From Modicisalibacter coralii (GTDB taxonomy: Bacteria; Pseudomonadota; Gammaproteobacteria; Pseudomonadales; Halomonadaceae): DNA of 64,000 bases. The notes below the pieces were generated by a model. It was given only the letters and a program-made list of their open reading frames with translations, was not told the DNA's origin and did not search any database. This document shows positions 1 through 64,000 of this stretch, piece by piece (within the stretch, counting starts at the first letter, position 1; every line of letters begins with the position of its first letter). The stretch lies in assembly GCF_004117855.1 (NCBI RefSeq), contig NZ_QWBW01000007.1, positions 62,517 through 126,516 on the forward strand, in the 5' to 3' direction. The position numbers and the translations under genes were made by a program.

Positions 1-299
1 CCCCACATCTCGCGGGTGAAGGGGTGGGTATTGGCCAGCTCGATGGCGCCGACATTGGCCTGCCGAATGTGGCTGATCACCACATGGGACTTGATCGGAT
101 AGTCACGAATCAGGCGGGCGATCGGCGAGTCCACCGAAGGATGGGGGTCGCGAAAGTCGCGATAGCCGCCCTGCTCGTAGAAGGCGATCCCCCAGCCGTC
201 GCGATGCGGCCCGGTGCCGCCGCCGCGACGCAAGAAGCCCGCGAAGCTGAAGCAGATGTCCGTGGGCACGTTGGCACTCATGCCCAAGAGCTCACACAT
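1..299 (-). CDS. Class II glutamine amidotransferase, YafJ type (partial, N-terminal 99 residues)
   Basis: The reading frame starts [15 protein letters not shown], which is characteristic of YafJ-type Ntn-hydrolase glutamine amidotransferases. Cys2 would become the N-terminal nucleophile after Met removal. The fragment also carries [24 protein letters not shown] and a following [12 protein letters not shown] segment, both typical of class II glutaminase domains. The gene runs off the left edge, so only the N-terminal part is seen. The ATG overlaps the last 8 nt of the upstream VWA gene (ATGTGTGA), suggesting translational coupling. The amide acceptor of YafJ-type proteins is not established. 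Confidence 0.9.
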
Positions 300-2115
300 G
301 GGGCTCCTCCCGGCGGGTGGTGCGCTGGCGATGGCGACGCCGGCGCAGCCCCACCAGCAACAGTATCGCCACCAGCAGACCCGCGATCAGCAACGCCCAG
401 GCCAGCGGATCGTGGCGATGCGACGCCACGTAGTCCCTGAACGGTGGCGGGGCCGCCTGCCATAACGACCGCACCCCGGACGGCAGCGCATCCAGCCACT
501 GGTCGACGCTGTCGCCGAGCCGGTCCAGCGACGAGGATGGCGGAGCGGCCTGCCGTTCCTCTTCCTCGTCGAGCGTCTCGATGTGGCCGCCCGGCCGATC
601 GAGACTGACGCCATGCAGCGACGTGGCCGCCCCGGGATTGAGCGTCACCTCGGGCAGCGTAAAGCGGCGGGTCTCGCCATCCAGCGTGACCCGCGCCCAG
701 ACCGTCAGCGGGACCGCCACGTCCCTGGCCACATCGGGCAGATCGATCCGCCAATTCCTGTCGCCCTGTGGCACAACGTCGAGCATCTGCCCCTGGAGGG
801 TCGCCGTCAGTTGGGTATTGTCGACATCGAGCCGGGGATGCTCGGCGTGCAGGTCGACCCGCGCGTTGTCACCCACGACCCGGGCGGTGATCGGCGACAG
901 CACGTTGACCGCCTGGCGCCGCTCGCGAATGAAGTCGTCATTCTCGGCGACCACCACCAGGCGCGCGTTGCCCGCCTGTTCGGGCGGCGCCAGCACGCCG
1001 CGGTAATGATCGCCCTGGGCGGTCAACGGCACCGTCTGGCGAACCCTGCCGTCGATGTCGCGCAGCTCGGCACGCAGCGAGACCGGCGAACCGCTCTCGT
1101 CTTCGCCGACCCCGCCATCGGGCCGGGTCAGCCAGGCCTCGATGGGCGTCTCGAAACCCTGGTACAGGGTGGTCGGCAGCTCGCGGGTGCGCAGGGCCAG
1201 CGGCGACTCGACGCTGATCCGGCTGTCCGGCCCCACCTCGCCCTCGACACGCCATTGCCCCGCGATGGGCGCCGGCATGTGGATGATGTCGAACAGCGGC
1301 TGGTGCTGCCAGCGGACGTCATCGGGATGGTCATCGGCGGTGTAACGCGTGCCGTCCGGGGCGATCAACGCCAGCGGCGGGGCCTGCGGACCGTGAAAGA
1401 GCAGCGACGAGAAGGCGTCGACCCGCTCGTCGATGGGGAAGCTCCCCGCCTCCAGGGGCACCTGGTCGCGCGGGAAGATACGGTCGAAGACATCGAGGAA
1501 GGCGCGCAGCAGCGCTTCGGGATCCTCGGCGACGGCGGTCAGCCCCTGCGTCTTCTGGGCCAGGTTCTCGAGCAGATCGAGATCGACGTTCGGCGAGAAG
1601 GCGATGGTGTGGACCACCACGTCGTCGTCATGCAGCACCGGCGCGAGCTTGTCGATCAGGCGCTTGCGCGAGGCCTCGTCGCGCGCCGCCTTGTCCGCCC
1701 CGCCCGGGGTATCGACCATGCCGTCGGTAAGCAGGATCAGGTGCCGCTTGCCGTCGGCCGGCGGGGCATCGGCCGCCTGACGGACCGCCCGCTCGATGTC
1801 GGTATACTGCTGATAGTCCAGCAGGGCCGGCTTGAGCGAGAGCGCACGCTGGCGCCAGGCGTCATCGATCGTCGTCGGCGGCAAGGGGTTGGCCACCTCG
1901 CTGCCGAAGGTCCAGAGGCCGCCACGGGCGCCCGAGGGCAACAGGGTGACGATCAGCTCCAGTGCACTGGCACTCAGCCGGTTGGGGTCGTTCTGCTTCA
2001 TGCTGCCGGAGACGTCGAAGACCAGGCGCACGTCGGCAGTATCCGGCGCCTGCGCCCGGGCCGTCGCGTTGACCAGCAACGACAGTGCCAGCGCCGCCGT
2101 CATCAACCATTGCAT
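292..2115 (-). CDS. VWA domain protein, signal peptide plus C-terminal membrane anchor (TIGR03503-like)
   Basis: 607 aa. A signal peptide (about residues 1-22, ending ATARA) precedes a von Willebrand factor A domain. The MIDAS motif DVSGSMKQ lies near residue 33 and a second metal-loop motif, LTDGMVD, near 130. The middle is beta-rich and Ig-like. A single membrane helix lies near residues 575-595 ([20 protein letters not shown]), followed by an Arg-rich cytoplasmic tail. This layout fits the gammaproteobacterial family I remember as TIGR03503, which has no settled function. The ribosome-binding site GAGGAAA precedes the ATG. The gene lies 9 nt after a small membrane protein gene and overlaps the amidotransferase start, so the three look like one operon. 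Confidence 0.8.
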
Positions 2116-2124
2116 GGCGTTTCC

Positions 2125-2553
2125 TCAGCCGATCACCGGCTCCTGACGTCGCGTCGAGGCCGCCGTTCCGCCCCCATCATCGTCACTGTCGTCGTGTCGT
2201 TGCGCCTGCCGGCGGCCGAGCCAGAACGCCAACCCAGCGGCAGCGGCCCCGCCCAGCGCGATGCCCAGGATCAACAGCGGGACGGCCGACGCCAGCGCCG
2301 CGCCATCGTGCTGCAGCACGGCGATCCCGGCTACCACCACCGCCGGGGCCATGCCATGATAGGCGGCATCCTTGTCCAGCAGCGGCAGCGTGAAGCTGCA
2401 GGGCATCCAGATCAGTCCGGCGACCAGTCCGGTCACCACGAAACGCGGCAGGCGGGGCAGCCAGCGGATCGCCAGGTAGCCAGTGACCAGCACGACCAGC
2501 GACAATGCCACGTAGCTCAACCACAGCAGCGGCATCGAGTCGGATATCAGCAT
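2125..2553 (-). CDS. Small membrane protein of unknown function
   Basis: 142 aa starting MLISDSMPLLWLSYVALS. The frame is open further upstream, but this start has a GGGAGAA ribosome-binding site about 9 nt ahead and leaves room for a promoter in the divergent 53-nt gap. There are about four hydrophobic segments: near residues 7-30, 38-50, 65-80 and 90-115. A polar Asp/Arg-rich tail follows (HDDSDDDGGG). I do not recognise a family. Its position 9 nt before the VWA gene suggests the two proteins act together in the inner membrane. Confidence 0.7.
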   Translation of the reverse strand: MLISDSMPLLWLSYVALSLVVLVTGYLAIRWLPRLPRFVVTGLVAGLIWMPCSFTLPLLDKDAAYHGMAPAVVVAGIAVLQHDGAALASAVPLLILGIALGGAAAAGLAFWLGRRQAQRHDDSDDDGGGTAASTRRQEPVIG

Positions 2554-2606
2554 CGCCTTAGATTCTCCCTCTATACAATTCGTTTCATCATGGTACACCG
2601 CGTCCA

Positions 2607-4736
2607 ATGAAAGCACAGCCGCCAAGCTCACCGCCCGTCAGCACCTTCCAACGTTCCGAGGACCCGCAGTGGCATTGGCTCGAGCAGCGCGACGACCCCG
2701 CGGTGCGCGCCTTCCTGGAAGCCGCCAACCGGGAATGCGACGCCTGGTTCACGCCGCTGGAGCCCCTGGTCGACGCCCTCTACCAGGGGCATCTGACACG
2801 CCGCGAACTGGCGGTCACCGGCCTGTCCACGCCGCTGGAACGTTTCACCTACTGGAGCGAGACCGCGTCCGACGCCGACTATCCGGTCTGGTGGCGTCAC
2901 CCCAATGACAACGCCGAACGGCGAGAGTGCCTGCTCGACCTCGAATCCCGCGCCGGCGAACACCACTTCCTCGAACTCGGCGACATGGCCATCTCCCCCG
3001 ACGAGCAATGGCTGGCCTGGACCCAGGACACCCGCGGCGACGAGTACTTCGATCTCTACCTGCGGCATCTCGCCAGCGGCGAGGAGCGCTGCCTGCTCGC
3101 CGGCATCGGCCCGGAGCTGACCTGGGCCGAGGACGATCGCACGCTGTTTTTCACCCGCTACGACGCCACCCAGCGCCCGGCCAGCGTCTGGCGTCTCGAC
3201 AGCCGCGCCGAGGATGCCGAAAACGCCAGCGTGGCGATCTTCGAGGAAACGGACCCGGAATTCTGGGTGGGCCTGGGCAAGACCCGTTCGCGGCAATGGC
3301 TGGTGCTCGAGACCGCGTCCAAGGACACCAGCGAGTGCCACCTGATCCCCGCCCGATCGCCGGAGACACCACCGCGCTGCGTGCGAGCGCGAGAGGCCGG
3401 GGTCGAATACGGCATCGACCACCGTCCGGGGCGGTTCTACATCCTGCACAACCGGGAGGCGCCCCACTTCCGTCTGGACGTGGCCGACGAGGACGTGGCC
3501 GACGAGGACGTGGCCGACGAGGACGTGGCCGACGAGGACGTGGCCGGCGAGTCCTCTCCCGGCGAGTGGCGCCCCCTGCTGGCCCATCGCGACCAGCACA
3601 CGCTGGAAGGCGTCGATGCCTTCGCCTGGGGGCTGGTGGTCACCGAGCGCGACCACGACGAGGCCCAGGTACACCTGCGCGTCATCGACCTCGACGCCGA
3701 CGGTCGTATCGTTCGCGACCATCGACTACCGCTGCCCGAGGCGCCCTGCAGCCTGGCGCTGGGCGATACGCCGGACTTTCACGCCCGACGCCTGCGCCTG
3801 CGCGAGGAGTCCTTCACCCTGCCGGTACGCTGGATCGAGCACGATCTCGACAGCGACGCCCGGCGCCTGCTCAAGGCACAGCCGATCCACGGCGACCTCG
3901 CCCCCGAGCAATTGCATTGCGAGCGTCTCTGGGCCACCGGCCACGACGGCGAACGCATCCCGGTCTCGGTGGTGGCACGCGCCGACCTCTGGGGCCAGGC
4001 GCCGCTGCCCACCCTGCTCTACGGCTACGGCGCCTACGGTGAAGTGCTCGACCCCTGGTTCTCGGTGGCCCGGCTCGAACTGCTGTCGCGGGGCGTGGCC
4101 TTCGCCGTGGCCCATGTGCGCGGCGGCGGCGATCGTGGCGAACCCTGGTACCTGGCCGGCAAGCTGGAACACAAGACCAACAGCTTCCGCGACTTCCTGG
4201 CCGCCCGTGAGGCGCTGGTCGCCACCGGCATGGCCGACGGCGAGCGGATCGCCGCCTACGGCGCCAGCGCCGGCGGCCTGCTGGTCGGGGCGAGCCTCAA
4301 CCTCGACCCCGGCGCCTTCCGTGCGGCGGTGCTCGACGTGCCCTTCGTCGACGTGCTGCGCACCATGGAGAACCCCGACCTGCCGCTGACCACCGCGGAG
4401 TACAGCGAATGGGGCAATCCCGACGAGCCCGCGGCACGCCGACGCATCCGCGCCTACTCGCCGCTCGACAACCTCTCCGAGCAGGCCTATCCGGCGATAT
4501 TCCTGCAGGGCAGCTGGCACGACTCGCGGGTGCCCTACTGGGAACCCGCCAAGCTCTACGCCAGGCTCACCGAGCTGGACGCGTCACGTCCGTCCGACCC
4601 GCGCCGCCCGCTGCTGCTGCGGACCGACATGACCTCGGGCCACGGCGGTGCCTCGGGACGCTTCAAGGCCTGGCGCGACAACGCCCGCCAGGATGCCTTC
4701 CTGCTCTGGGCGCTGGGGCTGGCGAACGTCGAATGA
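2607..4736 (+). CDS. ptrB: S9 family prolyl oligopeptidase, oligopeptidase B type
   Basis: 709 aa, the usual length for oligopeptidase B, a cytoplasmic serine peptidase cutting short peptides after basic residues. The N-terminal part is a beta-propeller with its recognisable LAWTQDTRGDEYFDLYLR segment. The C-terminal alpha/beta-hydrolase domain has the triad Ser554 (YGASAGG), Asp639 (GSWHDSRVPYWEP) and His679 (TSGHGG), plus the GYGAYG and HVRGGGDRGEPWYLAGK motifs of the family. Residues 291-315 are an in-frame repeat of DVADE inside the propeller, which is unusual. The start follows a short divergent region. Substrate preference is inferred from family only. Confidence 0.9.
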   Translation: MKAQPPSSPPVSTFQRSEDPQWHWLEQRDDPAVRAFLEAANRECDAWFTPLEPLVDALYQGHLTRRELAVTGLSTPLERFTYWSETASDADYPVWWRHPNDNAERRECLLDLESRAGEHHFLELGDMAISPDEQWLAWTQDTRGDEYFDLYLRHLASGEERCLLAGIGPELTWAEDDRTLFFTRYDATQRPASVWRLDSRAEDAENASVAIFEETDPEFWVGLGKTRSRQWLVLETASKDTSECHLIPARSPETPPRCVRAREAGVEYGIDHRPGRFYILHNREAPHFRLDVADEDVADEDVADEDVADEDVAGESSPGEWRPLLAHRDQHTLEGVDAFAWGLVVTERDHDEAQVHLRVIDLDADGRIVRDHRLPLPEAPCSLALGDTPDFHARRLRLREESFTLPVRWIEHDLDSDARRLLKAQPIHGDLAPEQLHCERLWATGHDGERIPVSVVARADLWGQAPLPTLLYGYGAYGEVLDPWFSVARLELLSRGVAFAVAHVRGGGDRGEPWYLAGKLEHKTNSFRDFLAAREALVATGMADGERIAAYGASAGGLLVGASLNLDPGAFRAAVLDVPFVDVLRTMENPDLPLTTAEYSEWGNPDEPAARRRIRAYSPLDNLSEQAYPAIFLQGSWHDSRVPYWEPAKLYARLTELDASRPSDPRRPLLLRTDMTSGHGGASGRFKAWRDNARQDAFLLWALGLANVE
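3477..3551 (+). repeat. 15-bp tandem repeat, five units, inside ptrB
   Basis: The unit gacgtggccgacgag occurs four times exactly, and a fifth copy differs by one base. It encodes (DVADE)x4 then DVAGE at residues 291-315. The unit is a multiple of three, so copy-number change would keep the frame. It sits where a propeller loop is expected, so the peptide may be tolerated as an acidic loop. Confidence 0.95.
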
Positions 4737-4845
4737 GGGACGCACGCCCGAAACACGACCGGACGCGGGCCATCGGCTCGCGTTCGGCGGCGGGCGAAGC
4801 GATCGCGACAGGACCCGGTAAGGAGCGTCGAGGTCGACGAGCCCG

Positions 4846-5295
4846 TCAATCCTCGCAGGGCAGCACGTCGATGATGTGATCCTCCCACTCGGCTTCCGGG
4901 ACCGTCGTCTCGGACACCGCAAAGGGCGCCACGCTGATGCCGGCCCGCCGGACACTGTCGGGATCCCCCGACACCAGCGGATGCCACTCGGCCAGCCCGC
5001 GCCCCTCGCTCAGGCGCCGGTAGGCACAGGATTCCGGCAGCCAGCGGAATTCCTCGATGCGCGCCAGGGTCAGCGGCACGCAGCCGGGCACCCGGGCGCT
5101 GCGATTGGGATAGTCACTGCAGTGGCAGGCGCCGATATCGAGCAGCTGGCACGCCACGTCGAGGGTCGCGATGTCGCCGCTCTCCTCGTCCTCCAGCTTG
5201 AGCAGGCAGCAGCGTCCGCAGCCGTCGCACAGCGCTTCCCACTCCGCGCCGTGGAGTTCCGCGAGCGGGTAGCGCTCCCAGAAGCGCTCGCGCAT
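4846..5295 (-). CDS. ycgN: YcgN family cysteine cluster protein
   Basis: 149 aa starting MRERFWERYPLAELHGAEW. It carries the cysteine-rich motif CDGCGRCC near residue 23, followed by further Cys residues (VACQLLDIGACHCSDY, VPGCVPL, ESCAYRR). This matches the YcgN/YkgJ CxxCxxxxCxxxCC cluster family, thought to bind zinc or iron. The ATG overlaps the ycgL stop codon by one base (TGATG). A longer open frame upstream lies inside ycgL and is a shadow. Last gene of the dnaX-ybaB-recR-rnd-ycgL-ycgN run. The exact biochemical role is unknown. Confidence 0.9.
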   Translation of the reverse strand: MRERFWERYPLAELHGAEWEALCDGCGRCCLLKLEDEESGDIATLDVACQLLDIGACHCSDYPNRSARVPGCVPLTLARIEEFRWLPESCAYRRLSEGRGLAEWHPLVSGDPDSVRRAGISVAPFAVSETTVPEAEWEDHIIDVLPCED

Positions 5296-5585
5296 CAGTA
5301 GCGGCCCTCGGTGGGCGTGCGATAGAGATCCAGCAGGTAGGCGTCCTTCGCCGGCGGCAACTGCAGGTAGTAGCCCTTCTCGGCGATGGCCGCGATGACC
5401 CGCGCGGTGTCGACACGCGCCAGCTTGCGCTCGGTGCCGAGCAGCAGGGTCATGACCGGTTGCGGCTTGCCGAAGCGCTCGAGCAGTTCCTCGGGCACCG
5501 GCTCGAGACCGCGGCGCTTGTCCACGTAGAGATACATTTCCTCTTTCCGCGGGCTGCGGAAGATCTCGCAAAGGGTCTTGTCCAT
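5295..5585 (-). CDS. ycgL: YcgL domain protein
   Basis: 96 aa. It opens MDKTLCEIFRSPRKEEMYLYV and has the VPEELLERFGKPQPVMTLLL core and a C-terminal GYYLQLPP motif, all diagnostic of the small YcgL alpha/beta family. In E. coli the family sits near minD; here it sits between rnd and ycgN, as in pseudomonads. It starts 3 nt after the rnd stop and overlaps ycgN by one base, so translation is probably coupled. Function is unknown. Confidence 0.9.
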   Translation of the reverse strand: MDKTLCEIFRSPRKEEMYLYVDKRRGLEPVPEELLERFGKPQPVMTLLLGTERKLARVDTARVIAAIAEKGYYLQLPPAKDAYLLDLYRTPTEGRY

Positions 5586-5588
5586 AGC

Positions 5589-6743
5589 TTACTCGTTGAC
5601 CGGGTTCTGGGCCGTGTCGGCCGCGGATTCGAGCGCGGCGACCAGCGCATCGCCGAGCAGTTCGCCCCGCCAGCCCTCGGGCAGCGGCAACGGCTGGCCT
5701 TCCAGATCGGCGACCACCAGGGCCTCCAGGTCGCGGCGCCGAGCCAGCACCTCGGGGGCGATGCCCAGATCCTCGGCGATCGCGCCCACCGCACGCTTGA
5801 GCGCCTTGAGACGACGCTTGAACGGCGCCGACAGCGGCGACGGCAGCGCCGGCGGCAGTTCGGCCTCGTCGAGCTGGGCGGCGTCGCGCACCAGGCCCAG
5901 CAGGCTATCGCCCTCGCGCTTGACCAGGCTCGGCTTGACGCCCTCCACCGCGGCCAGTTCGTAGCGGCTACCGGGCATCGACTCGGCGATGGCGAACAGC
6001 ACCTTGTCGCTGACCAGCCAGTTACGCGGCAGGTCGCGGCGGCGCACCTCGGCCTCGCGCCATGCCGTCAGGCGCTGATAGGCGGCGATCGCCCGCGCGC
6101 CCAGACGCCACAACTGGCGATGCCGGCGATACCATTCGGCATCGCCCTGGGCACTGCGCAGTGCCTGGTCGACCAGCGCCGCACAATCCGCCTCGAGCCA
6201 CGCCAGACGCGCGTCGGCGAGCAGGGCCTCGCGCTGAGCCGCCCAGACCCGCGGCAGATAGATCACGTCGAGTGCCGCATAACGCTGCTGGGCCTCGGAG
6301 AGCGGCCGCGCCAGCCAGTCCGAACGGGTCTCGTCCTTGGGCAGGACGTCGCCGGTCCAGTGCTCGACCAGACGCTGATAGCCCATCGACGGGATCTCCG
6401 AGATCAGCGCCTGGGCCACCTGGGTATCGACCAGCGGCTCGAGTACCACCCCGCTCCAGTTGTGGAGCACCTCGAGATCCTCGCTGCTGGCGTGCAGCAG
6501 CTTGGTCGGCCCCTCGGGCCCCAGCAGGCGCTGCAGAGCCGGCGTCGCCGCGACGGCCTGAGGGTCGATCAGGTAGGCGACGTCACCGCGGGAAAGCTGG
6601 ACCAGCGCCGGCACCGGATGAAAGCTGGTCTCGCGGAAGAACTCGGTGTCCACGGCCAGCCACTCGGCATCGGCGAGGCGGCTGCAGACGGTATCGAGTT
6701 CCTCGGGGGTGTCTATCCAGTGACTGGTCGGTTCTAGGGACAT
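5589..6743 (-). CDS. rnd: Ribonuclease D
   Basis: 384 aa from the ATG at 6743, which has AGGA 6 nt upstream (a start 9 residues earlier is possible but has no clear ribosome-binding site). The DEDDy 3'-5' exonuclease signature is present: VDTEFFRET, KLLHASSEDLEVLH and QRYAALDVIYLPRVW with the catalytic Tyr and Asp. An HRDC-type helical region follows (RRRDLPRNWLVSDKVLFAIAE). It processes 3' ends of tRNA and other stable RNAs. The gene is 33 nt downstream of recR. Confidence 0.93.
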   Translation of the reverse strand: MSLEPTSHWIDTPEELDTVCSRLADAEWLAVDTEFFRETSFHPVPALVQLSRGDVAYLIDPQAVAATPALQRLLGPEGPTKLLHASSEDLEVLHNWSGVVLEPLVDTQVAQALISEIPSMGYQRLVEHWTGDVLPKDETRSDWLARPLSEAQQRYAALDVIYLPRVWAAQREALLADARLAWLEADCAALVDQALRSAQGDAEWYRRHRQLWRLGARAIAAYQRLTAWREAEVRRRDLPRNWLVSDKVLFAIAESMPGSRYELAAVEGVKPSLVKREGDSLLGLVRDAAQLDEAELPPALPSPLSAPFKRRLKALKRAVGAIAEDLGIAPEVLARRRDLEALVVADLEGQPLPLPEGWRGELLGDALVAALESAADTAQNPVNE

Positions 6744-6776
6744 GGGATTCCTGGAGTTGGGGCGCGACAAGGCGAT

Positions 6777-7382
6777 TCACTCGCCGCGGAACGGCAGACG
6801 GCCGTTGAAGGCGCGACTGAGCGTGCCGCCGTCGACGTACTCGAGTTCGCCGCCCATCGGCACGCCGTAGGCCAGCCGCGACAGACTGAGGCCACGCTCG
6901 CGGATCTGCTCGGCGATGTAATGGGCGGTGGCTTCGCCCTCGACGGTCGGGTTGGTGGCCAGAATGACCTCCTCGACCCCGCCCTCGTCGAGGCGGGTGT
7001 CAAGCTGGTCGAGGCCGATGTCCTCGGGACCGATGCCGTCGAGCGGCGAGAGGTGGCCGTGGAGAACGAAGTAGTGGCCGTGGTAGCCGCCGGCATCCTC
7101 GATCGCCAGCATGTCGGCGGGCGACTCCACCACGCACAGCAACGCCGGGTCGCGCCGGGGGCTGCGGCACAGCGCGCAGACGCTCTCCTCGGTCAGGGTC
7201 CGGCAACGCTGACAGTAGCCGACCTCCTCGAGGGCCCGGCCGAGCACCTCGACCAGGCGGCGCCCGCCGTCGCGGTCACGCTCGAGCAGGTGCAACGCCA
7301 TGCGCTGGGCGGTGCGCGGCCCGACGCCGGGCAACACGCGCAACGCCTCGAGCAGACGGTCGACAAGCGGCGAAAAACTCAT
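6777..7382 (-). CDS. recR: Recombination protein RecR
   Basis: 201 aa, the normal length. In order: a helix-hairpin-helix ([20 protein letters not shown]), a four-cysteine zinc finger (CQRC...CALC near residues 57-72), a Toprim domain beginning [15 protein letters not shown], and a Walker-B-like C-terminus with the family motif [17 protein letters not shown]. With RecF and RecO it loads RecA at gaps. It is clustered with ybaB and dnaX as in most gammaproteobacteria. Confidence 0.97.
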
Positions 7383-7491
7383 GGATGGTCTCTTTCCGAT
7401 ACGGGCATCGAGGGGCGTCCTTGGCGGCCTCCGTCACCGCCGATGGCGTGCTCGGCGGCGACGCGAGGACGAGACGCGGGGCAGCAGCGGC

Positions 7492-7818
7492 TCAGAACGG
7501 CATCTTGAAACCCGGCGGCAGGTTCATCCCCTCGGTGGCTTCTTCCATGCGGGCACGGGAGTTGTTCTCGACCTTGCGCACGGCATCGTTGACCGCCGCG
7601 GCGAGCAGGTCCTCGAGCATCTCCTTGTCCTCCTCGAGGATGCTCGGGTCGATGTCGACCTTGCTGACGTCATGGCGACCGTTCATGGTCACCTTGATCA
7701 TGCCGGCGCCGGCTTCGCCGGTGACTTCGGCACGGGCGATCTCCTCCTGCACCTGCTGCATCTTTTCCTGCATTTCCTGGGCCTGCTTCATCAGGTTGCC
7801 CATTCCGCCCTTGAACAT
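7492..7818 (-). CDS. ybaB: YbaB/EbfC nucleoid-associated protein
   Basis: 108 aa. The coiled N-terminal helix [20 protein letters not shown], the central [20 protein letters not shown] strand region and the C-terminal [14 protein letters not shown] helix are those of the YbaB/EbfC dimeric DNA-binding family. The gene lies 44 nt after dnaX and 109 nt before recR. Known homologues bind DNA with little sequence specificity. Confidence 0.96.
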
Positions 7819-7862
7819 GCTGCACCTCGTCGTGGAGTGTTGGCCGCCTTGGCGGCGATGGT

Positions 7863-9959
7863 TCAGTCCGATGCGGACTGCGGCGATACGCTCTGCTCGA
7901 TCAGCCGCGCACCGAAGGCCTGTTCCAGTTCCTGGATATGCGGGTCATGGCGCAAGGCTTCAACCGCCTCGGCGTGACGTTCGCGGGCCTCGCGATCGCT
8001 GCGCGCCTTGGGCGTCTCCACCCCCGGCGGCAGTTCGCCCGGCTCGATGACCACCCGCCGTTCGACGCCCGCCGCGGCCAGCGCCTGGCGCACGCGCTCA
8101 ATGTGGACCTCGGCGAGCATCGCCGCCTGACCGGGATCGAGACGCAGCGTCAATTGCCCACCGTCGTCGCCGTCGACCAGACAGTGCGCCGCCAGGTTGC
8201 GCGTCAGACCGGCGAGCCCCAGGCGCGGAAACAGCGCCAGCCAGTCGGCCTGGGTCAGCGCCTCGCCGGGCGACAGCGCCGCTTCGGCCCCGGCGGATAC
8301 CCCGGCGTTCGCCTCGGCCCCGGCGCTCTCGGCATGGCCGGTTTCGGCATCGAGCGGCGCCTCGGGGCGCATCGCGACCTCCGGCTCGCTCTCGTCACTC
8401 GGCGGCGCCGGTACAGCGCTCGCGTGGGTTACCGGCGCCTCATCCATGGCGACGCCGGCCTCGCTGACATCGCTTGCGTGGTCGCGCGCCTCGACAAGCG
8501 CATCGGGAGGAACGTCCCACGGCGGCGGCGCCTCGTCGACATCGGGGCCCGCCCCCGCGTCAGGGAACGCTGGCGACCCCGTGTGAGCCTCGGGCTCGGG
8601 CTCCGCGGGCGGCGCGTATCGCGACTCGCTGGGAGCCGCCGGGTCGGCGGCGCCCTCGCCGCCATTCGTCGAAGCTGGCGACAGCGGCGCCGCGGGGGGG
8701 GCATCGAGGACCTCAGGGGCGACGTCCGGGGCCGGTTCATCGGCCACCGCCTCGGCGGCCGGCGCGGGCTCGACGCCCCCCGACGGCGGCGGCGCGTCGG
8801 ATGGCGCGGGCGGCGTATCCGATCCGGAACGCTCGCCACGCAACGGCAGCGGGGTCTGCGGCGGCTTGGGAACGCCCTGCGGGCGGAACGCGAGCATGCG
8901 CAGCAGGGTCATCTCCAGCGCGGTGCGCGGGTCGGGCGCGTGTTCCAGGTCGCCACGTCCCTGCAGACCGATCTGGTAGTAGAGCTGGACATCCTCGGCG
9001 GTGAAACGGGCGGCGAGCGCCAGCAGGGTGTCGCGATCGCCATGCCCGTTGTCGAGTGCCTCGGGCACCATCTGGGCGATCGCCAGACGGTGCAGGATGC
9101 CGGTCAGGTCGTCGAGCACGCCGGCAAAATCGGGGCCCTGCTCGGCGAGGCTCGCCACTTCGGCGAGCGCACGCGCCGCATCGACCTCGGCCAGCGCCTC
9201 GACCAGCGCCAGCAGATGGCGATGATCGAGAGTGCCCAGCATCGCCGAGACATCGGCGTGGCGCACCGCGCCCTGACCGAAGGCGATCGCCTGGTCGGTC
9301 AGGCTCATGGCGTCGCGCATCGACCCCTGGGCGGCCTTGCCCAGCAGCCACAGCGCCGGTTCCTCGTAGCTCACCGACTCTGCCTCGAGCACTCGCTGCA
9401 GGTGGTCGACGATACGCTCGGGCGGCATGTTCTTGAGCGAGAACTGCAGACAGCGCGACAGCACCGTCACCGGCAGTTTCTGGGGGTCGGTGGTCGCCAG
9501 CAGGAACTTGACGTGAGGCGGCGGCTCCTCGAGGGTCTTGAGCAAGGCGTTGAAGCTGTGCGTCGACAGCATGTGCACCTCGTCGATGAGGTACACCTTG
9601 TAGCGCCCCTGGGTGGGGGCATACTGGACGTTGTCGAGCAGCTCGCGGGTATCCTCGACCTTGGTGCGCGAGGCCGCATCGACCTCGATCAGGTCGACGA
9701 AGCGCCCCTCGTCGATGTCGCGGCAGGTGGTACAGACGCCGCAGGGCGACGAGGTCACACCCTGCTCGCAGTTGAGGCACTTGGCGAGAATCCGCGCCAG
9801 TGTCGTCTTGCCGACGCCGCGCGTGCCGGTGAACAGATAGGCGTGGTGCAGGCGGCCCTGATCCAGGGCATTGACCAGGGCACGCTGGACGTGCTCCTGA
9901 CCGACCAGTTCATGGAAGGTGCGCGGCCGCCATTTGCGGGCCAGTACCTGATAGCTCAT
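7863..9959 (-). CDS. dnaX: DNA polymerase III subunits tau/gamma
   Basis: 698 aa. Domain I carries Walker [12 protein letters not shown] near residue 45, the zinc-binding run [19 protein letters not shown] (64-82), Walker B LIDEVHML near 126 and the SRC sensor. Domains II-III follow to about residue 370. A long Pro/Ala/Glu linker (about 370-560) leads to the tau-specific C-terminal domain. It is the clamp-loader ATPase and polymerase organiser. I see no E. coli-type A AAA AAG slippery site. There is an eight-C run in the linker codons at 8694-8701 (Pro421-422). First gene of the ybaB-recR-rnd-ycgL-ycgN operon. Confidence 0.97.
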
Positions 9960-10039
9960 GCAGCGCGGAAGTCCTTGCGGCTGGAGACCGGGCCGGTACG
10001 TGACCGCCCGTTGAGAATGCGTGGACGCACAAAACGTTC

Positions 10040-10068
10040 ATTCTAGCGGTTCGCAACGGGAGCGGAAA
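10040..10068 (-). promoter_or_regulatory. Candidate sigma-70 promoter for dnaX
   Basis: On the minus strand, TTTCCG (10063-10068) and TAGAAT (10040-10045) are separated by 17 nt. The -10 matches the consensus well and the -35 poorly. It would give a leader of about 75 nt before the dnaX ATG. It lies in the 127-nt gap between the Cas2-like gene and dnaX, so dnaX need not depend on an upstream promoter. Confidence 0.35.
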
Positions 10069-10086
10069 GGCGCCGGACACCACCGT

Positions 10087-10359
10087 TCAATGGCAGACCC
10101 GCGGCAGCCACCTGTCCAGCCAGCCGCCACACTGGGTACCCACGCCCGACCAGTCCTCGCCGACCCGACAGACGAAAAGCACATCATGGTAGTCGATCAG
10201 CGCCATCAGGCCCCGACGCAGCTCGGTGGCACTTTCCGGGGTCCTGACGAGGCATTGACCCTGCATGGCCCAGCAGTGCTCGTAAGCCGCCAGGCGCTCA
10301 TGGAATTCGTGGTATTCGCGGGACTGATAGAGATCGTAGCTCACTGAATAAATGGCCAT
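10087..10359 (-). CDS. Orphan Cas2/SinR-like small protein
   Basis: 90 aa. The opening MAIYSVSYDLYQSREYHEFHERLAAYEHCWAM resembles the first beta strand and helix of the Cas2/SinR-like ferredoxin-fold family. Those proteins typically read MAIYSVSYDL with a YxxLxxAIxxYGxWWHxxxS continuation. A later hydrophobic strand (DVLFVCRVGEDW) and a GWLDRWLP tail also fit. There are no cas1 genes or CRISPR repeats in the window, so a spacer-acquisition role is unlikely. VapD-like or SinR-like relatives are linked to RNA cleavage, but no catalytic residue can be assigned here. The gene is in the same direction as dnaX and ffs. Confidence 0.55.
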   Translation of the reverse strand: MAIYSVSYDLYQSREYHEFHERLAAYEHCWAMQGQCLVRTPESATELRRGLMALIDYHDVLFVCRVGEDWSGVGTQCGGWLDRWLPRVCH

Positions 10360-10694
10360 ACCGGGACCTGCGTACCTGTAATAACCGTTGGTTTGCTATA
10401 AGAATGCTCAGTTGCCGGACGACAACGCAGCACCCTAGCACCCCGGCGCACAGGGTCAACGCGCGGGGCGAACCGAGCCTCTGTTCACAGGGCCTGGCGC
10501 CGGCAACCCGTGGACCCCTGCACGGATGAAGGGTGCCGCCTCGGCGGTGGGGGAAATTGTCGCACCCAGGGCACGACGCAACGCCGCCAGAGGATGGCGA
10601 GCGAATCAGGGAGAGGGGGAAAAGCCAGGCACCCGGGGACTCGAACAAACGGCCCGCAGAAGAACGGGGCACGGAATCCGGGGCCTGAAATGGA
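10360..10694. other. Intergenic region between ffs and the Cas2-like gene
   Basis: No convincing coding region is present: the short open frames have shadow-like composition. The left part (10360-10440) is relatively AT-rich (taataaccgttggtttgctataag) and may hold the promoter of the 90-aa gene. The rest is GC-rich and probably contains the 3' end and terminator of 4.5S RNA. I could not fix a single clean hairpin. Confidence 0.5.
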
Positions 10695-10802
10695 GGCGGC
10701 CCCGCCAGCCACATCCCGGCACACGCAGCCACCACTACCGTTGCTCCCTTCCGGGCCTGGCGGGGTTTGCGGTTTAGCGTTGCGGGAGGACCGACGGGGC
10801 CA
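10695..10802 (-). ncRNA. ffs: 4.5S RNA of the signal recognition particle
   Basis: The minus strand contains GGCCCGGAAGGGAGCAACGG, the conserved SRP RNA apical domain (Ffh-binding loop, GGAAG tetraloop region). It is followed by the family's closing segment TGTGCCGGGATGTGGCTGG. The outer ends GTGGCCCC and GGGGCCGCC pair to close the long hairpin. The length of about 107 nt fits gammaproteobacterial ffs. Its location close to dnaX is common in the group. Exact ends are estimated from the outer stem. Confidence 0.93.
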
Positions 10803-11046
10803 CCACAGTCATCGACCAGCGTTGAAAACACGAAAAATTCGTCAGCACGGTCGAAACACTCGGGCTTCAAGGCCTTGAACACGATTGCATTCAAGCACTT
10901 GCCTCGAGCGCCGCAGCACTATAACAGCGCCGGACCGGGCCCGCAAGCCTGTAGAACATCGCTGATCGAGCGCAGGCAGCCGGCGGATTTCGTCTAGGCT
11001 GTGGGGTAAGGTGACAGACGCAACTCGACTGCAAGGAGACATTGTC

Positions 11047-12270
11047 ATGAACAAGGACCCCAACAAGGGCTACGTCGCACTGCTTGGCTGGAGCCTGAAT
11101 GCCGTCGAGGCCGCCGAGGACTTCGATCGACGCTACGTGGTGGTCGCCCCGGACTGGGCGGAGGACTACTGCAAGCAGCATGACATTCCGTATCTGTCAT
11201 GGAACTTCGAACGCCTCAACGACCGCTCCCTGGAGATCGCCGAAACGCTCCGCGACATGGGCGTCGACGTGGCGATCCCGCTGTTCGAGGAGACCGTGGA
11301 ATGGGCCGGCGCCATCAACTCGGTGCTGCTCGACAACCCCCGGCTCTACGGCCAGGCCCTGCTGCTGCGCGACAAGGCACTCATGAAGCGGCGCGCCCAG
11401 CTGGGCGGGATCCGCGTGGGCATCTTCGAGGAGGCCCACGACAAGGAGGACGTGATCCGCTTTCTCAAGCGCGTCAACCAGACCCTGCTCAAGCTCGACG
11501 GCGATCCCAACGACCCCATTCACCTCAAGGCCTTCGACAAGGCCGGCTGCCTGGGCCACCGGGTAATCCGGACCCCGGACGAAGTCGACACCATCCCCGA
11601 GGAGGAATTTCCGGTCCTCATGGAATCGCACCTCGACGGCTGGGAGTTCGCCGTGGAAGCGTGGATCCACGACGGCAAGATCGCCTTCCTCAACATCTCC
11701 GAATACGTGACGCTGGGCTACTCGGTCTTCGTCCCGGCCACGCCGGAACTCGAGAAATATCGCCCCCAGATCACCGCGCAGATCGAGAAGTTGATCAAGG
11801 CCTTCGACATCGACTTCGGGCTGATCCATCCGGAATACTTCGTCACCAGCGATGGCGAGATGTACTTCGGCGAAGTCGCCTATCGACCGCCCGGCTTCAA
11901 GGTCTTCGAGCTGCTCGAACGCGCCTACGGCTTCAACGCCTATCAGGCGACCATCATGGTCTTCGACCCCAAGACCACCGAGGACGAGGTCAAGGCCTTC
12001 TTCCCCAAGGAGGTGGTCGATGCCAAGGGCCATGCCGGCTGTTTCGGCGTCTACCCGCGCCGGCGCGTGGTGAGTCGCCTGGAAATCCCCGAGGAGACCG
12101 AGGATCACCCCTACTTCGAGTCCCACGAACTGACCGCACCGCTCGAGGAAACCGTGACCAAGCGCACGGCGTTCGGCACCCACTGGGGGCTGGTCTACTT
12201 CTTCGGTGACGACCCTCATACCATGCGCGATCTGCTCAAGCATCAGGAAGAGCTCGACTTCTATGTATAA
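11047..12270 (+). CDS. ATP-grasp domain ligase of unknown substrate
   Basis: 407 aa from the ATG at 11047, which follows AAGGAG by 8-9 nt. The N-terminal part (about 1-110) is a Rossmann-like pre-ATP-grasp domain (YVALLGWSLNAVEAAEDFDRRYVVV). The central part has ATP-grasp strands (FPVLMESHLDGWEFAVEAWIHDGKIAFLNISEYV). The metal-binding strand reads YFGEVAYRPPG with Glu276 and Arg280. The usual E-x-N-x-R motif has Ala278 in place of Asn, which is odd. Family members form amide or thioester bonds through acyl-phosphates. It is 32 nt upstream of a papain-like protein, suggesting a ligase/hydrolase pair. The substrate cannot be read from sequence. Confidence 0.85.
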   Translation: MNKDPNKGYVALLGWSLNAVEAAEDFDRRYVVVAPDWAEDYCKQHDIPYLSWNFERLNDRSLEIAETLRDMGVDVAIPLFEETVEWAGAINSVLLDNPRLYGQALLLRDKALMKRRAQLGGIRVGIFEEAHDKEDVIRFLKRVNQTLLKLDGDPNDPIHLKAFDKAGCLGHRVIRTPDEVDTIPEEEFPVLMESHLDGWEFAVEAWIHDGKIAFLNISEYVTLGYSVFVPATPELEKYRPQITAQIEKLIKAFDIDFGLIHPEYFVTSDGEMYFGEVAYRPPGFKVFELLERAYGFNAYQATIMVFDPKTTEDEVKAFFPKEVVDAKGHAGCFGVYPRRRVVSRLEIPEETEDHPYFESHELTAPLEETVTKRTAFGTHWGLVYFFGDDPHTMRDLLKHQEELDFYV

Positions 12271-12302
12271 TCGCGCCATATCCTCGGGGACAAGGAGTCC
12301 GT

Positions 12303-14327
12303 GTGACGACCCATAACGGCGACCAAGACACGGAGGCCGGCAAGCTGGACGGCTTGCTGGCCAAGCTGGACGAGGCGACCGAGTTACTGGCCAACGCCCG
12401 GGACTTCGCCAAGCCCGGCAAGGTCCGGCGGGTCTTCGACACCGCCAAGCGCGTGATGCTGCAGGACGGGGGTTGCGCCGCCATCGAGCGGCGCGCCCGG
12501 GCCCTCGAGGAAGCCGGTGTCTTCAACGGCTCCGACTGGGCCTACCCCCAGATCCTGATTCCATCGCTGACACCGCATTCCCTCAAGAGCGGTGACCCCG
12601 ACACCGTGGTGCTCGAGGCGCTCAGCGAACTGCGCCTGCTGGCGGTGGCACGCGCGGCCTACGAGCATCCGCAGATCTCGGCCGAACAGGCGCATCACTA
12701 CCTGACACAAGTGCTGGCGATCAATCTCGAGCTACTGTTCACTGCGCCCAGCGAGGCGGAACGCGAGACCCAGGGGCGGCTGGCGCTGCTGACCCGCGCC
12801 CTGTTCGCCCACCTGGCGGACACCATCGGCTACGAGCACGTCATCGACCAGTTGATCGACGAGATCTGGCGCATCCTCCAGCAGCGCCCCATCCAGGTCG
12901 ATGCCGTCAAGCGCATGATCACCCAGATCGCCGTCTGCCAGGCCAACCCCGACATCGACCTCGGCACCAGCGGCCAGGGCGCCGACCGCCTGGTCAGCAG
13001 CCTGTTCGGCCCCACCCAGGCCTGCCGCGAGGACCCCGGGCTCGAGGTCTATGCCGAACGCCTCCAGCCGATGGACGCCAACGCCCTGCAGTACGAGGCC
13101 ACCGGCTTCGCCCGGGCGATGCACGACACCGGCCTGGTCTCGGCCTATCATCCGGTGCTGCTGCGCCACCTGCTCGACCATGGCGACCACCTGCTCGCCG
13201 AGGCGCTGGGCCTGTCGGCGACCGGCCGCGACTGCCTGCTGTGCTACCGGCAACTGGTCCAGGCGCTGATCGAGGAAGGCGTGCATCCGGCCACCCCGCA
13301 GGCCGTCTATGGCCTGGCGCTGATGCTCGAGCGCGGCATCCTCTACCAGCCGCCGGTGGCGCCGGCGCTGTGGCGCCAGATCGGCCTGCCGCTGTCGGCC
13401 TGGTCGCAGGAACGCATGCGCATGGCCTACGGCGATGCCGTCTCGCCACGGGCCCGGCTGCTCGAAGGGGTGCTGTGCATGCTGGGCCTGCCGCTGGGCG
13501 TCGGCCAGGGCAACAACCCCACCTGCCAGTCGGCAAGGGCACTGTCGATGTGGGCCTACAACGACCCCGACTATCTGCTGCAGATGGTCGCCTGGGCAGC
13601 CCGTGACGACGAGATCATCATGCACTTCGAGGGCATGCCGCTGTCGTCGATGGCCAGCCTTTCCGGGGTGGCCACCAACCTGCCGATGGACCTCGACCCG
13701 GTCTCGCTGCTGGTGGTGCCGCATCTCGACCGCATCTACGCCGAGATGGGTCGGCGCTGCATCGGCCGCGAGGGCGACCCCCACCGCTGGGTCAACCCGG
13801 AGTTCCACGGCTGGTGGGCCGGGCGCGGCTTTCGTATCAACGTCGACGTCGAGACCGGTCAGCTCGATCAGCTCGAGGATTTCCTGCGCCACTTCTACGC
13901 CAGCTACCACCCCTTCTACAACGGCAATCAGCCGCTGATCCATCCGCAGCCGGCGGGCATCGCGGTCACCGACAGCGCGGCGCGGTTCATCGGCTGGCAC
14001 GCCATCACCCTGCTGCGCGTCAACCTCGACCCGCAGGACACCATGCGCGCCTACTTCTTCAACCCCAACAACGACAGCGGCCAGGACTGGGGCGACGACG
14101 TCAAGGTCAGCACCGCCGGTCACGGCGAACGCTTCGGCGAGGCCTCACTGCCCTTCGAGCAGTTCGCCTCGCGCCTCTACATCTTCCACTACGACCCGCT
14201 TGAGCGCGGTGAGCTGGCCAACGTCACCCAGCAGGAGCTCGACCGGGTGATCGGCTACATTCATCGCAGCTGGGGCGCCAACCGGGTCCCCGCTGCCGAT
14301 CTCCAGGCCCATTCCGGCCCCGCCTGA
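12303..14327 (+). CDS. Uncharacterised 674-aa protein with papain-like C-terminal motifs
   Basis: GTG start with AAGGAG 6 nt ahead. I recognise no named family. Residues 1-390 look largely helical, with no signal peptide or membrane segment, so it is probably cytoplasmic. The last 270 residues hold three separated motifs that look like a papain-fold cysteine peptidase or amidase: Cys408 in NNPTCQSARALSMW, His566 in GWHAITLLRV, and Asn587/Asn590 in YFFNPNNDSGQDWG, which recalls the papain Asn-x-x-W-G loop. Order and spacing (158 and 21 residues) fit that fold. The call is by motif only. It follows the ATP-grasp gene by 32 nt and is followed by a terminator, so the two form a two-gene operon. 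Confidence 0.7.
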   Translation: MTTHNGDQDTEAGKLDGLLAKLDEATELLANARDFAKPGKVRRVFDTAKRVMLQDGGCAAIERRARALEEAGVFNGSDWAYPQILIPSLTPHSLKSGDPDTVVLEALSELRLLAVARAAYEHPQISAEQAHHYLTQVLAINLELLFTAPSEAERETQGRLALLTRALFAHLADTIGYEHVIDQLIDEIWRILQQRPIQVDAVKRMITQIAVCQANPDIDLGTSGQGADRLVSSLFGPTQACREDPGLEVYAERLQPMDANALQYEATGFARAMHDTGLVSAYHPVLLRHLLDHGDHLLAEALGLSATGRDCLLCYRQLVQALIEEGVHPATPQAVYGLALMLERGILYQPPVAPALWRQIGLPLSAWSQERMRMAYGDAVSPRARLLEGVLCMLGLPLGVGQGNNPTCQSARALSMWAYNDPDYLLQMVAWAARDDEIIMHFEGMPLSSMASLSGVATNLPMDLDPVSLLVVPHLDRIYAEMGRRCIGREGDPHRWVNPEFHGWWAGRGFRINVDVETGQLDQLEDFLRHFYASYHPFYNGNQPLIHPQPAGIAVTDSAARFIGWHAITLLRVNLDPQDTMRAYFFNPNNDSGQDWGDDVKVSTAGHGERFGEASLPFEQFASRLYIFHYDPLERGELANVTQQELDRVIGYIHRSWGANRVPAADLQAHSGPA

Positions 14328-14386
14328 CGCCGCCGGCCAGGACGCGCCGCGGGCCGCATGTCGCGCGCCAAGAACCCACCATGCAA

Positions 14387-14416
14387 AGACCCCGCCGGGA
14401 AAACCCGGCGGGGTCT
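14387..14416 (+). terminator. Terminator hairpin between the ATP-grasp operon and tctA
   Basis: Perfect 13-bp stem (agaccccgccggg with cccggcggggtct) and an aaaa loop. The minus strand continues with a short T-containing run (TCTTTG), so it may serve the convergent tctCBA transcript as well. Confidence 0.8.
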
Positions 14417-14452
14417 GTCATTCGGCGTCGAATGACGCCATCGATTCGGCGC

Positions 14453-15967
14453 TCAGTCGGGCTGGTTGCCGGCCTTCATGCGACGCCGCAGGATCGGCCC
14501 GACGATCACCGGCAGGACCAGGCCGGCGATGGCGACCGCCCACAGGGTGATCGACAGCGGGCTGCTCCACAGGATCGTCCAGTCACCGTCGGAGATCTGC
14601 ATCGCGTGACGCAGGTTCTTCTCCATCTCCGGGCCCAGCAGCATGCCCAGGATCACCGGCACCAGCGGGATCTCCAGCTTGCGCAGGAAGTAGCCGGCCA
14701 CGCCGAAGGCCACCATGAAATACAGGTCGACAGCCGAGTGGCTGATCGAGTAGATCCCCACGAAGGCGACCATGGTCACCATCGGCAGCAGGTACATCGG
14801 CGGCACCGAGAGCAGCTTGACGAACACCCCGACCAGCGGAATGTTGAGCACCAGCAGCAGGAAGTTGCCGATCAGCAGCGCCGCGATGACACCCCACACC
14901 ACGTCGGCGTTCTGGGTGAACATCAGCGGCCCGGGCGTGATGTTGAAGGAGATCAGCATCGCCAGCAGCACCGCGGTGGTACCGCTGCCCGGCACGCCGA
15001 GGGTCAGCATGGGCACCAGCGCCCCGCTCGAGGCCCCGTTGTTGCCGGATTCCGGCGCGGCCACGCCACGCGAATCGCCTTCACCGAAGCGGTTCTTGCT
15101 GCCCAGGATCTTCTTCTCGAGGGTGTAGCTGATGAAGCTGCCCAGCGAGGCGCCGGCACCCGGCAGCACGCCGGAGACGAAACCGATCACGCCGCCGCGG
15201 AACGAGGTGGGCAGGATCTCGCGGATGTCCTTCCATTTCAGCGAGAGCTTGTTGACCTTGATCATCTCGCGACCGGCGCCGGCCTTCTCCTCGATGAACA
15301 CCAGCAACTCGGAAACCGCGAACAGACCGACGATGGCGATGATGAAATCGACGCCCTCGTAGAGCTCCAGGGTACCGAAGGTGAAGCGCTGCACGCCGGT
15401 CGACAGGTCGATGCCCACGGTGGCGATCATCAGCCCCAGCGCGGCGGCGAGGATGGTCTTGACCGGATTCTTGCCGGTAATGCCGCCCAGTGTGGCGAAG
15501 GCCAGCACGAACAGCGCGAAGTACTCGGCCGCGCCGAAGGTCAACGCGAACTTGGCCAGCAGCGGCGCCAGCAGGATCAGGCCCACGGTGGCGATCAGAC
15601 TACCGATGAACGAGGCCACCGCGGAGATCGCCAGCGCCTCGGCGGCGCGCCCCTGCTTGGCCATCGGGTAACCGTCGAGACAGGTCATCATCGCCGGCTC
15701 GTCACCGGGAATGTTGAGCAGGATGGACGAGATGCGCCCGCCGTACATCGCCCCGGCATAGACCGCGGTGAGCATGATCAACGCGGTTTCGGGACGCAGC
15801 CCCAGGGTGAACGCCAGCGGGATCAGGATCGCCACGCCGTTGGCCGGGCCGAGCCCGGGGAGTGCGCCGATCAGGGTCCCCAGGAAGGCCCCCATCAGCG
15901 CGAACATCAGGTTGTGCGGCTGCAGGGCGACGCCGAAGCCGTCCATCAAGTAATTGAGGGTATCCAT
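14453..15967 (-). CDS. tctA: Tripartite tricarboxylate transporter, large permease subunit TctA
   Basis: 504 aa, exactly the usual TctA length, from the ATG at 15967. A longer open frame upstream lies within tctB. The TctA signatures GALPGLGPANGVAILIPL and GGRISSILLNIPGDEPAMMTCLDGYPMAKQGRA are present, as are about 12 membrane segments and the second conserved GVLPGAGASLGSFISYTLE loop. With TctB and the periplasmic TctC it imports carboxylates such as citrate using an ion gradient. It overlaps the tctB stop by one base. Confidence 0.96.
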   Translation of the reverse strand: MDTLNYLMDGFGVALQPHNLMFALMGAFLGTLIGALPGLGPANGVAILIPLAFTLGLRPETALIMLTAVYAGAMYGGRISSILLNIPGDEPAMMTCLDGYPMAKQGRAAEALAISAVASFIGSLIATVGLILLAPLLAKFALTFGAAEYFALFVLAFATLGGITGKNPVKTILAAALGLMIATVGIDLSTGVQRFTFGTLELYEGVDFIIAIVGLFAVSELLVFIEEKAGAGREMIKVNKLSLKWKDIREILPTSFRGGVIGFVSGVLPGAGASLGSFISYTLEKKILGSKNRFGEGDSRGVAAPESGNNGASSGALVPMLTLGVPGSGTTAVLLAMLISFNITPGPLMFTQNADVVWGVIAALLIGNFLLLVLNIPLVGVFVKLLSVPPMYLLPMVTMVAFVGIYSISHSAVDLYFMVAFGVAGYFLRKLEIPLVPVILGMLLGPEMEKNLRHAMQISDGDWTILWSSPLSITLWAVAIAGLVLPVIVGPILRRRMKAGNQPD

Positions 15968-16422
15968 CAGTGTCCCTCCAGGAAGGCCAGCACGCCCCAG
16001 GGCAGCGGCAGCTCGAGCACGTAGTTGAATAGCGCGAAGACCGCGATGCCGCCGATCAGGCCGCTCAGATAGGCACGCAACGGCGGCGCGCCCATGCGCC
16101 AGCACAGGGTGCCGATGGCCAGCATGGTGGCCAGGACGAAGCCCACCGGTTCGAGAATCAGGGTATAGGCGATCAGCACCGCCACCGCGATCAGCATCTC
16201 CAGCGCCGTGCGTCCCTTCGGCCAGGGATTACCGGGGTCGGGCCGCACGATCAGGTAGAGACTGCAGGCCGCCAGCACCACGCTGAGAATCGTCGGGAAG
16301 GTCTTGGGTCCGACGGCCTCGGCGCCGCCGAACGGCTCGGGAAACTGCTGGGCGCCCCAGCCGTACGCGACGGCCAGGGCGAGCATCAGCAGACCGAAGA
16401 CCCGGTCGTTGAGACGCAGCAT
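15967..16422 (-). CDS. tctB: Tripartite tricarboxylate transporter, small permease subunit TctB
   Basis: 151 aa with four hydrophobic segments (near 8-22, 40-58, 72-92 and 115-135) and the typical opening LNDRVFGLLMLALAVAYGWGA and FPEPFG...GPKTFPTILS. It overlaps tctC and tctA by one base at each end (TAATG and TGATG), so the three subunits are probably made in step. Confidence 0.93.
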   Translation of the reverse strand: MLRLNDRVFGLLMLALAVAYGWGAQQFPEPFGGAEAVGPKTFPTILSVVLAACSLYLIVRPDPGNPWPKGRTALEMLIAVAVLIAYTLILEPVGFVLATMLAIGTLCWRMGAPPLRAYLSGLIGGIAVFALFNYVLELPLPWGVLAFLEGH

Positions 16423-17408
16423 TACTTGATCAGCCCGATTTCTTTGGACAGGTTCTGGATGTCCTGGATCTGGCTCTTGACGTACTGCTCGAACTGGCCT
16501 TCACCCGGATGGAACGGCATCAGCCCGTTCTTCTGCATGACGTCCTTCCACTCGTCGCTCTTGTAGAGCGTGTCGATGGCGTCGACCCAGTACTGCTTGG
16601 CGTCATCGGAGACCTTGCCCGGCATGTAGAAGCCACGCCAGTTGGCGCCGATGGAATCGATCCCCTGCTCCTTGGCGGTGGGGATGTCCGCGAACTTGCC
16701 CGGCAGACGCTCGTCGGAGAGCACCGCGAGCACGCGCAGGTCGCCGGACTCCATGAAGCCCTGGGCCTCGGAGATGTCGCCGGTGAAGGCATCGACGTGA
16801 CCGCCGACCACCTGGGTCATCGCTTCGCCGCCGTTGTTGTACGACAGGTAGGGAATCTTCGGCAGATTCTCGACGCCGGCCTTGTTGGCGGTGATCAGGA
16901 CCTTGAGGTGGTCCCAGCCGCCGTTGGCGCTGCCGCCGGCGAACTTGACCGACTTGGGATTCTTCTTCAGCGCGTCCATCAGGTCGTTGAGGTTCTGGTA
17001 CTGGGAATCCTTGGCCACGGCGATGACACCGTAGTCGGCCCCCACGGCCCCGATCCAGTTGACGTCATCGGCCGTCATGCCCGGGAACTGGCCCTGGGCG
17101 AGACGCGTGGTGGTGGCGGTGGACGCCGCAACCAGCAACTGCGGATCGTCGTCGCGCTTGCTGACGGTATGGGCATAGGCCACCCCGCCGCCGGCGCCGG
17201 CCATGTTGGTGGTCTGGACGCTGGCCGGCACCAGATCGAGATCCTCGAGCACCTTGCCCACGCTGCGGCAGGTGAAATCCCAGCCGCCGCCCGGATCGGC
17301 AGGCGCGATGCAGTCGACCTTGCCGGACGGCTGGAAGGCCATCGCCAGGCCGGCGCTGAGGGTCAGCGACGCGGCGGCGAGAAACTTGAGAGGCGTTCTC
17401 ATCGACAT
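16422..17408 (-). CDS. tctC: Tripartite tricarboxylate transporter, periplasmic binding protein TctC
   Basis: 328 aa with a signal peptide (about 1-24, ending GLAMA). The mature part begins FQPSGKVDCIAPADPGGGWDFTCRS, the Bug/TctC ligand-binding loop with its PGGGWD motif. The second loop, KFAGGSANGGWDHLK, and VGGHVDAFTGDISEA are also present. An AGGGGA-type ribosome-binding site supports the first ATG. It is the first gene of tctCBA, divergent from the iclR-tctDE operon with palindromic operators between them. The substrate is probably a di- or tricarboxylate. Confidence 0.95.
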   Translation of the reverse strand: MSMRTPLKFLAAASLTLSAGLAMAFQPSGKVDCIAPADPGGGWDFTCRSVGKVLEDLDLVPASVQTTNMAGAGGGVAYAHTVSKRDDDPQLLVAASTATTTRLAQGQFPGMTADDVNWIGAVGADYGVIAVAKDSQYQNLNDLMDALKKNPKSVKFAGGSANGGWDHLKVLITANKAGVENLPKIPYLSYNNGGEAMTQVVGGHVDAFTGDISEAQGFMESGDLRVLAVLSDERLPGKFADIPTAKEQGIDSIGANWRGFYMPGKVSDDAKQYWVDAIDTLYKSDEWKDVMQKNGLMPFHPGEGQFEQYVKSQIQDIQNLSKEIGLIK

Positions 17409-17472
17409 TGTTCTAGTCCCCTGAGAAAAGTGGATCAGGAATGAAGGCTCACTTGCAGGACGCTGTCAGCCA

Positions 17473-17506
17473 CCTTACAATTCTGTAAGGAAGAACGGCG
17501 TTCCTT
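17473..17506. promoter_or_regulatory. Two overlapping inverted repeats, candidate operator between tctC and iclR
   Basis: CCTTACA-ATTC-TGTAAGG (17473-17490) is a perfect 7+7 palindrome. It overlaps AAGGAA-N8-TTCCTT (17487-17506), which recalls the GGAA/TTCC arms of IclR-type operators. The pair sits in the 212-nt divergent region, about 65 nt upstream of the tctC ATG. Plausible ligands are the adjacent IclR-type protein and TctD. Confidence 0.6.
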
Positions 17507-17620
17507 AGGGTGGAAACTAGGCAGTTCACCATAGCGCGTCAACGCCTATCCCACGACTTGCGACCAAAGTTCAATGACGGATGTTTCAGATCACGCGATC
17601 GCACGAGGCACACTGACACC

Positions 17621-18244
17621 ATGGCACAGGACCGCGTTGAGGCGGTGGAAAGAGCGTTGACGATCCTCGAGGTCTTCGATGCCCCGCAGGAGCGTTTCAC
17701 GCTCGCCGAACTGGCCGCCGCCACCGGCTTCTACAAGAGCACCCTGCTGCGCCTGCTGGGCTCGCTGGAGCGCTTCGATTACGTGCAGCGCGACCGCGAC
17801 GGGCGCTTTCGGCTGGGCCGGTCGCCGGTGCGTCTGGCACGCCGCCACCTGCCCAACCGCCGCCTCGAGACCTGGATCCAGCCGGTGCTGGAGGGGCTGG
17901 CCGAAGCCAGCGGCGAAACCGCCGCACTGCTCGAGGCCGACGACGATCACGTCGAATGCCGGCTGGTCGCCCTGCCCGCCTGCGGTCTGCGTCACGACCT
18001 GCGCCCCGGCACGCGCTGGCGGGCGACGGCGGACGCGCCGGCCCTGGACTTCGCCGGTGGCTGCATGGTCTGCCGCCCGATCGCTGACGACGCCGACCAA
18101 CGCGCGCTGTGGCTGGCCCTGTCGGGGCCCGCGGGGCGGCTCGACCCGTCACGCGCCGCCCGGCAACTGGACGCCGCCCTGGCCGAACTGGCCCGCCGCC
18201 CGGGCGACGCGCCCCGCGCCGAACGCGCCGAGGCCGCGCCGTGA
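17621..18244 (+). CDS. IclR family transcriptional regulator, short
   Basis: 207 aa from the ATG at 17621. The frame is open upstream, but the IclR homology begins right here (RVEAVERALTILEVFD). The winged helix-turn-helix is complete (FTLAELAAATGFYKSTLLRLLGSLERFDYVQRDRDGRFRLG, residues 25-65). The effector domain is shorter than the usual total of about 250 aa and seems to lack its C-terminal ligand-pocket part. Its stop overlaps the tctD GTG start (GTGA). It probably controls tctCBA through the palindromes in the divergent gap. Confidence 0.85.
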   Translation: MAQDRVEAVERALTILEVFDAPQERFTLAELAAATGFYKSTLLRLLGSLERFDYVQRDRDGRFRLGRSPVRLARRHLPNRRLETWIQPVLEGLAEASGETAALLEADDDHVECRLVALPACGLRHDLRPGTRWRATADAPALDFAGGCMVCRPIADDADQRALWLALSGPAGRLDPSRAARQLDAALAELARRPGDAPRAERAEAAP

Positions 18245-18906
18245 CGAGGCTGCTGCTGGTCGAGGACGACACCCTGCTCGCGGAGACCCTGCAGGATGCC
18301 CTGCGTCTCGAGGGCTACGCGGTGGCCACCCTCGCCGACGGCGACCAGGCCCGCGAGCGCCTCGCCGAGGCGCACGCCTTCGACCTGATCCTGCTCGATC
18401 TCAACCTGCCCGGCACCGGTGGCCTCGACGTGCTCGAGACCCTGCGTCGCCACGATCGCGACACGCCGGTGCTCATCCTCACCGCCCGCGGGGCGATCGA
18501 GGACCGCGTGCGCGGCCTCGATCTGGGGGCCGACGACTACCTGGCCAAGCCGTTCGCCCTCGACGAGCTCGAGGCACGCGTCCGGGCCCTGCTGCGCCGC
18601 CGCCAGAAGAGCGGCGGCCAATTGCAGGTCGGGGCGCTGGCCTTCGACGCCTTGGCGCAACGCTTCACCCTCGGCGATGAACCGCTCAACCTGCCGCCCC
18701 GCGAACAGCGGCTGTTGAGCTGCCTGATGCGCCACGCCGGCGAGCCGGTCGACAAGGCCCAGCTCGCCGGGGAGGCCTTTGCCGGCGAAAGCCTCGGCGA
18801 CAACGCCATCGAGGTCTACGTCCACCGCCTGCGGCGCCGCCTGGCCGACAGCGGCGTCGAGCTGCGCACGGTGCGGGGCCTCGGCTACCTGCTGGCCACC
18901 CCGTGA
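18241..18906 (+). CDS. tctD: OmpR-family response regulator TctD
   Basis: 221 aa from a GTG start. The receiver domain has acidic residues in LLLVEDD, phospho-acceptor Asp in LILLDLNLPG near residue 51, Thr in LILTARG and Lys in YLAKPF. The C-terminal winged helix contains EVYVHRLRRRLADSGVELRTVRGLGYLL. It overlaps both iclR and the kinase by 4 nt. Its pairing with a TctE-type kinase and the divergent tct genes supports the name. Confidence 0.93.
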   Translation: MTRLLLVEDDTLLAETLQDALRLEGYAVATLADGDQARERLAEAHAFDLILLDLNLPGTGGLDVLETLRRHDRDTPVLILTARGAIEDRVRGLDLGADDYLAKPFALDELEARVRALLRRRQKSGGQLQVGALAFDALAQRFTLGDEPLNLPPREQRLLSCLMRHAGEPVDKAQLAGEAFAGESLGDNAIEVYVHRLRRRLADSGVELRTVRGLGYLLATP

Positions 18907-20267
18907 GCGCCACCCACAGCCTCTACCGGCGCCTGGCCACCTGGCTGCTGCTGCCGCTGCTGGGGCTGGGCACGCTGATGCTCGTTCAGGCCTACCTGAG
19001 CGCCCGCGACGCCGCCGACCGGGCCTTCGATCGCCTGCTCGAGGCCTCGTCGCTGGCCATCGCCGAACAGGTCAAGTGGCAGGACGACCAGCTCTGGCTC
19101 GACCTGCCGCCGGCGGCGCTGGCCATGCTCGCCACCGACGCCCAGGAACGGGTCTTCTACGCCCTCTACGACGACCGCGACAACTTCATCACCGGCAACG
19201 CCCGGCTGCCCGGGCTGACGGCATCGGACGACACGGCGTTGCACTACGGCGATATCCGCTGGCACGGCATGGCCCTGCGTCTCGGCGTGCGCGCCTCCCG
19301 TCTGGAGGGCTGGAGCCAGCGCGAGCGCTTCGAGGTGCGCGTCGCGCATACCCGCGAGGGTCGCGACCGGCTCGCCCTGTCGCTGTTCGCCGGCAGCCTG
19401 GGCCGGATCGCGATCATGGCCCTGCTCGCGGTGGCCGTGGTACTGCTGGCGGTCCGCGCCGCCCTGGCTCCGCTGACCCGCCTGCGCCGGGCGATACGCG
19501 GACGCGATCCACGCACCCTGGCACCACTGGCGCTGGAGCTGCCCCGCGAGCTGGCCGAACTGCGCGAGACCCTCAACGACCTGCTGGCCCGCATGCGCCG
19601 CGTGCGCGCCAACCAGGAACGCTTCGTCGGGGACGCCTCGCACCAGCTGCGCACGCCGCTCGCCGGGCTCTCGGCACGTGCCGAACTGGCCCTGCGCCAG
19701 GACGACCCGCAGGCCTGGCGCGCCGCGCTGGAAGCGATTCAGAGCGCCAGCGCGCGTACCGCGCGGCTGGCCGTGCAGTTGCTGTCGCTGACCCGCCTCA
19801 ACAATCCCGAAGCCACGCCCGCCCCGGCCTGTCTCGACCTGGTCGAGACCGCCCGCAGCGCCACGCGCCATGCCCTGGCCGCCTGCCATCGTCGGGGCAT
19901 CGACCTGGGCCTGGAGGCCCCCGACGACGCGGTGATGATCGACGGCATCGACTGGCAGCTCGAGGAAGCACTCAACAACCTGATCGACAATGCCCAGCGC
20001 TATGGCGCCAGGCGCATCACCGTGCGCGTCGGCGCCCTGCCGCCAACCCTCGAGGTCGAGGACGATGGCCCCGGCATCCCCGCCGAGCAGCGCCTGCTGA
20101 TGCTGCGCCCCTTTCACCGTGGCGCCGAGACCGGCGACGGCTCGGGGCTGGGCCTGGCGATCGTCGACGGCATCGCCCGCACACACCATGCCCGGCTGAC
20201 CCTCGCCGAGGGCCATGGTGGCCGGGGCCTGCGTGCCACCCTGCTGTTCCTGGGAGACCGCGAATGA
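18903..20267 (+). CDS. tctE: Sensor histidine kinase TctE
   Basis: 454 aa, GTG start. Membrane segment near residues 10-30, a periplasmic 2CSK_N-type sensor region (SLAIAEQVKWQDDQLWLDLPPAALAML), a second membrane segment near 165-185 and a HAMP-like linker. Then the H-box (FVGDASHQLRTPLAGLSARAELAL), N-box (LEEALNNLIDNAQRYG), G1 (DDGPGIP) and G2 (GSGLGLAIV). The adjacent periplasmic binding protein may present ligand to the sensor domain. The stop overlaps the next ATG (ATGA). Confidence 0.94.
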   Translation: MSATHSLYRRLATWLLLPLLGLGTLMLVQAYLSARDAADRAFDRLLEASSLAIAEQVKWQDDQLWLDLPPAALAMLATDAQERVFYALYDDRDNFITGNARLPGLTASDDTALHYGDIRWHGMALRLGVRASRLEGWSQRERFEVRVAHTREGRDRLALSLFAGSLGRIAIMALLAVAVVLLAVRAALAPLTRLRRAIRGRDPRTLAPLALELPRELAELRETLNDLLARMRRVRANQERFVGDASHQLRTPLAGLSARAELALRQDDPQAWRAALEAIQSASARTARLAVQLLSLTRLNNPEATPAPACLDLVETARSATRHALAACHRRGIDLGLEAPDDAVMIDGIDWQLEEALNNLIDNAQRYGARRITVRVGALPPTLEVEDDGPGIPAEQRLLMLRPFHRGAETGDGSGLGLAIVDGIARTHHARLTLAEGHGGRGLRATLLFLGDRE

Positions 20268-21376
20268 GAGCCGCCCTTGCCCTGTTCCTGAGTCTGCTGC
20301 TGGGCCTCGCCCCGGCCGGCACGGCCGGCGCCCAGTCGCGGCTCGACTACCCGGCCCGGGCCGGCGGAACCGGCACGGCGCTGACCATCAACGGCGCGCT
20401 GGACACGCCGCTGATCGCGCCGCTGCTCGAGGACTTCCACCACCGCAACCCCGACATCGCGCTGCGCTACGACAACCTCACCACCCTGGCGGTCTACAGC
20501 GACTTCCTCGACGACGAGACCGACCCGCGCCCCGACGTGGTGCTCTCCTCGGCGATGCCCTGGCAATACCGGCTGGCCAACGACGGCTATGCCCAGCCGC
20601 TGGAGAGTCCCGCCGCCCGTGCCTGGCCCGAATGGGCCCGCTGGCGCCATGAGCTGTTCGCGATCACCTTCGAGCCGGTGGTGATCGTCTACCGGCGCGA
20701 GCTCGCCGAGCGTTTCGGCGCGGTGACCAGCCACGCCGGGCTGCTCGACCTGCTCACCGAGCACCGCCAGGCACTCGAGGGCCGGGTGGTCACCTACGAC
20801 CCGACGCTCAGCGGCGCCGGCTACTCCTACGCCATCGAGGAAGCCCGCCTTTCGCCACGCTACTGGGAACTGGTCGCCGCGCTTGGTAGCGTCGACACCG
20901 CCCTGGTCGGCACCACCCGCGAGATGCTCGAGGGCCTGGCCGCCGGTCGCTATCTGCTCGGCTACAACCTGCTCGGCAGCTATGCGCGGGACTTCGTGAG
21001 CAGCCATCCGGGCCTGGAGATCGCTGTGCCCGACGACTATGCGCTGGTCACCCAGCGGCTGGCCTTCATCCCCCGCGATGCCCCGCACCCCCGGGCCGCA
21101 CGGCGGTTCCTGGACTACCTGCTGAGCGAGGCCGGGCAGCGTGCGATCAGCGAACTGACCACCCTGGGCGCGATCCACCCGGCCCTCGACGGCCCCGGCA
21201 CCGCCAACGCCCTGCGCGAACGGCTCGGCGACGCCCTGCGGCCGATCCGCATCGGCCCGGGACTGCTCGCCACCCTCGACCGGCTCAAGCGCGAGGCGCT
21301 GCTGGCACGCTGGACACGCGAATTCCGACGCGGCACGATCGGCGCCGCCGCCCCCCAGGAGACGACCCCGCCATGA
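20264..21376 (+). CDS. Periplasmic extracellular solute-binding protein, iron/ABC type
   Basis: 370 aa from the ATG at 20264, with a clear signal peptide (MRAALALFLSLLLGLAPAGTAGA). The body resembles class II periplasmic binding proteins: IAPLLEDFHHRNPDIALRYDNLTT, DVVLSSAMPWQYRLANDGYAQPL, and the hinge segment AITFEPVVIVYRREL. No ABC permease or ATPase lies next to it. Being encoded inside the tctDE operon with 4-nt overlaps on both sides, it looks like an accessory sensor that hands a ligand to TctE rather than a transport component. The ligand is unknown. Confidence 0.8.
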   Translation: MRAALALFLSLLLGLAPAGTAGAQSRLDYPARAGGTGTALTINGALDTPLIAPLLEDFHHRNPDIALRYDNLTTLAVYSDFLDDETDPRPDVVLSSAMPWQYRLANDGYAQPLESPAARAWPEWARWRHELFAITFEPVVIVYRRELAERFGAVTSHAGLLDLLTEHRQALEGRVVTYDPTLSGAGYSYAIEEARLSPRYWELVAALGSVDTALVGTTREMLEGLAAGRYLLGYNLLGSYARDFVSSHPGLEIAVPDDYALVTQRLAFIPRDAPHPRAARRFLDYLLSEAGQRAISELTTLGAIHPALDGPGTANALRERLGDALRPIRIGPGLLATLDRLKREALLARWTREFRRGTIGAAAPQETTPP

Positions 21377-22140
21377 AGCGCCTCGACCAGTTGCTGCTCG
21401 CCCAGGGCCTGGTACGCTCGCGGACCCGCGCCCAGCGGTTGATTCGCCACGGCCGGGTGAGCCTGGCCGACACGCCCCAGCGCGTTCTCACCCGCCCCGG
21501 CGAGAAATGGCCGGAAGATACCCGCTTCGCGATCGCCGACGACCCCGAGGAGCGTTACGTCTCGCGGGCCGGCCTCAAGCTCGAGGCCCTGCTCGACGAT
21601 CTCGCCCTGCGCCTCGACGGCCGGCTGGTGCTGGACGTCGGCCAGTCCACTGGCGGCTTCACCGACTGTGCCCTGGCCCGGGGTGCCCGACACGTGATCG
21701 GCATCGAGGTCGGCCACGACCAGCTCGACCCCGCCCTGCGCGCGGATGTCCGCGTCACCTGCCTGGAAGGCCTGAATGCCCGGGCGATGAGTACCGACAC
21801 GCGGCTCGCCGCCGCCCTGGCACGCCACGCCGGTGAGCGGCCACGGGTCGCGGTGATGGACGTGTCGTTCATCTCCCAGACCCTGATCCTCCCCGAGCTG
21901 GCCCGGGTGCTCGGCGAGGGCGGCGAGCTGCTGTCGCTGGTCAAGCCGCAGTTCGAACTGGGCCCGGGGCGGGTCGACGCCCGCGGCATCGTCACCGACC
22001 CGGCCGCCTATGCCGAGGTCGAGACGCGCATCCGCGGTTGCTGCGCCACGCTGGGTTTCACGCTCGCCGCCTGGCGGGAAAGTCCGATCCGCGGCGGTGA
22101 CGGCAACCGGGAATTCCTGCTTCACGCCCGGCTCGACTGA
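21373..22140 (+). CDS. tlyA: TlyA family rRNA 2'-O-methyltransferase
   Basis: 255 aa. An N-terminal S4 RNA-binding domain (MKRLDQLLLAQGLVRSRTRAQRLIRHGRV) is followed by YVSRAGLKLEALLD and a Rossmann SAM-binding motif DVGQSTGGFTDCAL. The catalytic regions VMDVSFISQTLILPEL and LVKPQFELGPG match TlyA. Family members methylate 16S/23S rRNA cytidines; some were described as hemolysins. It is the last gene of the iclR-tctDE operon through another ATGA overlap, an odd partner for a carboxylate sensor system. Confidence 0.92.
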   Translation: MKRLDQLLLAQGLVRSRTRAQRLIRHGRVSLADTPQRVLTRPGEKWPEDTRFAIADDPEERYVSRAGLKLEALLDDLALRLDGRLVLDVGQSTGGFTDCALARGARHVIGIEVGHDQLDPALRADVRVTCLEGLNARAMSTDTRLAAALARHAGERPRVAVMDVSFISQTLILPELARVLGEGGELLSLVKPQFELGPGRVDARGIVTDPAAYAEVETRIRGCCATLGFTLAAWRESPIRGGDGNREFLLHARLD

Positions 22141-22182
22141 GCCGGGCACGGATCCCATCGCCTGCCGCGGGACAGGCCCCGC

Positions 22183-25100
22183 TCAGCGGCCGGCGTCGTT
22201 GTCCTCGACGCCGGCCGCGCCGGGATCGGTCAACGGCGGCGAGCCACCCGGCGCCGTGCCCGACGGAGAGGCGCTGCTCTCGATCCGGGCGACGGTGCCA
22301 TCGGCCCGGTGCAGCCAGACATCGAGCTGGTTGAAGGCGATCTCGATACCGTGCTCGGCGAACAGCTCGCCGACCCGGCCGTTGATCTCGTCGGTGGCCA
22401 AGAGCCGGTCGCCGAGGGTGTTGACGAAGATGCGCAGCTCGAAGTCCAGCGTGCTCGCCCCGTAGGCCATGAAGAACACCTGCGGCTCGGGGTCGGCGAG
22501 GACCCGCGGGTTCTCGTCGGCGGCCTGGCGCAGCAGCGCGTGAACCCGGCGATGGTCCGAGCCGTAGGCGACGCCGAAGCTCAGCACCACACGGGTGATG
22601 GTGTCCGACAGCGACCAGTTGATCAGCTGGTCGGTGACGAAGGTCTTGTTGGGGATGATGATTTCCTTGCGGTCGAAATCGGTGACCGTGGTGGCGCGGA
22701 TACGGATGCGGCTGACCGTGCCGTGCAGATTGCCCAGGGTGATGGTGTCGCCGATACGCACCGGCCGCTCGAAGAGGATGATCAACCCCGAGATGAAATT
22801 GGCGAAGATCTCCTGCAGGCCGAAGCCCAGCCCCACGCCGAGCGCCGCCACCAGCCACTGCAGCTTGCTCCAGGACACCCCCAGCGTGCCCAGCGCGGCG
22901 ACCACCCCGCCGCCGACGATGGCATAGGAGAGCAGCGACGACATGGCATAGGCACTGCCCTGCTTGAGCGACAGCCGTGACAGCACCATCACCTCGAGCA
23001 GCCCCGGCAGGTTGCGCGCCATCAGGAAGGTCAGCACCACCGTCACCAGGCTGGTCAACACGTCGGCCATGGTGATCGGCGTCTGGCTGATCGCCTCGCC
23101 CGCCCCCTGGGTGATCGTCCACACCGCGATGTGATCGAGATAGGAAAGCGCGGTCAGCAGATCGGCCCACACCAGATAGAGCACCAGGGTGAAGCCGAGA
23201 AACAGGATCAGCTTCGACAGGCGCAATGACTGCTGATTGACCTGATCGAGATCCAGCGGCGGCTCCTCGACGACTTCCAGGCCGCCCTCGGCGCCCTCCT
23301 GGACCTGGGCGCGGCGCCGCGCCACCGCCCGGCGGTAGGCCAGACGCCGGGCCGCCACTGCCAGCCCGCGCACCACCGCGGCCTCGACCAGGATCCAGCC
23401 GCCCAGGATGTAGAGGCTGATCACGAAGCGGCCGACCAGTTGCAGCGCGGTGTACTCGTAGCCCAGCACGATCAGCCCGGCCAGCACCAGATTCACCGCC
23501 GCCAGGGCCAGCCCCAGCGCCAGGCGGAACACCTTGACCCCGAAGAACGGCGTGTGGGCCAGGATCAGCCGCGCGATGACCACGCTCATCGCCAGCAGCC
23601 CGGCCAGCAGCACCAGCAGTGCCAGCGGGCGCGACTCCAGCGAAGCGCCGCCGTCCTGGGCCAGCGTGCTGATCAGCAGGACCGGCACCAGGGCCATACC
23701 CAGCCACCAGAGCAGGCGACGCAAGCGGGCGGCGTACTTCGCCGGCCAGTGGAAGTGACGGATCGCCACCCCGTCGCTGACCAGCAAGCGGCGGGCGAGT
23801 TCGATCACCGCCCAGGCCAGCGACAGATGCAGGACGGCTTCGCCGAGCCGGGCGAGCAGCCCCATGCCACCGAGCCACAGCGCCAGACCCGCACCGCCCA
23901 GCAGCAGCGGCCAGGGGATCGCCAGCAGCATGTTGAGCACGATCGCCCGCGGGGTGTGCATCTGGGTATCGCGCTTGAGGCGGCCGATCTCGTCATGCAG
24001 CGTCAGCAACTGGCGCTTGATGGGCCGGCGGCGCAGCAACAGGACCCCGGCCAGCAGCCACAGCGGCACCCCCCACAGCGCTCGGGCGCCCAGCGGCTGC
24101 CAGAGCGCGTTCGCCTCCTGCCGCCAGGCCTCCGGGGCCAGGTTGCCGGCGACGGTCGCCGGCAGGTGGCGCAGCCAGCTCAGGTTCAGCGGGCTGCGAT
24201 TGGCCACCCAGAACAGCTGTTCCTCGATGGTCGCGCGCAGCGAGCGGCTGATCGACAGCAACTGCTGCTGATTGAGCTGCAGATCGATCGACGCCGTGAG
24301 CAGCTCGCCGTATTCCTGTTCGAGCTGATCGACCAGTTCGCGGCGCGACTTGTAGAGCCGCTCCAGGGAATCGATCAGCGCCGGGGTGGCCTCGACGCCG
24401 GCCGCGTCGAGCTGCTGGCGGGCCAGCGCCTCGACATCCAGCAGATCCTCGCGCTGACGGCTCAGCTCGAACTGCTTGAGGCGGATGTCGGCGATCTCCT
24501 CCTGCAGGCCGTCGAGGGCCTCGACCTTGGGAAGCTCGCGGCGCTGCTCGCGCAGGATCCGCGACAGCAGCAGGCTGCCGCGGATCGCCTCGATCTGCTC
24601 GTTGAGGGTGCGCTGCACCTGGCGTACCCGATCGAGCTGGGTGCGCACCTTGATACCCTCGCGCTCGTAGGTGTGGTGACGATCGATCGCCTCGAGCAGC
24701 GTCTGGCTGAGTTCGCGATTGAGCGACTGGGCCTTCATGACCACCGGGTGGCCGGCGGCGATCAAGGGATCGCGGCTCGCCGCCTCGGTCACCGCCGACT
24801 CGAGCTGCTGACGACGTCGCTGGTCGAGCACCGCCTGCATCAGGTTGAGGGTATCCTGGACGGTGTCGATCTGGCGGTTGAGGGCGTCGCGGCGACGCTC
24901 CGCCAGCGCGTTGAGGCGCGTATTGGTGGCCAGCTGCCGGCGATTGAGGGCCAACTGGCTCTCCGCCAGCTGCATCTCGGCCTGGTCCAGCCAGGCCTGG
25001 GGGGAATCCTCGGCCGTCGCGGCGTCGCTGTCGGCCAGGCGCAGGTCCTCGAGCTTCTGCAGGGCCTCGGTGATGTTCTGCTGGGCCCGCTCGGGCAGCG

Positions 25101-25551
25101 TCTGGGTGGCGATCAGCCGCGAGTTGGCATCGGCGAGCCGATTCTGCAGGCTCTGCAGCTCATCGAGGGTCTGGGCGAGATCGGCCTCCAGGGTTTCCTG
25201 GGAGCGCTGCTCGAGCGCCTTGGCGCTGGGCACGCCTCGATTGTCGGCCTCGCTGGCCGAGCGCTCGAGCCGCTCGATCTCCGCCGGCGCCTGTTCGAGG
25301 CGTTGCTCGAGATCGGCGCGTTCCTTCTCGACGGCGGCGATCTTGTCGAGGGTGGCGAGGACCGCGCTCAAGGTGTCCATCGTCTGCTGCTGGCCGGCGT
25401 CGGGCTTGGCCACGTCCTCGAGGGTCTTGAGGCGTTGCTCGACCGTGTCGCGCTCGGGCAGGTCCGGGGCTTCCTGGGCCCGGGCCGTCAGGGCGGCCGG
25501 CAGGACCATCAGGATCGCCGCCAGCATCGTCATCCATCGCCGTTTGATCAC
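22183..25551 (-). CDS. mscK: MscK/KefA-type mechanosensitive channel
   Basis: 1122 aa from a GTG at 25551 with GAGGGG 5 nt upstream (an ATG six codons later is an alternative). The open frame runs further upstream but overlaps the pldA promoter. A signal peptide (LAAILMVLPAALTARA) precedes a large coiled-coil periplasmic domain (about 25-470), then many membrane segments. The C-terminal MscS domain contains VAALGVGLGFGLQEIFANFISGLIILFERPVRIGDTITLG and the cytoplasmic vestibule. It protects against osmotic downshock, relevant for a halophile. Convergent with tlyA. Confidence 0.95.
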   Translation of the reverse strand: MIKRRWMTMLAAILMVLPAALTARAQEAPDLPERDTVEQRLKTLEDVAKPDAGQQQTMDTLSAVLATLDKIAAVEKERADLEQRLEQAPAEIERLERSASEADNRGVPSAKALEQRSQETLEADLAQTLDELQSLQNRLADANSRLIATQTLPERAQQNITEALQKLEDLRLADSDAATAEDSPQAWLDQAEMQLAESQLALNRRQLATNTRLNALAERRRDALNRQIDTVQDTLNLMQAVLDQRRRQQLESAVTEAASRDPLIAAGHPVVMKAQSLNRELSQTLLEAIDRHHTYEREGIKVRTQLDRVRQVQRTLNEQIEAIRGSLLLSRILREQRRELPKVEALDGLQEEIADIRLKQFELSRQREDLLDVEALARQQLDAAGVEATPALIDSLERLYKSRRELVDQLEQEYGELLTASIDLQLNQQQLLSISRSLRATIEEQLFWVANRSPLNLSWLRHLPATVAGNLAPEAWRQEANALWQPLGARALWGVPLWLLAGVLLLRRRPIKRQLLTLHDEIGRLKRDTQMHTPRAIVLNMLLAIPWPLLLGGAGLALWLGGMGLLARLGEAVLHLSLAWAVIELARRLLVSDGVAIRHFHWPAKYAARLRRLLWWLGMALVPVLLISTLAQDGGASLESRPLALLVLLAGLLAMSVVIARLILAHTPFFGVKVFRLALGLALAAVNLVLAGLIVLGYEYTALQLVGRFVISLYILGGWILVEAAVVRGLAVAARRLAYRRAVARRRAQVQEGAEGGLEVVEEPPLDLDQVNQQSLRLSKLILFLGFTLVLYLVWADLLTALSYLDHIAVWTITQGAGEAISQTPITMADVLTSLVTVVLTFLMARNLPGLLEVMVLSRLSLKQGSAYAMSSLLSYAIVGGGVVAALGTLGVSWSKLQWLVAALGVGLGFGLQEIFANFISGLIILFERPVRIGDTITLGNLHGTVSRIRIRATTVTDFDRKEIIIPNKTFVTDQLINWSLSDTITRVVLSFGVAYGSDHRRVHALLRQAADENPRVLADPEPQVFFMAYGASTLDFELRIFVNTLGDRLLATDEINGRVGELFAEHGIEIAFNQLDVWLHRADGTVARIESSASPSGTAPGGSPPLTDPGAAGVEDNDAGR

Positions 25552-25625
25552 ATCCGCCCCTCGTCCACTCGCTTCGCCGCAGCGATTGTGCGGCGACCGG
25601 CGACCCTTGGCAATCGAGGCGATAA

Positions 25626-25653
25626 TTGACTTGCCGGCGAAGCGTGGTAGAAA
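25626..25653 (+). promoter_or_regulatory. Candidate sigma-70 promoter for pldA
   Basis: TTGACT (25626-25631) and TAGAAA (25648-25653) are separated by 16 nt. Transcription would start near 25660, giving a short leader with an AGGA site before the ATG at 25688. Confidence 0.5.
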
Positions 25654-25687
25654 CGGACCTCTGATGTCTCCTACAGGACGTATTTCT

Positions 25688-26638
25688 ATGGCCTCGCCGA
25701 CCGCGCTGAAGGCATTCCCCCTGTGCATGATCTCGCTGATGCTCGCCCTGCCGCTGACCGCCCACGCCCAGTCGAGCGACGTCGAGGACACCGCCGACCA
25801 GCCCAGCGACCCGGCCACGGAGGCCGTGCTCGAACAGGCACAGACCCGCCGCGAGCTGGAGCGCGACTCCAACCGCAATCCGCTGGCGATCACCGTCTAT
25901 CGCCGCAACTACCTGCTGCCCTGGACCTACAACACCGACCCCAACCAGGCGGATTTCGACGCCATCAGCGACAACGCCAACGCCGACAACGCCGAGGTCA
26001 AGTTCCAGGTCAGCCTCAAGATCAACGTGCTCGAGGACATCTTCGGTCACAACGGCGATCTCTACTTCGCCTACACCCAGCGCAGCTGGTGGCAGGCCTA
26101 CAACTCCGATGCCTCGTCGCCGTTTCGCGAGACCAATTACGAACCCGAGACCTTCGTCAGCTTCGACAACGACCTCACGCTGCTGGGCTGGACCAACACC
26201 ATCAACCGGGTGGGCTTCGCGCATCAGTCCAACGGCCGCTCCCAGACCCTGTCGCGCAGCTGGAACCGGCTCTACGCCGACATGCTCTTCCAGCGCGGCG
26301 AATGGGCGCTGAGCGTGGCGCCTCACTGGCGGATACCGGAAAGCGACGCCGAGGACGACAACCCCGACCTCGAGAACTACATCGGTTACGGCGACGTCAC
26401 CCTGGTGCGCGCCTTCGGCGACCAGGAACTGTCGATGCTGGTCAGGGGCAATCCCGGCAAGAATCACTACGGCGTGCAGCTCGACTACTCCTTCCCGCTG
26501 GCCGGCAAGATTCGCGGTTACGTCCAGTATTACGACGGCTACGGAGAAAGCCTGATCGACTACGACAACGACGTGCAGCGGCTCGGGCTGGGCTTCAGCC
26601 TCAACACCTTTCTCGCCGGTATTCCGGGCAGCCGTTGA
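25688..26638 (+). CDS. pldA: Outer membrane phospholipase A1
   Basis: 316 aa from the ATG at 25688 (AGGA 9 nt upstream). A start 8 codons earlier is possible. Signal peptide about 1-31 ending AHA. The PldA hallmarks are present: HRPY-like segment YRRNYLLPWTYN, KFQVSLKINV, FAYTQRSWWQAYN, FRETNYEPETFV and the catalytic GFAHQSNGRSQTLSRSWNR (His-x-Ser with Asn downstream). The C-terminus alternates like beta-barrel strands. It removes misplaced phospholipid from the outer leaflet, fitting the envelope genes that follow. Confidence 0.95.
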   Translation: MASPTALKAFPLCMISLMLALPLTAHAQSSDVEDTADQPSDPATEAVLEQAQTRRELERDSNRNPLAITVYRRNYLLPWTYNTDPNQADFDAISDNANADNAEVKFQVSLKINVLEDIFGHNGDLYFAYTQRSWWQAYNSDASSPFRETNYEPETFVSFDNDLTLLGWTNTINRVGFAHQSNGRSQTLSRSWNRLYADMLFQRGEWALSVAPHWRIPESDAEDDNPDLENYIGYGDVTLVRAFGDQELSMLVRGNPGKNHYGVQLDYSFPLAGKIRGYVQYYDGYGESLIDYDNDVQRLGLGFSLNTFLAGIPGSR

Positions 26639-26662
26639 ACCGTCAAATCACGCTGCTATGAT
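26635..26662 (+). promoter_or_regulatory. Strong sigma-70-like promoter for the yqjD operon
   Basis: TTGAAC (26635-26640) and TATGAT (26657-26662) with a 16-nt spacer. The -35 overlaps the pldA stop codon. It would start transcription near 26669, some 27 nt before the DUF883 gene. Confidence 0.65.
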
Positions 26663-26695
26663 GAAAGCGTCATTCACCGTCAAAGGAAGACACTC

Positions 26696-27037
26696 ATGGC
26701 CATGTACCCCACCGGGCACTCCGATCGTGACACCAGCACGGCTCAACTGAAGGAAGATCTGCACAACCTGTCTCGCACGGTCGAGGAACTGGTCAATGCC
26801 ACCGCGGAGGACTCCCGCGGCAACATCAAGGAAATGCGCGATCGTGCCCAGCAGCGCCTGCATGAAACGCGCGCCCGGCTGGAAGCACGTGGCGAGAAGC
26901 TCTATCACGATACCCGCGACAGCATGCTCGACAGCGCCGACATCTGCGATCGCTACGTCCACGAGAATCCCTGGACCAGCATCGGCATCGGCACCGCCGT
27001 CGGCGTCGTGGTCGGTCTGCTGCTCGGACGTCGCTGA
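26696..27037 (+). CDS. yqjD: DUF883 family protein, YqjD/ElaB type
   Basis: 113 aa. A long helical N-terminal part with coiled-coil spacing (QLKEDLHNLSRTVEELVNATAEDSRGNIKEMRDRAQQRL) ends in a hydrophobic tail anchor YVHENPWTSIGIGTAVGVVVGLLLGRR, the YqjD/ElaB signature. In E. coli these are inner-membrane, stationary-phase, ribosome-binding proteins. AAGGAAG lies upstream of the ATG. First of three overlapping genes equivalent to yqjD-yqjE-yqjK. Confidence 0.93.
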   Translation: MAMYPTGHSDRDTSTAQLKEDLHNLSRTVEELVNATAEDSRGNIKEMRDRAQQRLHETRARLEARGEKLYHDTRDSMLDSADICDRYVHENPWTSIGIGTAVGVVVGLLLGRR

Positions 27038-27432
27038 TGGCGGCTCGCCAAGGACCGGCGGAACGCGTCATCTCGGCGGCCCGCCGCCTGCTCGCCACCC
27101 TGGTCGCCACCGGCGAGTCGCGTCTGCGGCTCGCCGTGCTGGAGCTGGAACTCGAGCGGGACCGGCTGGTCTCGATTCTGCTGATGGCGGGCGCCAGCCT
27201 GATCCTGTTCTCGTTCGGTATCGGCATGCTGCTGCTGCTGGTCGTGGTGGTCTACTGGGAAGATCACCGCCTGCTGGCCATCGCGCTGTGTGCCGGGGTG
27301 TTGTTGCTGCTCTCCGCGGGGCTGGCGATCAAGGCCAAGCGCACCGCCAGACAGCGCCGGCTGATGGAAGCGACACTCAGCCATCTCGGTCAGGACCGGC
27401 AGATACTGGAGTCCTCTCATGAATCATCGTGA
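27037..27432 (+). CDS. yqjE: Phage holin family / YqjE-like membrane protein
   Basis: 131 aa. A helical N-terminus (AARRLLATLVATGESRLRLAVLELELERDRL) is followed by two membrane segments near 50-70 (LLMAGASLILFSFGIGMLLLLVVVVYW) and 78-98. This is the YqjE/'holin superfamily III' layout. The start overlaps the yqjD stop by one base (TGATG). The holin label is only a domain name; the context is chromosomal, not phage. Confidence 0.88.
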   Translation: MAARQGPAERVISAARRLLATLVATGESRLRLAVLELELERDRLVSILLMAGASLILFSFGIGMLLLLVVVVYWEDHRLLAIALCAGVLLLLSAGLAIKAKRTARQRRLMEATLSHLGQDRQILESSHESS

Positions 27433-27712
27433 GCGGCTCGCGTATCGCGACCAGCTGGAAACCCAGATTCTCCAGCAACGCCTCGACATGGCCATGGCCC
27501 TGCGCGACTGGCGCGACGCCACGGCCCCCGTCGACCACGGCTGGGAACGGCTCATGCAGTGGCGAGCGCCGACCCTCGCCGCCTTGGGCATGGTCTCCTG
27601 GCGGGGCCTGCGTCGGCCCCGTTCGACGGGTCGGCTGATACGGCGCCTGATGACCGGACTGCTGCTCGCCAACCGGGTCCGCGCGGTATATCGCTCGATG
27701 CACCGCCACTAG
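27419..27712 (+). CDS. YqjK-like protein
   Basis: 97 aa, overlapping the yqjE-type gene by 14 nt. Starts MNHRERLAYRDQLETQILQQRLDMAMALRDWRDAT and contains a central AAGLGMVSW-like hydrophobic patch and a basic tail. Position as third gene after yqjD and yqjE and the N-terminal helix fit YqjK-like proteins. The function is unknown. Confidence 0.75.
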   Translation: MNHRERLAYRDQLETQILQQRLDMAMALRDWRDATAPVDHGWERLMQWRAPTLAALGMVSWRGLRRPRSTGRLIRRLMTGLLLANRVRAVYRSMHRH

Positions 27713-27843
27713 CCTGCCACGTGGCGATCCCCCGGATCGCCACCCCTACCCGCTCCCCGAACTGTCGCTGCGCCCTCTCCGTCGGATCACACCATAGAGG
27801 AACCGATTGTCGCCTCGCGTGGCCGACACCTTCCCGCGGATGC

Positions 27844-27860
27844 GTTAAGTCCGGCTTAAG
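27844..27860 (+). promoter_or_regulatory. PmrA-like box upstream of PAP2-eptA
   Basis: GTTAAG-TCCGG-CTTAAG closely matches the PmrA (BasR) direct-repeat consensus YTTAAK-N5-YTTAAK, with only the first base off. It lies about 90 nt upstream of the PAP2 start and thus of eptA (pmrC), the classic PmrA target. No pmrAB genes are in this window. Confidence 0.65.
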
Positions 27861-27951
27861 TTAACCGGCGCAGACTCCCTCGCATGTTCGTTGCGGTGCC
27901 CGTTCTCGATACGGGGCCGCCGAGATGTGAATTCGCGGAGCGCGCCCCGTC

Positions 27952-28725
27952 ATGCCCGACCGACCCGACCTTTTCTCGTCTTCGCCGTCTCGCACACGGC
28001 GCGGGCAGGCCGTGCGCCAGCTGATCGTCGCCTGGCTGATCTTTGCCGCGATGATGACCCTGTTCGCCGAACTGGGGGTCGACTTTCGCCTGGCCGATCT
28101 GTGGTACGCCCTGGAGGGTGGCCGCTGGTCCCTCGAACACGCCTGGTGGACCCAGCGGGTCTTGCACGACGCCGGCCGCACGCTGAGCATCTCGATGGGG
28201 GCGGTGCTGATCGTGGCCCTGGTCCTGAGCGGAGTCAGTCCGCGGTGGCGCCGTTGGCGCAGGCCGCTGGGCTATCTGTTCCTGGCGGTCGCCGCCTCGA
28301 CGCTCAGCGTCTCGCTGCTCAAGCAGACGATCAGCATGGACTGCCCCTGGGATCTCGCCCGCTACGGCGGGGATCGCGACTCCATCGGCCTGTTCGCCGC
28401 ACGCCCCGCCGACTACCCGGACACCGCCTGTTTTCCTGCCGGACACGCCAGTGCCGGCTACGCCTGGATCGCGCTGTACTTCTTTTTCGCCCGCGTGGCC
28501 CCGCGCTGGCGCCGTGCCGGCCTCGCCGTCGGCCTGGGACTCGGGCTGGCCTTCGGCATCGCCCAGCAACTGCGCGGCGCGCATTTCCTCTCGCACGATC
28601 TCTGGACCCTGATGATCTGCGTCACCTGGAGTCGCCTGCTGGCCCTCTGGCTGCTGCCGCAGCCCCACCCCGGCCATCGCTTCCGGCCCGCCCATCCCAC
28701 GCTACCGGGAGCCCCCGACACATGA
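27952..28725 (+). CDS. PAP2 superfamily membrane phosphatase
   Basis: 257 aa with about six membrane helices. The three phosphatase motifs are present: KQTISMDCPWD (motif C1), CFPAGHASAGYA (C2, with Ala where Ser of PSGH is usual) and QQLRGAHFLSHDLW (C3, His and Asp). Family members (LpxT, LpxE, PgpB) remove or transfer lipid phosphates on the periplasmic side. The gene overlaps eptA by 4 nt, so it may prepare or balance lipid A phosphate for EptA, or recycle lipid products. Confidence 0.9.
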   Translation: MPDRPDLFSSSPSRTRRGQAVRQLIVAWLIFAAMMTLFAELGVDFRLADLWYALEGGRWSLEHAWWTQRVLHDAGRTLSISMGAVLIVALVLSGVSPRWRRWRRPLGYLFLAVAASTLSVSLLKQTISMDCPWDLARYGGDRDSIGLFAARPADYPDTACFPAGHASAGYAWIALYFFFARVAPRWRRAGLAVGLGLGLAFGIAQQLRGAHFLSHDLWTLMICVTWSRLLALWLLPQPHPGHRFRPAHPTLPGAPDT

Positions 28726-30365
28726 CCTCGTTCGTTTGGCTGTACCGAAACCTGGATCGCCGACTGCCACGCCCGACCCTGAGCAGCGAACGCCTGACCC
28801 TGATCGTCGCCCTGGCCTTCACGTTCTTCTACAACGGGGCGTTCTGGCACGGTGCCACGGCCGACCTCGACCTTTCCGCGCCGAACGGCTGGCTGACCCT
28901 GATCGGCTACGCCGTGGTCCTCACCGGCCTGCAATATGTCGTCTTCCTGCTGGGCGTCGCCCGCTGGAACGTCAAGCCTTTGCTCAGCGTACTGATCCTG
29001 ATCGCCGCGGCGGTCAGCTACTTCACATCGACCTATGGCACCTACTTCGATACCACGATGATCGACAACGTGGCGCAGACCGATGTCGCCGAGGCCAGCG
29101 AGCTGATGACGCCGGGCTTCGTTCTGCATCTGGTGCTCTACGGGGTCCTGCCGGTACTGCTGGTGTGGCGGGTGCGCGTGCCACGACAAACCTGGAAACG
29201 TCGGCTCGGCGGGCGCCTCGCCTACCTCGCCTCCACGGCGGTCGTGCTGGTGGCGGCGATCCTGCTCGGCTATTCGCACCTGTCGCCACTGATGCGCAAC
29301 CACAAGGAGCTGCGCTATCTGGTCACGCCCGGCAACTATCTGGTCTCCTCCGGTCGGGTACTGGCCGACTCCCACGAAACCGGTCCGCAACAGCGCCTGC
29401 CGCTCGGCGAGGACGCCACCCGCGACGTCCACTCGGGCAAGCCGAGACTGCTGGTGATCGTGGTCGGCGAGACGCTACGGGCCGCCAACTGGGGGCTGGA
29501 TGGCTACCAACGCCAGACCACGCCCCACCTCGCCAAACGCGACCTGGTCAACTATTCGGACGTGCGTTCCTGCGGCACGAGTACCGCGGTCTCGGTGCCC
29601 TGCCTGTTCTCGCCCTGGGGGCGTGACGACTACGACGCCGACGCCATCGCCTCGCACCAATCGCTGCTCGACATTCTTCAGCACACCGGCATCGACGTCA
29701 CCTGGATCGACAACCAGTCGGGCTGCAAGGGCGTCTGCGACGGCGTCGACAGCGTATCGATCGGTGCCGACGCCTATCCCCGATGGTGCGACGGCGGCCG
29801 CTGCCTCGACGAAGCCCTGGTCGAGGCGCTGAGACGCCGGCTCGACGGCCAGCCCCACGACCGGGTGATCGTGCTGCATCAGCTGGGCAACCACGGTCCC
29901 AGCTACTTCGAACGCTACCCGCCGGCCTACCGGCACTTCACGCCCGAATGCCGGGACCCCGACCTCAGTCAGTGCGAGGCGCGGACGATCGTCAACGCCT
30001 ACGACAATGCCGCGCTCTACACCGATCACGTACTGGATGCGCTGATCGGCACCCTGCAGGCTCAGAGCAGCTACGACAGCTCGCTGATCTACCTCTCCGA
30101 TCACGGCGAGTCACTCGGCGAACACGGCCTTTACCTGCACGGGCTGCCGTATGCCATCGCCCCCGACGAGCAGACCCATGTGCCGATGATCTGGTGGCTC
30201 TCGGCGGGATTCCGCCAGGCACTAGGCATCGACGAACAGTGCCTCGAGGCCGACGCCGGCGCGCCGCACAGCCAGGCCAACCTGTTCCATACCGTGCTCG
30301 GGATCAGCGACGTGAAGACTCGCGTCTATCGTCCCGAACTCGACCTGAGCCGAGCCTGCCGATGA
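28722..30365 (+). CDS. eptA: Lipid A phosphoethanolamine transferase, EptA/MCR family
   Basis: 547 aa. Five N-terminal membrane helices (to about residue 185) are followed by a periplasmic sulfatase-fold domain. The zinc/catalytic residues are visible: Glu in VIVVGETLRAANWGLDGY, the phosphoryl-accepting Thr in RSCGTSTAVSVPC, and Asp-His in IYLSDHGESLGEHGLYLHG. Conserved cysteines form the expected pairs (CGTS...VPC, SGCKGVC, WCDGGRC). It adds phosphoethanolamine to lipid A, lowering negative charge. ATGA overlap with the PAP2 gene; a PmrA-like box lies upstream. Confidence 0.95.
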   Translation: MTSFVWLYRNLDRRLPRPTLSSERLTLIVALAFTFFYNGAFWHGATADLDLSAPNGWLTLIGYAVVLTGLQYVVFLLGVARWNVKPLLSVLILIAAAVSYFTSTYGTYFDTTMIDNVAQTDVAEASELMTPGFVLHLVLYGVLPVLLVWRVRVPRQTWKRRLGGRLAYLASTAVVLVAAILLGYSHLSPLMRNHKELRYLVTPGNYLVSSGRVLADSHETGPQQRLPLGEDATRDVHSGKPRLLVIVVGETLRAANWGLDGYQRQTTPHLAKRDLVNYSDVRSCGTSTAVSVPCLFSPWGRDDYDADAIASHQSLLDILQHTGIDVTWIDNQSGCKGVCDGVDSVSIGADAYPRWCDGGRCLDEALVEALRRRLDGQPHDRVIVLHQLGNHGPSYFERYPPAYRHFTPECRDPDLSQCEARTIVNAYDNAALYTDHVLDALIGTLQAQSSYDSSLIYLSDHGESLGEHGLYLHGLPYAIAPDEQTHVPMIWWLSAGFRQALGIDEQCLEADAGAPHSQANLFHTVLGISDVKTRVYRPELDLSRACR

Positions 30366-30628
30366 GCGCAACGCGTCCCACGGTCGGCCAGCCTCCGGCA
30401 AACCAGCGAGGTTTCGACATGGCGATACCGAGACTCCTTCACCGTCTTGCGGCGCGCTTCGAGCGCCTCGCCGAGCGTCTCCTGCTGCTCGACATCGGCG
30501 TGCTGCTGGGTCAGCTGCTCGCCGTGCTGCTGATCCTGCCCTTCGCCATGCTGCTCGGCCTGGGCCGGGCCACGCGCTGGCTGTATCGTCGCCGCTCGCG
30601 CAAGGTCCCGCGCCCGCTCAGACGCTGA
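30362..30628 (+). CDS. Small membrane protein following eptA
   Basis: 88 aa if begun at the ATG overlapping the eptA stop (ATGA). A second ATG at 30419 has a GAGG site 8 nt ahead and gives 69 aa (MAIPRLLHRLAARFERLAERLL). Both contain one hydrophobic stretch (LLLLDIGVLLGQLLAVLLILPFAMLLG) and a strongly basic end (RRRSRKVPRPLRR). I do not recognise it. A basic single-span peptide in an eptA operon might regulate the enzyme or the sensor, but that is conjecture. Confidence 0.6.
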   Translation: MSATRPTVGQPPANQRGFDMAIPRLLHRLAARFERLAERLLLLDIGVLLGQLLAVLLILPFAMLLGLGRATRWLYRRRSRKVPRPLRR

Positions 30629-30629
30629 G

Positions 30630-32489
30630 TCAACGGGCGTAGAACCGGCGCATCGTCTGCATCGCCGCCTGCACGGCCGGTGACACCTGCTCCTCGAGCG
30701 GCTCGAGACGGCGATCGACGACCTTCCAGTCACCGGCGCCGTCGATCACCGTGATCCGGTCGTCCTCGATGATCGCGGTATCCAGATAGCTGCTGGCCGT
30801 GACCCAGTCGTGATCCAGCCCGGGGTCGAGCAGGTCGCGGCCCTGGCTGTAGTCGTCGACGGGATTGCGACACCCCAGGGCGTGGCGCATCAGCATCGGT
30901 ACCACGTCGAGATGACTGGTCATGCCCTCGACCTCGCCGGGTTCGACGCCGGGGCCGTGGAGGAGCATCGGCACCTGGGTCTGCGGCGGCGCGAAATGGC
31001 TGTTGTGTCCCCAGTAGTTGTCGCCGAAATCGTCGAAGGATTCGCCGTGGTCGCCGGTGATCACCAGCAGGGTGTCGTCCCACTCGCCGTGGCGCTTGAG
31101 ATCCTCGATGACCCGCGCGATGCGCCGGTCGACGTTGTAGACGGCGTTGCGGTGCAGGTTGAAGTACGGCGCGGGATCGGTGTTCGGCCCCAGGGCCAGG
31201 TAGTCCATGTGCGCCGCCGAGGGCGTGAAGGGGGTCTCGCCGCCCTCGGGCACGCTGTAGCCGTGCGGGGCGTCGTAGAACAGCATGCCGAACCACGGCC
31301 GTCCCGCGTCGTCCTCGCGACGCCGGGCCTGCCAGTCGAGCCAGTGGCGGGTCATCTGCCGGTCGCGTTCGGCCGGCGTATCCCCCGACGGCGCCGACGG
31401 CAGCTCCGGCACGGAGGCGAAGATCGAACGGTCGAAACCCACGCTGTCCAGGCTCGCCGAGGCGAAGATGCCCAGCCGATAATCCTGGGCCTGCAACTGC
31501 TCGATGAGCAGCGACGGCGTCTGCGAGTTCTCCAGGCGATGGTAGTAGTTGCCGGTGAGTCCGTAGAACAGGCTCATCACCCCGGTGCGCGTGCTGTTGC
31601 CGCCACTGAAGTGATGCCGGTAGCGGCGCCCCTCCCCCTCCAGTTCACTCAGGATCCGTGGCGTGATCTCCGGACCGACCTCGTCGTGCCGCCAGGTATC
31701 CACCAGGATCACCATCACGTTGGGCGGCGAAGTGCCGGGATCGCACTGCAACGGTGCCTTCGGCCAGTCGATGTCGTCCGGGGCGTCGTGAACGATATCG
31801 GCACGCGCGGCACGCATCGCCCGCGGATCGAGCCAGCCGTGCGCCTTCATGAAGCCCTTGGCGGTGGCCGGGAACAGCAGCGGGAAGATGTTGACCTGCT
31901 GGGTCACGCTGCGCTGGTAGCGCGCATCGGCGACGATGTGGATCGCATGACTGGCCAGCAGCGCGACGACGAGGACGCCGACGCTCCGCCACAGCGGCAG
32001 CCGGCGAACGCCATCCGCGCGCAGCAGGCGCCGGGCCAGCCAGCTCTCGACGAGCAGCAGCCCCGTCACCACCCCGGCGACGATCAGCCAGGTCGAGCCA
32101 GTGAAGCTGAAGATCTCGCCGTTCTTGTCGTCGAGGAACAGCGAGACCATGAAGTGGTTGATGTGAAAGCGATACTGGGCGAACACCACGGTGTCGACCA
32201 GCATCAGCGCCAGGCCCGCCGCGGCCAGCACGGCGGCTGGCAGCCACAGCACGCGGCGGGGCAGCACCAGCCCCAGGACGGCCAGTACCAGCCAGGCCAG
32301 CAGCACCAGCAGGCCGAAATGACCGACCCAGGTGACGATCAGATAGGCGATGCCCATCGGGTCGTGGGGCACCGCCAGAAACGGGGTATAGCGCAGGGCG
32401 ATCAGCCACACCGCGACCAGGTTGATCAGCGCAAAGGCCAGGGTGCCACGCAGACGTCGGCGGTAACCAGCGAGGAATGTCAGGGTCAT
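30630..32489 (-). CDS. yejM: YejM/PbgA (LapC)-type membrane sulfatase-fold protein
   Basis: 619 aa. Five N-terminal membrane helices (about 1-190) lead to the linker QQVNIFPLLFPATAKGFMKAHGW, the PbgA interfacial segment with its LPLFxPxTAxxF-like core. The periplasmic sulfatase-like domain follows (PNVMVILVDTWRHDEV, GNSTRTGVMSLFYG, LLVITGDHGESF). In enterics this essential protein senses lipopolysaccharide and restrains LpxC breakdown via LapB. It is convergent with the eptA operon, 2 nt away. The start has no strong ribosome-binding site. Confidence 0.92.
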   Translation of the reverse strand: MTLTFLAGYRRRLRGTLAFALINLVAVWLIALRYTPFLAVPHDPMGIAYLIVTWVGHFGLLVLLAWLVLAVLGLVLPRRVLWLPAAVLAAAGLALMLVDTVVFAQYRFHINHFMVSLFLDDKNGEIFSFTGSTWLIVAGVVTGLLLVESWLARRLLRADGVRRLPLWRSVGVLVVALLASHAIHIVADARYQRSVTQQVNIFPLLFPATAKGFMKAHGWLDPRAMRAARADIVHDAPDDIDWPKAPLQCDPGTSPPNVMVILVDTWRHDEVGPEITPRILSELEGEGRRYRHHFSGGNSTRTGVMSLFYGLTGNYYHRLENSQTPSLLIEQLQAQDYRLGIFASASLDSVGFDRSIFASVPELPSAPSGDTPAERDRQMTRHWLDWQARRREDDAGRPWFGMLFYDAPHGYSVPEGGETPFTPSAAHMDYLALGPNTDPAPYFNLHRNAVYNVDRRIARVIEDLKRHGEWDDTLLVITGDHGESFDDFGDNYWGHNSHFAPPQTQVPMLLHGPGVEPGEVEGMTSHLDVVPMLMRHALGCRNPVDDYSQGRDLLDPGLDHDWVTASSYLDTAIIEDDRITVIDGAGDWKVVDRRLEPLEEQVSPAVQAAMQTMRRFYAR

Positions 32490-32622
32490 GAAGCGGTAAC
32501 ACGATTGACTCGAAAGGCGCGTAGTATGTCACGCCCTCCGGGCGATGCACACGGACCGCCATCGACCGCTGCGCCCGGTACCGCTTTTCCCGACCCTCGC
32601 TCGCCCGGCGTCGTCGACCGCG

Positions 32623-33927
32623 TCAGGCCTCGCGGGCGAGCCGTACCCCGGAAAAGGCCCAGCGCGCGTGGGGCGCAAAGAAATTACGATAGGTCACCCG
32701 CTGGTGCGCCTGCGGTGTCGCGCAGCAACCTCCGCGCAGGACCATCTGCCCCGACATGAACTTGCCATTGTATTCGCCGAGACTCCCCGGCAGGGGTCGA
32801 AAGCCCGGATAGGGTCGATAGGCGCTGCCCGTCCACTCCCAGACGTCACCGAACAGCTGGCCCGGCCGGTGCGGTGTTGGCACCGCGGCCATCGGCTGAA
32901 GGTGGTCCTGCTCGACGAAATTGCCTGCCAGTGCCGCGTCGCGGGCGGCGATTTCCCATTCGGCCTCGTCGGGCAGCCGCGCACCCGCCCAGCGGGCATA
33001 GGCATCGGCCTCGAAGAAGCTCACGTGGCATACCGGCGCCGCGGGATCCAGCGCTCGCAGCCCGCCGAGCGTCATGTGCCACCAGGCACCATCCTGCTTC
33101 CGCCAGTAGAGCGGCGCCTGCCAGCCGGCGGCGTTGACCTGCTGCCAGCCGTCCGCGAGCCAGTGATCGGGCCGCCGGTAGCCGCCGTCCTCGATGAAGG
33201 CCAGGAATTCGCCGTTGGTCACCGGCCGGCTGGCCAGCTCGAAGGCCTCGAGAAAGCGCCGGTGGCGCGGCGTCTCGTTATCGAAGGCGAAGCCGTCCTC
33301 GTGCGGGGCGTGGCCAATGTGGTGCAGGCCGGCGGGATAGCCCAGCCACTCGACGGGACCCGGGTCGGCAGACGGGCATGTGGCGAGATCGTCGCGATAC
33401 ACCGGGTCGAGGGGGCTCTGGGCCAGGATGTGCTTGATGTCCATCAGCAGCAGTTCCTGATGTTGCTGCTCGTGGTGCAGGCCCAGCTCGACCCGACGCA
33501 GGATCTCGTCCAGATGCTCGGTAGGCGGCGCTTCCAGAAGCTCGCCCATGGCTTGGTCGACGTGAGCCCGATAACGGTATACATCGGCCACCGTGGGGCG
33601 GGAGATCACCCCGCGCCGCGGCCGCGGAAACGGCGTGCCGTGGGTCTCGTAATAGGAGTTGAAGAGAAAGTCGTAGGCCGGGTCGAGGGTGCGGTAGCCG
33701 GCCAGGAAGGGCGTCAGGAGGAAGGCCTCGAAGAACCAGCTGACGTGGGCCAGATGCCACTTGGGCGGGCTGACGTCGGGCATGCTCTGCACGACGTGAT
33801 CCTCGGTCTCGAGGGGCGCGCAGATCGCTTCGCTGGCCGCGCGGACACGCTGATAGCGGCGCAGCCACTCCTTGAGGTGACGATTTTCCAGGGTATCGCC
33901 ATCGAGGCGCCGGGCGGTGGAAGGCAT
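32623..33927 (-). CDS. egtB: Ergothioneine biosynthesis sulfoxide synthase EgtB
   Basis: 434 aa with AGGAG 7 nt before the ATG. The N-terminal DinB-type domain carries the iron-binding histidines in KWHLAHVSWFFE and GLHHEQQHQELLLMDIKH. The C-terminal formylglycine-generating-enzyme fold has GEFLAFIEDGGYRRP, LPDEAEWEIAARD, GDVWEWTGSAY and the final VLRGGCCATP...VTYRNFF. It joins cysteine-type thiols to hercynine. The usual partner EgtD (histidine trimethylase) is not adjacent, so hercynine must come from elsewhere in the genome. Confidence 0.95.
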   Translation of the reverse strand: MPSTARRLDGDTLENRHLKEWLRRYQRVRAASEAICAPLETEDHVVQSMPDVSPPKWHLAHVSWFFEAFLLTPFLAGYRTLDPAYDFLFNSYYETHGTPFPRPRRGVISRPTVADVYRYRAHVDQAMGELLEAPPTEHLDEILRRVELGLHHEQQHQELLLMDIKHILAQSPLDPVYRDDLATCPSADPGPVEWLGYPAGLHHIGHAPHEDGFAFDNETPRHRRFLEAFELASRPVTNGEFLAFIEDGGYRRPDHWLADGWQQVNAAGWQAPLYWRKQDGAWWHMTLGGLRALDPAAPVCHVSFFEADAYARWAGARLPDEAEWEIAARDAALAGNFVEQDHLQPMAAVPTPHRPGQLFGDVWEWTGSAYRPYPGFRPLPGSLGEYNGKFMSGQMVLRGGCCATPQAHQRVTYRNFFAPHARWAFSGVRLAREA

Positions 33928-34056
33928 GGTGACGCTCCTGTCGGGGGATTCATCCGTGAAGGATCGCTGCTCACTCAGCGTAGGTGCTCGTCATGGACCT
34001 TCAAGCCATGCCCTCAGCCCGCAGTAATCCGCTCCCCCATGAGCGCGCGGACGAGA

Positions 34057-34461
34057 TCAGTGGCCGCGTGCCGCGCGCAGCTGCGTCTCGAGCGGCTCCG
34101 GCGCCGCGCCGGACAATCGCACCACGGGCACGCCCGCCTCGCCCAGGGCGTCGCGGGTCGCGCTGTCGAACATGGCGAGCGTCGCCGGGTCGTCATGCAC
34201 CACGGCGACCACGCCATGCCGACGGGCCAGCGACGCGGCCTCGCTCGGGTAATGGACGCGCACGCCTTCCACCTCGGTGCCGTGGTTCCAGGGCTCGTCG
34301 TCGATCACCGCCACCGCCGTGTAGCGTCTCGAGGCGGCGATGCGTGCCAGCAGCCGGTAGCTCGCGTAGCCCAGACCGCAGACGATCAGCGCCTGGCGGT
34401 CGCCGCGGTCACGACGACCCAGGCGGCCCAGCACCCTCAAGCGCTTGCCGATCCGCCTCAT
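34057..34461 (-). CDS. Small Rossmann-type (CoA-binding-like) protein
   Basis: 134 aa from the ATG at 34461 (GGAAGGA about 10 nt upstream). The longer open frame upstream overlaps the flavoprotein gene and is a shadow. It has a basic N-terminus, then ALIVCGLGYASYRLLARIAASRRYTAVAVIDDEPWNHGTEVEGVRVHYPSEAASL and VVAVVHDDPATLAMFDSATRDAL. That is the layout of the nucleotide-binding domain found at the start of FlaA1/EpsC sugar-epimerase-type and CoA-binding_3 proteins. No catalytic domain is attached, so it may be a stand-alone sensor. Confidence 0.6.
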   Translation of the reverse strand: MRRIGKRLRVLGRLGRRDRGDRQALIVCGLGYASYRLLARIAASRRYTAVAVIDDEPWNHGTEVEGVRVHYPSEAASLARRHGVVAVVHDDPATLAMFDSATRDALGEAGVPVVRLSGAAPEPLETQLRAARGH

Positions 34462-34501
34462 AAGCGCCCGTCCTTCCCGGAGCGCGCCGTTGCCCGCCCC
34501 C

Positions 34502-35695
34502 TCACAGCGCCAGCCCGCAGGCCACGCCCGAGGCCCAGGCCCACTGGAAGTTGTAACCACCCAGCTCGCCGGTGACATCGAGCACCTCGCCGATGAAGCG
34601 CAGTTGCGGCAGCTCGCGAACCGCGAAGGTCTTCGACGACAGGGCCCGGGTATCCACGCCGCCCAGGGTGACCTCGGCGGTGCGCCAGCCCTCGGTGCCG
34701 GCGGGCTTGATCGACCAGCGGTTGAGGCGTTCGCCCCAGGCCTCGAGCTGGGCGTTGGAAGCCTCGGCGAGCACACCGTCGTCGCCGTGCCATTCGATCA
34801 GTGCCTGGGCCAGCCGCCGGGGCAGACGTTCCGCCAGCCAGCTCGACACGTGGCGGCGCGGGGTGGCCTCGCGGGCCTCGCGCAGCGCCGCGAAGGCGTC
34901 GACACCGGGCAACAGGTCGATGTCGAGGGCGTCGCCCGGCTGCCAGTGACTGGAGAGCTGCAGCATCGCCGGCCCGGAGAGGCCGCGATGGGTGAACAGC
35001 AGCGGCTCGCGGTAGCGCCCGTTCCGGCAGCGCGCCTCCACCTCGCAGGCGACACCGGACAGCGCGGCGGCGCGCGCCTTCCATTGCGAGGTCAAAGTGA
35101 ACGGCACCAGGGCGGCACGAGTCTCGGTCACCGCCAGGCCGAACGAGCGGGCCACGTCGTAGCCGAAACCAGTGGCGCCCATGGTGGGGATCGACAGCCC
35201 GCCAGTGGCGATCACCACCGCGCCGGTGTCGAGGGTTCCCGCCGACGTGGTCAGTCGCATCCCGTCGCCATGGCGCTCGACGCGCTCGATCGTCGTCGCG
35301 AGCTGGATGTCCACGCCCGCCCAGTCGCATTCGGTGAGCAGCATGTCGAGGATCGGGCGCGACGAGTCGGCGCAGAACAACTGGCCCGGCGCCTTCTCGA
35401 CCGGCTCGATGCCGTGACGTTCGACCAGTTCGAGAAAATGCTCGGGGCGGTAGCGCTTGAGTGCCGAGATGCAGAAATGCGGGTTCTGCGAGAAGAAGTT
35501 GTGCGGCCCGGTGTCCATGTTGGTGAAATTGCAGCGCCCGCCGCCGGACATCAGGATCTTCCTGCCGGGCTTGCTGGCGTGGTCGAGCACACGCACGCGC
35601 CGCCCGGCGTAACCGGCGGTCAGGGCGCACATCAGGCCGGCGGCACCGGCGCCGACGACCACCACATCGGGATTGGGACAGCTCCTGGCGCTCAT
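34502..35695 (-). CDS. HI0933 family FAD-dependent oxidoreductase (YhiN-like)
   Basis: 397 aa with GGAG 7 nt before the ATG. The FAD-binding GAGAAGLMCALTAG motif starts at residue 15. The family signature KPGRKILMSGGGRCNFTN follows near 42, then VVIATGGLSIPTMGATGFGYDVARSFG and the C-terminal GEVLDVTGELGGYNFQWAWASG. HI0933/YhiN proteins are conserved flavoproteins of uncertain role. Confidence 0.94.
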   Translation of the reverse strand: MSARSCPNPDVVVVGAGAAGLMCALTAGYAGRRVRVLDHASKPGRKILMSGGGRCNFTNMDTGPHNFFSQNPHFCISALKRYRPEHFLELVERHGIEPVEKAPGQLFCADSSRPILDMLLTECDWAGVDIQLATTIERVERHGDGMRLTTSAGTLDTGAVVIATGGLSIPTMGATGFGYDVARSFGLAVTETRAALVPFTLTSQWKARAAALSGVACEVEARCRNGRYREPLLFTHRGLSGPAMLQLSSHWQPGDALDIDLLPGVDAFAALREAREATPRRHVSSWLAERLPRRLAQALIEWHGDDGVLAEASNAQLEAWGERLNRWSIKPAGTEGWRTAEVTLGGVDTRALSSKTFAVRELPQLRFIGEVLDVTGELGGYNFQWAWASGVACGLAL

Positions 35696-35881
35696 CCGAG
35701 GACTCCGGGGTCATGGCGTGACGAGGCCGGCATTCTACCAGCCCCGCCGCGTCGCGACAGCGCGGCATGTCTTTCGCGGCCTGAGCGCCGCGCCCGCGTT
35801 CGGGCCCAACGGCGGCGGCGGTCGATGCCCGAGCGCAGACGCTCTGCTACGCTCAATGAAACCTCGCCAGGAGTCGTCATC

Positions 35882-36304
35882 ATGCTCGAGATGATCACCG
35901 CCCCAGCGCCGCATGTCGTCGCCCTGCGCCTGAGCGGTCGACTCGACGCCAGCGAACTTCAGAAGGCGATCGACGCCATCGAGGCCGCCAAGCAGGACCA
36001 TCCCCGGGTCAGCCTCTACACCGAACTCGATGCCCTGCGCTGGATGACCGCCTCTGCGCTGCTGCGCGACCTGGGCTACGGCCTGACCCAGGTCGGCCAG
36101 CTCAGTCACTTCCATCGCGCCGCGGCGGTGTCCGACCATCTGTGGATGCGCCCGCTGGCCGCGCTGGAGAACCACCTCTTCAAGCCGCTGGAAGTTCGCG
36201 TCTTCTCCAACGACCACAAGCACGAGGCCATGGCCTGGGTCTGCGAACTGCCCGACGGCCAGGCCGGCCAGGAAACGCCGCCGACCTCGCGGCAGGCGGG
36301 CTGA
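35882..36304 (+). CDS. SpoIIAA-like (STAS/DUF3478) protein
   Basis: 140 aa with AGGAG 9 nt upstream of the ATG. The fold-specific run RLSGRLDASELQKAIDAIEAAKQDHPRVSLYTELDALRWMTASALLRDLGYGL and the C-terminal HLWMRPLAALENHLFKPLEVRVFSNDHKHEAMAWV match SpoIIAA-like proteins. They bind small hydrophobic ligands rather than acting as anti-sigma antagonists. Convergent with and 3 nt from the next minus-strand gene. Confidence 0.85.
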   Translation: MLEMITAPAPHVVALRLSGRLDASELQKAIDAIEAAKQDHPRVSLYTELDALRWMTASALLRDLGYGLTQVGQLSHFHRAAAVSDHLWMRPLAALENHLFKPLEVRVFSNDHKHEAMAWVCELPDGQAGQETPPTSRQAG

Positions 36305-36307
36305 CCG

Positions 36308-36835
36308 CTAGGCCCTGCGACGGCGCAACAGGGGCATCAGCGGGATGACGGCCGCCTCCCGCCAGCCCGGCTGGCTTTCCTGCAGAATCCGGCATTCGGC
36401 GCTTTTCTGGGTGACGATCGTCTCGAGCAATGCCTGCCAGGCGGTGACCGCGTTGACCCGCAACCAGGCACGGTAGTGCGCCAGCGAGGCCTCCGCCCGT
36501 TGCTGGGCGTCGGCAAGCAGCGCCGAGGCCATCGCCTCGTCGGTGACGAAGAATGGCCCGCAGGATGGCGCTTCGGCCGTGGCGCGATCTTCGGAATCCA
36601 GCGAGGTCCAGTCGAGCAGTTGCAGCCCGCGGGCCGTGCTCGCCAATGCCAAAGCCCGCCGCCGACTCTCCTCGGCCAGCGTCTCGAGCAGGCGGCTGAG
36701 GGCGGGGTGATAGGTCAGAAAGCGCAGGGCCAGTTGGCGATAACGCGCTGTCTCGCCGGCTTCATGCGCGATGGCCGGGAAGCGCCCCTCTTCCGGCAGG
36801 ATAGCTCTTGTCTTGTTATCGAACGCGCACGGCAT
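36308..36835 (-). CDS. Hypothetical helical protein
   Basis: 175 aa with AGGGAG 8 nt before the ATG, so very likely real. Mostly amphipathic helix (RYRQLALRFLTYHPALSRLLETLAEESRRRALALAS; ASALLADAQQRAEASLAHYRAWLRVNAVTAWQALLE) and a basic end LLRRRRA. No signal peptide or membrane span. I recognise no family. It is divergent from the anr gene with a 257-nt gap. Confidence 0.6.
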   Translation of the reverse strand: MPCAFDNKTRAILPEEGRFPAIAHEAGETARYRQLALRFLTYHPALSRLLETLAEESRRRALALASTARGLQLLDWTSLDSEDRATAEAPSCGPFFVTDEAMASALLADAQQRAEASLAHYRAWLRVNAVTAWQALLETIVTQKSAECRILQESQPGWREAAVIPLMPLLRRRRA

Positions 36836-36953
36836 CGTCGGTCTCCCTGGTGAACAGGTCTGTCCGGGCGCGACAACAGGTCATGCCCGATCCCGAAAGG
36901 GTCTTGAGGCCCTCTCATGGCGCGCAATGTACTCAGCGAATACCAAGTAAACT

Positions 36954-36967
36954 TTGATGGACGTCAT
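36954..36967 (+). promoter_or_regulatory. Weak FNR/Anr-like box upstream of anr
   Basis: TTGAT-GGAC-GTCAT has one perfect half of the FNR/Anr palindrome TTGAT-N4-ATCAA and a degenerate second half. It lies 126 nt before the anr ATG. It could serve autoregulation or the divergent 175-aa gene. Confidence 0.3.
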
Positions 36968-37092
36968 GCGTCCGGCAATGAAGGGCAAGCAACCAGCAAA
37001 CTCAGCCCGGTCCAGGTGGCAAATACCAGTCTTTTTACTCGTTCATGCTCTTCCATACTCACCGTGGGACAGAGCATCAGGGAGTGTCTGAC

Positions 37093-37848
37093 ATGACCAA
37101 GCCGAGCCGCCTCATGCGATTCGCCGGCTCGCACGACCTGCGCTGCCAGACGTGCAGTCTGAGCGCGCTGTGCGTTCCCTCGACCCTCACGCTACGGGAT
37201 GTCGAGCGGTTCGAATCGCTGACCCGCCAGTGGCCGCCCTTGCACAAGCGGCAGATATTGCTCCATCAGGAGTCGCCCTTTTCCAGTCTGTTCGTCGTGC
37301 GCTCGGGCAGTCTCAAGCAGACCTCGCGCTGCCCGTCGGGAGACGATCAGATCACCCACTTCTTCCTGCCGGGCGAACTGGTCGGACTGGATGCCATCGG
37401 CGCCCACCACTACCCGGGGACGGTGACCGCCCTCGAGACCACCACCGTCTGCGAGATTCCCTATCACCATCTCGACGGCCAGAGCGATAGCGTCGTCGGA
37501 CTCAGGGAACATCTCTTGCAGGTGATGAGCCGCGAACTCCATAACGAGCGCATGCTGGTACGCGTATTGTTGCGACGCACCTCCGACGTGCGTCTGGCAA
37601 GCTTCTTCGTGGCCATGTCGGCCCGCTTCCAGCGCCGCGGCTATTCACCCCACTGCTTCCGGCTGGCCATGTCGCGGGCCGATATCGGCAGCTACCTGGG
37701 GCTGGCGGTCGAGACCGTGAGCCGCCTGCTGGGGCGCTTCCAGCAGTCGGGGTTGATGACCACCCGCGGGCGCGAGTTCGAGATCCACGACCTCGACGCC
37801 CTGAGCCGTCTGGCGGAGGGCGAAGGCCGTCAGAGTGCGCTTGGCTGA
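37093..37848 (+). CDS. anr: FNR/Anr-type oxygen-sensing transcriptional regulator
   Basis: 251 aa from the ATG at 37093 (GGGAG 8 nt ahead). All cluster ligands of FNR are in place: Cys-x2-Cys-x5-Cys in RCQTCSLSALCVP and the fourth in ALETTTVCEIPY. The cNMP-fold core has HFFLPGELVGLDAIG. The recognition helix reads ETVSRLLGRFQQSGLM, with Glu, Ser and Arg as in E. coli FNR, so it should bind TTGAT-N4-ATCAA. It senses oxygen through a [4Fe-4S] cluster and controls anaerobic genes. Confidence 0.95.
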   Translation: MTKPSRLMRFAGSHDLRCQTCSLSALCVPSTLTLRDVERFESLTRQWPPLHKRQILLHQESPFSSLFVVRSGSLKQTSRCPSGDDQITHFFLPGELVGLDAIGAHHYPGTVTALETTTVCEIPYHHLDGQSDSVVGLREHLLQVMSRELHNERMLVRVLLRRTSDVRLASFFVAMSARFQRRGYSPHCFRLAMSRADIGSYLGLAVETVSRLLGRFQQSGLMTTRGREFEIHDLDALSRLAEGEGRQSALG

Positions 37849-38114
37849 CCGGTCGGACGGCACTACCCCGAGCGGGTAAGCCACGATGCGCCACGTATCG
37901 CGGCGGATGGGGCCATGCCTGCGATGGAGATGCGTCATGGCCTCGACGACGCCCCTTTTCAGTCTGGCGACCGAGAGGGCGTGGGTCGTATCGGTGACGG
38001 TACTACTGGGACGACGGAACGACACGGGGGATAATCGGTCCTCTCATCATGACGGGCTGACAACGCGTGACGGCCTGTCCTGGACTGCCCCGCATCGTCG
38101 ACAGGAGCCCACCG

Positions 38115-39764
38115 ATGCACCAACCTTCGCTGTTGAGTCGCCTCCCCTTCCGCTATGCCCCCTATATCGTCAGTCTGATCGGCCTGGTCGTCTCGCTGGG
38201 GCTGTGGCCCGTGGCGTCGGGGTGGGGCTGGGCGGCCACGATCTTCGCCGCCCTGGCCGCGCTGGGCACTTACGATATCCGGCAGAAGTCTCACACGGTG
38301 AGCCGCAACTATCCGATCCTCGCCCACTTCCGGTACGGCCTGGAGTCCATCGGCCCCGAGATTCGTCAGTACTTCATCGAGTCGGACACCGACGCCCAGC
38401 CGTTCTCCCGCGAGCAACGCTCGCTGGTCTACCGGCGCGCCAAGAACGTCTCGGACAAGAAGGCCTTCGGCTCGGTCCTGGATCTCTACGCCGAGGGCTA
38501 CGAGTGGATGAGCCCCTCGCTGCATCCGGCGACGATCGACGATCACGACTTCCGGCTGGTAATCGGTGCCGACTGCGACAAGCCCTACTCGGCGAGCGTG
38601 TTCAACATCTCGGCGATGAGCTTCGGCGCGCTCTCGCCCAATGCGATCAGCGCCCTCAACCGGGGCGCGCGCGACGGCGGCTTCTACCACGACACCGGCG
38701 AGGGGGCGATCTCGCCCTACCACCGCCACGGCGGCGACCTGGTCTGGGAAATCGGTTCGGGCTACTTCGGCTGCCGCAACGACGACGGCAGCTTCAGCGA
38801 ATCGCGCTTCGTCGAGAACGCCACGCTCGAGTCGGTCAGGATGATCGAGATCAAGCTCTCCCAGGGGGCCAAGCCCGGGCACGGCGGCATTCTGCCGGCC
38901 GCCAAGGTGACCCCGGAGATCGCCGCCACCCGCGGCGTGCCGATGGGCCGGGACGTGGTCTCGCCGGCCGGCCACAGCGCCTTCACCACGCCCCTGGAGA
39001 TGATGGCCTTCATCGCCCGGCTACGCCATCTCTCCGGCGGCAAGCCAGTGGGCATCAAGCTGGCCATCGGCCACCCCTGGGAGTGGTTCGGGCTGGTCAA
39101 GGCGATGCTCGAGAGCGATACCCGCCCGGACTTCATCGTCGTCGATGGTGGCGAGGGTGGCACCGGCGCGGCACCGCTGGAGTTCATCAATCGGCTGGGG
39201 ATGCCGCTGACCGAAGCGCTGCTGCTGGTCCACAACACCCTGGTCGGCGCCGGGCTGCGCGAACGGATTCACGTCGGCGCCTCGGGCAAGATCATCTCGG
39301 CCTTCGACATCGCGCGGACCATCGCCCTGGGGGCCGACTGGTGCAACGCCGCCCGCGGCTTCATGTTCTCGCTGGGCTGCATCCAATCGATGTCTTGCCA
39401 CACCGACCGCTGCCCCAGCGGCGTGGCCACCCAGGACCCGCAGCGCGGGCGCAAGCTGGATGTCGCCGACAAGTCGCAGCGGGTCCGGCAGTTCCACGAG
39501 AACACCCTCGAGGCACTGGCCGAGATGCTGGCCGCCGCGGGCCTGACCCATCCCGGCCAGCTAGGCCCCGAACACGTCCTGCGGCGTGCCTCGCCAACCG
39601 AGGTCCAGACCCTGGACACGCTCTATGCCTATCTCGCCCCGGGCGAGCTGCTGGAGGGGACGCCGACCCACCAGGTGTACCGGCATTTCTGGGACAGCGC
39701 CCGCGCCGACGCCTTCCGGCCCCCCGAGGAGGAGCTGGAGCGGCGCCAGACCAAGCTGCGCTGA
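38115..39764 (+). CDS. FMN-binding glutamate synthase family protein
   Basis: 549 aa from the ATG at 38115 (AGGAG 8 nt ahead). Two N-terminal membrane segments (YIVSLIGLVVSLGLWPVASGWGWAATIFAALAAL) precede a GltB central-domain barrel: FNISAMSFGALSPNAISALNRGA, KLSQGAKPGHGGILPAAKV, IVVDGGEGGTGAAPLEF. The Fe-S motif CIQSMSCHTDRCP (Cys-x5-Cys-x4-Cys) follows. It lacks the glutaminase domain, so it is a membrane-tethered relative, not a full glutamate synthase; the electron donor and product are not known. Confidence 0.9.
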   Translation: MHQPSLLSRLPFRYAPYIVSLIGLVVSLGLWPVASGWGWAATIFAALAALGTYDIRQKSHTVSRNYPILAHFRYGLESIGPEIRQYFIESDTDAQPFSREQRSLVYRRAKNVSDKKAFGSVLDLYAEGYEWMSPSLHPATIDDHDFRLVIGADCDKPYSASVFNISAMSFGALSPNAISALNRGARDGGFYHDTGEGAISPYHRHGGDLVWEIGSGYFGCRNDDGSFSESRFVENATLESVRMIEIKLSQGAKPGHGGILPAAKVTPEIAATRGVPMGRDVVSPAGHSAFTTPLEMMAFIARLRHLSGGKPVGIKLAIGHPWEWFGLVKAMLESDTRPDFIVVDGGEGGTGAAPLEFINRLGMPLTEALLLVHNTLVGAGLRERIHVGASGKIISAFDIARTIALGADWCNAARGFMFSLGCIQSMSCHTDRCPSGVATQDPQRGRKLDVADKSQRVRQFHENTLEALAEMLAAAGLTHPGQLGPEHVLRRASPTEVQTLDTLYAYLAPGELLEGTPTHQVYRHFWDSARADAFRPPEEELERRQTKLR

Positions 39765-39795
39765 AGCGCCGGAGAAGGCATGGCCGAGGCACTCT

Positions 39796-40392
39796 TCAGG
39801 CGGCGCCCAGGGCGCGCTGGACCAGTGCCCGCGCCGCCTCCGGCAGGTCGATGGTCATCGCCAGCTCGTGGCCCCGCGGCGACATCTTGGCCCAGGTCTT
39901 GCGCAGGATACGCAGGATCTTGTCGTCGTCGTGTCGGGCCGCGAACGCGGCGAACTCGTTGTCGAGAAACACCAGGCAGGCGGTATCCTCCAGCGCCTGG
40001 GTCTCGGGATCGCGGCGCAGCCCTTCTTTGCGGATCAGGCTCGCGACCCGCTCGCCGGTCGCCGCGTCGTACCCCACCGCCTTCAGGATCCCGGCCGCCA
40101 TTTCCGCCTGACGCCGCCCCAGATCGCGACGCCAGGTCAGATAGCCGGGTCGGTCACGTGGGTAATCGTCGCGAGGAACCTGCCAGCGTTGCAGATGCTG
40201 AGCGCGAACCGCCAGGCGCAGGGCCTCGGAGGCCTCGGGCAGTACCCGGTCCAGCCAGGCGCTCATGCAGCGGGCATAGTGCAGTTCGTAGGGCAGCGTC
40301 TCGCCCTCGACCCGCACGGTGCGCGGATCCTCGGCGTGCAAGGCATCGAGTCGTGCGATGGCGCGCGTGAAGCGGGTGTCGGTATCGAGCAT
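39796..40392 (-). CDS. DUF4202 family protein
   Basis: 198 aa from the ATG at 40392 with AGGAGGAG 7 nt upstream (the longer frame has no such site). It contains the family run AQHLQRWQVPRDDYPRDRPGYLTWRRDLGRRQAEMAAGIL and LEDTACLVFLDNEFAAFAARHDDDKILRILRKTWAKMSPRG. His, Asp and Lys residues suggest an HD-like helical domain. The function is unknown; in other genomes I recall it near nitrogen or glutamate-synthase-type genes, as here. Confidence 0.85.
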   Translation of the reverse strand: MLDTDTRFTRAIARLDALHAEDPRTVRVEGETLPYELHYARCMSAWLDRVLPEASEALRLAVRAQHLQRWQVPRDDYPRDRPGYLTWRRDLGRRQAEMAAGILKAVGYDAATGERVASLIRKEGLRRDPETQALEDTACLVFLDNEFAAFAARHDDDKILRILRKTWAKMSPRGHELAMTIDLPEAARALVQRALGAA

Positions 40393-40470
40393 GCCGATCT
40401 CCTCCTGGGCCAACCCGCCCTCCACCTTACGGCATGCCGTGGAGAGCGCCAACGCCGGGGGCGCACAGAC

Positions 40471-40500
40471 GCGACGGGCACCCCGTGGGGTGCCCGTCGC
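40471..40500 (-). terminator. Terminator-like palindrome after ectD
   Basis: Perfect 14-bp arms (gcgacgggcacccc / ggggtgcccgtcgc) around a 2-nt centre. It lies 28 nt past the ectD stop and between ectD and the DUF4202 gene. The following U-tract on the minus strand is weak. Confidence 0.7.
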
Positions 40501-40527
40501 ATGGGATCGGCGATCGCGGTGTGCGAT

Positions 40528-41433
40528 TCACTCGACCGGGGTCAGCGGACGCCAGTCCTTGCGATTGGCGAGGAACTCCGGCCGCGGACGATTTCCGCAG
40601 TAGGGGTCGTGCAGGGTGTTCTCGACGCTGTTGTAGACGAAGAACAGGTTACTGCGCGGCCAGCAGGACATGTTGATGTTGGACCCGTGCAGAGTATTGC
40701 ACTCGAACATCACCAGCGAACCGGCCGGTCCCTTGGGCGCCTCGATGTCACCCTCGACCATCAGGTCGCGCAGGCTGGCGTCGTCCGGTACGCCGATGTC
40801 CTGGCTCTTCAACGACTCCTTGTAGTTGTCCTCCGGGGTGCGTCCCACGCAGGGCACGAAGTAGTTGTGCGAACCGGGGACCAGCATCAGCGGGCCATTG
40901 AACTCGCCGTTGTCGGTGAGGATGATCGAGCAGCTCACCGAGCGCATGCGCGGCATGCCATCCTCGCTGTGCCAGGTCTCGAAATCCGAATGCCAGTCGA
41001 AGCCCTTGCCCTTGAAGCCGGGCTTGTAGTTGATCCGCGACTGGTGGATGTAGACATCGCTGCCGAGGATCTGCTGAACCATCGCCAGCAGCCGCGGGTC
41101 GCGAGTCAGCCGGCTGAAACGCTCGGATACCTCGTGGATACCGAAGATCGAGCGGATTTCCTCCTTGCCGGGCTCGAGGATGGTCCCCTCGGAGAGCTTG
41201 AGGTCCGCGTCGTCCTCGTAATCGCGCAACTCCTGCAGAAAGCTCTCCATCTCCTCCGGCGAGAAGAAACCCTCGAAGGACAGAAAGCCCTTTCTGTCGA
41301 ACTCGTCGAGTTGCTCTTCGCTGAGCGGCCCCTTGCGCTGTTCACCTTCGCTGTGAACCACGGGGTCGATGCGCTCGAACATGCCCAGTTTTCGTTCGAG
41401 CCGGGTCGGGAAAAGATCCTGGGTCTCTTTCAT
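40528..41433 (-). CDS. ectD: Ectoine hydroxylase
   Basis: 301 aa from the ATG at 41433. An upstream in-frame ATG at 41448 is part of the ribosome-binding site (ATGGAGGAG) and is less likely the start. The EctD signature is intact: QSRINYKPGFKGKGFDWHSDFETWHSEDGMPRMR with the iron His-x-Asp, PLMLVPGSHNYFVPCVG, and MFECNTLHGSNINMS with the third iron His and the 2-oxoglutarate-binding region after it. It converts ectoine to 5-hydroxyectoine. It is not beside ectABC, as in several Halomonadaceae. Confidence 0.97.
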   Translation of the reverse strand: MKETQDLFPTRLERKLGMFERIDPVVHSEGEQRKGPLSEEQLDEFDRKGFLSFEGFFSPEEMESFLQELRDYEDDADLKLSEGTILEPGKEEIRSIFGIHEVSERFSRLTRDPRLLAMVQQILGSDVYIHQSRINYKPGFKGKGFDWHSDFETWHSEDGMPRMRSVSCSIILTDNGEFNGPLMLVPGSHNYFVPCVGRTPEDNYKESLKSQDIGVPDDASLRDLMVEGDIEAPKGPAGSLVMFECNTLHGSNINMSCWPRSNLFFVYNSVENTLHDPYCGNRPRPEFLANRKDWRPLTPVE

Positions 41434-41486
41434 CGCAAACTCCTCCATTAGTCTGCTTGCTACAGCGTCACTTTCGGCTGCTTGAC

Positions 41487-41516
41487 CTTAAACGTAGACG
41501 TTGCATAAAGCCTCAA
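41487..41516 (-). promoter_or_regulatory. Candidate sigma-70 promoter for ectD
   Basis: On the minus strand, TTGAGG (41511-41516) and TTTAAG (41487-41492) with an 18-nt spacer, in the AT-rich 180-nt gap before ectD. The match is moderate. Salt-responsive promoters in halophiles are often poor matches, so this is a suggestion. Confidence 0.35.
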
Positions 41517-41613
41517 CAATCACAGCCGGTGACGGCGTCGGATGTCGTCCGATGCCGCCACGGTAACCCCCTAAGCACGCTTTGTATTTAATATAGGTTA
41601 AATCGACAACGAC

Positions 41614-43458
41614 TCAGGTATCGCGCTGTCGCGCCTGCCCTTCACCCCGCGGGTCCCGGGGATAGAACCGCGCCGGCAGTTGCTCGATGTGCGAAAACAC
41701 CTTGGTGTCCTTGTAGGGCATCTTCATGTAACCGGACACCCCCAGTCCGCGGATCAACGGCACCGCGGCGAGCATGGCGTCGAGACAGGCCCGGAATTGC
41801 GCCTCGCGTGGCGGGTCGAGCAAGCGGTAATAGCTGTGGATCTTGAGGTGGTTCGGCAACGCCTCGAAGATGATCAGGCCGGTGTGGTGGATCGCGTTGA
41901 GTGCTTCCAGCTGCTGCATGATCGCCTCGGGGAGCTGCAGGAACTCCTCGGGATCCGGGCCGTCCTCGAAGTAGGAGTGAATGCGGGTGCGATCCTCGAG
42001 ATCGGGCGCGGCACTCACCTCGTAGGGCAGCGTCATGTCCGGCCCGGGATGAAACGGCTCGTCGGGCCCCGCGCGGTCGATGTGCAGGGTATCGCGGGCA
42101 TTGAACAGGCAGCTCTTGAACACGCCGCGGCGGTAGATCGCCCGCGCCAGGGTCACCATGTTGTTGACCGCGGCGATGAAGGCCGTGCGGCGCGACAGGT
42201 CGTGCAGGTTGAGCACGCTGTCGATGTAGACCCCATCGCTTTCCCAGCGTACCGCCAGCCCGCCCACCACCGGATAACGACCGAGGCGGCTGACCGCGGC
42301 GAGAAAGGCCTTCTCGGTCTCGCCCATGCCCTGCATGAAGTTCTTGTAGTAGCGATCGAGCTGGACGTCGTTGACCGCGCTGAGGGTGTCGGTGGCGGCC
42401 GCCGCCTCGCGCAGGAACGACTTGCGCGAGCTGTAGACCACGGTATCGATCTCGCGCCGGCTGGGCCGCACCCAGACCGGCACCAGCGCCGGCTCGGGCG
42501 GCTCCGGCAGATCGAGCATCACCAGCCGCGACAGACGCGGCATCTCGGCGAGGAAATAGTCACCGGCCCGACGGCGACGCTGCGGGTCGTCATCGAGCAT
42601 GCCGTCGAGCACCCGGGCGAACTCGACCGGCAGGCCCAGCGCGGTGGCGGGTATCGCCCGATGGCCGAAACGACACGACTGCGCCGAGGCCAGCGCGTAG
42701 AGCGTGCCGGCCGCGCCCTGCTCGTCGAAGCGCGGCGACGACAGCCCGCCGCCCAGTTGCTCCTCGCCGATGAAATAGACGTCGCCCAGCCGGGCATTGG
42801 TGTGCTGCAGGTCGTCGGACATCAGCTCCATGACGCTGGTCGAGATGAACTGGCCGTTGGCGTCGAGCTGGGCGAACACCGACGAGCCCCAGTCGATCAG
42901 CGCCACGGTCTCGCTGCGCGGATCGAAGACCAGGTTGGAGGGCTTGATGTCGCCATGCACGATCGGCTTGCCGTGGGGGCCGGATTCGCGACGCAGGCCG
43001 CGCAGGATGTCGGCGATCTGGGCGGCGATGCGCACCACCAGCCGCGGCGGCAGACGACCGTGGCGCAGCGAATACTCCTCGAGGTTGATGCCCGGCGCGC
43101 GTTCCATGACCAGGATCGACTGCCGGCGAATGCGCTGGAAGGCGACCAGCCGGGGAACCCGCGGGTGATCGACCTGCTCGAGCATGAACGCCTCTTCCTC
43201 CAGGCGATCCTGAAGGTGCTGCGGCAGGGTAATCCGCGAGAACTTGAAGACGTGATGCGTCTCATGCGCCGAGACACCGGCGAAGACGAAGCCGTAGGCC
43301 CCCTTGCCGACCAGTTCGATGTCGCGATAGCCGAGCTGCTCGAGCTGGGTGCGGCACAGCGCGACCCAGTCCTTGAGCTTGCGGGCGTCGTCGTGACTGA
43401 GCAGGTAGATCGACTGCTCTTCGGGGATGTAGAACTGTTCGAGCGTATCCCGGGCCAT
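41614..43458 (-). CDS. Hanks-type Ser/Thr protein kinase in the bkd operon
   Basis: 614 aa. The kinase core has the Gly-rich loop GKGAYGFVF (51-59), Lys72 in VFKFSR, catalytic loop HGDIKPSN (168-175) and a metal loop DWG (189-191) in place of DFG. Residues 340-614 form a second domain of unknown type (DLSRRTAFIAAVNNMVTLARAIYRR; GLIIFEALPNHLKIHSYYRLLDPP). There is no membrane segment, so it should be cytoplasmic. It starts 19 nt after the E2 gene with GAGGG upstream, so it is probably co-transcribed with the branched-chain 2-oxoacid dehydrogenase. A role in phosphorylating that complex is a hypothesis. Confidence 0.85.
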   Translation of the reverse strand: MARDTLEQFYIPEEQSIYLLSHDDARKLKDWVALCRTQLEQLGYRDIELVGKGAYGFVFAGVSAHETHHVFKFSRITLPQHLQDRLEEEAFMLEQVDHPRVPRLVAFQRIRRQSILVMERAPGINLEEYSLRHGRLPPRLVVRIAAQIADILRGLRRESGPHGKPIVHGDIKPSNLVFDPRSETVALIDWGSSVFAQLDANGQFISTSVMELMSDDLQHTNARLGDVYFIGEEQLGGGLSSPRFDEQGAAGTLYALASAQSCRFGHRAIPATALGLPVEFARVLDGMLDDDPQRRRRAGDYFLAEMPRLSRLVMLDLPEPPEPALVPVWVRPSRREIDTVVYSSRKSFLREAAAATDTLSAVNDVQLDRYYKNFMQGMGETEKAFLAAVSRLGRYPVVGGLAVRWESDGVYIDSVLNLHDLSRRTAFIAAVNNMVTLARAIYRRGVFKSCLFNARDTLHIDRAGPDEPFHPGPDMTLPYEVSAAPDLEDRTRIHSYFEDGPDPEEFLQLPEAIMQQLEALNAIHHTGLIIFEALPNHLKIHSYYRLLDPPREAQFRACLDAMLAAVPLIRGLGVSGYMKMPYKDTKVFSHIEQLPARFYPRDPRGEGQARQRDT

Positions 43459-43477
43459 GCCGCCCTCTATCTTGCGT

Positions 43478-45109
43478 TCACGTCATGTCGAGCAGCATCG
43501 TCTGCGGTGCCTCGAGGTACTCCTTCCAGCGATTGCAGAAGCGCGAGATGGTGCCGCCGTCGATGATCCGGTGGTCGCCCGACCAGGTGATGGTCATGAT
43601 CGACCGCGACACCACCTTGCCGTCGGCATCGAAGCGCGGCAGGGTCTGGACCCGCCCCAGGGCGACGATCGCCACCTCCGGCGGGTTGATGATCGGCGCC
43701 GCATAGGTGCCGCCCAGCGCGCCGATGTTGGAGATGCTGATGGTGCCACCCTGCAGGTCGGCCTGACTCACCCGCCCCTCGCGGGCGGCCTCGGTCAGCC
43801 GCGCCACCTCGTCGGCGATCTCGCGGATGCTCAACCGCTCGACGCGCTTGACGTTGGGCACCAGCAGCCCCGCCCGACTATCCACCGCCATGCCCACGTT
43901 GCAGTGCGGCTGGTAGTGGATCTCGCTGCCGTCGTCGCTGATTCGACTGTTGAGGATCGGATAGGCCGTCACCGCCAGCCCCAGCGCCTTCATGATCAAC
44001 GGCATCAGCGTCAGCCGGGTACCGTCGCGCTCGGCCATCGGCTTGAGCCGTTCGCGCAGCGCCAGCAGCTCGGTGACATCGATCTCGTCGCCGTAGCTGA
44101 AATGGGGGATGGTCGACGCCGCCTCGCTCATGCGCCGGGCCATCGCCGCACGCACCCCGCGGATCGGCTCGACGCGGACCTCACCCTGCTCGGCCCGCTC
44201 GGTCGTGGCGGTTGCCTCGCTGGATCCGGCCGGTGCCGGGGTTTCGTCGCGCCGCGACTTGTCGAAGGCGAGGATGTCCTCCTTGAGCACCCGGCCGTGC
44301 TTGCCGGAGCCCGGCACGTCCTCGAGCCGCACGCCGAGTTCGCGCACCAGGCGTCGCACCGCCGGGCTCGCCGGAATCCGCCCGTGGGGCCCCTTGCCCG
44401 TACCGGCGGCGCGCTCGGCCCCAGGCGACGCCTCGCTCGGGGCGCGGCCCGCCGGCGCGTGTCGCGCCGGTGTCGAGGGACGCTCGACCCGCCCGTCACG
44501 CGGCACGTAGGCGAACAGCGGCGAATGCACGCGGGCATTCTCCCGCGGCTGGTGGTAGAGCCGCGTGACGCGCCCCGCCCTGGGCGCGGTGATCTCGACC
44601 AGCGCCTTGTCGGTCATCACGTCGACCACCGGCTGGTCTTCTTCGATCTCGTCACCCTCGCGGATGCGCCACTCGACGACCTCGCACTCGACGATGCCCT
44701 CGCCGATGTCCGGCAGGATGAAATCCTCGCTCGCCGCCGCCTCGTCCGCGGAACCGGGCGGGTCCTGCGTGGCGTCGCTCGATACGTCGGATGCGCCCGT
44801 CGCGCTCGGCGCTTCATCGGCCCGACTCGCCGCCTGGTCGGCCGGCGAAGTCGCCTCGTCGGGCGAGGCGCTTTCCAGCGGCTCGACGGCGAACAGCGGA
44901 GCATGCACGCGGGCGGTCTCGCCCTCGCGATGGTAGAGCCGGGTCACACGCCCCGCGTGAGGGGCGGGAATCTCGACCAGCGCCTTGTCGGTCATCACCT
45001 CGGCGACCGGCTGGTCCTCCTCGATGGTGTCGCCTTCCTGGATCAGCCACTTGACCAGCTCGCACTCGACGATGCCTTCGCCGATGTCCGGCAGAATGAA
45101 ATCACTCAT
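43478..45109 (-). CDS. bkdB: Branched-chain 2-oxoacid dehydrogenase E2 (dihydrolipoyl acyltransferase)
   Basis: 543 aa with two lipoyl domains near 1-76 and 130-205 (each with a VMTDKALVEI lipoyl-Lys turn), joined by an Ala/Ser/Asp-rich linker. Then a peripheral-subunit-binding domain (IPASPAVRRLVRELGVRLEDVPGSGKHGRVLKEDI) and a catalytic domain ending in GDHRIIDGGTISRF, the acyltransferase His/Asp motif. The opening ILPDIGEGIVECELVKW is typical of branched-chain E2. Two lipoyl domains are more than most E2 of this class carry. It needs LipA or LplA for lipoylation; lipA is in this window. Confidence 0.93.
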   Translation of the reverse strand: MSDFILPDIGEGIVECELVKWLIQEGDTIEEDQPVAEVMTDKALVEIPAPHAGRVTRLYHREGETARVHAPLFAVEPLESASPDEATSPADQAASRADEAPSATGASDVSSDATQDPPGSADEAAASEDFILPDIGEGIVECEVVEWRIREGDEIEEDQPVVDVMTDKALVEITAPRAGRVTRLYHQPRENARVHSPLFAYVPRDGRVERPSTPARHAPAGRAPSEASPGAERAAGTGKGPHGRIPASPAVRRLVRELGVRLEDVPGSGKHGRVLKEDILAFDKSRRDETPAPAGSSEATATTERAEQGEVRVEPIRGVRAAMARRMSEAASTIPHFSYGDEIDVTELLALRERLKPMAERDGTRLTLMPLIMKALGLAVTAYPILNSRISDDGSEIHYQPHCNVGMAVDSRAGLLVPNVKRVERLSIREIADEVARLTEAAREGRVSQADLQGGTISISNIGALGGTYAAPIINPPEVAIVALGRVQTLPRFDADGKVVSRSIMTITWSGDHRIIDGGTISRFCNRWKEYLEAPQTMLLDMT

Positions 45110-45134
45110 GTCCTGTCTCTCCCGAACGCGCCGC

Positions 45135-46112
45135 TCAGTAATCGATGGTGGCCTTGATCGCCTCGAAGATCTTCAGATGATCCGGCAGGTACTCCTTTTC
45201 CAGCGTCAGCGGAAACGGCGTGTCCAGGCCGGTCACCCGGGCGATGGGCGACTCCAGGTAGAGAAAGCAGCGGCTCTGGATGGTGGCGGCGATCTCGGCG
45301 GCGAAACCACCGGTCAGCGGCGCCTCGTGGCTGATCACCAGCCGCCCGGTCTTGAGCACCGACTCAGCCACCGTCTCGACATCCCAGGGCAGGATGCTGC
45401 GCAGGTCGATGATCTCGCAGGAGATGCCCGCCTTTTCCGCGAGCTCCGCCGCCTTGCCGAGCACCTCCATCTGCGCGCCCCAGGCGAGCAGGGTGATGTC
45501 CGAGCCCGCCTGGGTGATTTCCGCCTCGCCCAGCGGCAGCTCGTAGTCCTCGTCGGGCACCTCGCCCACGGCGGCGCGGTACAGCCGCTTGGGCTCGAGA
45601 AACAGCACCGGGTTGGGATCGCGTATCGACGCCAGCAACAGCCCCTTAGCCTGGTGCGGGTTGCGCGGTACCACGACCTTGAGCCCCGGGGTATGGGCGA
45701 AATAGGCTTCCGGCGACTGGGAATGGTAGTGGCCACCGGCGATACCGCCGCCGTAGGGCGTGCGGATGGTCAGGCCGCCGACGTCGAACAGGTTGCCCGA
45801 GCGATAGCGGAACTTGGCGGTCTCGTTGACGATCTGGTCGAAGGCCGGAAAGATGTAGTCGGCGAACTGGATCTCCGCCACCGGCACCGAGCCCTGCGCC
45901 GCCAGGCCGTTGGCGAAGCCGATGATACCCTGCTCGACCAGCGGGGTGTTGAAGCAGCGATCGCGACCGTACTTTTCCTGCAGATGACTGGTGGCGCGGA
46001 ACACCCCGCCGAACACGCCGACATCCTCACCGAAGCAGATCACCTTGTCGTCGGCGGCCATCGCCGTGTCCAGGGCGCTGTTGATGGCCTGCAATAGGTT
46101 CATCTCAGCCAT
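45135..46112 (-). CDS. bkdA2: Branched-chain 2-oxoacid dehydrogenase E1 beta
   Basis: 325 aa from the ATG at 46112 with GGAGGG 6 nt upstream. Contains [44 protein letters not shown], the thiamine-diphosphate region [16 protein letters not shown] and [33 protein letters not shown], all characteristic of E1 beta of the BCKDH/acetoin type. It overlaps E1 alpha by 8 nt and is followed 25 nt later by E2. Confidence 0.95.
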
Positions 46113-47316
46113 GATCGCGCCCTCCTGCCGCCTTGTCGTCATCCAGATAGGGGGCACTCTTGGGGTAGGCGTCCGGGTACTTGCGAACGTGGACCTCGAG
46201 ATCGGCGAGCTGCTGCGCGAGGGCCGGCGTCACCCGGTCGTAGACGTCGGTGACCAGGGTCTCGAGGGCCGGCGGGCGGCGCTTCTCGGCGGCCTTCATC
46301 GCCTCGAGCACCTCGCGGCGCCGGCTCTCCTGCTCGCGCTTCTCGTCATCGTCGCTCCACCAGCCCTGCCCCTCGAGCCACAGCCGCATGCGCAGGATCG
46401 GGTCCTTGTCCCGCCAGGCTTCTTCCTCCTTGCGGCTGCGGTAACCGGAGGGGTCGTCCGAGGAGGAGTGGGCGGCGAGCCGGTAGGTCATCGCCTCGAT
46501 GAGCACCGGCTGGTTGTCCTCCACCGCCAGCTTGCGGGCCTCACGGGTCGCCTGGTAGACGGCGAGGATGTCGTTGCCGTCGACACGGATCACCTTCATC
46601 CGGTAACCGAAGGCGCGCGGCGCGATACCGTCGGCCGAGAATTGCTCGTGAGCCGGCGTGGAGATGGCGTAGCCGTTGTTGCGACACAGGAAGATCACCG
46701 GCACGCGATGCACCGACGCCATGTTGAGCGCGGCATGGAAGTCGCCTTCCGAGGCCGCGCCCTCGCCGAACACGGTGATCGTGCAGTGCCCCTCGCCGGC
46801 CATCTTCTGCCCGTAGGCATAGCCGGTGGCCTGGGGGATCTGGGTGGCCAGCGGCGAGGAGATGGTCAGGTAGTTGAGCGCCTTCGAGCCGTAGTGGATC
46901 GGCATCTGACGGCCCTTGCCGTGATCGTGTTCATTGCCGAACAGCTGGTCCATGAACTCGTCGAGGCCGAAGCCGCGATAGGCCAGCGCGCCCTGCTCGC
47001 GATACTGGGCCATGATCATGTCGCCGTCGTCGAGGGCGGCGGTGCTGCCGACCACCGTCGCCTCCTCGCCGGTGGACTGCATGTAGAAGCTCAGTCGCCC
47101 CTGGCGCTGGGCCGAGAGCATGCGCTCGTCGAGCACGCGGGTGAAGAGCATGGCGCGGTAGATGCGCAGTGCCTGATCGCGGTCGAGCTCGGGCAGCCTG
47201 GCCTGCTTGTAGGGAGTGCCGTCCTGCTTGAGCAGCTTGAAGACGGGGATGCGGAACTCGTCGCCGTTCATGAACGACGGCTTGTGAACGATGGCAGTCT
47301 TGTTGGTTTGACTCAT
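46105..47316 (-). CDS. bkdA1: Branched-chain 2-oxoacid dehydrogenase E1 alpha
   Basis: 403 aa from the ATG at 47316 (AAGGA 7 nt upstream). The thiamine-diphosphate motif [15 protein letters not shown]...RNNGYAIS and the substrate loop [19 protein letters not shown] are clear. Ser284 in that loop aligns with the mammalian E1 alpha regulatory serine (HHSTSDDSS). The enzyme decarboxylates 2-oxoacids from Leu, Ile and Val. First gene of the operon bkdA1-bkdA2-bkdB-kinase. E3 (dihydrolipoamide dehydrogenase) is not in the window. Confidence 0.95.
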
Positions 47317-47695
47317 CTGGCGTTCCTTGTCTCGTCCCGGATCACGGGGTGAGCGATGCGCCGCGACGCACCGGCGGGAAGCGGCCACCTCGTGAGCGGC
47401 CGTCCGGGGAACGGATCACTGCCCCGGCCGGCGATCACGGCGCGTGCGGCGATCCCTCCCCGTCAATGTAGCCGGCCACGACGTCGAGGGTGGGACATCA
47501 CGACCGCACGCCACGGGCCGGCTTTCAACGCTCGGCCTGCGCCATGGCTAATATTGACGTTTACGTAACATAGAACATGCGGAACCCCGAGTCAGCCACC
47601 CGGGCATGCAACGTTAGTCGACTCGGTCAGGTTTTCTACACTGGGGGTAGCGAACGTGACAGGACGCAGGAAGGACCCGCAAAAGGAGAAACATC
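47317..47695. other. Divergent regulatory region bkdA1 / aconitase
   Basis: 379 nt with no convincing gene. The part nearest bkdA1 is GC-rich. An AT-rich island near 47545-47580 carries the palindromic site described separately. A ribosome-binding site AAAAGGAG lies just before the aconitase ATG. It is likely to hold both divergent promoters. Confidence 0.6.
47554..47569. promoter_or_regulatory. Candidate LiuR-like operator between bkd and aconitase
   Basis: TTGACGTTTACGTAAC contains the palindromic core TTACGTAA and resembles the TTTACGT...ACGTAAA operators I remember for LiuR, the MerR-family regulator of branched-chain amino acid degradation in proteobacteria. The location next to bkdA1 fits. 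It is the only AT-rich island in this region. Confidence 0.45.
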
Positions 47696-49630
47696 ATGGC
47701 CATGAACGTGGCGCAGAAACTGATCGACGCGCACCTGGCGCAGGGACGCATGCATCCCGGTGAGCCGATCGCCCTGACCATCGACCAGACGCTGACCCAG
47801 GACGCGACCGGCACGATGGTGATGCTGGAACTCGAGGCGATGGGACTCGACCGGGTCAAGACCGAGGTCTCGGCCCAGTACGTCGATCACAACCTGATTC
47901 AGGAGGACAACAAGAACCCCGACGATCACCGCTTTCTGCAGAGCGCCGCCGCGCGCCTCGGGGTGTGGTTCTCCCGGGCCGGCAACGGGGTCAGCCATCC
48001 CACCCACCAGCAGCACTTCGGCAAGCCCGGCAAGACCCTGCTCGGTTCCGACAGCCACACTCCCGCCGCCGGCTCGATGGGCATGCTGGCGATCGGCGCC
48101 GGCGGTATCGACGTGGCGATGGCCATGGCCGGCGAACCCTTTCACCTCAAGATGCCCGAGATCTGGGGCGTCAAGCTGACCAATGCGCTGCCCGACTGGG
48201 TCAGCGCCAAGGACGTGATCCTCGAGATGCTGCGCCGCCATGGCGTCGACGGCGGTACCGGGCGCATCATCGAATACTATGGCCCGGGGCTCGCCAGCCT
48301 GTCGGCCATGGACCGCCACGTGATCGCCAACATGGGCGCCGAACTGGGCGCCACCACCAGCGTGTTTCCCGCCGACGAGGCGGTGAGAGACTTCCTCGAG
48401 TCGGTGGGCCGCCGCGACGACTTCTCGCCGCTCGAGGCCGACGAGGGCGCTGACTACGACGTGCACGAGACCATCGACCTGGCCAACGTCGTGCCGCTGA
48501 TCGCCAGGCCCTCGAGCCCGGGCAACGTGGTGCCGGTACGCGAGGTCGCCGGCGAGGAACTGACCCAGGCCTATATCGGCTCCTCCGCCAATCCCGGTTA
48601 TCGCGACTTCGCCATCGCCGCGGAGATGGTCAAGGGCCGCCAGGTCAGCGACTGGGTGTCGTTCGACGTCAACCCCACCTCGCGCTCGATCCTCGAGACC
48701 CTGACCCGCGACGGTCACGTACTCAGCCTGCTGGGCGCCGGCGCCCGTCTCCACCAGGCCGGCTGCAACGGCTGCATCGGCATGGGCCAGGCCCCGGCCA
48801 ACGACACCAACAGTCTGCGTACCGTGCCGCGCAACTTTCCCGGCCGTTCCGGCACCCGCGAGGACCGGGTCTTCCTGTGCAGCCCGGAGACCGCCACCGC
48901 CTCGGCGCTCAGGGGCAAGATCACCGACCCCCGCGATCTCGATTTCGACGTCCCCCGGGTCGGCAACCCGAGCGATCCGATCGTCGACACCCGCAACCTG
49001 ATGCCGCCCCTGCCGCAATCGGAGTCCTCGCGGGTCCAGTTGATCAAGGGGCCCAATATCGCCTCGCTGCCCGAATTCGAGCCGATCGGTGACGACCTCG
49101 AACTGACCATCCTGCTCAAGATGGCCGACGATATCTCCACCGACGAGATCATGCCCGCCGGCAACGAGGTGCTGCCCTATCGCAGCAACATCCCGCGGAT
49201 CGCGGACTTCTGTTTCGGGCCCGTCGACGCGGATTACGTCGGGCATGCCCACGACAGCGGCGACCATGCCGTGATCGCCGGGCGCAACTACGGCCAGGGC
49301 TCGAGCCGCGAACATGCCGCCATCGCGCCGCGCTATCTGGGCCTGCGCGTGGTGGTGGCCAAGGGTTTCGCACGCATCCACTGGCAGAATCTGGTCAACT
49401 TCGGCGTGCTGCCGCTGCGCTTCGACAGCGACGCGGACTACGACGCGCTGGAAGCCGGCCAGACGCTGCGCTTGTCGGGGCTGCACCAGGCGCTCGAGGA
49501 CGGCGATACTGTGACCGCCGAGACGCCCCAGGGCGCGGTCACCCTGCGCCACGACCTGACCCCGCGGCAGGTCGAGGTGCTGCTCGAGGGCGGGTTGATC
49601 AACTGGATGAAACGCCACCGCGATGGCTGA
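47696..49630 (+). CDS. Aconitate hydratase, Aquifex type
   Basis: 644 aa with AAAAGGAG before the ATG. Contains LGSDSHTPAAGSMGMLAIGAGG, VHPT-like HPTHQQHFGKPG, RNYGQGSSREHAA (substrate-binding Arg and Ser) and ISTDEIMPAGNEVLPYRSNI. The cluster site has GCNGCIGMG (Cys357, Cys360). The usual GSCTN motif is GSSANPGYRDFA, so Ser297 stands where the third iron ligand normally is, a feature I recall for the TIGR01342 'Aquifex-type' group. It interconverts citrate and isocitrate. A bulged hairpin at 49629-49658 may end transcription. Confidence 0.88.
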   Translation: MAMNVAQKLIDAHLAQGRMHPGEPIALTIDQTLTQDATGTMVMLELEAMGLDRVKTEVSAQYVDHNLIQEDNKNPDDHRFLQSAAARLGVWFSRAGNGVSHPTHQQHFGKPGKTLLGSDSHTPAAGSMGMLAIGAGGIDVAMAMAGEPFHLKMPEIWGVKLTNALPDWVSAKDVILEMLRRHGVDGGTGRIIEYYGPGLASLSAMDRHVIANMGAELGATTSVFPADEAVRDFLESVGRRDDFSPLEADEGADYDVHETIDLANVVPLIARPSSPGNVVPVREVAGEELTQAYIGSSANPGYRDFAIAAEMVKGRQVSDWVSFDVNPTSRSILETLTRDGHVLSLLGAGARLHQAGCNGCIGMGQAPANDTNSLRTVPRNFPGRSGTREDRVFLCSPETATASALRGKITDPRDLDFDVPRVGNPSDPIVDTRNLMPPLPQSESSRVQLIKGPNIASLPEFEPIGDDLELTILLKMADDISTDEIMPAGNEVLPYRSNIPRIADFCFGPVDADYVGHAHDSGDHAVIAGRNYGQGSSREHAAIAPRYLGLRVVVAKGFARIHWQNLVNFGVLPLRFDSDADYDALEAGQTLRLSGLHQALEDGDTVTAETPQGAVTLRHDLTPRQVEVLLEGGLINWMKRHRDG

Positions 49631-49675
49631 TCGGCCGGCGTCCCGGCGGCCGGCGATCCGGCGGTCAGCGTGCCG

Positions 49676-50158
49676 TCAGGAAGGCGTCAGCAGCAGGGAC
49701 TCGTCGATGGCGATGAAGGCCGAGGCCGAACATCTCAGGGCCTCGGCGGTGAGGGCTTTCACGCCGTAGACCTCGACCGGGATGGCGAAACGTTCGCGCA
49801 GGCGCTCCGCCAGCAGCGCGAAATCGCCATCCCCCGAGACCAGTACCAGGCGCTCGATCCCGGGGGCGAGCTCGACGGCGTCGAGGGTGATCCCCACGTC
49901 CCAGTCGCCCTTGGCGGAACCGTCACGCCGCTGTATGAACGGCTTGAGCTTCACCGTGAAGCCGATCCCGCGGAGAATCTCCTGGAAGCGGCGCTGCTGC
50001 GCGTCGCCACGATCCACGGCGTAGGCGAACGCGGCGACGACCTCACGGCCGGCGGTGGCCCGGCGCCAGAACGCCCGGTAATCGAAATGCCGGCCGAAGG
50101 CCTGACGGGTGGTGTAGTAGACGTTCTGCACATCGACCAGGATCGCAACACGCTCCAA
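49676..50158 (-). CDS. NYN domain protein (LabA/DUF88 type)
   Basis: 160 aa. The NYN nuclease core is intact: VAILVDVQNVYYTTRQAFG with the first acidic residue and Asn, GDWDVGITLDAVELA, and LVLVSGDGDFALLAERLRER with the metal-binding Asp residues. Family members are thought to be RNA nucleases of the PIN-like superfamily. It is 21 nt downstream of the transglutaminase-like gene on the same strand. Confidence 0.9.
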   Translation of the reverse strand: MERVAILVDVQNVYYTTRQAFGRHFDYRAFWRRATAGREVVAAFAYAVDRGDAQQRRFQEILRGIGFTVKLKPFIQRRDGSAKGDWDVGITLDAVELAPGIERLVLVSGDGDFALLAERLRERFAIPVEVYGVKALTAEALRCSASAFIAIDESLLLTPS

Positions 50159-50179
50159 GGCTCACTCCCTCTCGTGGGG

Positions 50180-51016
50180 TCAGGACCGGCCGTGCGCCAG
50201 GGGCGACACGCCGTCGTCTTCATGGGTCCAGACCCGAAACGATACCAGGCTGTTGGGCCCGAAGGTGTTGGCGATCGGCACATCGGCGGCATCCCGCCCG
50301 TAGGCGATCAGGATACGTCCGACCCGGCGGTCGTTGTTGCGCGGGTCGAAGGTGTACCAGCCGCCGTCGAGGTAGGCCTCGAACCAGGCATGGAAGTCCA
50401 TCGGGGCGTGTGGCGGGGGGATGTCGATGTCGCTGAGATAGCCGGTGCAATAGCGTGCCGGGATGTTCATCGCCCGGCAGAAGGCCACCGCCAGATGGGC
50501 GAAGTCGCGACACACGCCGCCGCGCTCGTGATAGACCTCCCAGGCCGACTTGGTCGCCCGGGCATACGGGTAGCCGAAGCTGATGTGCTGGTGCACGAAG
50601 TCGCAGATGGCCTGCACGCGCTGCCAGCCGGTGGGGCCGTTGCCGAACAGCTGCCAGGCGATGTCGGAGAGCCGATCGGTCTCGCAGTAGCGGCTGCCGA
50701 TCAGGTAGAGCAGGGTCTCGGCCGGCAGCCGTTCCACGGGCAATTGCGGCGCCTGGGTATCCACCCGATCGGGCTGGCCGGGGTCGTCGATCACCGCATC
50801 GGTGGCGATCACGGTGCGTCCCGGCGGCGCCACCAGCCGCACGCACCAGTTGCCGAACGAGTCGCGGTAGGGCTCGCTGGGCAACGGCGGCAGCGTGACC
50901 AGATAATCCGGCGCCACCAGATCCGAGGCCCGCGAATAGTGCACGTGGGTCATCACGATCATCGGCACCGCCTGCGGGCACTCGTAGACGATCTCGTAGC
51001 CGATCCTCAGCCGCAT
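50180..51016 (-). CDS. Transglutaminase-like family protein
   Basis: 278 aa. An N-terminal beta-rich region precedes the transglutaminase core with Cys in YHERGGVCRDFAHLAVAF, His in MDFHAWFEAYLDG and Asp in WYTFDPRNND. Bacterial members of this group act as peptidases or amidases on unknown substrates. There is no signal peptide. It is paired with the NYN gene. No ATP-grasp or alpha-E partner genes of the better-known cluster lie next to it. Confidence 0.9.
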   Translation of the reverse strand: MRLRIGYEIVYECPQAVPMIVMTHVHYSRASDLVAPDYLVTLPPLPSEPYRDSFGNWCVRLVAPPGRTVIATDAVIDDPGQPDRVDTQAPQLPVERLPAETLLYLIGSRYCETDRLSDIAWQLFGNGPTGWQRVQAICDFVHQHISFGYPYARATKSAWEVYHERGGVCRDFAHLAVAFCRAMNIPARYCTGYLSDIDIPPPHAPMDFHAWFEAYLDGGWYTFDPRNNDRRVGRILIAYGRDAADVPIANTFGPNSLVSFRVWTHEDDGVSPLAHGRS

Positions 51017-51143
51017 CCTCGCGCCCTCCTGCGCCGTCCCAGAGCTAGAGCGTAGTCGCTGGAGGGAGCGAGAGCGCGATCTTTCGTCGCCCCGCAGGCC
51101 GGATCTAGGCGTGGCCCCGCACCGCGAGGCCGGGTGACGGCCG

Positions 51144-52253
51144 TCAGGCGTCGGGCCAGACGTCCCGGGCGATCTCCACCACCCGAGCCAGCTTGGCCCA
51201 CTGCTCGTCCTCGCTGAGGCGGTTGCCCTCCTCGGTGGAGGCGAAACCGCATTGCGGGCTCAGGCAGAGCTGGTCCCGGGCGACGAAGCGCTGTGCCTCC
51301 TCGATGCGCCGCTCGATCGCCTCCGCCGGCTCCAGCTCGCCGCTCTTGGTGGTGATCAGCCCCAGCACCGCCTGCTTGTGGCCCTCCGGCAGAAAGCGCA
51401 GTGGCTCGAAACCGCCGGCCCGGTCGGTGTCGTACTCGAGGAAGTAGGCATCGACGTCGACCCCGCCCAGCAGCGTCTCGGCGACCGGCTCGTAGCCGCC
51501 CTCGCTGATCCAGGTCGAGCGGAAGTTGCCGCGGCAGACGTGCAGGCTGACATGCAGATCGTCGGGCCGTCCGGCCAGGGCGTGGTTGAGCACCTCGGCA
51601 TAGATCGACTGCAGCCGCGACGGGTCGTCGCCACGCTCGCGCACCGCTTCCAGCTGCTCGGCGGAACACAGATAGGCCCAGACGGTGTCGTCGAGCTGCA
51701 GGTAGCGGCAACCGGCGGCGTGGAAGGCGCGCACGGCATCGCGATAGGTGTCGGCCAGATCGGCGAAGAAGCCGTCGAGGCTCGGATAGACGCTGGTATC
51801 GATGTTGCGCCGCCCGCCGCGGAAGTGCAGCACGCTGGGGCTGGGAATGGTCATCTTGGCGGTCGCCGAGGAGACCGTGTCGGCCAGGAAGCGGAAATGA
51901 TCGAGCATCGGATGGTCGGCCGGGAAGCCGAGCTTGTCGGTCACCCGCACGCTGCGCGCCTGGGTGGTCACGCCCTGGAACTGGATGCCCTGCTCGGCCT
52001 GGTAGCCCTCGACGCCGTCGAGCCGCTCGAGGAAGTCGAAATGCCACCAGGCGCGTCGAAATTCGCCGTCGGTAACGGCCTTCAGGCCCAGTGACTCCTG
52101 ACGCGCGACGACCCGGCGGATCTCCTCGTTCTCGACGTCACGCAGTGTCCCGGCGTCGATGCTGCCGTCATGGAAGCGCGCGCGCGCCTGCTTGAGGGAG
52201 TCGCTGCGCAACAGGCTGCCGACGGTGTCGGCACGGAAGGGAGGCATCGGCAT
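51144..52253 (-). CDS. Cobalamin-independent methionine synthase II-like methyltransferase
   Basis: 369 aa from the ATG at 52253 (GGAG about 8 nt upstream). It lacks the N-terminal half of MetE and resembles YxjG/YxjH: RADTVGSLLRS, VTDGEFRRAWWHFDFLERLDGV, and the barrel's zinc ligands in SLHVCRGNFRSTW (His, Cys) and CLSPQCGFAST (Cys). It probably transfers a methyl group to homocysteine or a related thiol, possibly from a shorter folate or other donor. Confidence 0.9.
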   Translation of the reverse strand: MPMPPFRADTVGSLLRSDSLKQARARFHDGSIDAGTLRDVENEEIRRVVARQESLGLKAVTDGEFRRAWWHFDFLERLDGVEGYQAEQGIQFQGVTTQARSVRVTDKLGFPADHPMLDHFRFLADTVSSATAKMTIPSPSVLHFRGGRRNIDTSVYPSLDGFFADLADTYRDAVRAFHAAGCRYLQLDDTVWAYLCSAEQLEAVRERGDDPSRLQSIYAEVLNHALAGRPDDLHVSLHVCRGNFRSTWISEGGYEPVAETLLGGVDVDAYFLEYDTDRAGGFEPLRFLPEGHKQAVLGLITTKSGELEPAEAIERRIEEAQRFVARDQLCLSPQCGFASTEEGNRLSEDEQWAKLARVVEIARDVWPDA

Positions 52254-52365
52254 GGTACGGCTCCATCGTTCGAGTGTGGAGCGCACTATGCCGAGCGAAT
52301 GATGAGTTGGCTAACGGAGACTTTTCAGGATGATCATGAAAGCGGCTCATGATGGCCGGTGAACG

Positions 52366-52608
52366 TCAGTGGACGGTTCCCGGCTTCACGACCTCCTCGT
52401 CACTGGCATCCCCCTCCCAGAGCCGGGTCCGGGTGATCGCGTGATCGATCATCTCGCGGGCCACGTCGAAGCGACTCTGGCGCAGCAGATCGGCCGCCTC
52501 GTCGGAGAAGCGGATGCTCAGCAAGGGTTCGCCGTCGCCCTCGGCGGGCCGCAGAATGACTTCGCCATCGGCGAGTTCGACGATTTCCAGCACAGCGGTT
52601 TCTGACAC
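52366..52608 (-). CDS. Small conserved-type hypothetical protein
   Basis: 80 aa if begun at the GTG at 52608, which has GAGG 5-6 nt ahead; an ATG 25 codons upstream lacks such a site. Text: SETAVLEIVELADGEVILRP, LSIRFSDEAADLLRQSR, then an acidic end. No family recognised. It lies in the same direction downstream of topA and the DUF6586 gene, as a small protein often does near topA in pseudomonads. Confidence 0.6.
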   Translation of the reverse strand: MSETAVLEIVELADGEVILRPAEGDGEPLLSIRFSDEAADLLRQSRFDVAREMIDHAITRTRLWEGDASDEEVVKPGTVH

Positions 52609-52715
52609 GGTCACCTCGCTACGGTCTTGTGCCACGGCAACAAAAAACGACCACAGCGCATGGGCCATGGTCGTCGTTCTCATGCCGTCAGCTTATCACT
52701 TACGCCGCTCGGGCG

Positions 52716-53174
52716 TCACCATTCGAAACTGGTTTCACGCAGCGCCGTCAATTCGGCCTTGAAGGCCCGCAGGAATCCGCGCAACTCGTCGCCCAGCGCA
52801 ATCCGGTCGGCGGCGACGATCAGCGATTCGCTACGCTCGCGGCGCGCCACGCCATCCACCCCGGCCAGGGCGTCGAGCCGCTGGCAGAGCCCCGCCAGCC
52901 AGCTTTCCGGGTCCTCGCGCAGGGCGCGCAGGCGGCGCAACTCGGCCACCCCCTCGGCCTGGGGGCCGAGCAGCTCACGCCAGTCGTGGCGTGCCAGCGC
53001 CGCGTGCTCGGTGAGTTCGCGCAGCGTGGCATCCAGCGCCAGGCCCAGCGTGGCCAGGGCGCCCTCTTCCTGGGCCATGCGCCGCGCCACGGCGTGCTCG
53101 TCGTCGCCGACCGGCGCCTCGAGCAGCAGTTCGGCCTGGTAGAGCAACTGATTGGTGCGCCCTCGCGGGGTCAT
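52716..53174 (-). CDS. DUF6586-type protein next to topA
   Basis: 152 aa, starting [19 protein letters not shown], which resembles the RTNQKLYxAxLxLE opening of the topA-neighbour family DUF6586. The rest is helical ([42 protein letters not shown]). The ATG overlaps the topA stop (ATGA), so it is likely translated with topA. The function is unknown. Confidence 0.8.
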
Positions 53175-55804
53175 TTGCGCTTGTCCTCGATCTGCCAGCG
53201 GCCGTCCTCGAAGGTGGCCTTCCAGCCGGAGGCCTTGCCGTCCTGCTCGGTCATCACGTACTGACTCTTGGTCTTGCGCGAGAAGCGGATCTGCGCGGGA
53301 CGCCCGTCGGGATCCTCGCTCGGCGCATCGAGCAGGAAGTGGTACTTCTCGGGCAGTTCCTCGGCATGCGCCTTGAGCTCGGCGACCAGCGGCGGGCGGG
53401 TCTCGCGATTCTTGGGAAACTGGCTGGCCGCCAGGAACAGCCCGCTGGCACCGTCGCGCAGTACGTAGTGATCGTCGACCTTCTGACAGGCCAGCTCCGG
53501 CATGGGAATCGGGTCCATCTTGGGCGGCGCGACCTCGCCGTTCCTGAGCAGCTTGCGGGTGTTCTTGCAGTTCTCGTTGGTACACCCGAAGTACTTGCCG
53601 AAACGCCCCGACTTCAACTGCATGTCGGCGCCGCACTTGTCGCACTCGATGGTCGGGCCTTCATAGCCCTTGATCTTGAACTTGCCGGTCTCGATCTCGT
53701 AGCCGTCGCAATCCGGGCTATTGCCGCAGATGTGCAGCTTGCGGGTCTCGTCGATCAGGTAGCTATCCATCGCCGTGCCGCATTTGGGGCAGCGGTGCTT
53801 GGCGCGCAGGGCATCGGTCTCGGCATCGTCGCCGGCGTCGGCGGCCACCGCCTCTTCACCGGGGATCAGGTCGATGGTGGTCTTGCAGCGCTCCTTGGGC
53901 GGCAGGTTGTAGCCCGAGCAGCCCAGGAACACGCCGGTGGAGGCGGTGCGAATCTGCATCTTGCGCCCGCACTTGGGACAGTCGATGTCGGTGGGCACCG
54001 GCTGGTTGGGGCGCATGCCCTGCTCGCCCTCGGCCTGCTCCAGTTCGGCGCGGAACTCGGCGTAGAAGGCATCGAGCAGCGCCTTCCAGTTGCGCTCGCC
54101 CTCGGCCACCTCGTCGAGGCTGTCCTCCATGCGCGCGGTGAAACCGTAGTCCATCAGGTCGCCGAACGACTCGACGAGACGATCGGTGACGATGTCGCCG
54201 AGCTTCTCGGCATAGAAGCGACGGTTCTCGAGCTTGACGTAGCCACGGTCCTGAATGGTCGAGATGATCGAGGCGTAGGTCGACGGCCGACCGATGCCGC
54301 GCTTCTCGAGTTCCTTGACCAGGCTCGCCTCGGTATAGCGCGCCGGCGGCTTGGTGAAGTGCTGCTGCGGATCGAGTTTCACCAGTTCCATGACCGTGCC
54401 TTCGGCCAGATCGGGCAGGGTCTGGTCCTCGTCCTTCTTGCCGGCGGGCTTCATGACCCGGGTGTAACCGTCGAACTTGAGCACCCGACCCTTGGCGCGC
54501 AGCTCATAGCCGTCGGCCTCCACGGTGAGCGTGGTCGACAGGTATTCGGCGGGCATCATCTGGCAGGCGACGAACTGACGCCAGATCAGCTCGTAGAGGC
54601 GTTCGGCGTCGCGCTCCATGCCCGCCAGATCGGCGGCGGTGCGGGTCACCTCGGAGGGGCGGATCGCCTCGTGAGCCTCCTGGGCGCCCTCCTTGCTGGA
54701 GTAACGGTTGGGCGATTCCGGCAGGTAGCGCTGCCCGAATTCGCTGCCGATGTAGTCGCGCACGCCATTCACCGCCTCCTGGGAGAGGTTGGTGGAATCG
54801 GTACGCATGTAGGTGATGTAGCCCGCCTCGTAGAGCCGCTGGGCGAGCGTCATGGTCTTCTTCACCGAGAAACCCAGCCGGCCGCTGGCGGCCTGCTGCA
54901 ACGTCGAGGTGATGAACGGCGCGTTGGGCTTGGAGCGGGTCGGCTTCTCCTCGCGGGCGGTGATCGCCAGGCCGGCCTTGCTCAGCGCGGCGATACGCTC
55001 CTGGGTCTCGGCTTCGGAGGTGGGCCGGAACGGCTTGCCGTCCTGGCGCACCAGTTCGAAGCGCACGCTCTCGTCGCCACCGGCCGGCTTCAGGTCGGCA
55101 TGCACGTCCCAGAACTCTTCGGGCACGAAGGCGCGGATCTCGCGTTCGCGCTCGACGATCAGGCGCACCGCCACGGACTGTACGCGCCCGGCGGAGAGCC
55201 CGCGGGCGATCTTGCTCCACAGCAGCGGCGAGAGCATGAAGCCCACCACGCGGTCCAGGAAGCGGCGCGTCTGCTGGGCCTCGACCCGCGGCATGTTGAG
55301 ACTGCCCGGCTCCTTGAAGGCCTCCTGGATGGCGTTCTTGGTGATCTCGTTGAACACCACCCGCTTGTAGCGCGCGTCGTCGCCGCCGATGGTCTCGCGC
55401 AGGTGCCAGGCGATCGCCTCCCCCTCGCGGTCGAGGTCGGTGGCGAGATAGATGGCATCGGCCTTCTTGGCCAGCTTGGCCAGTTCCTCGACGACCTTCT
55501 CCTTGCCGGGCAGGATCTCGTAGTTGGCTTCCCAGCCGTTCTCCGGGTCGAGGCCCATGCGCCGGATCAGTTGGCTCCAGGCCTTGTGCTTCTTGTAAGC
55601 GGCCTTCTCGTCCGGCGACATCTTGCGGGTCGCCGCGGCCTGACGCGCGCGCTCCTTGGGATCGCTGGCATTCTTGCCGGAGCCGCTGGTCGGCAGGTCG
55701 CGAATATGGCCGACGCTCGACTTCACGATGTAGTCTTTGCCGAGGTACTTGTTGATCGTCTTGGCCTTGGCCGGCGACTCGACGATGACCAGTGACTTGC
55801 CCAT
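53171..55804 (-). CDS. topA: DNA topoisomerase I
   Basis: 877 aa. The Toprim domain begins [18 protein letters not shown] and has the acidic [16 protein letters not shown]. The active-site Tyr is in [17 protein letters not shown]. Zinc-ribbon domains with four cysteines each follow ([49 protein letters not shown]). It relaxes negative supercoils. Its length fits the gammaproteobacterial enzyme. It overlaps the next gene by 4 nt. The upstream gap to lipA is 378 nt. Confidence 0.97.
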
Positions 55805-56182
55805 AGTGCTCCACTTTTACTGGCCGCCGCCAAGCGAATGTTGACGCGGCACCTGTCCGTCGTACCGGAAGCACTGGGCTCCCGGCGGAAAAATGCGCCT
55901 ACCCTACCCCAGCCACCCGTATCACGCCAGTCGCGCCGGGCGGCCCCTTGAACCTAGCCCGAGGACGACCGGATTCACAAGAGGCGAGCGACGCCGCCCC
56001 CGGCCTCGCGCGATCCAGCAACCAAGTCACCTGTCCAGTCAAGCCGACGATATGCTAAGTTATCGCCCGTACCGATAGATTCGCCATGCCCGGCGCCGGC
56101 CGTCCCGCTTTGACATCACGGGCGCCCCCTGACTGACGCGTGGGCGTGACGCATAGCCGCCGAACGGAGAGGCTCGCAGATC
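55805..56182. other. Divergent intergenic region topA / lipA
   Basis: No convincing gene: a 61-codon plus-strand open frame (55893-56078) is Pro/Arg-rich and looks like chance. AT-richer stretches near 56047-56065 (gatatgctaagttatcgc) could contain promoter elements for lipA, but I cannot assign a clean -35/-10 pair. Confidence 0.5.
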
Positions 56183-57244
56183 ATGAGCAACAGGACCGCC
56201 AAACCGGTGTCCAGCGGGGAAAAGTACCGCAACGAACACGGTGCGACCGCGATCAAGGACGGCATGAAGCAGCGCAGGCAGCAGGAGGCGGACAACCCCG
56301 CCCTCGGCCGTAAGCCGAAGTGGCTGCGTGCCCAGATACCCGGTGGTGAACGCTTCGATGCCGTGAAGCGCAATGTCTCGGAACACCGGTTAAGCACCGT
56401 GTGCGCCGAATCCCACTGCCCCAACATGGGCGAATGCTGGAGCAACGGCACCGCCACCATCATGCTGATGGGCTCGGTGTGTACCCGCGCCTGCCGCTTC
56501 TGCGCCGTCGACACCGGCAACCCCAAGGGCTGGCTGGATGCCGAGGAACCCGAGAACACCGCCAAGTCCGTCGAGTTGATGGGCCTGCGCTACATCGTGC
56601 TCACCTCGGTGGATCGTGACGACCTGGCCGATGGCGGTGCCGGCCATTACGCCGACTGCATCCGCGCCATCAAGGCCCGCACGCCCGAGGTGGTGGTCGA
56701 GGCGCTGACCCCGGACTTCGACGCGGTGCCCGCCTACGTCGAACGCGTCGTCGACTCGGGCCTGGAAGTCTTCGCCCAGAACGTCGAGACCGTGGAACGT
56801 CTCACTCATCGCGTCCGCGATGCCCGCGCCGGCTACCGCAAGACCCTCGACGTGCTCGCCCACGCCAAGCGCCACCGGCCCGACATCCTCACCAAGACCA
56901 GCCTGATGCTCGGCCTCGGCGAGACCGACGAGGAGATCCTCCAGACCTTCGATGACCTGCGGGCCATCGGCGTCGACATCGTCACCCTGGGCCAGTATCT
57001 GCGCCCCACCCGCAACCACCTGCCGGTGGAACGCTGGGTGACGCCGGAGGAATTCGAGCGCTATCGCCAGCAGGGCCTCGAGAAGGGCTTCATGGAAGTG
57101 CCCTCCGGCCCCCTGGTGCGTTCCAGCTACCGGGCCGACCGGGTCTTCGAGAACAACAACCTGGGGCTGGAACTCGCCTCCCCCGCCCAGGTTCCCGGCC
57201 AGGAAGCCGATCCCAACCGGATTCCCACCCTCAACGTCAGCTGA
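56183..57244 (+). CDS. lipA: Lipoyl synthase
   Basis: 353 aa. Radical-SAM enzyme with the auxiliary cluster motif Cys-x4-Cys-x5-Cys ([12 protein letters not shown]) and the SAM-cluster motif CTRACRFC. It ends with the conserved RSSYRAD segment that supplies the sacrificial-cluster Ser. It inserts sulfur into octanoyl-protein, as needed for the E2 lipoyl domains encoded in this window. lipB is not adjacent. A clean terminator follows. Confidence 0.97.
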
Positions 57245-57273
57245 CCCGCCGGCCCGAGCGTCATCACCCTGTC

Positions 57274-57309
57274 ACGCCGCCGGACTCTCATGGGAGAGTC
57301 CGGCGGCGT
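57274..57309 (+). terminator. Terminator hairpin after lipA
   Basis: Perfect 16-bp stem (left arm begins acgccgccgg, right arm ends ccggcggcgt) with a 4-nt atgg loop, 30 nt past the lipA stop. The downstream T-run is short (cgttgc). Confidence 0.75.
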
Positions 57310-57445
57310 CGTTGCGTGCCGCTTGCTGCGCCGATACGCCGGCGCCGGACGCGTTCCCGTTCGGCCATCCTGTCGACAGCACACGGCAGGCCGTCCGGCT
57401 GCCGCCGGGCGGGCCTTTTCCGTGACCCGGCATTGTGCTGTACTA

Positions 57446-57469
57446 TTATGTAGTAAAATGACTACATAA
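57446..57469. promoter_or_regulatory. AT-rich perfect palindrome upstream of pyk
   Basis: Arms ttatgtagt and actacataa around a 6-nt aaaatg centre, a perfect 9-bp inverted repeat in GC-rich surroundings. It is about 130 nt before the pyk ATG and likely overlaps its promoter, so an operator is plausible. HexR sites of gammaproteobacteria also contain TGTA...TACA but with a different spacing. Confidence 0.55.
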
Positions 57470-57600
57470 ACGGATGCCACCTGCCCGGCGCCTGTCGCCC
57501 GGAAAAAAACGGTTTCCGCATTCAGGCTTTCTTGCCACCTTTATAGTCAGGCTCACGAAACGGCCAGGCTCACGAAAAGCGGCCCGCTAAGGAGATACTC

Positions 57601-59073
57601 ATGCCGGAAGCATTGCACGGCCACGCCCCGATTCGTCGTACCAAGATCGTCGCCACGCTCGGCCCCGCCAGCGATCGCGAGGGCGTGCTCGACGCGATGA
57701 TCAAGGCCGGCGTCGATGTGGTACGCCTCAACTTCTCCCACGGCTCTGCCGATGACCACCGCCGCCGCCTGGCCGCGGTGCGCGAGGCCGCCGAGCGTCA
57801 CGGCCGCAGCGTTGCCGCCCTCGGCGACCTGCAGGGGCCCAAGATCCGCATCGCCCGCTTCGCCGAGGGCGCGGTGACCCTCGAGACCGGCCAGCCCTTC
57901 GTCCTCGACGTCTCGCTGGAACGCGATGCCGGTGACGCCACCCGGGTCGGCTGCGACTACAAGGCCCTCGCCGAGGACGTCGCCCCGGGCGACGTGCTGC
58001 TGCTCGACGACGGCCGCCTCGAGCTCGCGGTGGAGCGGGTCGAGCCGCCGCGGGTGCACACCACGGTGCGCGTCGGCGGCAAGCTCTCCAACAACAAGGG
58101 CATCAACAAGCAGGGCGGCGGGCTCTCCGCCGCCGCGCTCACCGACAAGGACCGCGAGGATCTCAAGACCGCCATCGACATCGGCGTCGACTATCTCGCG
58201 GTGTCCTTCCCGCGCTCGGCGGCCGACATGCAGCTCGCCCGCGAGCTGCTCGGCGAGGCCGGCGCGGAGATCGGCCTGGTGGCCAAGGTCGAGCGCGCCG
58301 AGGCGGTCGCCGACGCCGAGACCCTGGACGGCATCATCCGCGCCAGCGAGGCGGTGATGGTGGCCCGTGGCGACCTCGGCGTGGAGATCGGCGACGCCCA
58401 GTTGATCGGCGTGCAGAAGCGCCTGATCCAGCGCGCCCGCTCGCTCAACCGCGCGGTGATCACCGCCACCCAGATGATGGAGTCGATGATCGACTCGCCG
58501 CTGCCCACCCGCGCCGAGGTGTTCGACGTCGCCAACGCCGTGCTCGACGGCACCGACGCGGTGATGCTCTCCGCCGAGACCGCCGCCGGCGACTACCCGG
58601 TGGAGACCATCGAGGCGATGACCCGGCTGTGCCTGGGCGCCGAACGCGAGCGCAGCGCCCAGGAATCCAAGCACCGCATCCACGAGGGCTTCTCGCGGAT
58701 CGACGAGACGGTGGCACTGTCCGCCATGTATGCCGCCAACCACCTCTCCGGGGTGGCGGCGATCGCCTGCATGACCGCTACCGGCTACACGCCGCTGATC
58801 GCCTCCCGCATCCGTTCCGGCCTGCCCATCGTCGGCCTCGCTCACAGCCCCATCGCCCAGCGGCGCATGGCGCTGTATCGCGGGGTGGTCTCGCTGCCCT
58901 TCGACACCACCGACATCCCCGCCGAGGGCCTCGACGCGCGTGCCCTGCAGGTGCTGCGCGAGCGCGGCATCGCCCAGGACGGCGATCACGTGATCCTCAC
59001 CCGTGGCGATCACATGAACGCCCACGGCGGCACCAATACCCTGAAGATCCTCGATCTGGGGGCCGAGGCATGA
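57601..59073 (+). CDS. pykA: Pyruvate kinase
   Basis: 490 aa with TAAGGAG before the ATG. The motifs [34 protein letters not shown], the divalent-metal/substrate region [40 protein letters not shown] (with the catalytic Lys) and [45 protein letters not shown] are complete. It makes pyruvate and ATP from phosphoenolpyruvate. Overlaps mgsA by 4 nt, tying lower glycolysis to the methylglyoxal bypass. Confidence 0.96.
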
Positions 59074-59549
59074 ACGCCCAGCGCCCCAGCCGCGATACCC
59101 GGCGCACCCTGCCGGGTCGCAAGCGGATTGCGCTGATCGCTCACGACGGCAAGAAGCAGGAATTGCTGGACTGGGCGGGGCACTGGCGCGAGACCCTGGC
59201 ACAGCATGAGCTGCTGGGCACCGGCACCACGGCCAGGCGCGTCGCCGATGCCCTGGGCCTGCCGGTCGAAGGACTGATGAGCGGCCCTCTGGGGGGCGAT
59301 CAGCAGATCGGCGCCCGCATCGCCGAGCAGCGTCTCGACCTGCTGATCTTCTTCTGGGATCCGTTCTCGCCGATGCCCCACGACCCGGACGTCAAGGCCC
59401 TGCTGCGCCTGGCCGCGCTGTGGAACGTGCCGGTCGCCTGCAACGCCGCCAGCGCCGACTTCATCATCACCTCGCCCTATCTGTCGGAAAATCACGACGT
59501 CGATGTTCCCGACGCCAGCGACTGGGTCGCCTCGCGTACCCAGCCCTGA
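59070..59549 (+). CDS. mgsA: Methylglyoxal synthase
   Basis: 159 aa from the ATG overlapping the pyk stop (ATGA). [20 protein letters not shown] (with the catalytic-loop His and Asp), [38 protein letters not shown] and [47 protein letters not shown] are diagnostic. It converts dihydroxyacetone phosphate to methylglyoxal and phosphate, relieving phosphosugar build-up. Expression together with pyruvate kinase is a sensible safety valve. Confidence 0.96.
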
Positions 59550-59575
59550 GGGCCCGAGCCCCCTGGCGAGACGTG

Positions 59576-59613
59576 AAAAGGCGCCCCCGATCACTATCGG
59601 GGGCGCCTTTTTT
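59576..59613 (+). terminator. Rho-independent terminator after pyk-mgsA, probably bidirectional
   Basis: A perfect 12-bp stem GGCGCCCCCGAT / ATCGGGGGCGCC with a cact loop is flanked by AAAA on the left and TTTTTT on the right. It ends mgsA on the plus strand, and the A-run gives a T-run for the convergent minus-strand gene. Confidence 0.92.
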
Positions 59614-59659
59614 CGCGACGAGCCATCGGATCAGCGCGGGTGGCGGACCCGCGACAGGC

Positions 59660-62170
59660 TCAGGAAGAGCGCTTCGGCGGCGTGCGCTTGCGACGGTTGC
59701 CGGTGGTGCGCTGGCCCGGCTCCTTGCCCGCCGCCTCGGGGTTCGTGGTGCCCTCGCTCGCCCCCGATCGCTGGGTTTCCGATGCCGCCTGACCCGCTGG
59801 CTGCGCCGCCGGTGGGGCTTCCGCGAGTGTCTCGGCCGTGTCATCGCCTGACGCTTCACCGTCCTGCGCCGTGCGCGCCCCGGACTGGCGCTTTCCGGAG
59901 GCGACCGCTTCGGCCTCGGCTTTCTCGACCTCGGCCTTGCCGGTCTCGCCACCGAGGGCCGTCACCGGAGACGCGTCGCGCACCGCCTGACGCGCCCGAA
60001 GGAACAACGTTCTGACCTTTTCCAGGCGATCCTGGGTGCGACCCGAGAGCGGCGCACTGGCTTCGACCACGTGCTCGATGTGCTGCAGCTGCGCGTCGAT
60101 GGTCTCGGCACTCTCGCCTTCCAGCAGGGTCGGTAGCGCGCCGAGCGCGGCCTGCGGGTCGAGCTTGAGAATGAAGAACTGCTCGCGCACCAGCGCCTTG
60201 AACCGTTCGAGGTCGAGATTGGGCTCGACTTCGGCGCGGGTCGCCTTGAGGCGCTGGAAATTGCGCTCGTCGGTCGACGGAGCCCCGCCGAGCACGAAGA
60301 TGATCGCCCGCATCACGGCATCGTGAACATCGCCCTGATCGATCCTGGCGCGCATCTCTTCGCGGCGCTGGCTGACGAAGCGACGGTGCTCCGGCTCCTG
60401 CCCGGGGCGGCGGCTCGGCACCGCGCCGCGATCGACGCCCAACCCGGCCAGGATCTGCAGCCAGGGCTGGCCATAGATCTCCATGAACGCCCACTCGGTG
60501 GCGCGGTCACGCACATCGCGATAACTGTCCAGCATGCGCACGATGTCGTCGGAGAGCATGCGTTCGGCGATCCGGAAGGGGTTGTTCTCCCCCGCCCGGG
60601 CGCGGTTGGCACGGACGTAATCGGCCATCACCGGCAACGGGACGGTCGCCGGATTGCGATCCGACAGCAGCTTGTAGCCCAGCCGGATGGGGTGCATGCG
60701 GCGAATCCAGCGTGCCGCTTCGGGGGTCATCAGGGCATGCATCCAGGGCTGCAGGTAGCGCTGGTAGAGCCCCAGGTTGATCTCCGACAGCCGCGCCACG
60801 GTGGCAAAGCGCCGCTCGTCCTCGTGCAGCGGCTGGACGATCTCGTCGACATCCTTGAGGCCCCGCGGCGTGAACTCGAGCAGGTAATCGCCGTCGACCG
60901 GCGCTGCCTCGCTGGGCGGGCGCTCGGTGACCTGCGTCTCGTAGAGACCCGGGGGCAAGATGTCGATGTAGTCCATGTTGGCGGTGAACTCGGCATGCTC
61001 CTTGCGCGAGACGCTGCCCGACACGAAAATCCCCAGATGGCCGGTGGTATCGTGGACACAGTAGACGATGGTCTGCTCGTTGGCCTGGATGTCCTCGACG
61101 CTGTCGTAGAGGTCGGTGATCCAGCCCAGCGCCTGGGGCGGCGGCGTGATGTCATCGCCCTTGGAACAGAACACCACGATCGGCGAGCGGATGTTGCGCA
61201 GGTCGATGCGGCGCCCGTCGCGGGTCAGCAACTGGGCGGTGCTCAGGCGATTGCCGACGAACAGATTGTCGACGATGTACTGGATCTCCTCGCCGGCCAG
61301 CACCACGTGTCCGCCCCACCAGCGTTCGAATTCGAGGTAGCGATCGGCCTCGGTGTCGATGTTGGCGAACAGCCGGTACTGCTTGGTCCAGAGCGTGTTG
61401 GCCGGATTGAGCTTCTCGAAGTTCTGCACCAGCCAGGCGCCGTCGAAGTTGCCGGCCCCCAGGTCGCTGGCGAAGGCGGTGACCCAGCTGCCGCCGGTCA
61501 TGCCGCCGCTGTAGCGCATCGGCGCCTTGCCGCGCTCGCCGGCCCAGTAGGACAGCGGTGCGCCGGCGATCAGGATGGGCCCGAAGCAGTCGGGCTCGAG
61601 CGCCGCCGCCATCATCAGCTGCCAGCCGGCCTGACAGTTGCCCACCACCATCGGTTTTTCGACGGTCTGGGGGTGACGCGCGATCACCTCGTGGAGGAAA
61701 TGCGCCTCGGCCTCGACGACGTCCAGCACGGTCTGCCCGGGCACCGGAAACGGCAGAAAGCCGATGAAGTAGCACGGATGCCCGGCACGCAGCGCCACGC
61801 CGATCTCGCTGTCGGGCTTGAAGCCGCCGATGCCGGGCCCGTGGCCGGCACGCGGGTCGACGACCACGAAGGGCCGCCGGTCCTCGTCGATCTCGATGCC
61901 CTCGGGGGGCACGATGCGCATCAACTCGTAGTTGACCGGACGCGGCAAGTCGCGCCCGTCGACGAGCAGTTCGACCTCGAATCCCAGCACGCTGGGGCGG
62001 GTCTGCTCCATATGCTCGAGATACTGATTCCCGCGCTGGCGCATGACGTCGAGATACAGCACGCTGCGCTCGACGGTGTCGCGCCAGTAGTCGATGGCGG
62101 CCTGACCGAGCCCCAGGGGGTCCCAGAACGCCGACATCGTCCGCGCGAGAGAAGCTTGAACGGGAAGCAT
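59660..62170 (-). CDS. DUF3141 / PHA-synthase-like alpha/beta hydrolase
   Basis: 836 aa from the ATG at 62170 with GGAG 8 nt ahead; the longer frame upstream overlaps the amt control region. Residues 100-390 show a polyhydroxyalkanoate-synthase-like alpha/beta-hydrolase: nucleophile Cys179 in VVGNCQAGWQ, Asp339 in VFCSKGDDITPP and His378 in TTGHLGIFVSG. The later part (about 400-740) is helical and specific to DUF3141. The last 100 residues are a low-complexity Ala/Thr/Glu tail ending in basic residues. There is no phaE, phaR or phasin gene nearby. Whether it polymerises or hydrolyses acyl-thioesters is unknown. Confidence 0.8.
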   Translation of the reverse strand: MLPVQASLARTMSAFWDPLGLGQAAIDYWRDTVERSVLYLDVMRQRGNQYLEHMEQTRPSVLGFEVELLVDGRDLPRPVNYELMRIVPPEGIEIDEDRRPFVVVDPRAGHGPGIGGFKPDSEIGVALRAGHPCYFIGFLPFPVPGQTVLDVVEAEAHFLHEVIARHPQTVEKPMVVGNCQAGWQLMMAAALEPDCFGPILIAGAPLSYWAGERGKAPMRYSGGMTGGSWVTAFASDLGAGNFDGAWLVQNFEKLNPANTLWTKQYRLFANIDTEADRYLEFERWWGGHVVLAGEEIQYIVDNLFVGNRLSTAQLLTRDGRRIDLRNIRSPIVVFCSKGDDITPPPQALGWITDLYDSVEDIQANEQTIVYCVHDTTGHLGIFVSGSVSRKEHAEFTANMDYIDILPPGLYETQVTERPPSEAAPVDGDYLLEFTPRGLKDVDEIVQPLHEDERRFATVARLSEINLGLYQRYLQPWMHALMTPEAARWIRRMHPIRLGYKLLSDRNPATVPLPVMADYVRANRARAGENNPFRIAERMLSDDIVRMLDSYRDVRDRATEWAFMEIYGQPWLQILAGLGVDRGAVPSRRPGQEPEHRRFVSQRREEMRARIDQGDVHDAVMRAIIFVLGGAPSTDERNFQRLKATRAEVEPNLDLERFKALVREQFFILKLDPQAALGALPTLLEGESAETIDAQLQHIEHVVEASAPLSGRTQDRLEKVRTLFLRARQAVRDASPVTALGGETGKAEVEKAEAEAVASGKRQSGARTAQDGEASGDDTAETLAEAPPAAQPAGQAASETQRSGASEGTTNPEAAGKEPGQRTTGNRRKRTPPKRSS

Positions 62171-62301
62171 GAGTGGGCTCCGATGAAATTTGCTGCACTG
62201 CAAGATCAGCATAACGCCATCCGGGCGTGGTTGCAGCCGGCAATCATGAAAATCGGGCCTGCGGGCGAATGCGCCAAACCGTGGCATCGAGCCCGCCCGA
62301 A

Positions 62302-62318
62302 AGCACAAAAATAGTGCA
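62302..62318. promoter_or_regulatory. NtrC binding site 1
   Basis: AGCAC-AAAAATA-GTGCA fits the NtrC consensus TGCAC-N7-GTGCA with one arm base different. Its centre is about 130 nt before the predicted sigma-54 start site of amt. Confidence 0.75.
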
Positions 62319-62333
62319 CAAGATCCCCGACGA

Positions 62334-62350
62334 CGCACCCGAATAGCGCA
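62334..62350. promoter_or_regulatory. NtrC binding site 2
   Basis: CGCAC-CCGAATA-GCGCA is a weaker NtrC-type site. Its centre is 32 bp from site 1, about three helical turns, so both dimers would face the same side of the DNA, as at enteric glnAp2. Confidence 0.6.
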
Positions 62351-62412
62351 CCACGCGCACCAGAAACGCTCACCCTGCGCCCAAGCCGTTGAGAAATGGC
62401 GACAAAAAAAGC

Positions 62413-62429
62413 TGGCACAAAACGTGCAA
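62413..62429 (+). promoter_or_regulatory. Sigma-54 promoter for amt
   Basis: TGGCAC-AAAAC-GTGCAA has the -24 GG (62414-62415) and -12 GC (62426-62427) at the obligatory spacing; only the first base of the TTGCA half differs. The start site would fall near 62439, giving a leader of about 60 nt before the amt ATG. Confidence 0.75.
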
Positions 62430-62499
62430 GCCCCTTTATCGCAGTGCACGACCCCGCTAGTTCACCGCAACGAACCCGTAGACAACGAACTCACACGCC

Positions 62500-63693
62500 A
62501 TGACTGACATTCCCTCGAGTGCCGACGTACTGTTCCTGCTGCTGGGCGCCTGCATGGTACTGGCCATGCACGCCGGCTTCGCCTTCCTGGAAGTGGGTAC
62601 GGTACGCGCCAAGAATCAGGTCAACGCCCTGGTCAAGATCATCACCGACTTCGCCGCCTCGACGCTGGCCTACTTCGTGGTCGGCTACGCTATCGCCTAT
62701 GGCAATGGCTTCTTCGCCAGCGCCGAGCAGCTCTCGCTCGACCACGGTTACGGCCTGGTCAAGTTCTTCTTCCTGCTGACCTTCGCCGCGGCGATCCCGG
62801 CGATCATCTCCGGGGGCATCGCCGAGCGGGCACGCTTCTACCCGCAGTTCACCGCCACGCTGCTGCTGGTGGGCCTGGCCTATCCCACCTTCGAAGGCAT
62901 CGTCTGGAACGGCAACTGGCAGATCCAGGCCTGGCTGCAAGCGACCTTCGGCCAGCCCTTCCATGACTTCGCCGGCTCCCTGGTGGTCCACGGCTTCGGT
63001 GGCTGGGTCGCGCTGGTCGCCGTGCTGCTGCTGGGTGCGCGCCGTGGCCGCTATCCGCGACATGGCGCGGTGGCCGCCCATCCACCCTCGAGCATACCCT
63101 TCCTGGCGCTGGGGTCCTGGACGCTGACGGTCGGCTGGTTCGGTTTCAACGTGATGTCCGCCCAGACACTCGACGGCATCAGCGGACTGGTCGCCGTCAA
63201 CTCGCTGATGGCGATGGTCGGCGGCATCCTCGCGGCGATGGCGCTGGGCCGCAACGACCCCGGCTTCATTCACAACGGCCCCCTGGCGGGCCTGGTGGCG
63301 GTCTGCGCCGGCTCGGATCTCATGCACCCGATCGGTGCGCTGGCCACCGGCGCGGTGGCCGGCGCGCTGTTCGTGGTGCTGTTCACGCAGACGCAGAACC
63401 GCTGGCGTATCGACGACGTGCTGGGGGTCTGGCCCCTGCACGGGATCTGCGGCGCCTGGGGCGGTATCGCCGCCGGGCTGTTCGGTCAGCCGGCGCTGGG
63501 GGGCCTGGGCGGCATCAGTCTCGCCTCGCAATGCGCGGGAACGCTGCTGGGCATCGTCCTGGCACTGATCGCCGGGACCGTCATCTATGGCGGGTTGAAG
63601 GCCATCGTCGGCATTCGCCTCAGCGAAGAGCAGGAATTCGAGGGCGCCGACCTGTCGCTGCACAAGATCAGCGCCACACCGGGTCGTGACTGA
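62500..63693 (+). CDS. amt: Ammonium transporter
   Basis: 397 aa with about eleven membrane helices and no cleaved signal obvious (it begins DVLFLLLGACMVLAMHAGFAFLEVGTVRAKNQVNALVK). The conserved gate and pore segments are present: FFLLTFAAAIPAIISGGIAERA, DFAGSLVVHGFGGWVALVA with the first pore His, and LGVWPLHGICGAWGGIAAGLF with the second. It moves ammonium across the inner membrane. The start has a weak ribosome-binding site. No glnK gene is beside it, although the NtrC/sigma-54 control region says it is a nitrogen-limitation gene. Confidence 0.95.
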   Translation: MTDIPSSADVLFLLLGACMVLAMHAGFAFLEVGTVRAKNQVNALVKIITDFAASTLAYFVVGYAIAYGNGFFASAEQLSLDHGYGLVKFFFLLTFAAAIPAIISGGIAERARFYPQFTATLLLVGLAYPTFEGIVWNGNWQIQAWLQATFGQPFHDFAGSLVVHGFGGWVALVAVLLLGARRGRYPRHGAVAAHPPSSIPFLALGSWTLTVGWFGFNVMSAQTLDGISGLVAVNSLMAMVGGILAAMALGRNDPGFIHNGPLAGLVAVCAGSDLMHPIGALATGAVAGALFVVLFTQTQNRWRIDDVLGVWPLHGICGAWGGIAAGLFGQPALGGLGGISLASQCAGTLLGIVLALIAGTVIYGGLKAIVGIRLSEEQEFEGADLSLHKISATPGRD

Positions 63694-63724
63694 TCCCGTG
63701 GCCGGGCTCGTCAGGCCGCGGACG

Positions 63725-63750
63725 ACGCCCGAACGGCCGGGTTCGGGCGT
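63725..63750. terminator. Hairpin between amt and the convergent partial gene
   Basis: Perfect 10-bp arms acgcccgaac / gttcgggcgt around a 6-nt ggccgg centre, 31 nt past the amt stop. A T-run is nearly absent (tgccccg), so the terminator call is moderate. Confidence 0.55.
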
Positions 63751-63759
63751 TGCCCCGTG

Positions 63760-64000
63760 TCAGGGTCCGGGGAAGCCGGGAGCGCGCGGCGCCTCGCCGG
63801 AGGCGCCAGCGTCTCGCGGCGCGTCGCCGGCCTCGGACGGTTCGTCGCCCCCGGGCCTCGCCGCCGGCGGCCGGGTCATCTCGCGGGCCTCGTCGGCGTC
63901 GTAGCCGCTGCGCTGCCGACGGGTCTGCCAGGCCAGCGCGCCCAACCCGGCCACGACGCCGTACTTGAGCGCCTTGCCCAGCAGGCCGCGGCCGTGACGA
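63760..64000 (-). CDS. Hypothetical protein (partial, C-terminal 79 residues)
   Basis: The frame enters from the right edge as RHGRGLLGKALKYGVVAGLGALAWQTRR, a glycine-zipper-like hydrophobic stretch, then a polar Pro/Ala/Gly/Glu-rich tail ending GFPGP. The hydrophobic part loosely recalls DUF533/TerB-type proteins, but their following domain is missing. The start lies outside the window. Confidence 0.5.
   Translation of the reverse strand, partial: RHGRGLLGKALKYGVVAGLGALAWQTRRQRSGYDADEAREMTRPPAARPGGDEPSEAGDAPRDAGASGEAPRAPGFPGP

Follow-up and report, generated by a model that had tools for sequence, protein, structure and literature searches.

Gene A, which encodes a distant ATP-grasp enzyme, gene B, which encodes a probable papain-like enzyme, and in most genomes gene D, which encodes a class II HDAC-like deacetylase, are likely to work in one pathway that makes and breaks an amide. 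A and B lie next to each other in the window, by which we mean the whole 64,000-nucleotide stretch of DNA analysed. D is located outside the window; in this genome, as in most others, it is not near A and B. The features of the locus are as follows.

11033-11038, + strand: likely ribosome-binding site of A (AAGGAG), read from the sequence
11047-12270, + strand: gene A, 407 aa counted from the ATG; predicted ATP-grasp carboxylate-amine ligase
11833-11835 and 11872-11874, + strand: codons of A residues E263 and E276, candidate metal-binding acids
12293-12298, + strand: likely ribosome-binding site of B (AAGGAG), within the A/B gap, read from the sequence
12303-14327, + strand: gene B, GTG start, 674 aa; probable papain-like protein of a family without a name
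12303-13487, + strand: B residues 1-395, all-helical N-terminal domain (AlphaFold secondary structure)
13497-14228, + strand: B residues ~399-642, probable papain-like catalytic domain (calpain-3 structural alignment)
13506-13508 and 13524-13526, + strand: codons of Q402 and C408 (QGNNPTC motif), candidate oxyanion-hole Gln and nucleophile
13998-14000, + strand: codon of H566 (WHA motif), candidate catalytic His
14061-14063, + strand: codon of N587 (FNPN motif), candidate catalytic Asn
14387-14416, no strand: perfect 13-bp hairpin with AAAA loop, between B and the convergent operon

The A/B locus and its two proteins

The open reading frame list and the sequence place both genes where the sequence-only reading had put them, on the + strand and 32 nt apart, and translation of B gives C, H and N at residues 408, 566 and 587. 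The list opens the A frame at a GTG at 11011, upstream of the ATG at 11047; this ATG is where the alignment of A starts in nearly all full-length homologues. Both proteins had been called cytoplasmic, which is consistent with the absence of strongly hydrophobic stretches: the highest 19-residue Kyte-Doolittle average in A or B is at most 1.22, and it stays below 0.64 in the first 60 residues. The 'strong terminator' said to close the operon holds up in part. The perfect hairpin is present, and the 61 nt around it, a second small hairpin included, fold with -37.7 kcal/mol (z -6.5), but no T-run comes 3' of it on the + strand, and it is absent from the output of the terminator scan. It is possibly a two-way terminator without a clear T-run, placed between convergent genes. 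The sole Rfam match within the window is a small SRP RNA on the opposite strand, and we dropped the reading of the locus as an RNA element on that account. A defence system was also dropped, since there is no PADLOC match, B has no phage match at E <= 0.01 and the neighbours look ordinary by eye.

A is a distant ATP-grasp enzyme by sequence match. It matches Pfam ATP-grasp_4 with E 2.6e-5 (24.3 bits, below the cut-off of 27) and the L-amino acid ligase 4wd3 with E 6e-5 in a sequence search, and its profile matches the ATP-grasp structures 4dim, 4wd3 and 3vot at E 5e-4 to 2e-3. The best NCBIfam match is NF005543 (PRK07206), but it scores 31.7 bits against a cut-off of 302. The likeness to the L-amino acid ligases 4wd3 and 3vot lies in the ATP-grasp core, where HPEY..GEVAYR of A is aligned with HLEI..GEIAMR, although these ligases are distant from A (profile E 7e-4 to 2e-3). 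In the profile alignment, acids within the HLEIYRT and GEIAMR stretches of 4wd3 stand opposite E263 and E276. Both residues are invariant in all 20 rows of the A alignment, window sequence counted, and presumably they bind metal. The AlphaFold model of A is of low quality (pLDDT 46). The likely reason is that the 31 loci in its input alignment, drawn from the 80 named loci with the best scores, were too alike (mean column identity 91%). Judged by its sequence relatives, A should build amide bonds between a carboxylate and an amine in an ATP-dependent manner.

B was described as a protein without a known family, and this holds in four libraries (Pfam, NCBIfam, PHROG and PADLOC), none of which gives a family match. 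Its proposed active-site residues are conserved among homologues. C408, H566 and N587 are invariant in 65/65 rows of a close alignment (the window and 64 of the 80 fetched loci), and together with Q402 they are invariant in 28/28 rows of a divergent alignment, which holds the B of the window twice (window and genome copy) and 26 homologues running from 84% down to 40% identity. Invariance in both alignments indicates that the order of Cys, His and Asn in B is not due to chance. Papain likewise has a Gln six residues before its catalytic Cys, and B shows the clan CA residue pattern, with invariant Cys, His and Asn in order and a Gln preceding the Cys. Homologues of B reach other classes of the phylum, beyond its own class.

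The AlphaFold model of B (mean pLDDT 77.8) places C408 near the start of helix 406-420, with residues 398-408 at pLDDT under 50, and H566 and N587 in the beta part, the former within strand 562-575 and the latter directly after strand 581-586. Residues 370-630 of the model match calpain-3 with a Z of 6.6 over 205 residues at 4.5 Å, a value that the comparison tool rates as unsafe, as it does any Z under 8. The first 11 rows of this comparison are all calpains (Z 6.1-6.6, 10-14% identity) and three bacterial cysteine protease entries are also among the matches; unrelated helical proteins follow right after the calpain rows with Z 6.0 and 5.9. Foldseek gave no match at E <= 0.001, the best being a proteasome chain at E 0.095, and a viral fold search gave none at E <= 0.001. 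A profile comparison of the catalytic domain with four C1/C2 proteases, three of them C1-like and one calpain-like, did not reach significance (probability under 2%; E 0.2, 0.05 and 0.2), the reversed controls being not clearly worse (E 0.4, 0.4 and 0.2). The best 28 columns of the calpain comparison, itself not significant, pair C408 with the calpain Cys. When the B profile was run against the PDB with hmmsearch, it found chance hits to helical repeats only, and the N-terminal domain gave weak matches only, to assorted helical proteins. B resembles calpain (C2) and papain (C1) in its Q-x5-C followed by His and then Asn-Pro, and in the modest calpain structural match; it differs in lacking a Pfam PF00648 (calpain C2) or PF00112 (papain C1) match at E <= 1, in the low identity of the calpain rows and in its helical N-domain. 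Of the papain-like claim, the resemblance stands, in that the model is closest to papain-fold proteases, but the scores are moderate and leave the fold supported but not proven. From residue pattern and model, B is a probable papain-like enzyme.

Co-occurrence and linkage of A, B and D

In a family survey of 81 genomes, 47 (own genome included) carry both A and B and the other 34 carry neither. In a class survey of 369 genomes, both occur in the same 13 (Fisher p 3e-24, kinship among genomes left uncorrected). That the 369-genome set is the same across the A, B and D searches rests on equal numbers and on matching handles among the ~30 genomes listed. The class searches scored at most three candidates per genome for B, three for A and five for D, and may have missed weak copies; in the listed rows, the candidates scored for A were all those found. 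Three genera (g468, g471 and g5) contain some members with both genes and others with neither.

In 74 of 80 named loci A lies directly upstream of B on the same strand; the 80 are those with the best scores and so are close relatives of the query. The six loci without a usable A beside B (L034, L037, L065, L067, L071 and L075) were counted as misses, and A is present elsewhere in all six genomes where the locus has no A next to B. Across loci the arrangements are A-B, head-to-head, convergent and B-A, so that linkage is kept though the order varies; 3 of 27 B copies (L101, L102 and L104) have no A nearby. The pairing proposed earlier is borne out, and the genes are not commonly apart. Identical genome sets in both surveys, together with linkage in several orders, would be difficult to account for if A and B had no function in common.

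The sequence-only reading had described a module of two genes and missed a third component, D, a class II HDAC-like amidohydrolase that emerged from clustering and co-occurrence. Five genomes have D in one cluster with A and B. All genes are on one strand in the orders A-B-D (L062 and L099), B-D-A (L148) and B-A-D (L149), and in L150 D is convergent to B and A divergent; the four clusters of known kinship are spread over four families. In a first survey D was found in 19/22 B-positive genomes (it is missing from G395, G548 and G016) and in 0/20 B-negative genomes. The rule for calling D, which asks for E <= 1e-80 over nearly the full length, was fixed once these results had been seen. In the class survey D occurs in 12/13 A/B genomes versus 0/356 others, where the 13 A/B genomes had already been seen and the new part is the other genomes, apart from a few. 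A comparison of neighbours revealed no partner genes around D that are common beyond close relatives.

By relatives and catalytic motifs D belongs with the class II HDAC-like deacetylases: the best solved relatives of the G193 copy are HDAC6 (E 5e-115), and the D of the own genome carries RPPGHH, DAHHGNGT, AGFD and LEGGY. D resembles class II HDAC-like bacterial deacetylases in having RPPGHH and EGGY, motifs that have been tied to deacetylases refusing longer acyl chains (PMC11532494). It differs from HDAC10, since in an alignment judged by eye the PEG gatekeeper position reads DLAL-/DLAM-like and no HDAC10-type Glu gatekeeper was seen. We set polyamine deacetylation aside as the role of D for this reason; it may still apply, because bacterial polyamine deacetylases also lack the Glu gatekeeper (PMC11532494).

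A proposed amide pathway and its alternatives

We somewhat favor a single cytoplasmic amide module in which A builds, B breaks or transfers and D frees the amine. A would activate a carboxylate with ATP and join it to an amine. B, as a papain-type Cys-His-Asn enzyme with a helical N-terminal domain, would attack an amide of the same pathway to form a thioester, and the outcome would be either hydrolysis of the amide or passage of the acyl group to an acceptor. D, as a class II HDAC-like zinc enzyme, would remove an acetyl group from an amine, thereby freeing or recycling the amine for A. The genes, their invariant residues, the joint presence of A and B in the genomes sampled and the clustering and co-occurrence of D are read from sequence; we infer all activities, the order of the steps and the action of B on the very bond made by A. 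That B cleaves A's own product is a tentative proposal, to which we give a little less than even credence, and a tag made and removed again by A and B is a guess.

Glutathionylspermidine synthetase/amidase is one fused protein, whereas A and B are two separate genes, neither of which matches the CHAP or GSP_synth domains (Pfam, E <= 1; NCBIfam). What is shared with it, and with trypanothione synthetase, is a ligase and a papain-like amidase acting on one conjugate, the amidase being of the CHAP class (PMC10318531). RimK, an ATP-grasp enzyme, and RimB, a peptidase that takes glutamates off again, act on the ribosomal protein RpsF (PMC11957791), and the likeness is that of an ATP-grasp ligase with a peptidase undoing its product, as proposed for A and B. 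RimB is a retropepsin-like aspartic peptidase, whereas B is a Cys-His-Asn protein, and the best solved sequence relatives of A are L-amino acid ligases and a PurD-like protein. Transglutaminase-like proteins have a papain-related fold. The Anbu operon, whose role is also unproven (PMC6376114), encodes an ATP-grasp protein, alphaE, a transglutaminase-like protein and Anbu, and thus pairs an ATP-grasp protein with a transglutaminase-like protein and a further hydrolase. Matches to the transglutaminase, alphaE and Anbu families were found neither in A or B (Pfam, NCBIfam) nor among the neighbours, judged by eye. Iyer et al. (2009), on amidoligases, is reportedly a likely precedent for predicted ATP-grasp/peptidase operons.

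Both proteins might instead be biosynthetic. A would make an intermediate resembling a dipeptide, and B would act as a transamidase that transfers the acyl part of this intermediate to another amine; nothing would then be removed, and the product could be a solute or cofactor. Papain-fold enzymes include transferases, and the prevailing same-strand A-B order (74/80 loci) fits consecutive steps. The named hosts, which we take to be mostly halophilic or marine genera, would suit a solute, on a host list biased to relatives of the query. Nevertheless, no further biosynthetic gene is constantly linked (clustering and inspection by eye) and the large helical domain of B would be unusual for a small-molecule transferase; we regard this reading as unlikely. 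A looser association, in which B is an independent intracellular cysteine protease merely sharing an operon with A, would account for the cases where the genes are apart (in G670 some 55 kb separates them, and the contigs of L101 and L102 carry no A) and for their uncoupled copy numbers (two or three B and one A in several genomes, one B and two A in others). Against it stand the identical distribution of A and B over the 81 and the 369 genomes and their linkage in several orders, and we consider it improbable.

The module might also modify a protein reversibly: A would attach a short peptide or a single amino acid, B would detach it, and D would deacetylate lysines on that protein. RimK/RimB on RpsF is an experimentally established pair of this sort (PMC11957791). 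The ~395-residue helical domain of B could bind proteins, D has HDAC6 as its best solved relatives, and A is better conserved than B in all 94 pairs whose alignments cover > 300 aa of A and > 500 aa of B, being still 78-85% identical in seven pairs where B is down to 40-60%. Against this, the nearest solved relatives of A are small-molecule ligases, not RimK, and we find the reading rather doubtful. Tubulin is acted on by a ligase, a cysteine detyrosinase and HDAC6, a set that resembles A, B and D. By this analogy, a conserved protein of the cytoplasm might receive an amino acid or peptide from A and lose it again to B, a papain-like protease with a helical recognition domain, while the HDAC6-like D might edit the same protein; such a bacterial protein-end code is a long shot.

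ATP-grasp and peptidase pairs are a known theme, of which the papain-like member and the deacetylase make a new version. Judged from titles and abstracts in open-access PMC, we recognised no literature on the A/B pair or the A/B/D trio, and found no paper there tying D to A and B. The protein family of B, probably papain-like and invariant at its active-site residues, has no name in any of four libraries and is present in more than half of the 81 genomes sampled from its bacterial family. What defines the module is that B goes in lockstep with one ATP-grasp clade and nearly so with one deacetylase clade. The module suggests a pathway, so far undescribed, for making and perhaps also breaking an amide, and it makes an uncharacterised metabolite or protein modification directly testable.

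The two genes and their products

The ATP-grasp gene A (407 aa) and the candidate papain-like gene B (674 aa) lie in the following surroundings:

10700-10796, minus strand: gene for the bacterial small SRP RNA (Rfam RF00169, 71.8 bits)
11047-12270, plus strand: gene A, preceded by an AAGGAG site
12303-14327, plus strand: gene B, preceded by an AAGGAG site; gap to A 32 nt
14387-14416: perfect 13-bp hairpin, between B and the convergent genes
14453-17408, minus strand: three genes resembling a tripartite tricarboxylate transporter (named by eye)

Both genes are on the plus strand and have the positions and 32-nt spacing assigned to them by the sequence-only reading. The strong terminator it placed 3' of B holds in part: the hairpin is there, but it has no plus-strand T-run and is absent from the terminator scan. 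The SRP RNA gene lies directly upstream of A on the opposite strand, and the transporter-like trio runs convergent to B.

A matches Pfam ATP-grasp_4 with an E-value of 2.6e-5, slightly below the model's score cut-off, and NCBIfam NF005543 with 31.7 bits (cut-off 302). Among PDB sequences it matches 4wd3 (E 6e-5), and a 20-row profile of A matches 4dim, 4wd3 and 3vot (E 5e-4 to 2e-3), the last two of which are L-amino acid ligases. All 20 rows retain Glu263 and Glu276, the residues that line up with HLE and GEIAMR in 4wd3. Since these weak matches are accompanied by retention of both glutamates, A is, as judged from sequence, a real but distant ATP-grasp enzyme, and the predicted enzyme is likely active. 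Its predicted structure (pLDDT 46) gives no usable model.

Searches of Pfam, NCBIfam, PADLOC and PHROGs assign B to no family, and PDB sequences yield no credible match. A scan of bacterial genomes yields at least 593 matching stretches, at least 587 of which encode relatives; one locus may hold several stretches, and the best 80 loci were retained. Residues 408, 566 and 587, proposed as a papain-like set, are indeed Cys, His and Asn. Together with Gln402, all three belong to the 88 invariant positions of a divergent 28-row alignment, in which the window's B stands twice beside 26 homologs of down to 40% identity.

The AlphaFold model of B (mean pLDDT 77.8) is helical up to approximately residue 395, with Cys408 close to the start of helix 406–420, His566 within strand 562–575 and Asn587 immediately past strand 581–586. 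In a VIA-align comparison, for which Z below 8 is not safe, rows 1–11 are exclusively calpains (Z 6.1–6.6, 197–219 residues, 10–14% identity), followed by unrelated helical proteins (Z 6.0 and 5.9); the comparison also contains the bacterial cysteine protease entries 5wdk, 3pw3 and 6w4n, which we take to be papain-like. Foldseek matches are weak: the best is a proteasome chain (E 0.095), and the calpain core 1mdw has an E-value of 0.46 and a probability of 0.75. Direct comparison of a B profile with four C1/C2 proteases is not significant. Because the loop ahead of Cys408 is poorly modelled and the Z-scores stay below the safe value, we grade the modelled papain fold of B as no more than probable.

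Co-occurrence and linkage of A and B

The pair model of the sequence-only reading survives the tests proposed with it, and the sets of genomes carrying A and B are identical in both samples: 13 of 369 genomes in the class sample and 47 of 81 in the family sample, whose lists were compared by hand (own genome counted in each). In genera g468, g471 and g5, some species have both genes and the remaining species have neither. A is immediately upstream of B in 74 of the 80 best-scoring named loci; at the other six (L034, L037, L065, L067, L071 and L075), A is absent or a remnant beside B, and all six genomes carry an A of ∼80% identity elsewhere. A lies within ∼5 kb of B in 24 of the 27 copies L081–L107 (window's own included), the exceptions being L101, L102 and L104, the last with ∼55 kb between the two genes (G670). 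The arrangements A-B, B-A, head-to-head and convergent are all found, indicating that the linkage has outlived rearrangement.

C-terminal remnants of A are located directly upstream of full-length B at L067:7655-7968, L071:7852-7971 and L075:7851-7970, in two Vreelandella genomes and one Halomonas genome. Each of these genomes has an intact A elsewhere, and at the three loci A is decaying in place. At G759:C10:753415-754598, A is in two pieces with an internal stop and the adjoining B is open; this is either a broken gene or an assembly error.

A is better conserved than B in all 94 pairs compared, and in the seven pairs with B below 65% identity (40–60%), A is still at 78–85%. Copy numbers are not tied across genomes: two or three B accompany one A in G817, G762, G780, G784, G792, G803, G804 and G814, and two A accompany one B in G050, G314 and G793. 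A second clade of A (L135–L141), ∼80% identical, has an N-terminal extension (ORFs of at least 435 aa). Members L138 and L139 are adjoined by a second B; L135, L136, L137, L140 and L141 have no B within ∼8 kb, and B is situated elsewhere in the genome.

Gene D

Neighbour clustering reveals that D, a class II HDAC-like amidohydrolase gene, adjoins the pair in several distantly related genomes. All three genes share one cluster at the following loci:

L062: A-B-D, with D cut off by the contig end
L099: A-B-D
L148: B-D-A
L149: B-A-D
L150: D convergent with B, A divergent

At L144, an extra A lies 3 kb from D. Of 22 genomes with B, 19 carry D; none of 20 genomes without B does. Under a presence rule fixed after this count, D occurs in 12 of the 369 class genomes, all within the 13 that carry A and B (Fisher p 1e-21, uncorrected for kinship). 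G395, G548 and G016 are B-positive and lack D. In the window's own genome, D is on a separate contig (G000:C35:11005-12084) and carries the usual motifs RPPGHH, DAHHGNGT and LEGGY; RPP and GGY motifs are tied to robust deacetylases and are missing from longer-chain deacylases (PMC11532494). The A/B module has a third member in D.

GNAT-acetyltransferase-like genes (named by eye) directly adjoin D at L164:10106-10591 and L168:9871-10413, the latter position being converted from the reversed strand. All three genes are found on the 1.83-Mb sequence NZ_CP040452.1 (Halomonas sp. PA16-9), where D lies ∼120 kb away; labelled a plasmid and almost without annotation, this sequence may be a chromosome piece.

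Proposed pathway and related systems

A would activate a carboxylate and then join it to an amine, Cys408 of B would attack an amide, and D would set free an acetylated amine. In the simplest reading of a joint pathway, D would unmask the amine, A would cap it, and B would release or transfer the cap. The proposal that A and B make and remove a small molecule or tag is only one of several readings. Mycothiol metabolism likewise combines deacetylase, ligase and amidase chemistry, performed by unrelated proteins. The named hosts of the best 80 B matches are mostly of presumably halophilic or marine genera, a pattern that would be in keeping with a solute for osmotic or other stress, but the list is biased to relatives of the query.

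RimK/RimB is an established pair of ATP-grasp ligase and peptidase undoing the ligase's bond (PMC11957791); an operon of ATP-grasp, alphaE, transglutaminase-like protein and Anbu has been described, its role not being proven (PMC6376114); and in the rlo operon of Pseudomonas an ATP-grasp protein is accompanied by a secreted retropepsin and by a transglutaminase protein that is inactive (PMC12239564). Family searches set A, B and D apart from all three systems, and in searches of the open-access literature we recognised no paper treating the A/B/D set.
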